From Seison nebaliae (taxonomy: Eukaryota; Rotifera; Pararotatoria; Seisonacea; Seisonidae), in NCBI GenBank assembly GCA_023231475.1, contig JALJEE010000341.1, forward strand, positions 1 to 64,000: a stretch of 64,000 bases of DNA, read 5' to 3'. Below are positions 1 through 64,000 of this stretch, in pieces. Numbering within the stretch: the stretch's first letter is position 1; each line of letters begins with the position of its first letter. Below the pieces are notes generated by a model, which saw nothing but the letters and a program-made list of their open reading frames with translations, did no database searches and was not told where the DNA came from. The translations under genes and the position numbers were made by a program.

Positions 1-799
1 TCCATGTAACGATTCGCTGTTATTCCACGACCGGAAAATACATCATTTATTCCTCTCTTCACATCTTGCCACGTTTCCGATTCAGTTCGATGAACGAAAC
101 TCTCGTTCGTTTTCAATTAGACAAATAATATTTTCTTCAAACGGATAGGTAATCAATCGGCCTAAAATGTTGGATTTGGAAATTTTATGGATTGAAGAAA
201 CTTTGTTTCTTTACCAGGTTTCCTTTCTTTCTATTTCTCATCTCTCGTTAAATTTTGGAAAAGGAAAAAAATTTGTTATTGATATTCAACCTCATCAATA
301 TCATCATCATCATCAATTTCATTATCTGGAATAATTTCTTCTTCTCATCACATCAACATGAGACAACACAATATCGGAAATTTTTTTTAATAAACATATT
401 TCTTCAACTTCTCTTCAACTATTCACAAATTTCTTTAATTTCATTTTAGTATTTCATTTATATTTTATTATTTTTGTATTTTTGTATATTTTTTTTTGTA
501 TTAGGATAAAAAATTTCGTTTGAAATAAAATATTAGTATGTATAGCTCGCGAAGGGGATATGTCTGGAATTTTTCATTTATTAAAAGAGGAACGAAGAAA
601 TTAATTTCCCTTCGCACTTCGTATCCCCATTACTACTTCATTTAAATTAGCAAAGGAAAATATCGCTTCATTTCCATCAATTTGCTATAAAATGCATGGA
701 AAGTATTACTTAAGTATGTGTTTAATCGATGAAATTTTGCCCACTCGGGTTTTGGATGGTTATGATTTCAACAAAAGAAACTGTGATCTTACATAATTT
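1..799. other. non-coding stretch at left edge
   Basis: AT-rich sequence with only short chance reading frames. I see no domain, no RNA gene and no convincing exon. It may belong to the 5' flank of the decayed retroelement that follows, but no reverse-transcriptase or endonuclease motif is recognisable before about position 840. Confidence 0.5.
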
Positions 800-1687
800 A
801 TGTTGATATTAAAATGCCTCAATAATATCTTTCAAATTTTATCCTTACATATTCTCATCCTTGATGCTACAAAGGCATTCGCTTCCGTTAACGTTTCTTA
901 TGCTTTTGACTACCTTGTGTGTCAACTCGTCCCATATCCCATCCTCAGATTTCTCGCTCATCTGTCCTGCAATTCCACTGGGTGTGTTGTTCACGGTGAC
1001 TGCTCCAGTACTCATTTCCAGATTAATTCAGGAGTTCGTCAAGGTACGATCCTTGGTTCATGGTTATTTGATTTGGCTATCGACGGCGTCCTCCGCGAAC
1101 TCAACGAAAGTAATAGAATTGCCATTGGTGATTCCTTTTTTCCGCATGTTATGGCATACGCTGCCGATTTCGTGATCATACATCGTTCCCTTCGTGATTT
1201 GAAGAAATCCTATTTACGTACATCTCGTCTTCTTGCTGAAAGAGGGATTACTATAAACGAATAGAAATGCTGGCTGCTATCAACCGGTAATCGTTCGTTC
1301 TCTAACATTCTTGTCGCTACTTCTACTATCTTCCTTGACTCACTGATCGATATGCGGTCTTTTTCCTGATCCGCTCTCGATCGTATCCGAAACAAATTCT
1401 GTAGGGCTTTTTTCTCCTTCTCTCCTAAATCCAAATTCGTCCCGTTAAAGATCCGTCTTTCACTTTTTAGGAGCCTAGTGCTACCTTTGTATTCTTTGGA
1501 GACTATCTTTTTATGCTCTCATCGGTCTTTTCTGTCCTTGGACCGAGCTTATAATCGGCTCATTAGGAGAATGATACGATGTAACCGCTCACTTCTTTTC
1601 GCCACTGTGAATATCCTACCACTTCCAATTCTTCTATGTCGTCGTATTTTTTATATAATAAATAAATAAATAAATAAATAAATAATA
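800..1687 (+). mobile_element. 5'-truncated, decayed non-LTR (LINE) retroelement
   Basis: The first frame (800-1264) has the order of a LINE reverse transcriptase. LDATKAF sits where the first catalytic Asp motif is expected, followed by GVRQGTILGSWLFDLAID (the finger/palm GxxQG block) and then AYAADFV, where active elements have AYADD. The second catalytic Asp is therefore replaced by Ala. A stop at 1261-1263 interrupts the frame, and more stops and frame changes follow. A further piece at 1478-1669 (LDRAYNRLIRRMIR) resembles the region after the RT domain. The element ends in an AAAT/AATA-type simple tail at about 1657-1687. No ORF1, endonuclease or 5' part is present. The GVRQG...FDLAID block is reminiscent of R2/R4-like clades, but clade assignment is uncertain. 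Confidence 0.75.
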
Positions 1688-1715
1688 GGTTTTTAAATTT
1701 CTCTACAAAAATTTT

Positions 1716-1803
1716 TCTCGCGAAGCGGATTTGAACCACTGACCTAAGGATATCTATAAACATTTTCTACAGTCCTCCGCTCTACCAACTGAGCTATGGC
1801 GAG
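1716..1803 (-). tRNA. tRNA-Tyr (GTA anticodon) with intron
   Basis: Read on the minus strand, the sequence folds as a complete cloverleaf. It has a 7-bp acceptor stem with one C-C mismatch at pair 6-67, a GCTC/GAGC D-stem with AGTTGGTA loop, the anticodon loop CTGTAGA, and a T-arm with TTCAAAT between AGTGG and CCGCT. A 15-nt intron (about 1752-1766) interrupts the gene one base after the anticodon, which is the standard position for eukaryotic tRNA-Tyr. The mature tRNA is 73 nt without CCA. A TTTTT RNA polymerase III terminator lies just downstream at 1707-1711. The decayed LINE tail ends about 20 bp beyond that. Confidence 0.9.
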
Positions 1804-2046
1804 ACATTAAATTACCATTTAAAATCGCTAACAATTACAAAATCTTTATTCAAACGTTGGTCGGTCAGTGTATTCAAATTTATTTCACTGAAAATAGAAT
1901 AAGAAAATTTTACCTTCCAACTAAATTTTGATCTGGAACAAACATGTATAGTAAAAAATGAACTTACTTTCAATACACTAATTATTTTGCTTTAACTTTG
2001 ATTCAATTTCATTTAGTCATTCATTACGCAAGTTAAGCAGATAGTA

Positions 2047-3042
2047 ATGGGCAATGTTCTAAGTGATAACATTAACAAAAAATTGTCTAAAAATTCTTTG
2101 GAAGATTTTGTGGAGTTAAATGTTGGAAAAAGTTTTATTTTTAATAAGAAAAATCTTTCGGTTGTTGGAAGAAATGTGGCAAAATATAAAAATGACTTGA
2201 GATTCGAAAAAGTTTTCCAAGCAAATACACTATATTCAGATCAGCAAGTTGGTGCTCTAACAGTCTTAAAAATGAAGAATCTTTCGGAAAGTGCAGTTCT
2301 GTCATTTAGATTGAAATCTACTAATGTCTGTGCAATCCACGTTGTACCATCACATGGTTTAATTACTCCAAATATGATATGTACCGTTCATATTTCATTC
2401 CTTAAACAATTTTGGCGTAATGCAAAAAACTTACGAATTCTTTTACAAATTACACCCGTTTTGAATAAAGACCTCACAAACAATGAATTGAATATCGCTC
2501 AATTGTGGAAACAGTTGGAAGTTGAAGAGAAAACGAGAATTAAGAAAAAATTGTTCAAACTTAAATTTGAAAATTGTGAGTCGGCCATGATCTCTAAAAA
2601 GAGCCAAACGTCAAAGAATAAAATAGTTATCAAAAGGACTTGTTCGAAACAACCGGCAAAACTAGTTGAAGAAATGGGAGTTTCGAGTTCCCATCCGTAT
2701 GAGAACTTCTTTCTTGACGATGTTTACAAATCAAAATTATCAAGTGAAAATTCCAAGAATAAGAAGAGAAGTATTGGACACAAAGATTTTTCTGCAACTT
2801 TTTCTCACGGAGATACTTGTCGTTTACCAATATCCAATTATAATTATGAGAAAATTGATTCATCTACAACCAAATGTGATGATAGATCAAATAATAGAAT
2901 TCATACGAGGGAAGTAAAAGGAAATATTTTTAAGGAGTATGCTATAAAAATATTTGAAATTTTAAGGAATCTGGATAACCAGTCATTGTTTGTTTTATTC
3001 ATATCAATTATTGAACCTCTCAGCAGATTTATTATTCATTAA
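2047..3042 (+). CDS. MSP/VAP-domain protein, possibly tail-anchored
   Basis: Single-exon frame of 331 residues from ATG to TAA. Residues about 60-165 look like a major-sperm-protein (MSP) domain of the VAP type. The features are a strand pattern with TVLKMKNLSESAVLSFRLK, the VVPSHGLITPNMICTVHISF block (compare the family P-x-SG-x-I-x-PG pattern) and the closing AQLWKQL, which resembles the AxWKEA end of VAP domains. The middle (190-290) is basic and serine-rich without a known domain. The last 20 residues (SLFVLFISIIEPLSRFIIH) are hydrophobic and could be a C-terminal membrane anchor as in VAP proteins. VAPs sit in the ER membrane and bind FFAT motifs at contact sites; function here is inferred only from the domain. 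MOSPD-type proteins are an alternative. The tRNA lies upstream on the opposite strand. Confidence 0.7.
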   Translation: MGNVLSDNINKKLSKNSLEDFVELNVGKSFIFNKKNLSVVGRNVAKYKNDLRFEKVFQANTLYSDQQVGALTVLKMKNLSESAVLSFRLKSTNVCAIHVVPSHGLITPNMICTVHISFLKQFWRNAKNLRILLQITPVLNKDLTNNELNIAQLWKQLEVEEKTRIKKKLFKLKFENCESAMISKKSQTSKNKIVIKRTCSKQPAKLVEEMGVSSSHPYENFFLDDVYKSKLSSENSKNKKRSIGHKDFSATFSHGDTCRLPISNYNYEKIDSSTTKCDDRSNNRIHTREVKGNIFKEYAIKIFEILRNLDNQSLFVLFISIIEPLSRFIIH

Positions 3043-3868
3043 ATAAATATTTTTAACAATTTACTTTATAATTAACTCATCATCCCATGAAAGATACTAT
3101 TTACTAGAACGCTAGATGTCCCATTATGTTTAAACTTTCTTCCAGAACGTTCTTGAAAAGCTGAAAATTCTAAAAATGTTTTCATTCCTTAATCTTCTTT
3201 TTCAACAACTTGATATTTCAAATTGGCAATTGAAAAATTTTTGAAATTTCTTTATTCTTACATGAATCACAACGGTTTTACAAGATAAGATTTAGATTAC
3301 AATTTTGGTATTATTGTAAGATTACAGAACGTATCCCCGAACATTCTTTTTACTAACAAGTTGTAAACTTTTTTTGTAAGCACCTTTCTCTCTTCATAAT
3401 TAGATATGGCATTAAAAATAATCAGGAATAGGTTCCTTTTTTCATATTTTTTTAGGAAAGAGAAACGTCGAAGATAACTTCCTACAATTACAATTTTATA
3501 AAAGACATTTCACATAAAAATATCATCTAATTATATTGTTACGGATGATTATAGAGATAAAATATTTAGTGGTCATATTTGAATTAGACTCCCAGATGAT
3601 ATTTGTATTATCAACATTTCTCTTCATTATATCTTTGTTGTTGTTTAAATATCGTTCGTTTTACTTTTTTTACTTTTTTTGTTTATGGTATCATATCACT
3701 ATTTCTAATAAGTCAATTTTCCATGAGTAATTTACAATATATTTATATATTAGTTTATCTTTACTACATTATATTAAATTCGTCTTTTGAAATCTCCTTT
3801 TTCTTTTCCAAATTTCAGTTAGAGAACGATTAATTACCGTTATTAGAATCCTTAAATTCGATTGGAAA
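3043..3868. other. intergenic, nothing recognised
   Basis: AT-rich spacer between two plus-strand genes. Small overlapping frames at 3536-3833 are phenylalanine/tyrosine-rich translations of T-rich DNA and carry no domain. It probably contains the 3' UTR of the MSP-domain gene and the promoter of the selenoprotein gene. Confidence 0.5.
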
Positions 3869-4624
3869 ATGGAAAATATATTGATGGAATTGAGGAAATT
3901 GAATGGGGAGAAAGAAACGAAAATAAAAGGGTTTGAAGAAATATGTTGCAAAGCCCTCCACGAAATTGCATCAATGGATCCGACAGATATCGATGATGAT
4001 TTGATGGATGAATGGGATGAACTTCTGGCTGTGATCGATGAACGAATTAACAATCGTGAAGTTTCAAATTCGATCAATTTTGATGATTTGATTGATCATG
4101 AATTTATTACAATGAACGATGAAATCAGTACATTGAGGAGTTTATGGGAAAGTAAATATTCTCTTCTTATCTGTATGAGACATTCCGCCTGATATCCCTG
4201 ATATCGACACATCGAACAGATAGCGTCCTCCGACAAATTTTCTGATGTTCAGATCTTTATCATCTCTCAAAATTCTTCCAATTTACATAATATACAAAAT
4301 AATCTCGAAATCGAATCGAATTTTACTCTCCTGAAAGATTTTTGTAACGTTGAACAAACTTTCTTTTCCAAACTCAATTTAAGAAGTTCCTTCTTCGTCA
4401 CATGGTCGTCTGGTCCGTTGAAGCTTTACGGAAATATGATAAGAAGAAAAGAGAAATGTCTTTTACCGTCCGTCAATGAAAATACTCTCCAAATGGGAGG
4501 TGATTTCATTTTGAAGAAGGGAGAAGACGACTCTAATTCAAATCGATTAATTTGGAGCTATTATTCGAAAACGTCACTTGATCGACCGAAAGTTGAAGAG
4601 ATTTTTCAACATCTGAACTTGTAA
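3869..4624 (+). CDS. selenoprotein L-type Prx-like2 protein with UxxU redox site
   Basis: One uninterrupted frame of 251 residues from ATG 3869 to TAA 4622, provided two in-frame TGA codons (4190-4192 and 4199-4201) are read as selenocysteine at residues 108 and 111. The context reads RHSA-U-YP-U-YRH, exactly where Prx-like2/SelU thioredoxin-fold proteins have R-x-x-G-C-x-x-C-R. Downstream, in the same frame and with no other stop, come family features: LQMGGDFILKKG (residues 195-210), then an aromatic strand (LIWSYYSK) and DRPKVEEI near the C-terminus. The SelL family is known for a UxxU motif forming a diselenide, with one SECIS element serving both Sec codons. The first 90 residues are acidic and helical in character with no assigned domain. 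I found no SECIS I can defend. The alternative is a Cys-to-TGA pseudogene, but two changes at exactly the redox pair with an otherwise perfect frame argue against that. Confidence 0.82.
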
Positions 4625-5374
4625 CTCTATTTTCTTTTCCGTTTCAAAGGAGAATATGATAATCAATAATTATTCGTTACTTATCATGTTTGAATTTTCT
4701 AATAAAAATTTTTCCGTTTCAATTCCTAAAATTCTGAAAAATTTATTTATGATGAAATTTTCTGTCCTCAATTCATAAAATTCTGCTAAAAGAATTTAAT
4801 CATATCTCACAACTTTCGAAAAGATAAAAAAGATGTAAATGAATTAAACGATAATTTCTAATTTTAGAAATCAAAAAATATTTCCATTTTTAACTGGAAA
4901 AAATGGCTTCTAAAATTGCAGAAAATAATTTAAATTAAAACATGAAATTTATTATACACAATCTGCCTTGGGCGTTAAAGAAAGGTTATATGAAATTGCA
5001 GAATAATTCTTGTCAATTATTTGTTTTTCAGGTGATTTAGTTTCACATTTGATTCGATTTGGAAGAGTGAAGGATCTCAAAATAATATTCGTTATTTTTC
5101 ATTTGGAAATTTTTAAGAATTTTTTTTAGAATCGAGAAACGTGTTTGAGTCGAGGATTCGCTTTCTTTCATGTAGATGGGAATGATGCGCAAAAATTTAC
5201 GAAAATAAATAAATTGCGCATTCGAGGTCATGAGACGGAGTTGAAAATTGCTAAATAGAAATTTCGTTTCAACAATTCCCAATTGTTTTCTCGTTTCAAT
5301 TCAATTTAAATAAAATATATTTCACTTCCAAATAACTTCTCCCATTTTTCCGTTTATTTGTCGCGTGTAATCGA
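4625..5374. other. 3' region of the selenoprotein gene, intergenic
   Basis: This 750-bp AT-rich spacer should hold the 3' UTR of the UxxU protein, and hence any SECIS element, plus the promoter of the tektin-like gene. Hairpins seen by eye are an 8-bp stem at 4885-4907 (CCATTTTT/AAAAATGG) and one at 5185-5221 (ATGCGCAA/TTGCGCAT). Neither satisfies the full SECIS consensus. Confidence 0.5.
5182..5226 (+). promoter_or_regulatory. hairpin beginning with ATGA, weak SECIS-like candidate
   Basis: ATGA (5182-5185) runs into a GC-rich stem, TGCGCAA (5186-5192) pairing with TTGCGCA (5214-5220), around a 21-nt A-rich loop. CGAG follows at 5223-5226. A SECIS needs ATGA opposite NGAN directly at the base of a stem of about 9-13 bp, plus AA in the apical loop. 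Here the GA is displaced by two nucleotides and the stem is short, so this is only a candidate. Confidence 0.15.
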
Positions 5375-6948
5375 ATGACAATTATCGATTTGGAGAAACC
5401 AGAATATGGTCCTGAAGCTTGGAGAAGATTTACGAATCGGAACAAACCAAAAATTCCTCATACAAAACGTTAAAAGAAATTTCTTTTATAAATTTTTATG
5501 AATTTAATTTTCAGATGCGGAAAGTAGAAAATATAAAATTGATCAATTCGCTCAAGCGGCTGATTTCACTGCGAAGGAGATTCTGCGAGAAATCGACGCA
5601 ACTAAGGAATTGTCTCAGATGACAAAAGATATTATTAAACATCAGAAAAGTTTCTTTCTAATCATTAGTCGATTAGAATAAATAATTTAATTAATCAGAT
5701 CAATTGAAATTTCAGGTAATGTATGATGTAAGAGAATTGACGAGATTGAGAAGAATGAATGAGCTATTCGAGAAAGAGATTCAACATTATGTAGAATATT
5801 TGAAGAAAGTATATGAGGAAGTAGAAAGAATTACTTATTTTGTACCTCAATTGTTCGAAATTCTACATTTGGGAGACTTGAGCACTGAATGGAGAGAAAC
5901 ATTCTTCCATGAGCTTCCAGATCTGTTGAAAGAGTATTTGAAAGAATTGGAAGAAGTTGGTCGATTGAATCGTAAGAGAATTTATCGAATAAATAAACTA
6001 GTGAGAGAAATAAATGAAGGAATTTTAGATAAAAGTGAAGAAATCGATCAGGAAATGACTGAGCAAATTAAAAGTTTATTATCACTATTAAATTAAAATT
6101 ATATTTATTATTGCACTTCTTTTGCAGATTTGGAGCATTCGCAAGTATATTTAGGAAATTTGAGAAATAAGTTAAATATAGCAATTAGTAATTGGGGAAG
6201 AAGATTACAGCGATTGCTGGAGTCCAGCGACATCGAAATGAAGCGATTGAGGATGCAACACGACGAAATGGTTTCGTCGCTCGAATTGTTAAAGAAGGAA
6301 CAGAATATTTTAAAAGATGCATGTGAAACTTTAGTGGAGAATATCAAGACTCATCAGAAAGAGTATGAGGATGCTGTCAATCTTGTTAATCGATCGAAAT
6401 TTGACGGAACTCTAATCTATGCGAGAAATGAGGGATTGATTACCAATGTTGGTCGATTGGGACGAAGTATAAAGTGTCTGAAGGCTCAATTGGCGAAAGG
6501 TGAAACTCGCATGAATCAATTAGAAAGTGCATCATTTAGAACGAAGGAAGCATTAGAAAAAATAGATAATACGATATCGATTGCCGAAATCATTATAAAG
6601 AACTTGAAGAATTTGGAACCATTAGCTTGCATTCCAATTTTCATTCCACCACCCGAGAAAATAGAAATAGAAAAAGTAACGTCGAAAGAGACGAAACATG
6701 AAGGGAGAAGCTCACATCCTGATGATAAGGAATTATATTGTGATGATCGTTTATCGATTATTGAGGACGACCAAAAAGGAAAAGATGAGAAAGGCAAAGA
6801 AGTGAAACATTTACGTTTCGACGATAAGGAATTATATTGTGATGATCGTTTGTCTCTATTGGATAAAGAGGAGGAGTATAAGGATCGTAGCGAATTGTAC
6901 GTTGACAAACAACTGACTGAAATAGAAGAGGAAAAATTAGCGAAATGA
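5375..6948 (+). CDS. divergent tektin-like axonemal protein
   Basis: Four exons (5375-5468, 5515-5650, 5700-6073, 6128-6948) joined by three phase-1 introns of 46-54 bp give a clean 474-residue product. The architecture follows tektins. PEYGPEAWRRFTNRN resembles the N-terminal P-x-x-W segment, and HAESRKYKIDQFAQAADFTA the following R-rich helix. Long coiled-coil segments follow, including RLNRKRIYRINKL. A loop at about residues 289-300 (RSKFDGTLIYARNEG) sits where tektins carry RPNVELCRD; that signature is lost. The helix after it (LGRSIKCLKAQLAKGETRMN) fits the last tektin coil. Tektins are filament proteins inside doublet microtubules of cilia and flagella. The C-terminal 80 residues are an added charged tail with an internal repeat. 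Other coiled-coil proteins are possible, but segment order and length support a tektin. Confidence 0.6.
6723..6852 (+). repeat. in-frame duplication in tektin-like C-terminal tail
   Basis: The stretch encoding DDKELYCDDRLS occurs twice, starting near 6721 and 6820, with about 29 identical bases (GATAAGG to CGTTT) spaced 99-102 bp apart. A weaker third version (SELYVDKQLTEIEEE) follows. The near-identical DNA suggests a recent tandem duplication inside the coding sequence. Confidence 0.75.
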
Positions 6949-7209
6949 GGAGGAGATAAAGAATTGACTAAATGAGGAGAAGATGAAAAATTGACTAAAT
7001 TATGAGGAGAAGAAAAATTGACTTAATTAAAATTTGAATTAACTAAATGAGAAGTTTTTTCTCGTTTTAATAATTATAAAAAATAATTCCTGTGCTATCT
7101 TTTAAGAAATTTAAAAAAAAATTTCTCATGAAAAAACAAAACAGATTGATGTAAAATTGGTTAAATGGAAGAGTGAATGAATTAGAGTGATGGTAGAACT
7201 AGAATAGAA

Positions 7210-8216
7210 CTAATTCTTGTCGATTTTATTATTTAATTCATTAAGACACTTTTGCATCGAGTTTCTTGTTTCGTCAGCGAGAACCGGTACGTCGATCAAT
7301 GAGATGTTTTTCGTGTAAATTGGTGGAAGAATTTGAATGAGAACTTTCCCTCCTAATAAATGGAACGATTTTGTGTTAAGAAAAGAAGGAAACTTCTACG
7401 AAAAAACTTCCTCCACTGATAGAAATGATGATATCCACTAAATACTATGGGAATTATCGGAATTTGTCCTTCCACTGCGATGTTGAATGCGCCCTTCCTA
7501 AACGGTTGTAATTGATCGGAAGAATGACTCCTCGTACCTTCCGGAAACACAAATAATTGTTGTTCATTCTTTAAAATTTGCTGAACGAAATTGTCCATCG
7601 GTCGCTGTTTATCTTTCTGACGTTTAGATCGATCAATAAATAGAACGCCATAGAAAAGAGCGCCCATACCGAATGGACCGGCAAATTTCAACATATTCTT
7701 CGCCATTATCGTACACTTGAGAAAGTAGTTATTCCACATGTACATCAAACCTGCATACTGTCCTCAATCTTTTCAATATCTAATAGAAAACGAAACCGAT
7801 AAAATCGATGGAGGATTGATGATTGGAAATGAAGATACACGACGGTTTCTCGATTTTTTCTTTCTGTTCCAACGAAGTGGTTTTTTGCATATACAAATAA
7901 TCTTTCGCTCCATCAGCTATATCGACGATCTCATAATCGATATGAAATAATATCTGGAACAATTTCGAGAACTTTCTCGATATAATTCTGAAAAGAGAAT
8001 TCTTCAAAAGTTTCGATATTTCAATACGAACTTGATGTGTTCAGCATTAAAGAAATGTCCGTACTGTATGAGTTGTAATGGGAAGGTGCTACTAACAAGT
8101 GCTATGGCACAAAGATAGACGATATACATGGCAACATATGAACATAATTGCACGTGACTCAATACCACAGCAACTCCCAGAATTAATGATAAAAATATGG
8201 AGAATAATTGTAACAT
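7210..8216 (-). CDS. AGPAT: 1-acyl-sn-glycerol-3-phosphate acyltransferase
   Basis: Four exons on the minus strand (8216-8032, 7987-7797, 7750-7400, 7352-7210) with GT-AG introns of 44-47 bp give 289 residues. The enzyme acylates lysophosphatidic acid to phosphatidic acid in ER membranes. Motif I is NHQSSIDFIGLM (NHxxxxD with catalytic His and Asp), motif III is FPEGTRSHSSDQLQPFRKGA, and the IPIIPIVFS strand (motif IV) follows. The N-terminus is hydrophobic with likely membrane helices. It ends with a helix, RNSMQKCLNELNNKIDKN. Length matches AGPAT1/2 (about 280 residues). The gene is tail-to-tail with the tektin-like gene. Family assignment is firm; the AGPAT1 versus AGPAT2 label is not resolvable. 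Confidence 0.92.
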
Positions 8217-11200
8217 CTGCCCAAATGCAATTGATTTTATCTGACAAATTTTTTAACGAGAACAATTCTTTTGTAGTTATGATTAATTTGTAACCGGAAG
8301 GAAATGTTTATGAGATTATGGTTTTAAAAAAGGAAAAAAAATGAGAGAAAATGTGAGAGCTCAGAATTCGAGTGGAGGAAATTGAGGAAAAATTGTTCGT
8401 GTGGGAGAAACTAATAGAGTTTTATCGATTTCCATACAACATCTCCAACTCAATTATCGATATGTGTGTGCACTAGAGGCGCATAGCTGTGTGCACTGTA
8501 TTCGAAAGCTTTATATCTGTCATTTGTTCCATTCGTTGAGAATTGTTGTGCCTATTTTTAGATGTGCATCGCGTGAGATATTAGTGTAAGAGAGTAGGAG
8601 ATTGGACAACTTTTAAAAGGAACGAAGTGCAAAATGAGGAGCAGAGAGAAGGAATTCATTCCTCATATGAACTAGAGACATCCAAAGGAAATTATGTTAT
8701 TTCTTATTTATTTAGTGTTACGTCGATCAGATAGGTATGTCGGTCTACTCTCATACGAACATGATCACCAATGGAATAGGATGTCTGTGTGAACGAGAGA
8801 ATATAGAAAGAAAATATTAATTTGATTATATTCCGTTCAATGAACAATTTGATATGTGTTTTTATACTTTTTTCTTTTTTTTTTAAGTGAAACGAAGATG
8901 GAGGAGAACGATGACGATGACGACATTTTGAGCATTAATAATTTTCGTTTAATTCTACCTCATGTAATAGTGATGAAGTGGAAGGAGGTTAGGTTGATAA
9001 TGAGAATTTATTAGGAAAACTTGTGAAAAGTCAGAAGAGAATTAATAGAAGAATTCATATTCTTTTCTGTCTCCTCACGCAGACGCTACTTCTATCAGAT
9101 TGGGAAATGTTATAGTGATGAATAAAGAAGTTATGCCAGGCAAACAATTTCCAATTTGGAAATTAATAACCTTCGACTCCTTCCCAATATGGTAATTCTT
9201 TCCCCAACAAATTAAATTATGAGATAAATGAAAAATGATTGCATAAATCTTCAACTTTATGTTTGTGCTAAAAAATTGTTGGGAAGAGGGGAAGAAAGAA
9301 ATGAATTCGAATAAATTCATTAAATAACCATTATTTTCGTGATGCCGATCATATCCTCCATCAATAATAGACGATAGAGGAAGGAAATCTGTTTATATTT
9401 ATAAAATTCCAATTATAATTTCATGTTTCAATCATGAAACTATTTCATCCTATTCTGTTTCGTATAACCCGAGAATGGAGATATTCCTATCAATCATTCG
9501 AAACTATTAATAATAAAAGAGGAATATTGTTTCATTCTGTTTCATATTGCTTCGTTTAAAGCATCTATCTCTCAGCGAACACGGAAAGATTTCTAATGTT
9601 CTCCTGTCATTTCTCGCAAGTTCAATTCAATAATTCTCCTATTCGATCCATCCGAACGAGAAGAATCTTCTTCGTGTTTTCCTCAATTACGATGAGAATC
9701 AGAGGAGAAATTTATAACGAATTATTTTTCTTGGCTTTTTCGACTTGAGCAGATCGACAGTAGAAAGGAGAAGGACGGACGAACGGAGGGAAGAAATATT
9801 TATTAACAATTAGAGTGTGATATCATCAAATAACAAATTTACCAGTTTGAACAGAAAGAATTGGAAGATGTTTCGATATTTTCTTTTGGGAGTGATGACC
9901 GAAAACGTATCGGAAGATAATTAAAATAAGAAATTTCTGTTCCGAGTGTGGAGGATATTAATTTAGTTGAAAGATTCATTTAGTAGACTGGAAACGAATC
10001 ATTTCCTTCATTTCACTATCTTCTGCTAATATGGAAGATTTTAAATAGAACTCAACATTTCCCCCTCAACTGCCAAAGATGGGCGGTAAATTTATGTTAG
10101 AAAATTAATCATTCAAGGAAATTGTTTGCTCGTCGACAAATTTTTCCTTTAACCGAAAAATTCCTATCCATCCAATGGAAACTATTCGGCACATACCGCA
10201 GCATGCTAATAAATTGATCACAATAACGACTTAAATGTCCTTTCCGTACGAAGACTCCAAATTTTGGTTGATTTCACTTGCATACATAATATAAAAAATT
10301 TTTTGTTCATTCCGATCGAAGAAGATAATTCTAGGATTGTGAGATGAGAATGACGTAATAAGTTATACGATCGATGGTTATGGTTATGGTGGAAGTGAAG
10401 ATGAATGATGAATTGCAAAGTTGAAGTATCAATTATTTCATGTCGGAAGAAATGGAAAAAGAGGAAGAAGAATTGTCTGAAGATTATTGGAAATCGTTCA
10501 TTTGATTCAAACGGAATACTTAGGTAGTTGCATTGGGGGTAATAGGTTGGACGACGATAATGTCGGTGATGATGTAAGTCAGAAGTACTTCATAGAAATG
10601 AAGTAAAAAAAAGTAGTCGATAATTTCATTTCCTCAATTTTATTCAGCAGAAATTGAAAAAAATTTGAGGGGAGGAAGAATGAATTTGAGAAACTTACCC
10701 GGTCAACATAGAACGTTGTATGATATTGACATATGGATATAGCCTGGTATATAACATGATTTGTCTGCGTCTTATTTATTTGACTCATATGTAGAAACAT
10801 ATCGACATCGTTGCCCATCGATGATAAATGTTGGAAGATGATAGTGGAAGTATTTAATAGGAGAATATACAGTGTATATTATACACATTCCACATTATAA
10901 TTATTCATGTGCTCATATGTCGAAAATGTACATGAAATTCTTTTTTCTTTGCCATATACATATACCATCAACCTTACGAAAGATTGAATAGGAATTTATC
11001 TTACGTCTAATTCCGTTGTATGATTCATGTGTATGGAATATGTGTATATATATATAGTTTCCATTGGGTAGCGCTGAAGCGTAATAAATGATGGCTAGGG
11101 ATGAAGAAGACGAGAATGAGAAAGAATTGCATTAAAAATTCTATATATTTCATTCGTTCTCTCATAGATCAATTGCAATTTCTTCTTTCGTTTTCACTTC

Positions 11201-11340
11201 TTTTCTTTTCAAAGTGGAAGAAAGAGGACACTATTCCGATTGGAAAAAAGAGGAGTGACAGAGAGTGTGCTAAGATTTAATGATGTTTGGTGGAGAGGCA
11301 TATCAATCAGTAGTTGAAGTTGTAGTAGAGCGAAGTGAAG
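8217..11340. other. 3.1-kb non-coding divergent spacer
   Basis: This lies between the starts of the acyltransferase (-) and the BRSK gene (+). Frames here are short and without domains. Purine-rich and AT-rich tracts are common, and a (TA)n stretch lies near 11050. It presumably contains promoters, 5' UTR exons and regulatory DNA of the kinase gene. I see no RNA gene. Confidence 0.5.
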
Positions 11341-14300
11341 ATGAAAGCGTTGAACTTAATTGAAAGAAATGATAACAAACGACATCATTTATTGTTAACA
11401 TCAAATGATGAGAATTGTATGAATGTTGAAAATAATTTTCATATTAATACCAAAAATAATTCTTATCAACATTTAAACAACAACAAGAATAGTAGTAATA
11501 TTGGAGCGAATTCCACCAATTGTCATTCGACCAATTTACATTATCAGCCCAGTAATGTTGGACGTTATGTGAAGAGTCGTTTCATTTCCACAAATAACAG
11601 TAGTAGCAGTGGTCATTCAACTGGTGCTGCATCATCATTGTTATCGTCTTGTTCGTCATCGGTTGGAAATGATATAAATGACTTATCCGTCTTCTCCATT
11701 TCTCCCTTAAGTATTTCATTAACACGAACCACCACTTCCACCACCACAATTACCACCACCACAATCACCACTACCACAACTACGTCTACTAACCGAAATG
11801 AGACAAATATTAACGTGGCGAATGTGAGTAGTAGGAATAATCAATCGACATCGTCGTTGAATCATTATCCGACGAATAACTATTCCAGTATTTATGGGAA
11901 GAGTCGCATCTCGTCCTCTTCTTCCTCATCATCGTCATCGACGAATAACGTAACAACACACCGTTGTTATTCAGCCAATCGTGATGTTGATGATCGTGTC
12001 TTCACTTCGGTTTTACATCAGAATACTTCGGTCGATTGTGAAAACATAAAACATTTAAGTCGTCAGACACGACCACATAACAAATCGTCACATCGTTCGA
12101 CACATCAGCAGAAACATTCGCAGAATAATCGACAACCGACACAACCTAACCATCATAATAGTCATCAATACATCCATCTACGTAACAATAGTGCTAAAGA
12201 GTTATCTTATAATCAGCGTATGTTTGCTAATCAATTGACGGAATCGTTGATCTCATATGTTCCGTCGAACAAACGACAAATTATGACTGATTCAGGAAAT
12301 GAAATTAAGAGGAAGTCTGTTCGGTCGATTGGAGAGCCGTTCGATACTTTATTATCTGATCGATTCACTTCAATACAAAATGAATCGTCTTCTTCAAGTA
12401 CGAACAATAATCTTAATAGTGATCTGATGGAAAACAACAACAACAACAATAACAATAATAACAATAGTAGTAAGTCGATTAAGGAGAATAATAATATTCG
12501 GTTAAATAATGAGAATATTGAGAGTACATCGTCGATGTTGGCGAATAACTTAATGAACTATGATCGTGAAACATTGAAATATTTATTATTAAGAGAACTA
12601 GAGAATGAGAAACATTCGTCCATCAATTACACATCGCTTATCAACCATCCTTCAGCACTCTTCTCTACTGCAGATCTTCCAACCGAACAACGTAAGTCCA
12701 TCGATCAAATTAATGATATACCTTTCAATCAATCGTTAAATCAACATTACGTAGAAAGGAAACGAAATGCTGCAGCGGCCGCCGCTGCCGCCATCGCTGC
12801 TGCAACATCTTCATCTTCTGCTTCATCCAACACTCCCATAACATCCTCCTCCAACCGAGTCACTTCTTCCAAGACAAGACGTGTATCTCGTACTTCATCA
12901 TCACGATCAGATACCAGTTCGGACACCAGTTCAGTCCGCAATGTCCGTCAGAAGAAACATTCCAAAATAAATAGTTCCATCAACCAGAATAATAAGATCT
13001 TGCCAAATCGTCAACAACATCAGCAGCCAGGTCGAAATTTCATCAAATCTAACGATATCGCTTCCACGGCAGATGAGAACAAAGAAAAAGGAAATAACAA
13101 TCAACAACAACAACAGCAACAGCAACAAACGTCTTCTCAACAGAACTCTTCCAGTACACCCATAAGTAGTAATACGAACACGAATGACACGAGTGGAAAT
13201 GGTGGTGGAAATTTGAGTGGTGGAAATGGTGGTAGTGGTGGCGGTGGTGAAGATGAGAGTAATAATAACACATTAAAATCAAATTGTAACAATAATTCCA
13301 TTGATAATAATTCAAATAAAAATTCGAAAAAGAATGGTTCTAAAGAACGAATAATGGATTCCAATAAGTCTGATAAATATTATTCCACATCCAATTCATC
13401 AACATCCACTGCAACTACAACTTCCACTGTCGTCGTCTCTATTACTCCAACGATTACGAGTGTTACTAATATCGTTCCCATTTCAACAACTACCATATCA
13501 ACTACGAAGCAACAAAATGACGTTCCCAAACAAACCAGAAATTCAAATTCGAGAACATCATCTACTAAAACGAATAAGGAAGCACGATCTTCGGGAACGA
13601 ATGGTAAATCATCATCATCAAAAGCATCAGGCACATCTTCCAGACCTTCAACCGCTCAACGATCAACTCGACAATCGACGACATCAAATAAAACATCGAC
13701 TTTCTCCTCTACCACCACACAGAATAATCGAATTCAATATGTCGGTCCATATAAACTGGAATCGACATTAGGTCGTGGTCAGACAGGTTTAGTCAAATTA
13801 GGAATTCATACTCGAACGGGACAGAAAGTAGCAATTAAAATTATAAACCGGGAAAAATTGAACGAAACGGTTTTAATGAAAGTTGAAAGAGAGATAGCCA
13901 TCATGAAATTAATAGAACATCCTCATGTTCTCAAGCTTTACGACGTGTACGAAAACAAGAAATATCTGTTTATTTATCTTAAAAATAATTCCTAACGATT
14001 TATTGTCAGGTATTTGATATTGGAACATGTATCGGGTGGAGAGTTATTCGATTATTTAGTGAATAAAGGACGACTACCACCGAAGGAGGCTCGCCGATTT
14101 TTTCGTCAATTGATTTCTGCTCTCGATTTCTGTCATGCACATTGTATCTGGTTTCATTTCCTGTTTATTTTCACCTTCATCAATATTTTCATCAGTCATA
14201 GAGATCTCAAACCAGAAAATTTATTACTTGATGAAAGTACAAATTTGCGAGTTGCCGATTTCGGAATGGCATCGTTACAAGTGGAAGGAGCTCTTCTAGA

Positions 14301-17300
14301 AACATCATGTGGTTCTCCTCATTACGCTTGTCCTGAAGTCATTAAAGTTGATTTAATTTGAAATTTCGTAATTATTTTAATTTTATATGGTCATTCATTA
14401 GGGAATCAAATACGACGGAAGGAAAGCTGATGTTTGGTCTTGTGGTGTCATTCTATTTGCATTACTCGTTGGTGCCTTACCATTCGACGATGACAACTTG
14501 CGACAATTATTAGAAAAAGTCAAACAAGGTACTTTCCACATTCCATATTTCGTGCCACCAGAATGTCAACATCTTCTTCGTCACATGGTAGAAATCGATC
14601 CAAAGAAACGATATTCAGTTCGTATAGTTTTCGTTTATCGCCATCCGATGTTGTTTGCTTCCAAAATACTTTCATTTATCTAATGAATATCTCATGAAAA
14701 ATAATATGAAAAATATATTTTCTGCCATCATTTCTGGAAGATTAATATTGAAATTTATTTTTATCCATTATTTCTTATCTAGTTAGCTGATGTTTTCAAC
14801 CATTCATGGGTTGTAGCGTAAGTGTCAAATAATTTTCTCCTTTGTCTTCCCATTTAATCCTGTTTGTATCTGGAATGTATTTCTGCGATCCTTTATAAAA
14901 ATATTTCATATTAGCGTGATCGTTACATTATCGTCAATTGTATATCATAAATTGCATGTCCTGTCATCCAAGATGTGTCTATTGTTATTGTGTCAACTAT
15001 CGAATTGTCTTTGACACATTTTAATTTTCTTTATTATATTTTAGTGGAACGAAATCCGAATTGGAATTAGAACTGCCAATGGTTGAAGTTGTTCCGGTTG
15101 GTATTCTCCTTTCAAACAATTCCATTCTCCATTTTTTTAGACGTCAATTATAAAAGAAGAAGAAATTGATCCGGATATCTTCTTAGCAATGCAATCGCTT
15201 GGTTGTTTCAAAGATAAACAGAAATTATTAGAAGCTCTTTGTAACAGGAAGTTTCTTTTGAAATTTCTATAAAAATATTCATCATTTCCATTCTTAAAGA
15301 CACAATACTGAGAAAGTCGTTTATTTCCTGTTGTTGGATAGAAAATTGAGAAATCCGTCAGCAGATGAAGCTGATGAATTTCTGGCAATTCGTAATCGAA
15401 ATAGTTCGAATAAAAATTTCCTTGTTTTTTTTCAAATTTGTAATTCGTTTCATTTCCAGTTCCTGATCCTCCGAGGAAGAGAATTGATCGGAAGAGTTTG
15501 GACAGATCGAATGTTCAAATTGTTACCAATCAATTGACTGACGGTTCTCCAATGGTTGCAAGACGTACGATGTATGTGACGCAGTTAGTTTAATGAAAAG
15601 AGAACGAATTTATTATAAATAAAATTACATTAATTTAATTTAGATTAAGAAAGAACGCCAGTGCAAATACAACTCCAATGGTATCCCCTATGCAATCGCC
15701 GATGCAATCGTCGTCGATTCAAAAATTGAATTTCAGATTATTCTCCGGTGATCAACATCATCACGCCCACCATCATCATCATACGAATGAAAAGAAGACT
15801 TCGAGTGGTAATAAATATTCGGGAGAACAGAATGTTAAGATTGGAAGAAAAGATTTAATGACAACTTCTATGTATCCGAAACAACAAGGTAAATATCAGA
15901 ATAATCATCAACATGTGAATCAACAATCATCTCAGGCACCAGCTGATATGACGAAAAGTGTAGTAGTCGAAGATCGATCTAGTATGAAATTAGTAAGTTC
16001 CGTAAATCCGACCACAGCAACTGGAACCACATCCAACATCGTCACCACATCGACCATGTCCGCAAGTAATCGAAATCAACAAACACAGAGAACTAAACCG
16101 AAAGTTGATATTGGTGGAATGGACGAGATATTGGAACAATTGGCAATAGCTCGTCGACATAATCGTGCGAAAGTTTCAGTGACAACGAATAACAAATCTG
16201 TTCTCAACACACCAGCAACATCGACAATAAGCCAGCGAAATGTTGGAGAAAATTTTGTGGATAAATTATCAAAACGATATTTGGCGATTACGACGACTGC
16301 AACGGAAAATTCGACAACAATAAATACGGAAAATGTCTCTATAAAAATAACAACAACAACAAGTTCAGGAAGAGAAACAACGACGACAGAGCAAATAAGT
16401 GAGAAGATTTTAACTGTGACAAATACAATGGATAAAAATTCGTCCGATGGAACCGTTTCCAGTACAGACCAAGTTTCCACTGGAATTATCATACAACCGA
16501 ATCAAGGAAATGCAATTTTATCCACCATTAATTCATTAACTGATCCAATAACCACATCGGTTATCATGTCGACAGCATCGAAGGATGTAACACATCAAAA
16601 AATGGTGGGAAGTGTTAACGCAATTGATAATATCGTCAGTGATAATGTCGTGTCGTTAACGAAAGAGAAAGTTGGTCAACGTGCACTTAGTTCAGATAAG
16701 ACGAATGATGAGAGTTCTCTAAGAATTGGAAAAATCAATAAAAGACCAACATCCTCAACCAAATTAATTTATTCTTCGAATAAAAATAGTTCCGATAGTC
16801 ATGGCAGCAAAACTTCGTTAACATCCACTGCCTCATCATCAACTAATCAACAATCGACCTTCAATTTCTTTTCGAGAATTTTATCGGCTGCATCTAATTC
16901 ACAGCAACAACAACAACAACAACAACAACAACAGCCAACAATTTCTTCTCATTATCCGACGAGTAAACAATCGCAAACTTATCATCAACAACATTCACAG
17001 GAACGAAATGGACATGCGACAGATACGGAGAAACCGATAAAACGAGATTCGTCTACCAATCAATGGAGATCACGTTTGCATTCATTGAAGAATTCGTTTT
17101 TGGGTACACCAAAATTCCATCGTCGTCGATTACAACCAGTCAATTCACAAGAAAGTGTTTTGTCCATCGATTCATGTTCATCTAATTTGGATTCAGATTT
17201 AGCTCTTAATAAAGGTCATGCTTATGGGAAAATTAGAACTGAAGGAAACTCTCGTGAATCTTCAATATCTTCTCATCTTGGTTCCACTAATTCCGTTACC

Positions 17301-18945
17301 TCAGTCGATAAATCTACTAATAATAAATTAGGTATTCGTTATTATTCTTCACACCAACCACCCCAACAACAACAACAACAACAACAACAATCTCATCCGA
17401 AATTGAGGAATCATGAACAAAGATTATCTCATCAACCACAACAACAATCGAATCGATATCAGAATACATCGTCGTCATTAATGAAAGTCAATTCGTCATC
17501 CAAAACTGATTTACCTTATTCCGTTTTCAATAAATCGTCACCAACACCAACAACCGTTGGGATGTTTGGTGGAATAACTTCAACCAATTCCTCAACAACA
17601 ACAACGGTGACTAGTGGACAGAATAAGTCATGTCTGAAGTCGAATGAAAAACAGTCGAAATTACGTTTTCGTACGGGAATGTCATTGAAGTCGAGTAATC
17701 AGAATTTGGGAACAAATGATCAGAAATCATTGAAGAAACCACGTCCTGAGAGTATCAGTGATACAGCGTCTTCTTCTCAAACGAAATTAGATGGAAAGAT
17801 TGAAAGGATTCCATCATCATCCTCAAAGCGATCATGGTTCCATCAATGGATTGGTGTTCAAGATGAACAACATATCATTTTAGTACGAGATCGACCACTT
17901 AATGTCATTCGGGCTGATTTACATCATGCCTTCTTATCAGTTCATTCTATTCATCTAAAAAATATCTTATCATTCTCTTTTTCAGTTACCTGAACTATTG
18001 TTCAATATGAATTCACCCACAGTCTTCTCCTGTGAATATCGACGGCAGGATCGGACATCAATGTTTAATCGATTAATTCATTTTCAAGTTGATATTCGAC
18101 CCGCCACTACAGCTGGTCCTTTAGCTTATGGTTCAGGTGTACCAGTTAAAAGTACACACGCCGCCAATATTTATTGTATCACATTCAATTTAACAACAGG
18201 TTCCTAACTTTCTTCTACTTTCCATAAAACGGTAATAAATATCGTTTTTTCATTTATCTTTCTATCATCATTAGGACCATCACGAAGATTCAAGAAACTG
18301 TGTGAAATTATTCAATCTCTCTTACAGACCAATCAGAGTTATAAATCAGATCGTAAACGATTACCTGGTGATAATCGTGATACATATTCAGGTTTGTTAA
18401 ATTATGAAAAATTTCAAAAATTAATTTCTGATATTTTAGGAAGAATTACATCAGAAACAGGAACAGCATTCGAAAGTGGAATAATAGCGGGAGGTGCGAC
18501 CAGTAATTCATCAAACAATTCTTCCACTAATAATTTAACGAATAGTGGTAGTGGTGGTAGTAGTGGTGGAGGTAGTGGTGGCGGTTTTAAATCGTCCATA
18601 ATTTCCCAACTCCAATCGATTCCTCTTGAAAGTAAGACGTCAAATGAAAAGTTAAACGATTCGAATGTCAGTAGTCGTATGAGTCGACGAATTCCGTTGA
18701 ACACAAATAGAAAAGTAAGAAAATTTTTTCCCTCCTCCACCAATTCCATCAACTCTTCCACTACTTCCAATTCGACTACTGTCACAACTGTCACAACAAT
18801 TACAACGTCATCTCTCATTTTACCCACAAGTAACGATAATCAGAATAATATTCCATCTCCACCTCCAATATCGTCACAAACTCCAACTTCACTTACACCA
18901 GAAATAACTGCCGTGTCAACATCGACAAATGTGTCAACCTCCTAA
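11341..18945 (+). CDS. BRSK: BRSK/SAD-family serine/threonine kinase, very long form
   Basis: Twelve exons (11341-13967, 14010-14150, 14196-14346, 14402-14617, 14783-14817, 15045-15096, 15141-15250, 15300-15403, 15460-15571, 15644-17939, 17986-18199, 18275-18945) add up to an exact frame of about 2242 residues. The kinase begins near residue 799 ([17 protein letters not shown]). It shows the VAIKII lysine, [18 protein letters not shown] and the activation loop [16 protein letters not shown], whose Thr is the LKB1-type site. The UBA-like region ([14 protein letters not shown]), [36 protein letters not shown] and a C-terminal KA1-like part (FHQWIG to [13 protein letters not shown]) are BRSK hallmarks. 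BRSKs control neuronal polarity and synapse formation. Unusual are the 798-residue Asn/Ser/Thr/Gln-rich N-terminus with poly-Ala, poly-Asn and poly-Gln tracts, and a 770-residue low-complexity exon 10. Human BRSKs have only about 30 residues before the kinase. I chose ATG 11341 over the GTG at 11335. Confidence 0.93.
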
Positions 18946-19880
18946 TCATCGATCAGAGATCAATGATGATTATTCATATCCAAAAATCAGCCTCTCTCCT
19001 ATTCATTTGATGAGATTATTTGGAGAATTTCAATAATTTCTTTGTCTGTATGTCTCTTCTTTCCAGATGATCTCCTCTCAATCTCAATGGAACGACAATT
19101 CATCGGTTGTTTCCATTCCTTAACATTTTTCACCATTTTTCATCTTCTTTCCAATTATTTTATGCTCAACATCACACTCACTAGTTCGACTCATGATTAC
19201 AAATGAATCATCACTCTATTCGAGAATATTTTCGTCAATTGTCTTCACGAAATTTTGTTGACAATCAAAAAAGAATCATTTTATATTTCATCGAACATAT
19301 TTATATATTTCGTCAAATAATGTTCTTTCGGTCAACCATTCTGAATTTTTTTCCTTCATTTTTTTTATTATCCAAAAAAAAACTTTATTTTCTCCTAACG
19401 AAAATAAATCGAGAAAATTATTCCTCTCTAAAGTTCGTTAAGATTATCCTTAAAATATCCGATAAATATCCGTAAACAATCACAAGATGTCAGATGTTAT
19501 TAGAATAAAATATTAGAACTTTTATTCTGTGATTATTGGAATATTTAGAGACATTTAATTTGGCAATTATTTAAAATTATAGTTTTATTTTTCACAAAAT
19601 TTTTAAATTTTAAGGAATGGAATTTTTGAAAGATCGAATCATCTCGATTTTATTATCAACAAGATGACTAAAAGGAAATGGGAAAAAATAAAAGAAAAAC
19701 TGATTCAACTTTTCCATTTACAAATGAAAAACAATTCTCTTCATTTTCTTGTAATGTCTGAATATTTTAAAATTCGAGAAATAACCAGAAATTGAACGAG
19801 AACAACTCTATAAATTTGGTGATAATTTATTGTGGATGTTGTATTAATATTGAAAGAAAGTAATTCTTGATTGAAGATAA
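18946..19880. other. 3' flank of BRSK and CECR2-like genes, convergent
   Basis: This tail-to-tail spacer between the kinase (+) and the CECR2-like gene (-) is T- and A-rich with no domain-bearing frame. The ORF at 19203-19475 is Phe/Ile-rich translation of AT-rich DNA. Confidence 0.5.
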
Positions 19881-22800
19881 TTAATTTTGTAGATTGATGG
19901 CCGAATAAGTTGGATTGAAATTCTTCAACGTTCCACTCATTTCTATCGGATCGACGAGAGAATTATCATTAATCTTTTCTTCATTCGAATTCATTTCTGT
20001 TTGACGATTCTTCTCCATCGTATCGTTTTTCATTTCGACATCACTATTCTCCTCACTGGAAATTGTATCACCGGAATCCTGACGATTTTTAATTGGTAGA
20101 TTACTTCTGCTCATATATAAATTGTCATTATGATTTGTATAAATTGGATTAATTTGTTCACCATTTTCTTCTTCTTCTTCCTCCTCACTTGTCGATTCTT
20201 CATTATCAGTGATGTTGAAAAAATTTTTCTTTTGTACTCGATTTTCTGAACGTTTTTTCCTAATATCAAAATCATCATCGTCGTCATTTTCCGAACTGGC
20301 CTCATCAAATTCGACGAAATCTTCGTCATCTTCTTCTTCCAAATTCGTCTCGATTTCTTCTGTTTCTTCATTATAATCGGCGTCATCTTCTAAATATCCG
20401 TTTTTTATCTTCTTTTTTTGTTCTTTACTCATTTCCTCGTCTGAAGAAGAATCATCTTTCAATTGTTCCGAGATCTTTTTCATTGATTCATTCACCACTT
20501 TCCGTCTGGGTAATACTCGAGGAGATGATTCATAGAAATCTGAAGCGAACGAACTCCGAACATAAGACTCGAAATTTCTCTTTTTTCTGCGTCCAACTGA
20601 TGTGGTAGGTTCAATCGATTTTTTTTTTCTTCTTCTTTTTCCTTCATCTGAATCTTCATCATCATATCGACTATTTGATGGATAACGGTTATAATTCCGT
20701 TTCTTCATCGCTCGACCATAAGTAGAGAAGAGAATGTCGTTATATTCATCATTATTATTCTGTTGATTTTCTGATTTCTTATTTTTCTCAAATTGTTCAT
20801 TATCAATAAATTCGATCAATCCGTCACTGATGTTTGTACAAATTTTATATGTGTCGTAAAGATATGATTGTATTTCCTTTATCGAATCATTGTTCATGTG
20901 AAGAGCATCGATAATCTTCTTAATTTCTCTCGCCATCATCATCGCTTGTCTGGTGATATCTGAAATTTATTATTTATTTAATTAATTCAAAAATTTCCAA
21001 ATAATCAAACTATTGAATTTTCCATTAAAATTCCTGCTATTCTCCGTTATCTGATCGAAATCATCCAATAAATCTCTTATCGATTTATATTTATCTTCAT
21101 CAGCTTTCTTCTTCATCGTCGTCAAATCCATCGGTTTCTACCATAAAACGATTTTTAAAAAAATTCCACCAAAACTTTAAACTAACGGAAACATAATCAG
21201 GATAATATGGATAACGTACAACATCAACTGGATAATGGAATAATTCGGTATTGGGAAATGTGAAAGAAAATTTGATTACTAAAAAAAAATTATAAAAAAA
21301 TATAAAATATAAATTATTTTCTAACAAGTTTTGACAATGTAACTGAAACTCCTCAGTCGACGTGTCATATAAACGAAGACTAATGCTTTCATTTCACTTA
21401 CAATCTCTTCCACATTGGCATTAGGAGAGAAAGTTAACGACTTCACATCTCTCAACAATTTTCGTTGTTCTCGATGTAATTTTTTAAATTCTGTTCGTTG
21501 TTGTTCAACTGAAATATATTGAAAAATTTAAAGATTTCATTATCGAATTAGAATTTTAACTGAATTCTTCTTTCGTTACTTCTTCGGGTTGACTTTTTCG
21601 AATTTCCATTTCCTCTTTCTCCTTCCTCAATTTCTCCGCTTCCAACAACAATTCATTTTGGACTTTTTTTAATTTCTTCAATTTTTTCATTCGTCTCTCT
21701 CGCAAGAATTGTTTCTAAAAAAAAAAAAATAAAAAATTTTTAAAATATTTAAATTGAAGATAACTTGTTTCTGAAAGAAATCGGGGAGAAGATTAAGGAA
21801 ATTGTGTTGGAGGAATTCATGAAGTTTATGATCACTTTTCTTGGACGAGGAGAGAAGTCGATCATCTAAATCATTCCAATCTTTCATCGTTCGACAACAA
21901 CATCTCCATGTTCGTTTGAGATAATTGAAGGGTGGTGGACGTCTCTTTAGGATGGAAGTCGTTCCATTTTCAGCTAAATCGTTATCATAAATTGGAGTTT
22001 CGGGTGGAATGAATTGTTGATAATATAATCTCGTTCCACCGAAATACCAGTAATAAGACCAAGATGAATCGATCATAATTGGTTCGATTTGAAATTTCTC
22101 ATTAACTGATTGATCAGTATCGGTGGAGGAAGAAACTTTCGTAAATAACATCTCACATATCTCATAAAGACATTTTACTTTCTTTTCTAATGATAATTCG
22201 TACCAGGAAATCTTTCCACAATCACGACAACATTTCATTTGTTCCTCATAAATTATTCGAGTTGTATTCCAATCGCTATTGAAAATTGAGAGTGAATGAC
22301 TAATGTGATTATAAGTTAGAAGTAAATCTGTTCGTACTTCGATCTCCTTCTCTACAATAACAATGTCGATTTTTTTCTTTTTCTTCTTCTTCGAATTGAC
22401 TTTCATCTTTTTTTTTCCTTTTTCAATCGTTGTATTTTTCACCTTCTTTTCAATTTGTTTCGATTCCTGCAATTTTTTCAGTCGACTTGATACACGTCTT
22501 TCTCCATTGAAAGAGATGGGTAATGATTTCCGAGATCGATCGGTACCAGTTTTTTTCTTTAATGGAATTCGTTCATCAAAACACACGTCATCTTTCCTTC
22601 CCAATTTTATAATTTTCTCGTTTTTCGTTTGTTTAGGAGAAATAGTTTTTTTCAATTCATCCGAATTCATTTCATTGTCTATTTCTTCTTTGATCGTTTG
22701 AGGTGGTTGTTCTTCTTCTCCCGAATTACTTTGTGCACATTCGATTAATTCTTCTTTTAATTCTATTTTTTCAGCGATTTCATTCGATATCGATTCTTCT

Positions 22801-23423
22801 GGCTCTTCTTTTAATTTTCTTCTCTTCTCTTTTGAACAATCGTTCTTTACGTTCTCTTCTTTCACTAAATTCTGAATTTCTTTATTTTCATTTTCCTTCA
22901 CTTCCGTCACCATTTCATTTCCATCATCATCATTTTTTTTCACAGGAACATTATCTTTAATTTGAATTTTATTCAGTTTTTTTGATGGGTCATTTATCGA
23001 ATATACTTTATCATATCGTCGTGCCATCAAATAAACAATAGTATTGACATAATTACAAAGTGTGGGAGACTCAATACGGGAATTGCCCAATCTCAATCCT
23101 TTCAACATTTTCACTAATAAATTTGCAATAAAAATACTTTTATCTTCATGCTCTTCATCTTTCAATAATTCATCTTCTAATAAATCGATATCAATTAAGG
23201 GTAAATTATATCGTTTATAAAATCGACCGACGAACGTCACAATATAAGGCATTCGCCATTCGTCTTCTAAATATTTTCGATTTCTTTTGAATTTATTCTT
23301 GTGATGAAGTGAGGAGGATGTGGTGGAGTTAGTGGAAGATGTAGATTGAGAAGGAATTAATTTCATTTGCGTATCTTCACACGTGTCTGAAGTGGTGTGT
23401 ATAGTGGATGGATCATCATTCAT
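19881..23423 (-). CDS. CECR2: CECR2-like chromatin-remodelling subunit with bromodomain
   Basis: This is a multi-exon minus-strand gene starting at ATG 23423. Exon 1 (to about 21770) carries a DDT-like module near residues 50-135 (DEWRMPYIVTFVGRFYKRY, DIDLLEDELLKD). Further on it has ISWYELSLEKKVKCLYEIC, then SYYWYFGGTRLYY and WRCCCRTMKDWNDLDDR, which match the WSTF/WHIM-like blocks of CECR2. A basic helical exon (QFLRERRMKKLKKLKK) follows. Short exons between 21400 and 20940 build a bromodomain: FHYPVDVVRYPYYPDYV is the ZA loop, KPMDLTTMKKKADEDKYKSI follows, then NSRNFNGKFNS with the acetyl-lysine-contacting Asn region. The last exon (to 19881) is acidic and low complexity. CECR2 partners ISWI ATPases in CERF-type complexes. 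The middle of exon 1 is a long charged linker. Confidence 0.85.
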
Positions 23424-24336
23424 CACAAATAACTGGTCGACATTCGTACAAATATCTTTTCAAGCTCAAACTTCACCCAAAGACTATTTTGGATTTTTAT
23501 AAAATTATGTTAAAGTTTTTTTATTCCCGATCAATTGTGAGAGAAGGAAATTATCCCACAATTATAAATGTCAATTACTCGTCTTCTTTTGAAGAGAAAG
23601 AGAGAGAGAGATTAACAGTTTTTTTATTTAAAATCTATCGTAAATTTTGAGCTACAATTTTCAAATTATTTAAATTCATCTTCCCATAAAGCACATACAC
23701 AATCGCTTTGTTAAACCTAGAGCAGAATTACCAAACTGGGAAGTTAAGAGAAGATTAGCAACATGTGAAAATTTGGTGAATTCCAAATAGTTCTACTTAA
23801 CTTCATTTCCACATTTCTGATTTTCAAACTTTCACAACTTCCTTAAAATTCGAAATAAATAATTTCTTTTTTCCAACTTAAGCTTACAGAGATCTGAATC
23901 ATAAGGTTATGTATTGGTTACCATGGTTACGGTGTCTACTTTTAATATAAACATTGCAATGCAAAGATTTATTCAGTATTCAACATCATCTAGTTCCATC
24001 TAGTAGATAATAATTTCGAACATAACCAAGATAAGAGAATTGACACTATATAATATATTTTCATTCACAAATGGTTTAGCGTGTGATTTAAACACCTTAC
24101 GTATTTTAAAGCATCATACACAATTACAAGAATAACCAGACGATAAATATACTACATTTTTGTGAATACAGGAAAGTTACCTGCTGTATATGCAGTTTCG
24201 TTTTTGAGAAAGTAATGGCGGAATATTGTACAATATTAAGGAAGACTAATTGATTAAATTTTTTCATTAAATTAAAAATATTCATATATTATGTTCATTA
24301 CACAATTAATTATATTTTATGACTATTTATACATTT
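23424..24336. other. intergenic, nothing recognised
   Basis: AT-rich spacer upstream of the CECR2-like gene and downstream of the orphan at 24337-25944. It contains a short (GA)n run at about 23594-23612. No RNA gene or exon is seen. Confidence 0.5.
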
Positions 24337-25944
24337 TTATGAGTTCTTTCGAACGATTTCTGTCCAACGTTCAACATATTCATTATGAATATCTTTTCTT
24401 GAATAGAAGAGACCATCAATATATTCATTTCGTATTGCTTTTAAGAAAAGGCGAAGATCCTCCAATTTATAAACTAACTTGTTACTCACAAAATTCCAAT
24501 AAGTGCCGTCCAATGAGCGTGTTAAAGACATAAGATGTGTTATCTTATCTATTTTTTCCTTCTCAGTATTTAGACCACCTAAAAAATACTTACAAACATT
24601 GCTAAACAAATTTTGAAGAAAATCTATTGACAACATATAATTATCTCGTAATCGACTACCATAGTGTTCTTCTAAGATCTCGTATGCTCTTTCAAGTTTT
24701 ACCATTTGATAATTGACACAGTCTCTCATCTCAATTGTAAGGGGACCGAACGATATGCTTGTCATAGGTGGAAGTTTAAGTAAAAAGCAACCACGAGCAA
24801 TCGAGAATAAAATTGCTGTTACATCATATACTAAATCCTTTGATTTAATTACGGGATCGTCGAACAGTCGAATATTTTGTAGTTCAGTATCAGGTTCCAG
24901 TTCTGCATGATTGAAAGTTAGTACGACCCCTGTTCTTATGATTTGATCGTGTATAGAGGGAAGGGACTTTTTTGAATTTAACATTTCCAATAATTCCGCA
25001 AGATAATGGAGATGCACTTGATATAATTCGGCATTGGAATAATATTCCAGATCATGGAATTTCTTTCTATTTATTCCAACTACTACCCAATTTGGTATAA
25101 TGTCGTCCACAATCTCGCCCAGCTTTATCACTTGAAACGGAGATAAAAGATCAATGATCTTGTCAGCTCGAATTTTATATTCATATCTATAAAGTTCATT
25201 TTCATGTTTTTTGATAGGTTTATATCGTATAGACATTGCTACTAAACTTAATGGTCTTATGAAACTAAATCCGGTTTCTTGGTCATAGGTAGAACCCATC
25301 CTCATATATCTGCGTGCAATGTCGGGGAATAACAAACGAGATACTGAACCTGGAAATAAATATTCTAAAAATGTTGACATATCAGAATATACATTTTTCT
25401 TCGCTAGGCTTTCATATGATCTACGATAAGGTTGGGAATAGTATCTTGGTGTAATGACCATATCTTTTACCTTCTTGCACATTCTATTAACAGTATTTGA
25501 AGAGTTTGAACATCGTTCTTTATCTACAATTAAACTGAAGTATTCTAAATAATTTCCATGGTGCAAAGTTCGACACTCTCCCAGTTTAATATTCCATGAT
25601 TTTAAAATTTCCATCGCCAAAAAATCTGATGCAAGTTTTTGGGCACTAACCATATCATCTACCGGATTATTCACTTGTTTTCTCACCTGTTCCGTTATAG
25701 ATTGCCAATCCTTATGTTCATAGTAACGAAAGAGTGCCAACATGAAATGTGGTATAGTTTGAAGCGCAGCCAATGTACCAATGCCCACACAACAACCAAC
25801 GCAGTTACTCGGCAACGTTGGATGTTCCTCTGGCCTGTTATCTACAGTACTACAAACAGTAATTCGCGCATTATATGGTTGATAGGGATATTCCTCTGGG
25901 CGCATCTTTCTTGCTGATTGTGGATCTATATAAATTTTGTCCAT
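24337..25944 (-). CDS. intronless 535-residue orphan protein
   Basis: One open frame from ATG 25944 with no introns and no low complexity, unlike many neighbours. I do not recognise the family. Visible features are a Cys/Gly-rich segment near residues 47-60 (NCVGCCVGIGTLAALQ), a mostly helical predicted middle, a hydrophobic stretch VTAILFSIARGCFLLKL near residue 390 and a charged C-terminus. There is no signal peptide or clear membrane helix. The gene stands alone, with about 0.9 kb and 0.6 kb of non-coding DNA on either side. The compact globular composition, lack of introns and isolation would fit a captured viral gene such as a nucleoprotein-like ORF, a retrocopy, or a lineage-specific gene. 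None of these is shown by the sequence. Confidence 0.7.
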   Translation of the reverse strand: MDKIYIDPQSARKMRPEEYPYQPYNARITVCSTVDNRPEEHPTLPSNCVGCCVGIGTLAALQTIPHFMLALFRYYEHKDWQSITEQVRKQVNNPVDDMVSAQKLASDFLAMEILKSWNIKLGECRTLHHGNYLEYFSLIVDKERCSNSSNTVNRMCKKVKDMVITPRYYSQPYRRSYESLAKKNVYSDMSTFLEYLFPGSVSRLLFPDIARRYMRMGSTYDQETGFSFIRPLSLVAMSIRYKPIKKHENELYRYEYKIRADKIIDLLSPFQVIKLGEIVDDIIPNWVVVGINRKKFHDLEYYSNAELYQVHLHYLAELLEMLNSKKSLPSIHDQIIRTGVVLTFNHAELEPDTELQNIRLFDDPVIKSKDLVYDVTAILFSIARGCFLLKLPPMTSISFGPLTIEMRDCVNYQMVKLERAYEILEEHYGSRLRDNYMLSIDFLQNLFSNVCKYFLGGLNTEKEKIDKITHLMSLTRSLDGTYWNFVSNKLVYKLEDLRLFLKAIRNEYIDGLFYSRKDIHNEYVERWTEIVRKNS

Positions 25945-26514
25945 AATTCACAATAAAACAGAAAATACGACATAAACTGTTAAGAAGTCGAAACTAAAAA
26001 CAAAGAAACAAAAAATTTCGTAAATTTTCTTTTTCTTGAACTTTATATATATAATGAAATTTACAACACTACCAGATAGCGGATCAACGGGATTCGAGTT
26101 GCCCAACTCTTTTTTAAACTTTTAGGTAAATATACAGATCTATTTAAAAGTAATCAGACAAAATTTGATTTTTTTAATGCTCATAACAAAGTGTCTCATC
26201 TTGCCCAACAACATGATATTATTAATAAATATAAGTATTAATCAAATGTCAAACATAATTACAACGTGTTGCAGCAATCGAATATTAAGAATGTTTGCTA
26301 ATAGAAGAATTCGTTGAAAGTTATTTACAACTAAAATTTTATTTGGAATTTAAAACTGAACAGAAACAATAACTGTGAAACGGAAAATAAACTGAAAATA
26401 AATAAATAAAAATAAATAAAATGAGGTAAGTTACATTGTAGATTATACATATATTTTTAAATCCATATAATATTGTTAATCATTAATTTATTATCTTAAT
26501 ATTATCTTTCAGAA
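25945..26514. other. intergenic, nothing recognised
   Basis: AT-rich spacer between the orphan start and the end of the leucine-rich-repeat gene, both on the minus strand. It includes AATA-rich simple sequence near 26395-26420. No feature is supported. Confidence 0.5.
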
Positions 26515-29500
26515 CTATTTCAGATAATAGTTGATGCTAGAGAAAGAAATTAATGAATTTTTTGAATGAAAAATATTAACGTTATGAAAATTGTATCGAT
26601 TAATCAGATATACCAATTTAGGAAATGAATAATGTTCACACGAACAAATGACGTTGTTCTTCAATCCACAATATTTCAGATAATTTCTTCGATATCCACA
26701 AATCCGACCCGTTTCGTCCAAAGGTGCGAGATATGTTCCCTTAAACTTGGTCATATACGATACATCGAGAAAGACTAATTTCCGAGAAACAGTTCCCACA
26801 AATGAAATTGACACGTCACTTACATTTTCACATCCGCTAATATCTAATTCCGTTAAATTGAAGCAACTACATAAAAGAAGTTCCGTAAATAAATTAAAGA
26901 AGATAAATCACTAAACAATTTAGATAGTTTTATGACAAAGTTATCTCCGATTTTCACGGAATTCGTTAAAGAGATCGATGTCAATCGTTCGAATGGTACG
27001 GGAACTTCAGGAAACATTTGGTACATCATATCATGGAAACGATTATTCATATAAGCATCGATGTCACAAGTGACGGAAGCAAGAAGATAATCATCATTCT
27101 GAGTTCGTCTCTTTAACGATTGTAATCCTTCGTTATTGAATGCCCATTTGCTGACCATATGTAAAATACTTTGTGGTAAGAAATTGATGTGGTCACTCAA
27201 TTTCTCTGGTTCTTCAAAGAGAACTACTTCTCGAATTAATTTCAAAACGTTTTTTCCTTTATTTTCTGGATTTCTACTCCACACTCTCGCCCAATGAATA
27301 ATACATTTCCGCATCGCATTATACAAATCAATCCCATAAAGTACATCATCGAACCATCGTCCAATCGTTTCATTGGAAGTATTAATGAAAATATCTTTCG
27401 GGAGAATATTGACGATACTTCCGAAATATCGCGCTACATATGCAGTGTAGAAAACGTTGTTGACTGTTCGAGTAGGAAGGAAATTGTCCCCAGACATTCC
27501 AATATAATTCAAATATTGTTTCGTTATTTTCGTCAAATTATAAATGACATTTCGATTATCTCGATTGAGTTCGTTAGAAGAATCTTTAATCATTCGTAAT
27601 GTATCACGATAATCAGGCCAAATTAGTTCATTCATCGAACGACGTACTCCCAGGAATGAATTTAATCCTTTATCCTGCATACTGATATTGAACTTCACTA
27701 AATTTGGTAAATTCTAGAAATTAAATTATTTCTCATAGAGAGACGAAAAGGAAAAATATTTTATAGTTTTTCTAAAACAAAAGTAAAACTAACAAAAAGA
27801 AAAAGAAATTTTAAATCATTCATATCTCTCGTTGCTTCATCGGCACAAACATTTCGATTCTCTCCGATCATCAATTCCAATGTGATAATATTGAAGAAAG
27901 CTCCTTTCCGATGTTGACAACCTCCAGGTAAAATGGCAGAAATACATGCCACTGGCCATCTTACCACAGCTATTCGTAATGTAATAAGATAAACGGATAA
28001 TTTAGCAACTACAAATCTCAATAACATCCTTCCAATATATAAAGTTAAATAGAAGAAATTGAAGATAGAAAATGAAACCATCCGAACGGACTTTTAGTCG
28101 TATAATTATCGACTGATAAATGATAAATATGTGGAAGTTCTGAAATATTTTTTTCTAATCCAATTAAATTTGAAGGAGAATAAATAAAGAAATAAACTTT
28201 TAAACGACTCTATCGAATCTAATTTTTTCGAGAATATTTTTCGCAAACTGACGTGAGACATTTGGTCAGTGAGGCCGAAGGAGATTGAAGTTATTTTTGG
28301 GAATGTCCATAAAATTTCATCGATATGATGACTCGTCATTTCGGGGATATTTTCGATGGAAATCTCATGAAGATGAGACAATCCGATTTTATTGAATGAT
28401 TTCTCGTTATTATTGAAAATATAACAACAGAAATTGAGATTGATTGATCGAAGTTGTGGTGTATATTTGAGGAAACTTCTCAATTCGTTTGATGTGAAAT
28501 GTGGAATATTTCTCCCGTTCAAAGACAAATAAGAAATTCCTGAATTATTTACACTTCCCACCAACGACAAATACCAATATTCAATTCCGAAAAATTTCCT
28601 TCTCTCATTTAATTTCTCCAATTTCTCTGAAGTAATTATATTCGAATCTTTCTCAATTGAACTGGATTCATCAAAACCAGAATCATTACTCATTCCACTT
28701 TGGTTGTTTAGCAATGAATCGTCACTGATGATTCTCACTCGATTCTTTTCCACTCGCATGAAATTTCTGTGATTATGAGAATTATTTAAAAATTTTCTTC
28801 TTTTATTATTTCCCTCAATACTTCTTTCACATTTCCGTTTTTTCGATGATAATTGTAATTTCCTTTTTGATAGAATTCCATTCCATAATTGATGATGAAT
28901 TGATCGAACCGTTTCCATCGTTTTCAGAATGAGAATCACTTGTTCATTTTTGAAAATTGTATTAAAATTAATATTGAGAAAGAATGATCGATAATCGAAA
29001 GCGAACGGAGTCCACAAATTCGGTGCCAGCCAAACGAGAATAAGATTCGGATAAGCTCGCCACAAATTGACGAGACTCATATAATCATACATATGATATT
29101 TGGTGGAAGTGATATGATTCTTCGCACAACAATATTCCACTTGTTCCAGATCAATATAATGGACAGACTTCTGCAATAAACTATTCGAATGGAGATGATT
29201 CATCAATTCATCATTGGAATGAAATTTAAAAGATTCGGAAATGAATTCATTAAAAATCGAAAGAAATTCTTCCGATTCTTCTTTCTTTGCTTTTAATCGA
29301 ATGAAATATTTCCTAGAGAATGAATGATTCGATTGAATAATCGATTGAAGCCAACGTAGATAAATTTTCGCCGACAAATTTTTTTCATATTTCAATTTCT
29401 CATTAACGAAAAATTGTAAACGATCACTCATCTCTACGATAAGTCGATTTCTTAAGAGTGTTCGACGAAACTCTTCGATAATTCTTTTCAATTGTTTCAC

Positions 29501-30046
29501 ATCTTTCCGTTGAATGAATTGTCTGATATTATCTTTCGACATATTAATCGAATATTTGAGGACACGATTCATAACTCCATAAGACAAATTGGCAAGACAC
29601 ATATCCGATTTTGATTGAAAAGGAATTTCAATCAAATAAGAAGAATCATTCAAATTATTTCGTTCCTTAAAATAAATTTCTACATCTTTCTGGATCTGGC
29701 AACTATCGGATATCTTTTCTGAAACTTTCTTACTCTCATCAAATTCATATGACGTCGTCATATACATATATTTTAATTGTTGAGAAAATAATTTATAAGA
29801 TTCCATCGACGGACAATTTCTCCATAAAGTCGAATGAGAAATTTTCGGTTCCATTACAGAACTAATATTGGATGGAACTTTTTGACCGTCAAAAATTATC
29901 TCTCGAAATAACTCTTCATTCGGAATTTTTATATCTGCAATATTCACCATCACTTGCAACAACTGCATTATCGACATTCGCTCCTCATTATTCGTAATCA
30001 GAGAAGTAGATAATTTGGATAAAGGAATGTTATCCAAAACACACAT
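26515..30046 (-). CDS. leucine-rich-repeat protein, about 1100 residues
   Basis: Five exons on the minus strand, from ATG 30046, separated by small introns near 28200-28150, 28070-28020, 27815-27715 and 26870. The first exon (about 615 residues) has no recognised domain in its first 480 residues. It then shows LRR-type text such as ISYLSLNGRNIPHF and TPQLRSINLNFCCYIF. The later exons continue the pattern: LPHIYHLSVDN, AFFNIITLELMIG, NLPNLVKFNIS, LTSISLTNSVKIG, and FNLTELDISGCENVSDVSIS, which is the Cys-type consensus of FBXL/AMN1-like repeats. The C-terminus ends after KLVFLDVSYM with a Cys-containing tail. LRRs of this type usually recognise protein partners, often in ubiquitin ligases. I do not see a clear F-box, so the role is open. 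Confidence 0.7.
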
Positions 30047-30647
30047 CGTTTTCGAAAGTTTTCAATGCGTAAAAACAAGAATAATGATGTACAGAAATCT
30101 TCTTCTTTCTTGTAAAGAATAAATTTTATAAATTTATGTGAACGATCTTTCAACTACTTATGTATGCATGTAGGAGACTAACTGTGTGAGAGAAGACAAC
30201 GAACAAACGCATCTTCAAAAAGCGAGGGCTCTAAGCTTAAAATCGAAATATTGCGCCAAATTGATAGTCCAATGAAATGAATTGTTACTTTTTAATCATA
30301 AAAATTAGAAAATAAAAAAGTTCAATAAATAAGATTCTCATCAAAAAAAAACTTAAATTTAAACTTTAAGCGTTAAATTTTCTTTCTAACATTTTTAGGA
30401 AAATTTATTTATTGTATAACTATCGATTCTAATTATATATAGTATATTCGATATAATAGTAATAATAATAAATATAATATAATAATATATAAATGTATTT
30501 GTTTTTCTAATTTTGTTTTCAAATTATTGAAAAAGTTTCAAAAAAAATTTCAAATTTTAAGTTTTGAAAATTATTTAAAAAATAATAATTTCAAATGCAA
30601 ATTGTTCAAATACCTTGGTTGTTCTAATTCCTAATTCCCTGAACATA
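30047..30647. other. divergent promoter region, LRR gene / symplekin
   Basis: This 600-bp head-to-head spacer is extremely AT-rich in its right half (30340-30600), with ATAATA repeats. It probably serves both genes as a bidirectional promoter; that is inferred from orientation only. Confidence 0.5.
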
Positions 30648-33600
30648 ATGACCGTTCAATCAACAATGGTTAGCGAATGTCATAGGTCGAATCCGAAAGC
30701 ACTTCCGACAATGGAGAGTTTCCTGGCGATGTTGTCGGGCGGATCAGCCCAAAAAAAATATATTCGGGAATTAGATTTGTCGAAAGTGTTGCCGGTTCTC
30801 TTATCGGATTGTAAATGTTCGAACGTCCTCCAATTGTTGTATTGTATCGAACATTATTTCGAGAATTTGAGTGAACAATCGAATTTCTCAATCGAAGAGA
30901 TAGTCAGTTATCTCAAGATTTATACAATATCATATCCGTGTATCTTCGCTCGAATGATGAATTCGACGGATGAAGTTTGTAATTTGGAAGTGTTGGAACA
31001 AATCAGGAAATGTCTCCGATATTTCGAAGAGTCATGGAACCATGATCCTTGTGATGTGTTCCGTATAAATTTGTTGAGAATTTTCTATGTAACAATCGTG
31101 ACGTTTACACCTGAAATGGGATCGATTTCGAATAAAAATAAAATTTTCCCAAAATTAATATCGATAAGAAAAGATCATAATATTATCGATTGTCAACAAT
31201 TGGTGCAGGAAGCGAAACGGTTATTTTTGTTGATTGTCGAGTACGGAAAATTGTCGAATGTGACGAGTGTTTCACTTCTGGTGACGATTCGTTGTATCGT
31301 CGATTTGATACGATGTCGTCCATATATGTATAAAGATTTGGTGAATTTAATGGAAAGTATTTGTTTGAACGTTCCCAAATATTTTGAGAAGACTCAAATT
31401 CAAAATTTGAATCAGATTATTTTGATGGAGTTGAAAGTCATCGAACGATTATCAATTTCTTTCATTTTCAACGAACAATTAATTAATATTTTTCGGTCAT
31501 TGGATGAGAGTCCTAATCGTAATTGTAAAATGCTTCCTCTCACCCAGGCGGAATTGATGGAATTGGGAAAATTGTCGATTGATTGGAAATGCACAAAAAT
31601 TGCAGAGAAGAATATGATGACAAGTAGTAGAAAACGGAAACGAGTCATCAATCAAATGGAACCGTCGAAAATGAAGAAAATAGAAACGAAGAAGAATATG
31701 GAAGTATCGAAACGATTGATCGTTTACGAGAAAGATTTGATAGAGAAAAAGTTACGTGAAGTGAATAAAACGAGATATTTCCATAAATATCGAGAGCAGA
31801 TGATATTTGATGGAATTCAACGACTCATTAATAATTGTGTTCGATGTACAGGAATGTATGTGAGAGAGATTCATTCAGAGAATGATCTGAAGAAGAAACA
31901 GAATCAATTGAATGATATTTCGACGACATTTGGACGATTGGGACAAACCGTCAATTATTCGTCGAATTCCATTCATTATTTATCGATTAATTCATTGTTA
32001 AATAATGAGATTGCTATGAAGAAATTGAAAAAGATAATTTTCGATTTACTTTATGGTCGTGTGATTGATGATGAAATTATCGATTTATTCCTTTATTGGC
32101 TCTATAAAGAATATTGTCTATGTTCTGGTTATTTATCCAAAGGACGACCACCATCAACACATGGTCGATATAAGAGTGTAGCTAAATTACTTTTCAGTTT
32201 AGTTAGTGAATTGGAGACACATCATATCGCCGAACAATCGAAACATCATTCTTATTTTAATACGATGAAAAACCGTTTTGTTCTTTGTGATTATTTGGAG
32301 AATAATTCCATCTCACAATCATCATCATCATCTTCATCGATGATGACATTTGATTGTTCGTTCGAAAAATTGATTTTATTATCACCTAATATTCCCAATG
32401 AAACTTTTAGTTTTATTAAAGAATTTTGTCTAATTTGTCATCGGACCATTATGGCACGTCAAAAGAAAACAAACAACGACATGTCTATGACACAGATGCA
32501 ACGGATAACTAATCAAGGATTAATTATAGTTTATAAATTATTAGTTCAGAGATTGGATGATGATCATGATGAGAAATTGTTGAGTATTTTAAAAGATTTC
32601 ATCTTTTACACTGAAGACGATGATGGAGATCGAGAGAATTTGTTGAGTTCACAAACTCTTTCACTTCTCATTCAATTGTATCGACAAATTCCAATAATTC
32701 GATCAATCATCGAACGAATGGCGAGAGAATGTGTGGAAAACTTAATTCTAAATGAAATGGACGAAGTGAGAAAGTTGTCTGTTCAGGATTTATATTTGAA
32801 ATTCCGTTTGATGGTTCGATTAATTCCTTATTCCGTCCATATGTTATATGAAACGAGAGAATTGTATGTAGAATTGAATGAGATAGAAGAAGTGAAAGAG
32901 ATCATACACATCAGTATCGAATCAAGTCTTCAACGTTTCCTCTTCGCCAATGATGATATTATCGATCAATTCCATCAATTCATTATCGATTCGACTAACG
33001 AGAAAGATATGAATGAAAATGAATTGGAGTCATCGAAAGAATTTCTCAAAATCGTTCTCGATGTTCTCCAATTCCATAAGATCCTCCAATTCAATACTAA
33101 TGACGATAAACGGTTCGATATCAGAAATCCTAATTTATTATTTCCTTCGAAAATCGCTCAAACATTATACGAATTATTTCAACAAAAAACATTTCCAATC
33201 ACTCACAAGAATCACATTCAATTTCTTAATTCATTCGTAGGAAGTTTACCAACTGAAACTTGTGAGGAACTCGTACAGAATTTGAAGGAAATTTTCTCAG
33301 ATATTCTCCTCGAAGGAGACGAAGAGACTTATTGTCAAATTACCGTTACTGATCTTCGACAATTTATTTATTGTTTAGTAACACATCCAATCATCAGTGG
33401 GAATGGAGCTCTGGAAAGAAAAGATTCCATCACCTCGAACATCTCCGTTACCAGTCAAACTAATTCCAACGGTTTTGGGATGGAAATTAAAAATCTTGTA
33501 CTCGATTTAATGTTATTGTCATATGATAAAACGGAGAATGCGGATGATGATAAGAGTGAAGTGAAATTAAATACAATCACTAAAACAGCAGTTCAATTCT

Positions 33601-34091
33601 GTATAAAAGATCCTCGAATGAGAGACAAAAACATTCGAGGAGGTCCAATGAATGAGGAGATGTTGTTAAACATTCTTACTCTCCTCTCCGCAAATATGAG
33701 GAAGAAATTTCAAGAAAATATTTGCTCAACAATTCATGTTGTTCCAAAACATTTCCTTTATGTCATTCATCGATTTCTCAATCTTTATCAAGGTAAACGA
33801 ATTTGTATTCACAACATCCTTCAAGAAATCATTCAAGATCTAATTCCTTTATGGCATTTTGAATGTTCCATGAAATACTTCTTATCCTCACTTCAATTAC
33901 TCTTACCGATGTCTGCTCGCATCATCATGAGATTACCATTCGATGTATTGAAGATGGTCATTCAAAATGGTAACGAATATCGGACATGTCTCTTGCCTCA
34001 ATTGCGGAATTTCCTCGGTCATCTCTCGTTGAATCAGCGCAAGAATATTTCTAGAGAAAATCAGGATTATATTGAAAATTTTCCTGGATAA
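30648..34091 (+). CDS. SYMPK: symplekin, mRNA 3'-end processing scaffold
   Basis: Single exon of 1147 residues from ATG 30648; the frame is open upstream only to a TTG. Symplekin is the scaffold of the cleavage/polyadenylation and histone pre-mRNA processing machinery in the nucleus. Residues about 60-320 are HEAT-like helices. Then PLTQAELMELGKL and a basic SRKRKRV stretch match the end of the N-terminal domain, which in vertebrates reads LVDLGTPQAEI followed by RKRP. The region around FLYWLYKEYCLCSGYLSKGR matches the symplekin block LAFAWLYQEYNAYL. The C-terminal Symplekin_C domain is visible as NEEMLLNILTLLSANM, VPKHFLYVIHRFLNLY, and the closing ARIIMRLPFDVLKMVIQNG, which corresponds to the vertebrate QVILQLPPQQL block. 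Absence of introns over 3.4 kb is notable in a genome with frequent tiny introns. Confidence 0.85.
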   Translation: MTVQSTMVSECHRSNPKALPTMESFLAMLSGGSAQKKYIRELDLSKVLPVLLSDCKCSNVLQLLYCIEHYFENLSEQSNFSIEEIVSYLKIYTISYPCIFARMMNSTDEVCNLEVLEQIRKCLRYFEESWNHDPCDVFRINLLRIFYVTIVTFTPEMGSISNKNKIFPKLISIRKDHNIIDCQQLVQEAKRLFLLIVEYGKLSNVTSVSLLVTIRCIVDLIRCRPYMYKDLVNLMESICLNVPKYFEKTQIQNLNQIILMELKVIERLSISFIFNEQLINIFRSLDESPNRNCKMLPLTQAELMELGKLSIDWKCTKIAEKNMMTSSRKRKRVINQMEPSKMKKIETKKNMEVSKRLIVYEKDLIEKKLREVNKTRYFHKYREQMIFDGIQRLINNCVRCTGMYVREIHSENDLKKKQNQLNDISTTFGRLGQTVNYSSNSIHYLSINSLLNNEIAMKKLKKIIFDLLYGRVIDDEIIDLFLYWLYKEYCLCSGYLSKGRPPSTHGRYKSVAKLLFSLVSELETHHIAEQSKHHSYFNTMKNRFVLCDYLENNSISQSSSSSSSMMTFDCSFEKLILLSPNIPNETFSFIKEFCLICHRTIMARQKKTNNDMSMTQMQRITNQGLIIVYKLLVQRLDDDHDEKLLSILKDFIFYTEDDDGDRENLLSSQTLSLLIQLYRQIPIIRSIIERMARECVENLILNEMDEVRKLSVQDLYLKFRLMVRLIPYSVHMLYETRELYVELNEIEEVKEIIHISIESSLQRFLFANDDIIDQFHQFIIDSTNEKDMNENELESSKEFLKIVLDVLQFHKILQFNTNDDKRFDIRNPNLLFPSKIAQTLYELFQQKTFPITHKNHIQFLNSFVGSLPTETCEELVQNLKEIFSDILLEGDEETYCQITVTDLRQFIYCLVTHPIISGNGALERKDSITSNISVTSQTNSNGFGMEIKNLVLDLMLLSYDKTENADDDKSEVKLNTITKTAVQFCIKDPRMRDKNIRGGPMNEEMLLNILTLLSANMRKKFQENICSTIHVVPKHFLYVIHRFLNLYQGKRICIHNILQEIIQDLIPLWHFECSMKYFLSSLQLLLPMSARIIMRLPFDVLKMVIQNGNEYRTCLLPQLRNFLGHLSLNQRKNISRENQDYIENFPG

Positions 34092-34376
34092 TTAACAAAA
34101 AACTAAAACTTGTTGACTTGAAATGAATTCAATAGAAAGTCTGATTTTTTTTCTATTTTTATTTTTCAAAATGTTCAGGAAATTCTTTTTATATTAAATA
34201 AATTTTGGTCTTTGAAATTTGCAAATAAATCTTTTTTCATTCGTTATGCGACATTAAGCTTTAATTTAAATTAATCGAAAATTAAATTTAAAAATTTTTT
34301 TGGATGATATTAAATTTTTTTAATTTCTGTTGTCATGGTAACTATGATACATTTTCATTTGGATTAGTTTGTGCTA

Positions 34377-35123
34377 ATGTCGGCGAAACGACCCAAATAT
34401 TATACGCCAACTGAAGTGCAGGTATGCAATCGATTGGGAGATTTTAAAGTTTCTTTTCTGGGGAAAGTTTACGATCTGACTAACTTGATAAAAGCTCATG
34501 CTGGTGGGATTTCCGTTTTTATTTATCGGATAAAATAATTTTATAAATAGATTCCATATTATTAAAACCGATTTTGGAGATGGCTGGACAAGATATCTCT
34601 CACTGGTTCAATAAAGAAACGGAGGATGTTAATCAAATAAATTTTATTTTTTTATTCAAATATTTCTGAACAGATTCGTCGATTTGTTGATCCTAAAACT
34701 TGCATCGAAACTTACTATTGCCCTAAAGGTAGATTTGTCCACATTCCTCCACTCGAACCGAATACGAATTGGGAAAATGATTTCGCGATACCTTGGTGGA
34801 AAGACAGTAATTATTTCGTTGGTTTTCTTTCGAAACGAACAAGAATGTTAAAGATCTGGAATACTTTGACTCGAAAGAGTCACATCGTTGAGGTATGTGA
34901 AGAAGAGACGTTGAACGAGATCATGGAGAGATACAAGAAATTGAACAGACATGCAGGAAGTTATCAATGGAAATATTTTGGGACTAATTTGGATATGGAT
35001 AAGACGTTGGAAGAGAACAATGTTCCGAATCACGACGAAGAATGTTATCGATTAGGATTGAACGAAGATGAATTTATCGAAGCAGTTTCCTTATATTTTA
35101 AAGACGATTTAACAGAAGATTAA
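34377..35123 (+). CDS. CYB5D1: cytochrome b5 domain-containing protein 1 (axonemal)
   Basis: Three exons (34377-34503, 34551-34627, 34674-35123) with introns of 47 and 46 bp give 217 residues, close to the usual length of about 228. The start [27 protein letters not shown] is a cytochrome b5-like fold. [12 protein letters not shown] carries the conserved heme-region His. The rest, with [51 protein letters not shown] and LYFKDDLTE at the C-terminus, matches CYB5D1 almost block for block. CYB5D1 is a radial-spoke-associated protein of motile cilia, so the organism builds motile axonemes. The gene is tail-to-tail with the Ig-domain receptor gene, 166 bp apart. Confidence 0.92.
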
Positions 35124-35289
35124 ATAAATTTAAGTAGAAATGTTTATTCTTTAAAATGGTAGAAATAGAATAGTTCAGATAAATAAATTCAAATAAAAAA
35201 AGAAGAAGAATTACACGAAATGAAACGAAAGTTTTTTCAAGTTTTAATATCACACGGCTGAAATTTGGAGTTTTTGAAGAGAGAAAAAT

Positions 35290-38200
35290 TTAAATTTGAT
35301 TTATATTCGAATTGGATAATAAGGATTGAGGTGGTGGTGGCATATTTCTTTGAGGAATGGCATAGGAATCATTCTCAGTTTGATTCATTAAATCCTTCAA
35401 TTTCTCATGAATCAATAAACGATCATTATCGATATAATCTTTATTGACTAATGTACTCGTTTGTCTTAACGTGTTGATATATTGTTGTTCATTCGGACTG
35501 TGAATTTGTGATAATTCTGACGAGTTTGACGACGGTGTTTTCCAATCATCATCTTCATCATGACGATTCGATGATGATATTGTTAGTAAATGATTCTCAT
35601 TCGAAATGGCCGTATTCTTATTGATAATTAATGATGGTGGTGAAATGAATAATGGTGGAACAGGTTTAGCCTGTTTCTCTGTTGAATAGTCATCAGGATA
35701 TGAGGATTTTCCTGATTGGATATTGCGGAAGTTATTGACAGACCATGAAGTCAATTTGCATTCAGAATTCGGTTCATATTCCTGATGGTTATTATTTGGA
35801 ATGTTTCGATTTGTAAATCGGTTCAATGTCGAGTAAGTTTGTGGTTGCGGGAATTGAGTTTGGTGGGATTGTGGTGGTTGTGGTGGGAACTGGAAATGAG
35901 GCGAAGCAAATTTCACTCTCGTCATAGTGGACGAATGTTGCATCGATGGTGAAGATCTCATCATATGGAAATTGGGTTTTGTGTTTCTAATGAATTTCTG
36001 ATAATTCTGTTGTTGATATGGTGAATATTGGTGAGATAATGGTGGGGTTGTGGTATCAGTTGTGTTGGAATTGATATCAACTTGATTAGTCACTTGAGAT
36101 GAGGTAGATGATGATGAGGATGATTCATCTAATTTCTTCTTCTGATTCTTCAACTCATTAAACGGAAGATGGGCATTATCATAATAACTTAAAGAACTTC
36201 GATTTATTCGTCGATTATTGGACGACATCACATCTTTCTCCACCGAATAAACCGATTCGGATTCAGTAAAATTCTGAGATGTTTTCTTTTTTGAATGATT
36301 ATTCAATTTTGATTGAGTTTGAGGAGATTTTGTCAGTTTCTTATTGAACAATTTACATTTCCTTCTACAACATGTCAACGATACAGTCACCGTCACTAGA
36401 ATGATAATTAATAGAATTGTCGTACAAGAAATTATAATATTCGTCAAATATTCGTCATTCGCTTTTCCATCAGTTGTGGTAGTTTGATATTGATGATCAC
36501 TAAATAAATGATTCGATAAGATTTTATTTGATTCACGTTTCTTATACATCAAATTCTTTAGCGCAATAAATTTCTGTGATGGAAGTTTATTCTTCAAAAT
36601 CAAATTGTCTGAAGTCGAATCATCAAACGAATATTCGTTAAATTGATCGTGATAATAATTGAAGAAAGACTCTTTTATATTAACGTCTTCATTATGAATG
36701 TGTTTCCGCTCAATTTTCTGATAGGCTTCTGTCACTCCCAAACCATTCGACAAACGACAAGCGAATTCTTTATTAAGATCATGTGTCAACGAAAGATGAT
36801 AGAAATAAATTCGAGAAACGAAAATACTCTTCAATTCATTCTCCTCATCCTTTACTATCTCTTTCACAATCCTCAGTTTCTTTAAACGATAAATATTTCT
36901 AAAGATATTTTTCGATAAATTACCATCATCATCTTCTGATAATTTCATTTCCTCTAAACTTTTCTCTCCATAATACAAATTCTCGTTGATTTCATCGATA
37001 ATTACACCATTTCTCACCCAATTGAATGTGGAAATAAATTTCTCGATATCCCAATTCTTAATGCGACATTCCAGTATTAATTTCGGTTTTGGATTCCATC
37101 CATTTCCATCAAACGGTTCCATCAATTTATCAGAAACATCAGTTAAAATGACTGATGGTCGTTCTGTTTCCAGAATGTGAATATATTGAACAAATGGTGA
37201 TTGATTTATTTCATTCATATCATTCTTTATTGGAACATCAGATGCACAGGAATAAATTCCATATTGATTTCCATCAATAAACGAAATGTTTAAATTACTT
37301 GTCGTTTCTTTCAATTTTATATCATTCTTCTTCTCTTCCTTATTTTGAATATAATTCATCAGATTATTCGAATTATCATTAAATTTCCATAAAGTATTTC
37401 CCGTTATTGCTTCCGGATTTAGATGAATCAACTTAAATTGATTCTTATCGAAAACATTCAACTTTTGATGAGTTTTATCTAAATTTGTCATTTTAATAAA
37501 ATCTTGAGATAACTCATATGATTGAATGTTATTCACACAATTGATGGACGTCTTTGAATATTTGTCCACATAAATTTCACGGAAATAACTCAAATTCCCC
37601 ATGGACATCGATGGTAATTGATTATATGTCGAATGTAAATTTCGTTTAACCGAATCAATCGTAAATTCTGTTATGGGGAAGAAATGACTGCCAATCTGAT
37701 TCTTTACACCACAACTAATTTGATATCCGATACTTTTCCTAGAAAATTTCGATGGATTGGGCAATTGGAGATGGTGCCAGATACTTTCGAAATTATGCCA
37801 GGAATTAAATATTTTCCCAGTTTTCTTATTCAATTCAATTGTCATCCATCGCCAATAAATGATGTAATTCGGTTTATCGGAAAATTTGAAATTTATATCA
37901 AACTCACAAAAAAATTGCCAGACATTCTCATTCGCTACGATTAATCTCAAATTTTCAACTTTCGGTTCATATTGAACTGCCAATTCGATCTGGTTCGATG
38001 AGAGACGATATTCACTGTTCTGTTGAAAGAATGGTTGTCGATTCTCAATCAATTCATCTACATATCCGATTTCGTTTTTACCAATTCGATTAATTGTTTT
38101 GTCATGTGTCAATGTCAATTGAGCTGATGAGAAGAAGGTGATTGCTGAACAAGAAATCTTCTTAATTTGTCGATGTGTTTTAATTAACATTTTGAAGATG

Positions 38201-38994
38201 ATATTGTTATTGTTGTTGTTGTTGTGGAGTCGTTGAATGAACACATTCTCTAAATGAATATCAAGATTCTTATCTAATAATTGCATTCGATAATTTAATA
38301 ATAAATCATCAGATGATTCATTATATTTGGAGAGTGCTGATGATAATTCTATTCGATTATTTTCTTCTAACTCCAAAATAATTGACAGATCAATATTCGA
38401 TAATAATTCATATTGTGTAAGACATGACATCTCAATTAATTCATTTTCATTTAAATGAATTATCGATTTTTTTCCATCATTATTTTCATTTTCGATCTTC
38501 TCGTTAATCAATAATCGATTGAATGATGATCGATCTATAAATTTCTGATTTTTTATCATAAAATTTATTTCGTTCAATTTCGGTATTATAATTAGTTCGA
38601 TTGTTCTTTGTTGTTCACTATCGTGAGTTCGATCGGTCAACATCTTACAAGTGAAATTGGCATTATCGTTCTGATTGACGTTGCGGATATGGAGATCATA
38701 TTCATGTTCTGATCGATTTCCAATTAAGGAGAATTTCTTGTCGTTTAAGAAAGGATCAATCTCTCGATCCAATGTATAGAAGACACACATCTCATTTTTG
38801 CACCAAATAATTTTCGAGTCAGGTATTTCAATTGAATCGAATTTATTCGATCGAATTCGACACAGTAATCGAACATCGTCACCTTCTTTAGCATAAACTC
38901 GTCGAGATTTCCCATCGATATTCGAGAAGACGTATTCGCTCTCACACCATATCGATGGAATGAGAATGAACGGCGATAATAAAAGAAGAAACAT
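35290..38994 (-). CDS. Ig-domain transmembrane receptor, Kirrel/nephrin-like
   Basis: A single-exon frame of 1234 residues. It starts with a signal peptide (MFLLLLSPFILIPSIWC), then Ig-like domains. The first has a DVRLLCRIRS Cys, SKIIWCKNE Trp, and EYDLHIRNVNQNDNANFTC, the D-x-A-x-F-x-C motif; this resembles domain 1 of Kirrel/rst/nephrin proteins. Further Ig-like Cys/Trp pairs follow to about residue 760 (for example FISTFNWVRNG and KEFACRLSNGLG). A transmembrane helix lies near residues 850-872 (IISCTTILLIIILVTVTVSL), followed by CCRRKCK. The tail of about 360 residues is Ser/Pro/Gln-rich with several Tyr motifs (SVYSVEK, SLSYYDNAH) and ends with a Pro run. Such proteins mediate cell adhesion and synaptic or muscle partner recognition. 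Exact family membership is uncertain. Absence of introns is unusual for this class. Confidence 0.75.
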   Translation of the reverse strand: MFLLLLSPFILIPSIWCESEYVFSNIDGKSRRVYAKEGDDVRLLCRIRSNKFDSIEIPDSKIIWCKNEMCVFYTLDREIDPFLNDKKFSLIGNRSEHEYDLHIRNVNQNDNANFTCKMLTDRTHDSEQQRTIELIIIPKLNEINFMIKNQKFIDRSSFNRLLINEKIENENNDGKKSIIHLNENELIEMSCLTQYELLSNIDLSIILELEENNRIELSSALSKYNESSDDLLLNYRMQLLDKNLDIHLENVFIQRLHNNNNNNNIIFKMLIKTHRQIKKISCSAITFFSSAQLTLTHDKTINRIGKNEIGYVDELIENRQPFFQQNSEYRLSSNQIELAVQYEPKVENLRLIVANENVWQFFCEFDINFKFSDKPNYIIYWRWMTIELNKKTGKIFNSWHNFESIWHHLQLPNPSKFSRKSIGYQISCGVKNQIGSHFFPITEFTIDSVKRNLHSTYNQLPSMSMGNLSYFREIYVDKYSKTSINCVNNIQSYELSQDFIKMTNLDKTHQKLNVFDKNQFKLIHLNPEAITGNTLWKFNDNSNNLMNYIQNKEEKKNDIKLKETTSNLNISFIDGNQYGIYSCASDVPIKNDMNEINQSPFVQYIHILETERPSVILTDVSDKLMEPFDGNGWNPKPKLILECRIKNWDIEKFISTFNWVRNGVIIDEINENLYYGEKSLEEMKLSEDDDGNLSKNIFRNIYRLKKLRIVKEIVKDEENELKSIFVSRIYFYHLSLTHDLNKEFACRLSNGLGVTEAYQKIERKHIHNEDVNIKESFFNYYHDQFNEYSFDDSTSDNLILKNKLPSQKFIALKNLMYKKRESNKILSNHLFSDHQYQTTTTDGKANDEYLTNIIISCTTILLIIILVTVTVSLTCCRRKCKLFNKKLTKSPQTQSKLNNHSKKKTSQNFTESESVYSVEKDVMSSNNRRINRSSLSYYDNAHLPFNELKNQKKKLDESSSSSSTSSQVTNQVDINSNTTDTTTPPLSHQYSPYQQQNYQKFIRNTKPNFHMMRSSPSMQHSSTMTRVKFASPHFQFPPQPPQSHQTQFPQPQTYSTLNRFTNRNIPNNNHQEYEPNSECKLTSWSVNNFRNIQSGKSSYPDDYSTEKQAKPVPPLFISPPSLIINKNTAISNENHLLTISSSNRHDEDDDWKTPSSNSSELSQIHSPNEQQYINTLRQTSTLVNKDYIDNDRLLIHEKLKDLMNQTENDSYAIPQRNMPPPPQSLLSNSNINQI

Positions 38995-41655
38995 TCTGAA
39001 TATAAGAAAAAGAAAAAAATGTTTAGACTACAAATTTTTTGACGTAAAAAATGTGAATCGATAAAAAGAAATCGATGAATCTTCTCAATTCTTCACGATA
39101 AGTAATTAAATGAGAAGAAATATATTAGTGTAGGGTAAACCCACATAAATTGAACTTGAAATGGTGGGAAAATACATAAAAATCTAATCTCAAGTGTAAT
39201 ATGATTAACAATCTCACATTAGAAATAATTACATTAATTCTATTTTATCATCCTATCCATCCGCAAACGTACCATTACGACGATATTTATAGACATATAA
39301 ATTCTCATAAGAACAAATGAATTTTTTTTTCAATTCTCCCACTCGCGCTAGAGAGGAAGATTAATAGAAAGAAATGTGTTTCAATTGTTAATTGAAATTT
39401 GCATTTGTCATCTGCAATGATGAACGACGATGACGATATTAGGTCAGATGTATTGTGAATCAAAGTTCCTCCTCCAAATGCATAAAATGGTGTTTGGGAG
39501 GCATATTGAGAGGAATCAGTTTAAGTTCCAAAGGAGGAAGTGAGACAGGAAGCGCTGAAAGAAGAATAAAAGGACTTCTGTCTTCCTAATAATATTTCCT
39601 CGCACTATATTTTCTGTTTATTATTTTCCTTCATCTGTGTCCGTATCGTCATCATTCCCATCATAATATCATTCGCCCAATCTGGGCAACAGATGAAAAT
39701 AATGAGGATCCTCTTACCACATCTACTTCTTTCTCCATTTTGTCAATGAGAAGAAGATTTCTAATTCGAAATTCTTTTCGAAACTAAATCGTTTGTAAAT
39801 CCACTAATTCCTTCGTTTTTATGAAGGGGAATGGGTGAGGTGAAAAGAAGTGTTTTAACATTAATTCGTATGTCAATCAATAATGTGTCAATACCAATTA
39901 GACAATTAGGAATGGGAAAGAAAACTATGAATGTTTTAAGCAGAAAGGATAAGAAACGGAGAATTAATGGATTGTCGATTAATAAACTGACGTTGTGGTT
40001 AGTCTCAAGAATTACTTATCTAATTGATAAATTATAAGAAAATTTAATGTTTATCCTCATCAATTAATACTTTCAGAAGGAACACAATAACAATCATGAT
40101 AAAAATGAAGGAAGTGTTAAGAGTAGTGTCGCGAGTTTATTTCCTCATAAAACTGAATGATCATGACAATTCACTACCTAAAAATTCAATACGAACGATA
40201 CCTGAGACAGAAATATACTTCAATGATTCTTCTTTTTGACAGCCATGTGAATAGCAAATGCCTCACACACCAAATACCTCGTTCACAAGTTTATCAATCA
40301 ATTAACGTATTAGACAAAGATCTTTCCACATATTTACCAATCAACTCAAATTCAACCAACCACCACCACCATCATCACCACCACCTTCGACTATAAAATA
40401 TTTTAACTAACTATATATATGTCTTTGATAAAAAAAATGAAGAAGAAGAATAATATGAAATGATGTTCCACCAATTTGAGGAAGAAGTAATCGTAAGAGA
40501 TTATCTTCATGATAAAGTTGATTAGGTATGTCCCTAAAAATGATTGGGATTAGAATAGTGAATAGACTGGATTTAGTAACTTATCTTCCTAACAAAAGAT
40601 ATGACAATTGTCATATTTCTTTATGCACATTCTATGAACAAGAAGAAATTGGAGACCTGGGAGACTTAACGTTGATACATTCAGAAACTTATCACGCGAA
40701 ATAAAACGACGATTCATATCGTCACATTTTTATGAGAATTAATAATTTTTATTGTAAAAAGAAAAGGTGGGAGAAAAAACGGTTTTAAATCGGAAATGAT
40801 CCAAATTATTTATCTTGCTTCCTAATTATTGTGTGATGAAAAGGGGACATTTCCAGTAATACTCATTAATCAAAAGAAGAAGAAAAACAATAAATTGACA
40901 AGAACATATTGAAGACGAAGAATTAAAACATTAACTGTCAGGAAACTTACCGATTTTGTGTTTCATTTTCATTCAAAATTTACACCTCATTTCACATGTA
41001 ATTTACTTTGTCATTTGGGTCTTCATCATCATCTACCATCAGACTACTATCGACGTCTAGTAGTTTTAGTTAGAATGAATTGAAGGATGAGTAATAATAC
41101 GGAGAATATGGTTGATAGAAAATGATATGGACGACGAAGAAGGATAATGATGATCAGGATAAATAAACAAAGAACGGATGTCATTCACCTATCGATCATA
41201 CAAAAAACAACAACTGTAAAATTAAGGCAAACTAAACAAGAAGTAAGTTAACGACAAAGTGATAATGGGAAATAGAAATATATATTTTTCTCACAATCGA
41301 TTGATGACATTTTAGACGAAGAAGAAGATATCGATAATTAACTGCAGATACTTATTTCAAATGTTCGAACAATAATCCTCTCTCACTAAACAAAATTTGG
41401 ATTAGGAGAAAACTATGAAGAAAATAAATTGGAAGAAATACTAAAAATTTTCACAAATTTCTTCTATTATTTCTTTCACCCTACCTAAATAGTTCATAGG
41501 AAGAATTTATGAATTGGAATGATGGAGCATATAAATGAATTTCTTTTTCAAATAGAAAAATTACCGAAAAATGTTTGTTTAAATGAAACATGTAATCGCG
41601 TTTGTTCGGATGTAATCAGCTGCATATCAGATTAAATTAATTGACCATCGGGTAC

Positions 41656-41703
41656 TTGTATCGGGGGTAGCCGTTGGATTTAAATCTGCTTAATACGATA
41701 CAA
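41656..41703. other. short inverted repeat / hairpin
   Basis: TTGTATCG (41656-41663) and CGATACAA (41696-41703) form a perfect 8-bp stem. The interior is GC-richer than its surroundings and pairs only partly. It does not match any miRNA precursor I know, and the pairing is weaker than a good pre-miRNA. Confidence 0.3.
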
Positions 41704-44700
41704 ATCATACACGCTACTCTTGAAAGGATTCATTACTAATTCTAATTGTTCGGTTGAATGATGAAGGATCCCCATATAATCTTTCAACGCCATCAACATT
41801 TCCATTACTTTCCGATTATTATTATTAGTACATTAATTTGACTGATACTAAACAGTTAGTTGATATTGAAAATTGACAGCTGTGTCAGCTGATGCACACT
41901 AACAAGGAATGAAGTTGGAAGCATAACACGATTCCTGCTGCGATATGGGACTCGATGAATAATTGAGCAAAATGCTGTTCTATTGTCTTTGAGAAGAAAT
42001 TAGTGTGAATTCTCCTTCCTCTTTTTAATCGACGCATGTTTGAGTTTTGTTGTTGAAAGAATTAACAGGAAGTCATCAAACAATACTAGGCAACTGTCCT
42101 TTACAATAAGAAAATGAAAGGAGGTACAACTTTTGGACTTGAGAAGAGTTCGTGTGAAGACTAGGACAATATCTCTATCTTTGGACAATTCGATCATTAG
42201 CAGAATTACTTACAGATCAATGACAACGTTTTTTCGTCATCAATCTTTCCCATAGGAAAAAGAAAAATTAATTTGAAAAACATTATGACTTGAGGTTAGA
42301 GACGAAATGGGAATTGTGTCCTAGACCACTTCAAAGTTGTTTAGGTAAATGAATACGAGTAAACAAAAGGAAAAAGAGAATGTAAACGATAATTGTCGCA
42401 AAAGTAGAAAAGATCACGATTCGACTTTCCGTTCTTAATTTCTTGTGGCGATTGAATATCTGGAATTTAGAATTAACCGATTGTTCTATGATAATGGTTA
42501 AACTATTTTTATTGGAACGACATTTAGGAAATCAGAAGGAAAAAAAATAAGGAATTTTCAAATTATTCTTTTGGATCAGTTACCAGTGAATCTGAAATCA
42601 ATTTGGAAGAAATTATAAATGATTCGAAGGATTTTCTTTTATTCCATTAAAGAAAAATCAATTTTCTTCCTATTTACACATGTCTCCCTCTTGAGCGATC
42701 AGTGTTGCATTCAGTTGCCGCCCAAAATATCACAGAGAATCAACTGTAAGTGTTTGTCAGGAGACTGGTGAATGGAAAGATGAAAAGGAGAGAATGCTTC
42801 CGGTTTCAACCGAACGGCTACTTTGATGGAATCTTTCCTTTCCCTATGAACAATTTGTTGATAGATAAAATTACATTTTCTTCAATAAAATCAACGTTGA
42901 GATGTTAGTGAAGAATGTGGGGAAGCCTTCAAGAAGAATCAGTTGAAGAAGATCGATTCCATTACTAATAAATTAGAATTGAAAAATATTTGTTGTTGAG
43001 AAAGGGGAATGCAGTTTTTCTTTGCACATATGTGCAGTGTATCGAAAGAATCTTTGAACAATTATCGAAGAAATATTGATAGAAGAATGCGAACATCAAT
43101 CAGGCAATATCAGTGGAAAACGAATATTTCATGGACCATGCAAACGATTGACGGTCATGCATGAAACCTGAAGATTGTTACAGATCGATCGAAGGCGAAT
43201 AGATGTAGTTGGGCGTGTTTGGAGAGAGGAGGTCTCTCAATTCTTTCTCGAATGATCGAGTTTAATGATAAGGTTGAGAAGAATAAATGTGAAGAATCTT
43301 TACAAATATTCAGCTGCATGGACTGAGATGATGGTAGTTGAAGATGATATCGATCATTTATTTTATCATATTATCATATTTCAATAAATTCTCACACCAT
43401 TCGATTTCACCTAATTCGCCTCCTAATTGTTTACGACCTTCTTTATACGCTCATTTACTCCGATCTTGTGATGGTTCTCATAAAAAGTTTAATAAGAAAA
43501 ATTATTGGGAAGACTAAACGATTTGAGGTGAGAACGATCGTTATTCATCGTAAAAATTAAATTAATTTCTAATTGAAACTTTCTCGATGAGAAATATTGT
43601 TGGGAAAAATGAAAAATATATGGAGAAAAATGGAGAAATATTTTTTTCTTATTTCCAGTTGGAATTCGCAAAAAATTGGATGAATTCTTTGGAATTGGTT
43701 GGAAGAAAATGAATCTTTACTACTATTCTTTCTTCGATTGTCATTATTTCATTGTTTATTTCACGTCAGTAGACTGTCATCAAATATTGATGATGTAATG
43801 CAAACAATACGTTCTTCTCTACCCAATTTACAGGAAGCGAACGAAGGAAATATTCTAAACAAACTGTGAAGTTGTTAATCATCAAATCGTTCTATGACAT
43901 CATCATTCTCTTAATAGAATCTTTATCCCAAAAGAAATATTTATGCAAAAAACATTTCATCATCTTCCTTCATTAAATATCCATTAAGATGTTCGATCCG
44001 GAAAAATTAGAATACTAAAGACCAATCTATTGACCGCCAATCAATTGCCGCTCATATTTTGTCATGTACTGTCAATTCTGATGGTTGTGCAATATCTCTC
44101 AACACCGAAATTATTCGAAAATTTTGTCGATTGGAGGCAATAATAATATTGGAGGCGATTTAGAGTCGATGCTCCTCCTTATAATTCTTCGTACACTATT
44201 CTACATTACTAGTACGAATATGGAGATGAAACATATAATTTTCTCTCAACTTTTTTTTATCCAACACTTTTCTTTCAACGAACATCATAATATGAATGCA
44301 AATTTATATCATCTAATTTTTCCTTCTTTTTATTGTGACGATGATGACGACGATGGTGGTGGTAGTTGTGGATATGCAGATAAAATATATTCAGTGTCGA
44401 TAATTATTAGAGAGATAGTTGGGAGTTGGGGGGAAGATATTGGGGAAAATTATAAGAATGACCTGAATGAAAGAGTAATATAATAGGAGAGACGATATAA
44501 TCGAAATAGATAGTTAAGAATTTGGATGTAGATGGAAATTATAAAGACCAAATTCGTTAACTGACCACTGTCCATTAGATCATTTCCTACTCTCGTTTCT
44601 CATTAAACTTTTCGTGATATTTACTTGAGGATCGACTATGCAGCATCGATATGAGAAGAAGGAATATTGTTATTTTGTCGAATATTTTCATGAATGTGGA

Positions 44701-47700
44701 TGAATGTTGACCAATTTTCTTCCGTGACTATCCTATCTATCTTTCAACATTGTTCTCGTACTAGATATGGAATGACGTGAGAGAGAATGGAAGAAACAGA
44801 ATAAAATTGAATTGCAGAAGGAATGTGGAGGAAAGCGGATGTGAGAATAATAAAAAAATTGAGGTAACAGTTTATCGATATCGATATCAGCAAACCATAT
44901 TCGAACCTAATTTAATTATTAACTATTCCCACTTCCGTTCCACTAAAAATGTGCAGTTAGATTTGGAGAGAAGGAAAGTTTATTGTGCAATAAATTCCTT
45001 CCAGCTCGAATACCTCCCCGACAAATCGATCACAACAATAATTTCAAGATAAAACTTCCCGTTTGGATAGAGATGATAATTATTGGGGGGAAATTATATA
45101 TTTCCTTAATTAATTTATTCAAAAAATGCATTTCAATGATAATAACGAGAATATTATGTAATTCGATGATAATTAATATTATTGGTAGTGTGAATCTTTC
45201 GAACGATGGAGAAGGAAATCCACAATTATTTTTATAGTTCTCACTTATCCAATTTTATTCGAACCAGACAAAAATGTCAATCTCATAAAAATTTGTGAAT
45301 CGACAAGAATTGTTAATTCAATTATATCAACAACAACAACATTTTTGGTTATTGAATGAGAAACGACACCTAAATTCTCAACCATCTCCATCTAATAAAA
45401 GAGAAGTAACATTGAACAAGGAACAATAAGGATGAGAACAGTAAAGGAAAAAGACAGAAGATTCTTAAAGTGAAAATATGAAACTGGAAGAAGCTACTTG
45501 AAGTCTCTAACTGAAACATTTGATGTTGTTTACATAAACACCATTCCAAAAACTACCTTTCCATTCATGAAATGTTTGAGAAAATTTTATTCATATCATG
45601 TCGTAAATGTCAATAAAACATCAAGGTCCTCACACCAAAAACATATTTTAAGTGGAAATTTAATTTCAGTTGAAAATCCCATTAGAAATATACTTCTCCA
45701 ACTTTTTTCCACTAATCTATCATGCTGATGAAAATTTCTGATAAAATTATATAACTTCACGAAATGGAACGATATAAGGAATAATGTTGTGGTGGAATAA
45801 CATAAAACCGATAATTAAAAATTGATTAAAAATGAAAGAGATTAACTTTGTTTTATAGTTTCCTCTCATACCAAAAAAGCGAAAGGATTGACAAACGACT
45901 GTTACATTTTTCCTTTTCTTATCATCATGAAACTTATGTACATGGAATATTTTTAGGGTTCAACTTCTCCACCATTTACATACTACGGAAGGCGATGATG
46001 TAATATCATGTGATATCAATCATCTTTTCATTAAGAATTTAGGTATAAAACTATTTTTCATGCAATTTCTTCATTCACATAAAACTTCTTCTTCGACGTT
46101 TCGTGCAATTTAATATGAGGAACATTCCATTCGACTGGAGGAGAATATATCAGTCATAGCAACTATGATGGATGGTGAAGATAAGAATGGAAACATGAAA
46201 TGGTAGAGAAGTTATTGGAGTAGAAGAAATGAAAATGAAATATTCATTAACATTGAGTCGACATGATGAGATGAATGTCAGTAGTTCGGAATTAAGGAGA
46301 AAGTATCCGCTCGAATTATTAGCGAAAAGAAAATGGAATTGAATTTCGAGTCTCTCATCTAATTCGAATTATTCCATAAACTGAGAGGTTGGGAGATATT
46401 ATGTGGAGACTGAGACATATGCTACATCATCATATTGAATGTTTACCTCATCAATATGATATTATGTTGAAGAAAGAGGAAATCTTCTTCCATCAGTCCC
46501 CTCTAATAATGATGAGAGTGATGATGAGCTTAACCTCACACAATTTGGTCTTTGAAAAAAAGTCGGCAAATTCAAACGTACCGCTATCATTACGCTCCTC
46601 TTTACTAATTTGAATGATCAATAATTATATAATATTCTCAGAACTTTCCATCGGTAATGATGAGAATAAGATTCTTTTCAGATTTGTTACAGTTTTCTCA
46701 AATTACTGGAATGGTGTTGATAAAAAGTGATAGAATTAGATGAGATATATCTCATCTAATATTAAGGAAACTGATAAATATAGAATGGAAAACGAAAAAA
46801 TCAGTTCGTTCATTTCTTTCCCAACTTTCCAATCGTGAAAAAATAGAATGTTGAGATAAAATAGAAATTGTGGTTAAATGGAGAATAATCATATTGTTGT
46901 TCGACTTCATCAATCATTGATTTTAATATTCGATCGATTGAATATTGTCGTTTTCAATTGTAGTTCTGTTCAATGAATGGCATATTCAATTGGTTAGGTG
47001 CAACGTATATTGATTGTTGTTCATAAATATGGTGCAGGTTCAAATGTGACCAGAGACTATTGATATATAGAGATATCGATAAATGTAATTATGAGATGCA
47101 TGTTTTGTTCTTAACGACACTGCCAATTCCTCTTCTACCCTCCCTCCTCCCATAAATAATTCATTGTCTTCCTTAGAGAATCGACACAACAATTTCCAGT
47201 CACAACAACGAAACGACTGTCAAAAAAAGCACAAGATAATAATTGGAAACGAATAAGAAATTATATTTTCGGAAATTATGAAGGAAAGCAAATGTTAAAC
47301 ATTTCTAATTTTTCATCTATCCACCATTTCTGACGTATACTCTTCCTGCCACTTCTCACTTTCTTCAAATCGTATAAATTATGATGGTGGATATAATTGA
47401 GAAATATCTCAACCAATTCTTCTCATTATAATCAATCGATAATTGAGTTCGTTATTCTCTAAAAAATAAATACTCTCCCACCACCAAAAAAAAACGAATA
47501 GAAAACAAATAAGCAAATGAAAGTTGATGTGTGGATAATGTGTTGTTAATTGAGCAAACAATGTTCGATGTCATCAGGCAGCAGCATCATCATCATCATC
47601 ATCAACATCTTCATCATTATCGTCAATGAATAAAAAGTAAACAAATGAAATTTTTTCTTTTCAGCCAAATCAGATTTATTTCTTATCAAGAAAAAAGAAA

Positions 47701-50700
47701 GTTCTAAAAGAAAAATGATTATTGGCTATTCGAACAATAATTCTAAAAAAATGGATGGAACCGATGAAGCGTGTACATGAAATGGAACGTTATTTACGTA
47801 AAATTTGACCAGACGAAATTAAAAAAATAAAGTGGAATAGAAACGTGATTCATAATATAAACACTATCGTCCATTATCATTCTGAACGGTACGGTCGTCA
47901 TCTTATCAGTAAATAGTAGTGAATGATTTGAATACATAATCTGACGACCTCGATCATCGGAAGAAATGGTTATTCCGAATGAAATGAAGGGAAATCAGTT
48001 TGTAAGAATATTTCGATTTAATATTCAAAATGATAACTGAACCGCAAATAATTTCCACTAATATCAATGTTATTCACTGGTAATACACAATTGATAGTGA
48101 TGATAAGCTCTTCCTCATTTCACTCGTATTCACACATGTTCGGATGGAGGAGAATGTATTTCTCCTTTATCCACATAAATTCTGTTTCATAGTCTTCCAT
48201 TCAGTCTTCATCATTCACCAATATCGTCAATGATTGCTACACTTCCACGTTCGTAAGAGAATCTTGTTCGAGTGAATACATGTTATTCCAACAATTTCAA
48301 CACTATCTATTCCTTCACTTAATTTGTAACGTCAACTTGAATAAGTTCGTTCATTTAATCGAAGTAAAAGGTTCTGTTTTCTTTTCTCCGAATGGAGATA
48401 ATGCGGAAAATCGGGAAACGACCGAACGTGACAAACTTATCCATTCCATCGAATAAACATATATATTATTATTTAACTCCAAACGAATTATGAAAGAATT
48501 TGAAAATTTCAAATGATAAGTAAAGTATTAGGAAACGGAACATATTCCCAAATTAATACGAATCTACAAAACTGGTTCCTCATCCCCACTTAATATAAGT
48601 CAATGAAAATGCTACACACGGACACCGGATATCATAAATAATAGCTAATGATATTTAATGGAGAAACGTGAAAGTTTTCTTAATAAGAAATTCTCTTTAT
48701 TGAAGATCAACTTTATGAGGTTTTTCCGTAAACGAACGGGGATCTAAATGTTCTTGTCTTCTGCCTCATAAGTGTGTAGTGGATGAACGAGCAGTTCGAT
48801 TGAAAGAAGACATATAGAGATGTTAGTAAGAGGAGAGAAGTACCAGAAGTAGACGTATATTGTTAGTAAACATTTCTTTCCAATTTAAAATGATTTCTCC
48901 TTCTCTAACACAGACGACGAAGAAGACGAAGAATTCGGATTATTTAAAATGGATTTATTCGAAATAAGAAAAAAGTTTGGACGTAGGTCGACAATGAAAC
49001 GAATATTTTTTTCAATGATACGGAATTGAATCGAATCAATTACGGTTTGATGTTAATCCATTATTCATCGACATCAAACGGCTCGTAAGTCCTCCCCACA
49101 AAAATGAGAAGAAAAGACTCAAAATAAAATTTTAATGAGCATTCTTCATGATCACGTCAAAGACGATATAAGATCGACTGGTTAACATTAGTCCGTGGAA
49201 AATTTCTTTTGAATAATTTTTCTTTTTTTGGATTTGCATCCACATTCTATTCAGTGGAAGACAAAAGCTTTTCTGAAAATATTTTCATGAATTTCATGAA
49301 AGAACGTGACGATAAATATTCAAGTACTATCTCCTGATTGTTGGACGATTGCCTTTCAACACATTTCCACCAAGACATGTCGTTCCAATCGTTGAATTGA
49401 ATTCATTCGATTCCTACCAGATTCACTTTCTAACCTGCCAACTATTTATCGGACAAGAAAAAATTAAAAAGATTTATTGTTTGAGTTTGGCTGAATGAAA
49501 ATGGATAATATGAAAATTAGAAAACTAAACAATGTGTGTGAAGGGAATAGATGTAACAGATTATTGAGAAGTTTTACTCGTGAGTCTAACAATTCTTCTT
49601 TGTTTTGAGAAGGAATCGTAAACATTGTAAAGTTGTTAGAAAGTAATAGATAATAATAATATCATACAATGGGATGATATGTTGAAAATTTATCATGAAA
49701 ATGACGACAGGTGTTAATGACAATATGATCATGATGATCTCAATAAACTATTCTTTTATTTTATTTGAGAGAGATAAGTATATGATAAAATAAATTGCCC
49801 ATCACTTCACAAATGTTTGTGCATTGGTAATTGGGACGATAAGAATGATTTCAATGAAGTGATGCACCTGATGCCAAAGTAAACAGAAGATTTTAATGAG
49901 CACATCCTTCAAACTAAATATCGACTTCCGAAAAGATAATAGTGAAAATTTTTCCTTTCTCCTCATCGAAAAGAAGAAAACGGAAATTTGTTTTGAAGAA
50001 AACTATTCCGTTGAGTGATTGGATGGAAAGTGATTCTAATCGTGATTCGGGATAGTCATAAAACAAATTGAGCGTTACTGACAGTGATTAATTAAAGAAT
50101 GCACAAGAATTTGAGACGGAAGTGATTCATTTGGCGTGTGTTAAGATACATTATCACACAATCATCAAAAGAACACACATTCCACTCACACATAACATGA
50201 TCAATTATCTGAGGTAGAATCAAACGAATTTTCGAACGAATCGAGAAGAAAAATCGAGGAATTTTACGTATTCCGAATCTATTTGAATGAAATGAAAGAA
50301 CAGGAATTTTGGTGGAGAAAACGAAAATATTTATGAAAATTATTATTGTTAGACACATCCCTAAACATCCTGATGCGGTAATAGGAAATAGGAAAAAAAA
50401 GTTTTTGTGAATTGAATTCCAACAAAAGAGAATTGCGCAAACATTCACTTAGAGGGATATGGCCAGAGAACTGCGCTGAATGGATATTGTGCTCATAAAT
50501 GTATTGCCTTCCGTCACAACTACCGGTATAGTTTATCGAGTGCTTATCGACAATTAGCTTAATCGTTTAAACATCTATAAAAAGGAATTGTAATAATCGT
50601 CTTCTTCTATTTTGTTTTCCATCGATATCAACAACAACTTTCTTGTACTTCATCGATCTCACTCATCGTCAAATGGATTTCGTGTAAATTTGCGAGAATT

Positions 50701-51530
50701 TCCTACTTTTCGAGAGAAGTCCCTTACGGTCAAACAAATGGGATATTCTTAGAGCATATTCGCTATTAGAGTGTGTCGAGGACTGAAATAACTGTATGAA
50801 TATGGTAAGTAAGTGGGAGAAGAGTGTGGAGAAGTTTCGGTGAGAAAAAGTGAGTTCGTTTATCAAAATCCTGTATAGTTTTGGTAACTCCAATTCGATA
50901 AATGTTATTTGAGGCAAATATTAATCTGTCCATTGCAATCAACATCTACATTTGCAGAATTTGTAAGATATTTAAACATTAAATTATTTCCTGATAAATT
51001 TACGAAGAAGAAATAATATAGCACGAACTAAACGAGTTGAAAGCATCAAAATTACAAATCGATTAATCGTCTTACACATTATTGTGGAAGAAGACGCCAC
51101 ACAAAGAACATGATGCCACATATCGATGACACATTAGATCACGTTAACTGTCGAACACGCAATCAGATGCATCGACCTTTGTAATTTGAGGTTACTGCTC
51201 AAAACCGTTTCCATACCAACTATAGGAAAAATTACAAAAATTCGAACAAGAATATAATTCAACTAAAAAAGAATTATAAAATATATTTTAAACTTGTAAA
51301 ATTGTAAGATTGATGAGACTTAATAAATAGAGTCGTGCGAATGGTGAGCATGTTGGAGAACAGATGTTTATCTTCTTCTGATGATGATGATGGCATCTGA
51401 GATTGTGTGAGAGATAATAAGAGAAAGTTTATTTTCTTTCAAAATAATCCGAATTACTTTCTTTAAAACAATTGTTGTTGTGAAAGAAATGATTCTTTTT
51501 ATTATTGAAAGGAAAATATTATTTCAATAT

Positions 51531-51558
51531 GACGATGATGATGATGATGATGATGATT
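51531..51558. repeat. (GAT)n microsatellite
   Basis: About nine consecutive GAT/ATG trinucleotide units in the non-coding region, starting with one GAC variant. Confidence 0.9.
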
Positions 51559-51809
51559 AAACTTTTTGTCAGTACATGAATTACTTACTCACACATTCTC
51601 CCAAACAAACAATGACCTCTAATACCATTAAGTCTCGGAGGCGAGTTTTCTTATGCCACTTTCTCTATTGTTTCTCAGTTAATGAAGGAATCAAATAGAA
51701 CGTATGCGAATAAAAATGATAATACCAAAAGAAGGATTGCGATTAGAACAATGCCAATTGAAACTTCCCATTTCGAAAGAGCACACACTTATAATCATTA
51801 ACTATATCG

Positions 51810-51831
51810 ATTGATTGATTGATTGATTGAT
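51810..51831. repeat. (GATT)n microsatellite
   Basis: Five consecutive GATT units in non-coding DNA. Confidence 0.85.
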
Positions 51832-52090
51832 CGATTTGATTGAATCGAAAAAAATGGAGAATGAATAAAAGAAAGAAATGTTTGAATGAATCAGTTATTG
51901 AGAGTAAGTGAACGAAATTGAACTATCGCCTCTACCTCAAAGTTTTGTTCGTTCATATACTTTTTTTAAAAAAAAATGTGAAGGTAAGACGTCCCGCATT
52001 GTTTTCTATTGATTTGTCGACAGAATATTAACTGACTTACAACAAACCATACAACAACTACAATTCTCATCGTTTTGTTTAATTGCATTC

Positions 52091-52131
52091 TTTTCCTCCT
52101 TCTCCTCCTTCTCCTCCTTCTTCTTCCCCTT
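52091..52131. repeat. pyrimidine CTCCTT tract
   Basis: A strand-asymmetric run of CTCCTT units about 40 bp long. Such mirror-like polypyrimidine runs can form triplex DNA; no function is visible. Confidence 0.8.
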
Positions 52132-53268
52132 CTGGGAGAGATTGGTAGGAGAATGTCAATCGAACGAAGCAGAAAACTGTTCGACCTTCAATTTATCAAT
52201 CAATCAATCATAATATTAGTAAGATGATTGAAGGAAATAGGAAGAATGAAATGTAAATTTTAGAAGAAAAGAATCCATAAATTTCGCGGTGAAAGTTTTA
52301 TGCATTTCTCAATTTCTCTTGTAACATCCGTTTCATACTGTTTCCACTATTATCCATTGAACAAAACAAATTCGAATGAAAAGGAATTCGAAGGAGAGCT
52401 TGACTGGTTGTTGCTCATTTCCGAAATATTTCCTTCTTTCATGTCATCGATGAGGAACTACTACTACTTGGTGGTGAGTATCTTCAAAGTAGAAGAATAC
52501 ATCACCGTCAACTTTCACTAGAATATGGGAAGTGGTTGGAGAAATGGTTGACATCGAATTTGTTAAAAATAACACAATGAAATTATCGAAGTATTCAAGT
52601 TCTCCTCTGATAGCGCCGATTGAGTGAAGATATAGATAAGTGTCATCTTATTTCCATACCTTCACCATCACATTGTTTGAACGAATAAATGAATTTAAAA
52701 AATAACGAGCAAAAAATGCGAGAAGCGCAATAGCAATAAAATTGGATTATATTTCTTTTGAACTCGTTCAAATGAAGGTGCTAAAGATCGGCGTATAAAA
52801 TTATCGCCGCTACCGGATGCAGTCGTTAAAGACATCTGGACCAAATGTTTGACTTTATTATCTTCTAATCATCTTATAAATATAAATTGAAATTATTCTT
52901 TCTTTTTTTCCTTTTTTTTTTAGAGAAGTTTTTTTTTAAGAAGTTCAGGAACTCATCGAAGAATTTACTTTTATAGGAAAATAACAAATAAGAAAAAAAA
53001 ACAAATATTCATCATCATCATCATCTCACTTTCTTTTTTGACCTGAATAACTGTAATAACTTCACAGTTGGTAGTCCAAGAAAATTACCTCAAATTGAAT
53101 AATCTTCATAATTAAGTCTTGTGAGTAACATTGTCTAAAGCGAATTGAAGCAACGAAAGTGTAAGTTCTTTACAAGCATCTGTTGTTATTATTTGCTTCC
53201 GTAATCCCTAGAAAAATTTCCTTTGTTTGTTTGAACGAACTGGTCAAACAACAAACGAATTCGACTTC

Positions 53269-55094
53269 TCATTTTAATCGACTGAATAATCGAATGAGAA
53301 ATTCTCCATCAAACTGTTCGATGATACTCTCACTCTTCAGATTGGGGAGTGGAGTCGTTATTTCGAATCGAAAAGTTCGAATAAAATAAATGAGGAATGT
53401 TTTGATGGAAATTAATGCGAATTTTGATGCGGGACATCTCCTTCGTCCCATTCCGAAATTTCCAATGGAATTATTCTCAAACAATTTTACATTTGGTGAA
53501 ATTATCGTATTATGATAAATCGATAATTGATTATCCAATATTATCGTTTTCGAACATTTACGACTAATTACACTAAAAATTGAATGAAATAAATCTGTTT
53601 ATTGAAATGAGGAGAACCTGGGCGCTGTTGAATGTTCTTTCATTGTATCGTTTAAGAAATTATTCAATTCTTCAAATTCATTGACATTCTCATAAGATAA
53701 TAACTGAAAATCATTAGAATAAATCATCCATTAAATTTAAATCGAAAACATTTTGTTTATTAAATTTCTGTAGAATGAGTTGGAATAATTCTTCTTGTTT
53801 CTTTTCATTTTTACATAGACGATAAATGGAAAATGTCAATAAACTTCCACTTGTCTCATAACCAGCGATGAGACAAAAAGCCAAATTCGATTTAATCGAT
53901 GTGAAATGATATCGTTTCTTTATCATTTCTGTTAACAGATCATTCGGTGCCTCACCTGATCGAATCAATTCACAACGTTCATTGATTAGTTGATGAAGAT
54001 TAGAATCTGGAAAAAAATTCTAAAAATTAAATTTAAAAATAATTTAAAAACTTTTTATGTTACTGGAAATGAAGGTAAGAAAGTCTAATATGGGAAGGAC
54101 GAATAAATATTGAAGAATTGGGAATATATCTGACAAATTTTTATTAAAAATTAAATTAAAAACATAAAAAAATCAAACTTAATAGACAAGTAAAGAAATT
54201 GGAAAGTTTCGTAAGTTCATTAGCGAATTGATGTAATTTGTCGAATGAACTGTCACGTTTCTGAAAATGTTGAGTCAAATAAGAATAATTCTTTTTACTT
54301 TGAATGAAGTCCTCGATGACATCGAATGAGAAAATTTGAGAAATTCTGATGGAAAGAAATTGTGAGAGAAATTATTGGAAAAATTCACTTTTGTATATCG
54401 ATCAATTCCTCCGAATTTTTCTCTAATAAATTGATTAATAAAATTCTCATATATTTCTCCGTGATTCGTTTTTCATTCTATAATTTTTTTTTTAAATTAC
54501 CAAATCGGAAAATTATTCAAACAAATCTCTTTTTATTAAAGAACATCGTTCTCGCAATATCTCCTCGCCACAATTGCCAATTGTGATAATTGGAGGAGAA
54601 GATATTGGAATAATAAGAATTCTTCAAATAATCACTAATGCCAATTGACTGGAATTGAAATGAGAATTGAAATGAGAATTTCAACATTAAAAAAATGGAA
54701 ACTTTTCTGTGAAAACAATTTTGAAAATTTCCAACAAATAATTTTTCGATAGTTTGTTTATCGTCTAAAATTAGTATAAATTGATAACCATCAAGATATC
54801 TGAAAAAGTAAATGATGGAAAAAATGATGAAAAATGAAACTGACCCGAATTTTTCTCCATAACATTCACTCCATTGTCGAATGGAATTCTTATAACCGAA
54901 TCGTATTAGATGGAATGTGGAGCCGATAAACGGTAAAGGAAATGGTCCAGATATTTTGTGAAATTTTAATAAGAATTTCCATCTAAAAAATGTAGAAAAT
55001 TCAATTTAATTGAGTTGAAATTGATGAATCGAAACCTGATGTAATAGAATGTGAGATAAGTGATGGTAATTAATGATAATAATATGGTGAACAT
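53269..55094 (-). CDS. divergent cytochrome P450
   Basis: About ten small exons on the minus strand, starting at ATG 55094. Exon 1 encodes a membrane anchor (FTILLSLITITYLTFYYIR). Exon 2 has SGPFPLPFIGSTFHLIRFG, the proline-rich hinge. Residues in the exon 53968-53714 contain FCLIAGYETSG, the I-helix A-G-x-[ED]-T oxygen-activation motif. The heme loop is NFGMGRRRCPASKFA (53470-53426), keeping F-x-x-G-x-R-x-C but with Ala for the final Gly. The K-helix, normally E-x-x-R, reads NDTMKEHSTAP, so Glu and Arg are replaced by Asp and Lys. About 25-30 residues of the usual HRDP...PERF meander are absent. All joins I traced keep the frame. It is either a neofunctionalised or inactive P450, or one whose exon there I have missed. 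Exon borders in the middle are approximate. Confidence 0.75.
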
Positions 55095-55216
55095 GACGAT
55101 GAGGAAAATGGAAATTATCTGTCGTGTGAAGGACGATTTGTGGAAATAGAAATTTTTTATTGAAAAAAAATTTTGAAAAAAAATTTTATGATGGAAATTG
55201 TTGGCTAAATGATTTG
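55095..55216. promoter_or_regulatory. bidirectional promoter region, P450 / AFG1L
   Basis: Only 122 bp separate the proposed ATGs of the P450 gene (-) and the AFG1-like gene (+). Both promoters and 5' UTRs must overlap here or extend into the other gene. No TATA-like element is convincing; this is inferred from gene orientation. Confidence 0.5.
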
Positions 55217-56728
55217 ATGAATTGTCTGAAGCGTTATTCAACCAACTTGAAATTGAAGACATTGAGAGATGTAGGTCAATTTCGATATTCGACGAAATGT
55301 TTATTGGAAAAATATGAAGAGAAGGTGGAGAAGAAGGAAATCGAATCTGATGAGAATCAGATAGAAATCATCAAAAATTATTTGATGCCTTTCGCTCAAC
55401 TTGCAATCAAACGATTGAGTGACGGTTCGAAAAAATCAATTTTAAAAAATTTCTTCTCATCTTCATCATCATTATCGTCGAAATTGGAGAAAGGAGTTTA
55501 TTTATATGGAGGTGTTGGTAGTGGGAAAACGATGTTGATGAATTTGACATTTGATTGGATTTCAAATGAATTGCAAAAAGATGGATTAATGAAGAGGGAA
55601 ATGAATGTGAATAATCAATTGATACGTAGTCAATTGGATGGAATTCGACGATGTCATTTCATTTCATTTATGAAAGAATTTCATTTAAATTTACATCGAT
55701 TGAAAATGGAAGGAAATGTGATGAATGGAGTGGAATTGATTGGAGAGAGAATATTGAAAGAATCATCGATAATTTGTTTTGATGAATTCCAAGTGACAGA
55801 TATTGCTGATGCAATGATTATGAGGAATTTATTCCAATATTTATTCGATCATCAACTTCTCATTTTTGGAACGAGTAATCGTCGACCGAACGATCTCTAT
55901 CTTAACGGTTTACAACGAAGTAATTTTCTACCATTTATTCCATTATTGGAATCTCATACTTTTCCCATACAAATTCTTCAACATAAAGATTATCGTATTG
56001 ATCAACAACAACAACAACGGGAAGAAGAAGAAGAAGAATCGAAAGACATTGATGAAAAAGAGAAATTTTTAAGAAGGAAATTTCTCTTAAAAAATTCACC
56101 TAAAACTTTCTTTAGTTTCGATGACGAATCGTCGAATGATATTGTGGAATGGATGAAAAGAAAAGATGAATCAATCGAATCGTTAAATGAATTGAAAGGT
56201 GAGGAGATGATGGTGGAGAGTTTTGGGAGGAAGATCATAATACCAAATTTAATAAAATTTTCGAAAGAAAATTTCGAAATGAAATTTGGATTTTATTCAT
56301 TCAACGAATTATTCGAAGAAAATAAAAGTTCCATCGATTATGAAAGTATCACCGATGTTTGTTTGAATGGATTAATCGTCTCAAATTTCCCATTTTATGG
56401 AATTGATGTTTTTCAGAATTCGTCAGCATTTCGACGCTTCATCACTTTCATTGATATCGTTTATGATAAGAATCGATTACTCATTCTCCAATTAGACGAA
56501 TTAAATCGAATTAATTCGCTCGAACAACTTTTCTCTATTAAACGTCAATTGGATGAGTCAGTTCTGTATGATCGAATGAAACATCTAGCTGATTATACGG
56601 ACGGAAAGATCGATAAGAACATCAGTTTATTGACAAATGAAGATGAACGTTTCTCCATCCAACGAACAATTAGTCGACTAAATGAAATTTTCAATTCAAA
56701 AACTTATTGGGAGAAATCGATTAGATGA
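55217..56728 (+). CDS. AFG1L: AFG1-like mitochondrial ATPase
   Basis: Intronless frame of about 503 residues. I prefer ATG 55217 because the frame upstream begins only with TTG. From 55217 the N-terminus (MNCLKRYSTNLKLKTLRD) is basic and lacks acidic residues at first, as expected for a mitochondrial presequence. Walker A is GGVGSGKTMLM (near residue 98) and Walker B is IICFDEFQVTDIADAMI. Sensor-like text LLIFGTSNRRPNDLYLNGLQR and FLPFIPLLESHT is highly typical of AFG1/LACE1. The family is an AAA-type ATPase of the mitochondrial inner membrane involved in protein quality control. A charged insert (EEEEEESKDIDEKEK) lies after residue 260. It ends with TGA, so TGA is a normal stop in this genome. 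Confidence 0.92.
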   Translation: MNCLKRYSTNLKLKTLRDVGQFRYSTKCLLEKYEEKVEKKEIESDENQIEIIKNYLMPFAQLAIKRLSDGSKKSILKNFFSSSSSLSSKLEKGVYLYGGVGSGKTMLMNLTFDWISNELQKDGLMKREMNVNNQLIRSQLDGIRRCHFISFMKEFHLNLHRLKMEGNVMNGVELIGERILKESSIICFDEFQVTDIADAMIMRNLFQYLFDHQLLIFGTSNRRPNDLYLNGLQRSNFLPFIPLLESHTFPIQILQHKDYRIDQQQQQREEEEEESKDIDEKEKFLRRKFLLKNSPKTFFSFDDESSNDIVEWMKRKDESIESLNELKGEEMMVESFGRKIIIPNLIKFSKENFEMKFGFYSFNELFEENKSSIDYESITDVCLNGLIVSNFPFYGIDVFQNSSAFRRFITFIDIVYDKNRLLILQLDELNRINSLEQLFSIKRQLDESVLYDRMKHLADYTDGKIDKNISLLTNEDERFSIQRTISRLNEIFNSKTYWEKSIR

Positions 56729-56737
56729 AAATTATTT

Positions 56738-56760
56738 AATAAAACTTTATTTTTAATAAA
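56738..56760. terminator. interdigitated polyadenylation signals of convergent genes
   Basis: Only 32 bp separate the stop of AFG1L (+, 56728) from the stop of the 97-residue gene (-, 56761). AATAAA occurs on the plus strand at 56738-56743 and 56755-56760, and on the minus strand at 56751-56746. Cleavage 15-30 nt after these signals would fall in the opposite gene's coding region, so the two mRNAs should overlap. Confidence 0.65.
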
Positions 56761-57054
56761 TTATGCTAATGTTGCTTGATCTGACATTCGTTCTGCTATC
56801 GGTTTTGGATTCACTTTAAAGAGAACAATACAGAATATTGCACATAATAATAGTACGATAATTGCTACGATACTAATTAGAGTAATGAGCATCGCATTGA
56901 ACTGAATTGGTCCGTCGATATCTTTCGAATTAGCAGACGGTACGGTCAACGTTCTGGTTTGGGGACCGTCCAAATCCGTTACCATTCCAGCATGTCCATA
57001 TGATTCACGATTTCTTGGTGTGGAAAATAGGAAGTTTGCTCTCCTCTGCACCAT
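56761..57054 (-). CDS. 97-residue single-pass membrane protein
   Basis: Frame from ATG 57054 to TAA. It has a basic/polar N-terminal half (VQRRANFLFSTPRNRESYGH), one strong membrane helix near residues 54-78 (AMLITLISIVAIIVLLLCAI) and a short basic cytoplasmic-type tail. There is no cleavable signal peptide, so it would insert as a signal anchor. I do not recognise the family. It could also be the last exon of a larger gene, but I see no upstream exon before the divergent SCOC gene. The AATAAA only 10 nt after the stop supports a real transcript end. Confidence 0.6.
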   Translation of the reverse strand: MVQRRANFLFSTPRNRESYGHAGMVTDLDGPQTRTLTVPSANSKDIDGPIQFNAMLITLISIVAIIVLLLCAIFCIVLFKVNPKPIAERMSDQATLA

Positions 57055-57442
57055 TCGGTTAACGGAGTAACAAATGAAAACGGATCAAATTAAATTCGAA
57101 TTTTTATTGAATGAAATCCATTCAAACCCATTGTGAAATGTTGGAAATGGACCTTCATTCGACTAACAACTCCTTTTACATTATTTGAATGAATTGAGAA
57201 AAATTCCTTTAACCTTCCCAACTAATTCCACAAGAATAATTGTGATGAATAATCAGGAATTCCAAAAAAAAAAGAATTTTAAAAAATTTTACCAATTCTC
57301 ACTGTTGTTGTTAAAAAGTTTGAATTTAAAATTTTAAAAAAATTTCAAAATTTTCTTTATAAATATGATCTTATTCTCCAAATTTAAATTAGTTACAATC
57401 TGTTTTGGAATCGGAACAAAATTGGACCCTCGATAATTAAAG

Positions 57443-57866
57443 ATGAATGAAAAAGATGGTGATAATATCGAAGAAATCAGATTAAGTGAAGGTTCGAATA
57501 ATTTTACATTTGTCTTAGTGTGATCGATTGGCAGATGGGACCTATGAGGCAGAGAAGTTAAAGGAAGAATGCGAAGATGGTTTGAAAGAACTGACAAGCC
57601 AATTGAACGAGCTATCAACGAACGAAGAGAAATTGATGTTGAATTCTGAAGTCTTGAAATTGCAATCGACTCTAGGAGGTTTCATTTTGATATTTTGAAT
57701 ATTTGTATTTCTACTCATTACAGATATCACATCCAGATTGAACGAAGTAAAAGATGAAAATGGAAAATTGAGATCAGAAATTCGTGTATTGAGTCAGTAT
57801 GTGGAGAATTTGGTTACATCAAGTTCGATCTTTCAGAACACAGCCATCCTCTCAACGAAACCATAA
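57443..57866 (+). CDS. SCOC: short coiled-coil protein SCOC/UNC-69
   Basis: Three exons (57443-57491, 57535-57678, 57724-57866) with introns of 43 and 45 bp give 111 residues. The C-terminal coil NSEVLKLQSTLGDITSRLN, EVKDENGKLRSEIRVL and SQYVENLVTSSSIFQ matches SCOC almost residue by residue (vertebrate LRSENQVLGQYIENLMSASSVFQ). SCOC is a Golgi/trans-Golgi protein that binds ARL1 and FEZ1 and acts in autophagy and axon outgrowth. The exon 1/2 join is ambiguous: an alternative donor at about 57456 also keeps the frame and shortens the N-terminus. Head-to-head with the small membrane protein gene, about 390 bp apart. Confidence 0.88.
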
Positions 57867-58432
57867 ATTTATATTTAATTCATCTTTTTCATCTATTTAG
57901 AGATATAAATCTATATTTCTTATTATTCATAAATACAAATAAAAGGACATCATTCTTTGTATCGCTTGGTAAAATGTTATTCTATAATGAATTAACGATG
58001 AATTAATTAATTTATATTAAATTCAGAGATTGTACTTTGGAAATTGAATTAACAAATCGGAAAATGTACCCTTTACATGGATGGGCATTATGGGAAAATG
58101 TTGAAGATTATTAAAAATAATCTTTATTGGAAATAATAAAAAATTCAAAGTTTAAGCTTATATCTCAGATATAATAGGGAAGTTAAGCTTAATAAGAATC
58201 TTGAAAGTAATTTCCATTAACATCTTAACAACAACAATATTGATAGTCATAAGCTAAAGAATTTTGAGACGGAAGATCATTTGAAATCAGGAAGTTGATA
58301 GAAGTTGAAAATAATAAGTTTGGTGAAAGTTGCGATTTATTCCAATTTTTTCCGTCGACAGCTTTTGTTGTTTGTAGATAGACAGTAATTTGAATATTCA
58401 AAAAATTTTTTTTCGTTAATTTCCATTTCGCC
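57867..58432. other. intergenic, nothing recognised
   Basis: AT-rich spacer between two plus-strand genes. It likely holds the SCOC 3' UTR and the promoter of the next gene. No RNA gene or exon is seen. Confidence 0.5.
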
Positions 58433-60037
58433 ATGTCTCATTTGAGTCAATTGGATCCGTCGGCGATTCAAAGTGTTCGCTATCCGACTTCTTACGATAC
58501 CACTTCTCAATACGCTACCATCACTCACGATGACAATTATGATATGGATGAGAAGGACTCGATTCAATTACCAAAGAAAAAACGACGTCCAATGGACGAC
58601 GAGCCGATGGATGAAATGGACGACGAAATGGAAGATCTAGAAGAATTCGCATCTCACGGAATATTGAAATCGACCGTTGTTGGTGATGGTGAAGATGAGG
58701 AAGACGAAGATTTTCCAGGAGAAGAATTATTAAAACATTACGAACGGAAACATCGTGACGATTATGATAATGAAGAGGATGATGAACCGAATCATCATGT
58801 TATTCATGCTTTCGATATTTATGGTAATCCAATACCATCATTTGAACATCCAAATATGGGTTATGAGATGGATGTGAAACCGTTTAAGAAATCGCGTCAT
58901 CGATCACATCGGAAACATCATCGTCATCGAGATCGAGAATTGCAATCGATCGATCGATTTATGAGAGACGAAATTTGTCAATTATATGAAATTGATAACG
59001 AACAAACAATTCCAACAGATACCAATTTATTTACTTATAAAGATGATAGACAATTATTTAATGATCTTTTATTAGTGAATGGAGGTCAAATGGAGAATCA
59101 AATCATTGATTGTGCCACCAAACATTATAATATTGTATTACCATATCGGATATTGGAGAAGGAAATACCTCCAAGAAAGAATGTACTTCCATCATTAATC
59201 GAATCAGCTAAACGGAATATTGCTATCGTTCCAGTGTGTTCATTCGATCAATTATGTGGTTAATAAATTGAATTATAAAATAATTATAAATTATTATAAT
59301 TTAATTTTAATTTTTCTTTTAGATGATCTTGAAAATTATGTTCAAACAAATCGATTCCAGAATGAGGAACAACTTCAACAACAACAGGAAGAAGAAGATG
59401 AAGTAGATGATGATGATGATGATGATGATGTGGTGAATGAGGAGATTGAATCGATTCATGAAACTCATCCATATCATCCATCACGACGTGTCATGGAAAA
59501 TAATGAGAATATTCCACAACATCATATTCATCATTCTATTCCACTTCAACCACCACCACATTCATATCATTACAGTAATTATCCTGGAGCGAGAATACCA
59601 CTCCAACATCATCATCAAATTATTAATCGTTCACATTTTGAGGATGAGAATCAGGATGATGATAATGAAAACGAGAGAAATCATCCGATGATGGAGCATC
59701 ATAGAAAGCAGGAACTTATTCCAAATCATCCTCATGAATCCAATTTCCATCCAAATCGATATTCTCGACAATTCGACGGTCAAGAAATGAATGTACAATA
59801 TAGTTAAAATTTGAAATTTTTTAATAATTCAATTCATTATCAGGACCAAGAGAACATGTTCGTTTTCAACATCCACCACCACCTAACAATTATGTTCCTC
59901 GACATTCCTTCGTCAATGACGAAGATGATGATGAAGACAACGATCCAATTGGCAATGAGAAACATAAGAAATTGTATATGGATATGAATCAATCGAACAG
60001 AATTCACGATAACGACGAAAGAATTATTATGAGATGA
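58433..60037 (+). CDS. acidic, histidine-rich orphan protein
   Basis: Three exons (58433-59258, 59323-59802, 59844-60037) with 64- and 41-bp introns give an exact 499-residue frame ending in TGA. I do not recognise it. The first 130 residues are very acidic, with Met/Asp/Glu runs and a KKKRRP basic patch that could be a nuclear signal. A basic His/Arg run follows near residue 160. A conserved-looking globular part spans about 180-290 (LQSIDRFMRDEICQLYEID, IDCATKHYNIVLPYRIL, SAKRNIAIVPVCSFDQL). The last 200 residues are low complexity with poly-Asp, His and Pro. A nuclear regulatory protein is a reasonable guess, no more. Confidence 0.75.
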
Positions 60038-60284
60038 AAGAAAAAAAGAGAGAGAGAGAGAGATGAGAATCATCAAATAATTTAATTTTCGAGAAATATT
60101 TAATCGAATTATTTCGTTTTGTCCTCTTTATTTCCCTTCTCATCACACCTCCCCACACCGCTATATATTTTGAGAAAGTTTATGAAAAAAAAGAAATTTC
60201 AATTTTTGGAATTCCAATGAAAAAAACATTTCATTTTCAACAAATTGTTGTTGGTGTTGTTTGTTGGAAAAAGAATTTTAATAT
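60038..60284. other. convergent 3' spacer with (GA)n run
   Basis: This tail-to-tail spacer between the orphan (+) and EDRF1 (-) starts with an A-rich then (GA)n run (60044-60062). Nothing else is recognised. Confidence 0.5.
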
Positions 60285-63200
60285 TTAAGAGAAAATTTTT
60301 AAGGTAGAAATTATTTGGGTGATAGATTGTAATTTATTTAGAAGATCTTTCGATATTTCTTTCCCATCATCCTCCTTCATCTTTTTCTTATGATCATCAT
60401 GAATTAATCGTAATGAGTCTCCATATACTTTCTTCAATAGTTCAAGATCATTCAATAGTTTTTCATTCTTCATCTTCTTCATTGTAATTAAAAGTATTTG
60501 TTTGATGCCTCTCTGAAGACATTTTATATAAAGAATTATCTTCTCTTTAACATTCGCACTTAATCCATTATGCCTATACAACGTATTGATGGCAATACGT
60601 CCATTTAATAAAATGACTAAATAAGAAATTGTGGAGACCAAATCTTTTCCATTCGTCTCAATCAATGGGAGTACCTCGAGTATCAATACGAGATATTCCA
60701 TCGGAATGTCTAAGCATAATTCGAATTTTTTTTCTACGATTAAATCTGACTGTTTAGCTATTAACATTGGACGTCCAAGAAAGACGGACATGGATTTCAT
60801 ATAATATTTTATAGCAATACGTTTCAATTGTTTATGATTGATCGAAGAATTTTCCATGTTATCTCGATATTCTTTGTGATTGAGAGAGGCGAGTCGATGA
60901 TAAACCGATTGCTCTCGATGAAGAAGACAATCGTTGGGATAGATATGATCAGAAATGAAAGACAGACAATTTTTCGAATCTAAATAATTTATTGTGATCG
61001 TTTGGATGAGATCTTTAATGGACATTTTGGCTAATTGAGGATTGTCTTGAAGGAGAACTCCGATATTAAAATGAGCTGTCGATTTCGCCCAAAACAATTG
61101 AGACTTCAACACATCTAAATTAATATTTGTTTCATTTTTTGATAAGGAAATTTTATTTAAACATTTCTCCGCTAATTTCAAATGGTTTATTTCTTCGAAT
61201 AAATAACTCTTCCGTCCATGGAATGATTCCAATTCATTTTCTTTGTTCTTCGAATACACAAAACAATAGAGACGACAAATCTTCGCCCAATTCTTATGGA
61301 TGAACATTTGATTATTTGTATCGTCGATACTTTCAAATGCCAATAAAGAATCATTGAAATAATCGGAAACTTCTTTAAAATGACGAATGAATTTCTGCAT
61401 TTCATTCGATGTCATCTCACCATCAATCTCATTCAATTCATCTGAACATTCATTCATTATCATACTCCCAATCTCGTTATTGATGTGACCACACCGTTTC
61501 ACACATACGGCCACTTGTTTCACCAAATGATGGTGATGGTTATTGTGGAAGTAATTTGAAATTTTACTCATCGAAAGAAATAATTCATAATTCGAATAAG
61601 ATTTTTGATAAAGTGATTTCTTCGATAAATTATTTATTGATAAATCATTATTAAGACAATCGATATCAAAAATAGTTTTGATCATTTTCAATAATTTCGT
61701 CGCTTTCGATTTGATTTCATTCTTATTCTCTTTCAATATTGATTTGTCATCGATCGATATCAGAATATTATCACCAGTAATCAAATGAATTAATGATGAA
61801 TATAATAAACATTTATCTCGTTTGTCGTTATGTTTCGGAGTTGATTTTGAAGAGGAATTAGTAAAGGTCGTTGGAATAACAGATAACTGTTTCTTATTAT
61901 TTGGTATGCGTCGATCGGTTGATGATATTGAGAATTTATTATCGAATAAATTCTTTTGTTTTATCTCATCCATATTGATCTTATTCATTTTCCCATAATA
62001 ATCGATCAATTTCTTTGAGGAATAAGAACAATCTAATGATAATTGATAAAAACCGTTTTTCATCAACATAAACGTCAAATTAATGAATGTGGCAATACAT
62101 TGTTGGAAGATGAGTGAAATATGATGTGAAATTGTCAATCGTTCATCATCTGTCATTTCGAAAATAATTTCGTAAATTTCTTGTAAATGTGTAAGAGATT
62201 GAAGGATTCTTTGATAAATTGAACAATTAGTAATTGGTGGAATATCATCGATATTTTTCGATTGTACAGGAATGTTCTTTTTCGATTTGATCAATTCTTT
62301 CAAATCACTCAATTGAAGAATGAGAGAATCATCTGAATTCTCTGAGATTGTTCTCTTATTCTCAATGTCATTTACATTCTCCTCTTTCAAACAAAAGTCG
62401 ATTGAATTAGAGAAGAATGATGAGAAATCGTCAGAATTCACATATAATTGTGACAATATTAAATGGGAATAAATGAATAATTCCGATTTCTTCTCCACCA
62501 TATCCAGACATCTATGTAACAAATAATTGATCGTACCACTATTCTCATCACGATTTTCTTCATTAATATTGAAAATGTTAAATGCAATTGCAAAATACAA
62601 ATTCGTCACTGATTGTTTGTAAATATCTAACGGTAAATTTCCATCATATGGTATTGAATCAGATGAAGCTTCTTTTTTTGTCTTAGATTGATAATTCAGT
62701 AGAGAATTGATATAACTTTTCAATGAAGTTAAATCATATAATTTAACGATTTCATCACCATCCGCTTTATACAGCCAATAAGTATGACCATCTTTGGTTG
62801 CATGTCCTTTCAAGAACGACAGAATGTTTTGTGCTACATCTAAAATGACAGATGGTGAAAAGTTTGATAATGTCGGTATATCTTCCGTATTTAATCGTTC
62901 ATATTTCTGTACAATTCCATCACAATGCCAACACATGACAAGTTGTGGCACATGACAAATCAAATTATCTAGCCACATATCCAAACCGGTGAGAATTCCG
63001 ATCGGTTTTTTACTGTCACATAATCTCAACGATACCGTCGGATGTTCTGTGTCACCGAAAATTGGGAGATCCGTTCCAATCAGGAATCTCATATCATTAA
63101 AATTCCAGAAGATTTTATGTGTAACATTTGTGCCCAAATCATCAGTTGTTGATTGATCAATTGATGTCGGAACATTATCCAAAGAAATTGATGAAAATAA

Positions 63201-63746
63201 AAATTTTGAAAATAAATCTTTTTCTTTAATCTTCTGTTGATTGAGTAACGTATTCTTCAATCGTCGTGCCATTAATTGTTTCTCATCTATATTCTCTTTA
63301 TTCTCGAAGAATTTCGACCATTCTTGCAAAATTGATAAAAGATAAAAAAATTTCTGATCTTTCTTTTGTAATCGATAAATATTGAATTGATCAATCAATA
63401 ATGTCTTTCCGAAACGATGAATCACCAAACTCGTCTCTCCTTTCTTATCCAATGGCATCTTTACCAACTTCTTGATTGTATTCAAATGAGAAATCACATC
63501 AATCTTATTGATCGACCACGGTTCTTGCGAAGCGATTTGGAAACTTTGATCGAATTCATTATGTTGTTGAAGTGAACGATTAATATTAATTTCTGATTGT
63601 GTCCGATTTCTCAACCAATTCTCTGGAGCGATTTCCAAATTCGTATTTATATCAAGTTGCTCAAATGAGAGATTTCTTCTTAAACCTAATCGTTTAATTC
63701 CGTTATTGATCGATTCTTCCCATCTCGATTTATTATATTTCTTCAT
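60285..63746 (-). CDS. EDRF1: erythroid differentiation-related factor 1 homologue
   Basis: Single exon of 1153 residues from ATG 63746 (human about 1238). The N-terminal conserved half is clear. LEIAPENWLRNRTQSEIN is followed by VISHLNTIKKLVKMPLDK and ETSLVIHRFGKTLLIDQF. Then come IFWNFNDMRFLIGTDLPIFG, PTVSLRLCDSKKPIGILTG, WLDNLICHVPQLVMCWHCDG, IVQKYERLNTEDIPTL and ILSFLKGHATKDGHTYWLYK, all in EDRF1 order. The C-terminal half is helical with TPR-like spacing (LAEKCLNKISLS, IAIKYYMKSMSVFLGRP). Known roles are in erythroid globin expression in mammals; in an invertebrate the function is undefined. Ser/Asn-rich linkers interrupt the middle. Confidence 0.9.
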   Translation of the reverse strand: MKKYNKSRWEESINNGIKRLGLRRNLSFEQLDINTNLEIAPENWLRNRTQSEININRSLQQHNEFDQSFQIASQEPWSINKIDVISHLNTIKKLVKMPLDKKGETSLVIHRFGKTLLIDQFNIYRLQKKDQKFFYLLSILQEWSKFFENKENIDEKQLMARRLKNTLLNQQKIKEKDLFSKFLFSSISLDNVPTSIDQSTTDDLGTNVTHKIFWNFNDMRFLIGTDLPIFGDTEHPTVSLRLCDSKKPIGILTGLDMWLDNLICHVPQLVMCWHCDGIVQKYERLNTEDIPTLSNFSPSVILDVAQNILSFLKGHATKDGHTYWLYKADGDEIVKLYDLTSLKSYINSLLNYQSKTKKEASSDSIPYDGNLPLDIYKQSVTNLYFAIAFNIFNINEENRDENSGTINYLLHRCLDMVEKKSELFIYSHLILSQLYVNSDDFSSFFSNSIDFCLKEENVNDIENKRTISENSDDSLILQLSDLKELIKSKKNIPVQSKNIDDIPPITNCSIYQRILQSLTHLQEIYEIIFEMTDDERLTISHHISLIFQQCIATFINLTFMLMKNGFYQLSLDCSYSSKKLIDYYGKMNKINMDEIKQKNLFDNKFSISSTDRRIPNNKKQLSVIPTTFTNSSSKSTPKHNDKRDKCLLYSSLIHLITGDNILISIDDKSILKENKNEIKSKATKLLKMIKTIFDIDCLNNDLSINNLSKKSLYQKSYSNYELFLSMSKISNYFHNNHHHHLVKQVAVCVKRCGHINNEIGSMIMNECSDELNEIDGEMTSNEMQKFIRHFKEVSDYFNDSLLAFESIDDTNNQMFIHKNWAKICRLYCFVYSKNKENELESFHGRKSYLFEEINHLKLAEKCLNKISLSKNETNINLDVLKSQLFWAKSTAHFNIGVLLQDNPQLAKMSIKDLIQTITINYLDSKNCLSFISDHIYPNDCLLHREQSVYHRLASLNHKEYRDNMENSSINHKQLKRIAIKYYMKSMSVFLGRPMLIAKQSDLIVEKKFELCLDIPMEYLVLILEVLPLIETNGKDLVSTISYLVILLNGRIAINTLYRHNGLSANVKEKIILYIKCLQRGIKQILLITMKKMKNEKLLNDLELLKKVYGDSLRLIHDDHKKKMKEDDGKEISKDLLNKLQSITQIISTLKIFS

Positions 63747-64000
63747 CGATATCGATCTTCTTCGTCGTTTAAACTATTTGAAAACAAATAAAATTTCTGG
63801 TGAAAAAAACTTGAAAAATATTTTCCTTTAGAAAAGAAACTTTAAAAAATAATTGTTGAAAGAAAAATAGAAAAATATTTGTGCTGAAAGAAAAATGGGA
63901 AACAATGGGGAAAATTTTTGGTGAACGAAAAATGGAAAGAAAATTTTTAACAACAAAAAAAGGGTAAAAAATTTGAATGAATAAAAAATGCGAAAAAGTT
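63747..64000. other. upstream flank of EDRF1
   Basis: A-rich sequence with repeated AAATTTTT and GAAAAA motifs up to the window edge. No exon is supported. Confidence 0.4.

Follow-up and report, generated by a model that had tools for sequence, protein, structure and literature searches.

A candidate selenoprotein L gene with two in-frame TGA codons in a small eukaryotic genome

Introduction

Selenoprotein L (SelL) is described, in the available part of one report, as a diselenide protein found only in aquatic organisms (PMC2397514). In the excerpt of a second source it is a family with two selenocysteines (Sec), present in at least five of the six columns of an invertebrate table as far as that table is shown, and a sponge SelL is named (PMC3473315). 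The sea squirt SelL is known from ESTs, according to a portion of a third (PMC2874816). Bacterial peroxiredoxin-like (Prx-like) thiol:disulfide oxidoreductases with UxxC or UxxU are tabulated in the accessible sections of two further papers (PMC13188914, PMC9312934). UxxU also occurs in a marine family that is called Prx-like 2 in the extract of another study, a different use of that name (PMC2398784).

Here we describe a locus in a window of 64,000 nucleotides, the whole stretch of DNA that was analysed. The locus is very likely a eukaryotic SelL gene with two Sec, in which both UGAs are recoded. Because UxxU SelL has been published from other organisms, this type of gene is already known: fish, sea squirt, sponge and others have it, and the present gene adds one more member. 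As far as these partial sources go, the SelL of fish, sea squirt, sponge, other invertebrates and marine bacteria is likewise Prx-like with two Sec. The window gene differs from published SelL in having an N-terminal extension outside the family model and in that no SECIS was found for it. Animal SelL is likened to it here by published descriptions.

Results

The coding features of the locus are the following, in window coordinates.

3869..4624, + strand: coding frame of the SelL homologue, a single open exon apart from two TGAs
3869..4078, + strand: N-terminal helical extension of about 70 residues, outside the family model
4091..4612, + strand: thioredoxin-fold/Prx-like domain (predicted fold), NF040769 positions 4-172 of 173
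4190..4192, + strand: TGA at codon 108, likely the first Sec of UxxU; TGA in 76 of 80 bacterial loci, with 4 unassigned, in a biased sample
4199..4201, + strand: TGA at codon 111, likely the second Sec of UxxU; TGA at this site in 3 of 80 bacterial loci

Translation of the forward strand from 3869 to 4624 gives 251 residues followed by TAA at 4622-4624. The only internal stops are TGA at 4190-4192 and at 4199-4201, and the remaining two forward frames across the same interval contain 19 and 24 stops. An earlier note on this DNA had read the stretch as one frame broken only by these two TGAs and closed by TAA, with U-Y-P-U flanked by MRHSA and YRH at the place of the family's CxxC. The bases, the frame and the translated context of U108 and U111 (...SLLICMRHSAUYPUYRHIEQ...) bear this out, and both TGAs align with the CxxC, UxxC or UxxU of relatives. 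The segments LQMGGDFIL and DRPKVEEI, which it had regarded as family motifs, have counterparts in relatives. By simple arithmetic (31,375 position pairs multiplied by 9, with stop codons assumed to be equal), a random pair of nonsense changes would consist of two TGAs placed on the two motif sites in about one of 282,375 cases. The gene is present as a single copy in the genome searches made.

With the TGAs read through, residues 75-248 match positions 4-172 of the 173 in the NCBIfam model NF040769 "SelL-related redox protein" (E 4.3e-19), and the match is unbroken by any frame shift up to residue 248. The likeness to this family is near end to end. It scores 68.8 bits for the protein and 54.2 bits for the locus when the model is run against the whole genome with TGAs read through, both short of the curated cut-off of 120 bits. 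NF040769 is a bacterial annotation model, whereas the gene in the window is eukaryotic and carries the N-terminal extension. Pfam PF13911 (AhpC-TSA_2) gave no match to the SelL homologue, and PF00578 (AhpC-TSA) matched under its cut-off (E 0.017).

The closest match of the predicted fold is human prostamide/prostaglandin F synthase, which we take to belong to the Prx-like2 family. This likeness is one of fold (PDB 9us9, 9usa), at 17% identity, and the synthase has two Cys (C44/C47) in contrast to the two predicted Sec (U108/U111) of the window protein. The predicted structure is a peroxiredoxin-like thioredoxin fold in which helix 1 opens with the active pair.

Searches of the protein database with the raw protein, both whole and as its C-terminal part, gave no matches, and neither did tblastn of phages and plasmids or a search of viral contigs. 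The likeness of the N-terminus to that of a Porites coral is not significant (161 of 2000 shuffles were as good). In a tree of 92 C-terminal columns and 56 rows, the homologue joins four coral-type fragments with an ultrafast bootstrap of 57. The assignment as a SelL homologue, first proposed from the letters of the DNA, is thus backed by NF040769 (below its cut-off), by the TGAs of relatives at the same sites and by the predicted fold. Judged from the sequence, Sec insertion at 4190 and 4199 is likely.

Relatives were collected with a profile whose seeds were the window protein and a typed consensus of the family. At E 0.001 or better the profile matched 361 proteins, and 120 of them were listed; relatives among the matches listed carry PF13911. 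When the 120 listed relatives were aligned with the window protein, 97 began at or beyond residue 108, 16 had Cys at both motif sites, two had Trp then Cys, and five were of another or partial type. Since 97 of the 120 start at or after the motif, most listed relatives have been cut there by gene callers. The view that automatic annotation mis-calls such genes therefore holds for the relatives. Many public bacterial SelL-like proteins begin just past the Sec codon and are mis-annotated.

The DNA around the motif was read at 80 loci (the best 80 of 112), with titles mainly of Chloroflexota and Acidimicrobiia-type bacteria. The motif is UxxC in 71, UxxU in three (L065, L072, L081), UxxS in one (L062) and UxxY in one (L084). 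Four were left unassigned, one of which (L107) reads U-LP-C by eye. TGA occupies the first motif site in 76 of the 76 assigned loci, a share that is biased upward because truncated relatives went into the query. The mere occurrence of TGA at both motif sites in relatives is free of that sampling bias. The published bacterial Prx-like oxidoreductases, in the sections available, have UxxC and UxxU as do the 80 loci, and are likened to them by motif only (PMC13188914, PMC9312934).

Contig C497, which carries the window, belongs to a genome of 36.03 Mb in 846 contigs; the GC content of the window is 0.32. Spliced genes and a Sec apparatus of eukaryote type mark the genome as eukaryotic. The components that the earlier note had named for Sec insertion (tRNA-Sec, SBP2, EFsec and SPS2) are all present, together with SepSecS. 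The tRNA-Sec, at C406:14700-14785 with anticodon UCA, scores 68.5 bits and is the only one of 33 matches above the cut-off. SepSecS exons were found on contig C168, and SPS2 on contig C288 has a TGA within LKG-U-GCKVP. The SBP2 RNA-binding domain is on contig C167; its peptide, joined across an intron by eye, retrieved SBP2 first in a PDB search (E 5.8e-10) and ribosomal L7Ae next (7.4e-7). Domain III of eEFSec, on contig C214, reaches 43.3 bits against a cut-off of 27. In-frame TGAs are also present in the genes of GPX4 (VASK-U-GLT), SelW (GG-U-GYYGK) and TrxR (GC-U-G), at what we take to be the known Sec positions. The GC content of eight Sec-related loci (0.29-0.32) is similar to that of the window, which speaks against contamination.

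The TrxR gene (L130, contig C9) ends GC-TGA-G-TAA and is followed by a strong hairpin of SECIS type (locus position 1179). A further match (L026, C150:101273-101425) is presumably a SelT C-terminal exon, and another (L021, contig C787) we assume to be a Cys-type GPX fragment. A search of the genome for SelK gave no accepted match, with one match under the cut-off. A genome match to PF13911 with two TGAs (L019, E 0.059, under the cut-off) was dismissed by eye from its frames.

Three features lie downstream of the coding frame.

4656..4694, + strand: ATGA at 4656 paired with TGAA at 4691; no other such pair precedes the first poly(A) signal
4701..4706, + strand: AATAAA, which may serve the SelL transcript as poly(A) signal
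4942-5258, + strand: small RRM protein gene of three exons (RRM_1, E 3.4e-6; exon ends by eye)

The earlier note had looked to 4625-5374 for a SECIS, and here its expectation failed: Rfam and several hand-made scans gave none that was convincing in this interval. A strict scan of 4601-5000 found nothing at or below 0 kcal/mol. A scan with loose rules, from the SelL stop to 4941, gave -4.5 kcal/mol at best, with a large unpaired stretch, and Rfam reported no SECIS in the SelL gene at E up to 10. The interval 4560-4945 likewise yielded no convincing element. In the pair at 4656..4694 an outer helix can form and the inner helix is unstable (+4.0 kcal/mol); the pair is weak and, in its predicted form, unlikely to function as a SECIS. 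Of the hairpins in 4625-5400, the best (5182-5226, ATGA...CGAG, -8.7 kcal/mol) was rejected: it lies inside an RRM coding exon, and it is not significant because the same scan gives 71 hits at or below -7 kcal/mol and 25 at or below -9 kcal/mol per 128 kb. Strong folding at about 4853-4932 was also set aside as a SECIS, being by eye devoid of the SECIS core.

Rfam was likewise blank for the SECIS of SPS2, GPX4 and SelW (E up to 5 or 10). An ATGA...GA hairpin with apical AA lies about 135 bases or less past the stop in GPX4, SelW, SPS2 and TrxR, and the energies of these SECIS-like hairpins are -7.4 kcal/mol for GPX4, -7.3 for SelW, about -6.4 to -7.0 for SPS2 and -10.8 for TrxR. The strict scan, whose background at -7 kcal/mol is 6 hits in 128 kb, detects the GPX4 and SelW elements and misses that of SPS2; TrxR was outside the scan. 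At the SelT-like locus, whose Sec exon was not located, the best SECIS-like hairpin reaches only -3.9 kcal/mol. The missed SPS2 element and the SelT-like value imply that the SECIS scans are of incomplete sensitivity. Three SECIS and the 4656 candidate aligned too poorly to yield a covariance model.

The absence of a SECIS has three possible explanations: a true 3' end at some other place, an element that does not follow the rules, or loss of the element from the gene. It seems unlikely that decoding of the SelL Secs dispenses with a canonical SECIS in the 3' UTR of the gene itself and relies on a divergent element, or on one supplied by a read-through transcript such as that at 5182-5226.

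Discussion

Among the rival explanations, we consider it rather improbable that the locus is a recently decayed SelL gene, descended from a selenoprotein or a Cys ancestor, in which the SECIS was lost and translation past 4190 ended. No convincing SECIS was found in 4625-4941, yet similar scans find four elsewhere in the genome, and this missing element is the sole sign of decay. Against decay, the 251 codons hold no additional stop, the family match runs to residue 248 without a frame break, the family motifs downstream are intact, and GC by codon position is similar upstream and downstream of the TGAs. Decay from a Cys gene, moreover, would not put both TGAs onto the two Cys sites.

An intron that excises both TGAs, leaving an mRNA for an uninterrupted protein without the motif, is very unlikely. 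A scan with donors from 4090, acceptors up to 4290 and a length of at least 40 bases found four in-frame GT-AG pairs that span both codons, for example 4152-4223 with a GTAAAT donor. All four share a single weak acceptor, the ATAG at 4223, and by eye it lacks a pyrimidine tract. Such an intron would remove well-conserved sequence: residues 96-118 have a mean BLOSUM62 score of 1.54 without the two motif sites and 2.18 with them (the TGAs of relatives being read as Cys). The value without the motif sites places them second to residues 201-245 (1.66), with other stretches at 0.23-0.70. In the predicted structure, residues 96-118 hold the core strand and the active site.

Base-call or assembly errors that turned two Cys codons into TGA are less probable still. 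In the assembled sequence, two independent TGA errors would have had to arise three codons apart at the motif (again about 1 in 282,375), and bacterial relatives carry TGA at the same sites.

Genome-wide reassignment of TGA to an amino acid, which would make two TGAs within a conserved frame ordinary sense codons, is scarcely credible, given that the frame of the AFG1-domain gene terminates in TGA, that tRNA-Sec (anticodon UCA) and Sec factors are present, and that TGA stands at the Sec site of SPS2, GPX4, SelW and TrxR. The earlier note had cited an AFG1L and a tektin gene for TGA as an ordinary stop; the first example stands and the second is unconfirmed. Four of the 16 stop-to-stop frames of at least 200 codons in the window end in TGA, although not all of the 16 ends are true gene ends since some frames may run into introns.

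For the preferred reading, a SelL gene with two recoded codons, we propose that both UGAs (4190 and 4199) would be read as Sec by the organism's own tRNA-Sec, eEFSec and SBP2. The predicted product would have 251 residues and a thioredoxin fold of the peroxiredoxin-like-2 type, its UxxU redox centre sitting at the N-terminus of helix 1. If it works as published SelL does, its pair of selenols would be oxidised reversibly to a diselenide, and the protein would take part in thiol/selenol redox exchange. Sec incorporation itself is inferred, and so are the diselenide and whatever substrate the protein may have.

The locus would contribute a further UxxU selenoprotein, potentially with a natural diselenide, from a eukaryote that has retained the Sec apparatus in a small genome (36.03 Mb). 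The comparison with relatives shows wide mis-annotation of such genes (97 of the 120 listed). If the absence of a SECIS is real, the gene would be a test case for the recoding of two closely spaced UGAs.

Other features of the window

The RRM gene adjoins the SelL gene on its downstream side, with its start at 4942; we presume it to be SLIRP-like. At 6097-6948 (+) a 283-codon frame, earlier called tektin, ends in TGA and is without a Pfam match at E 0.001. The frame with the AFG1-like ATPase domain (E 2.2e-49) comprises 532 codons at 55130-56728 (+) and ends in TGA. Upstream of the SelL gene, a 341-codon frame at 2017-3042 (+) contains a major sperm protein (MSP) domain at 26.1 bits against a cut-off of 25.9. 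A tRNA-like match (RF00005, 53 bits) at 1716-1803 (-), uncalled by ARAGORN, is perhaps an intron-containing tRNA, and by eye the stretch at 797-1264 (+) is a fragment resembling reverse transcriptase.
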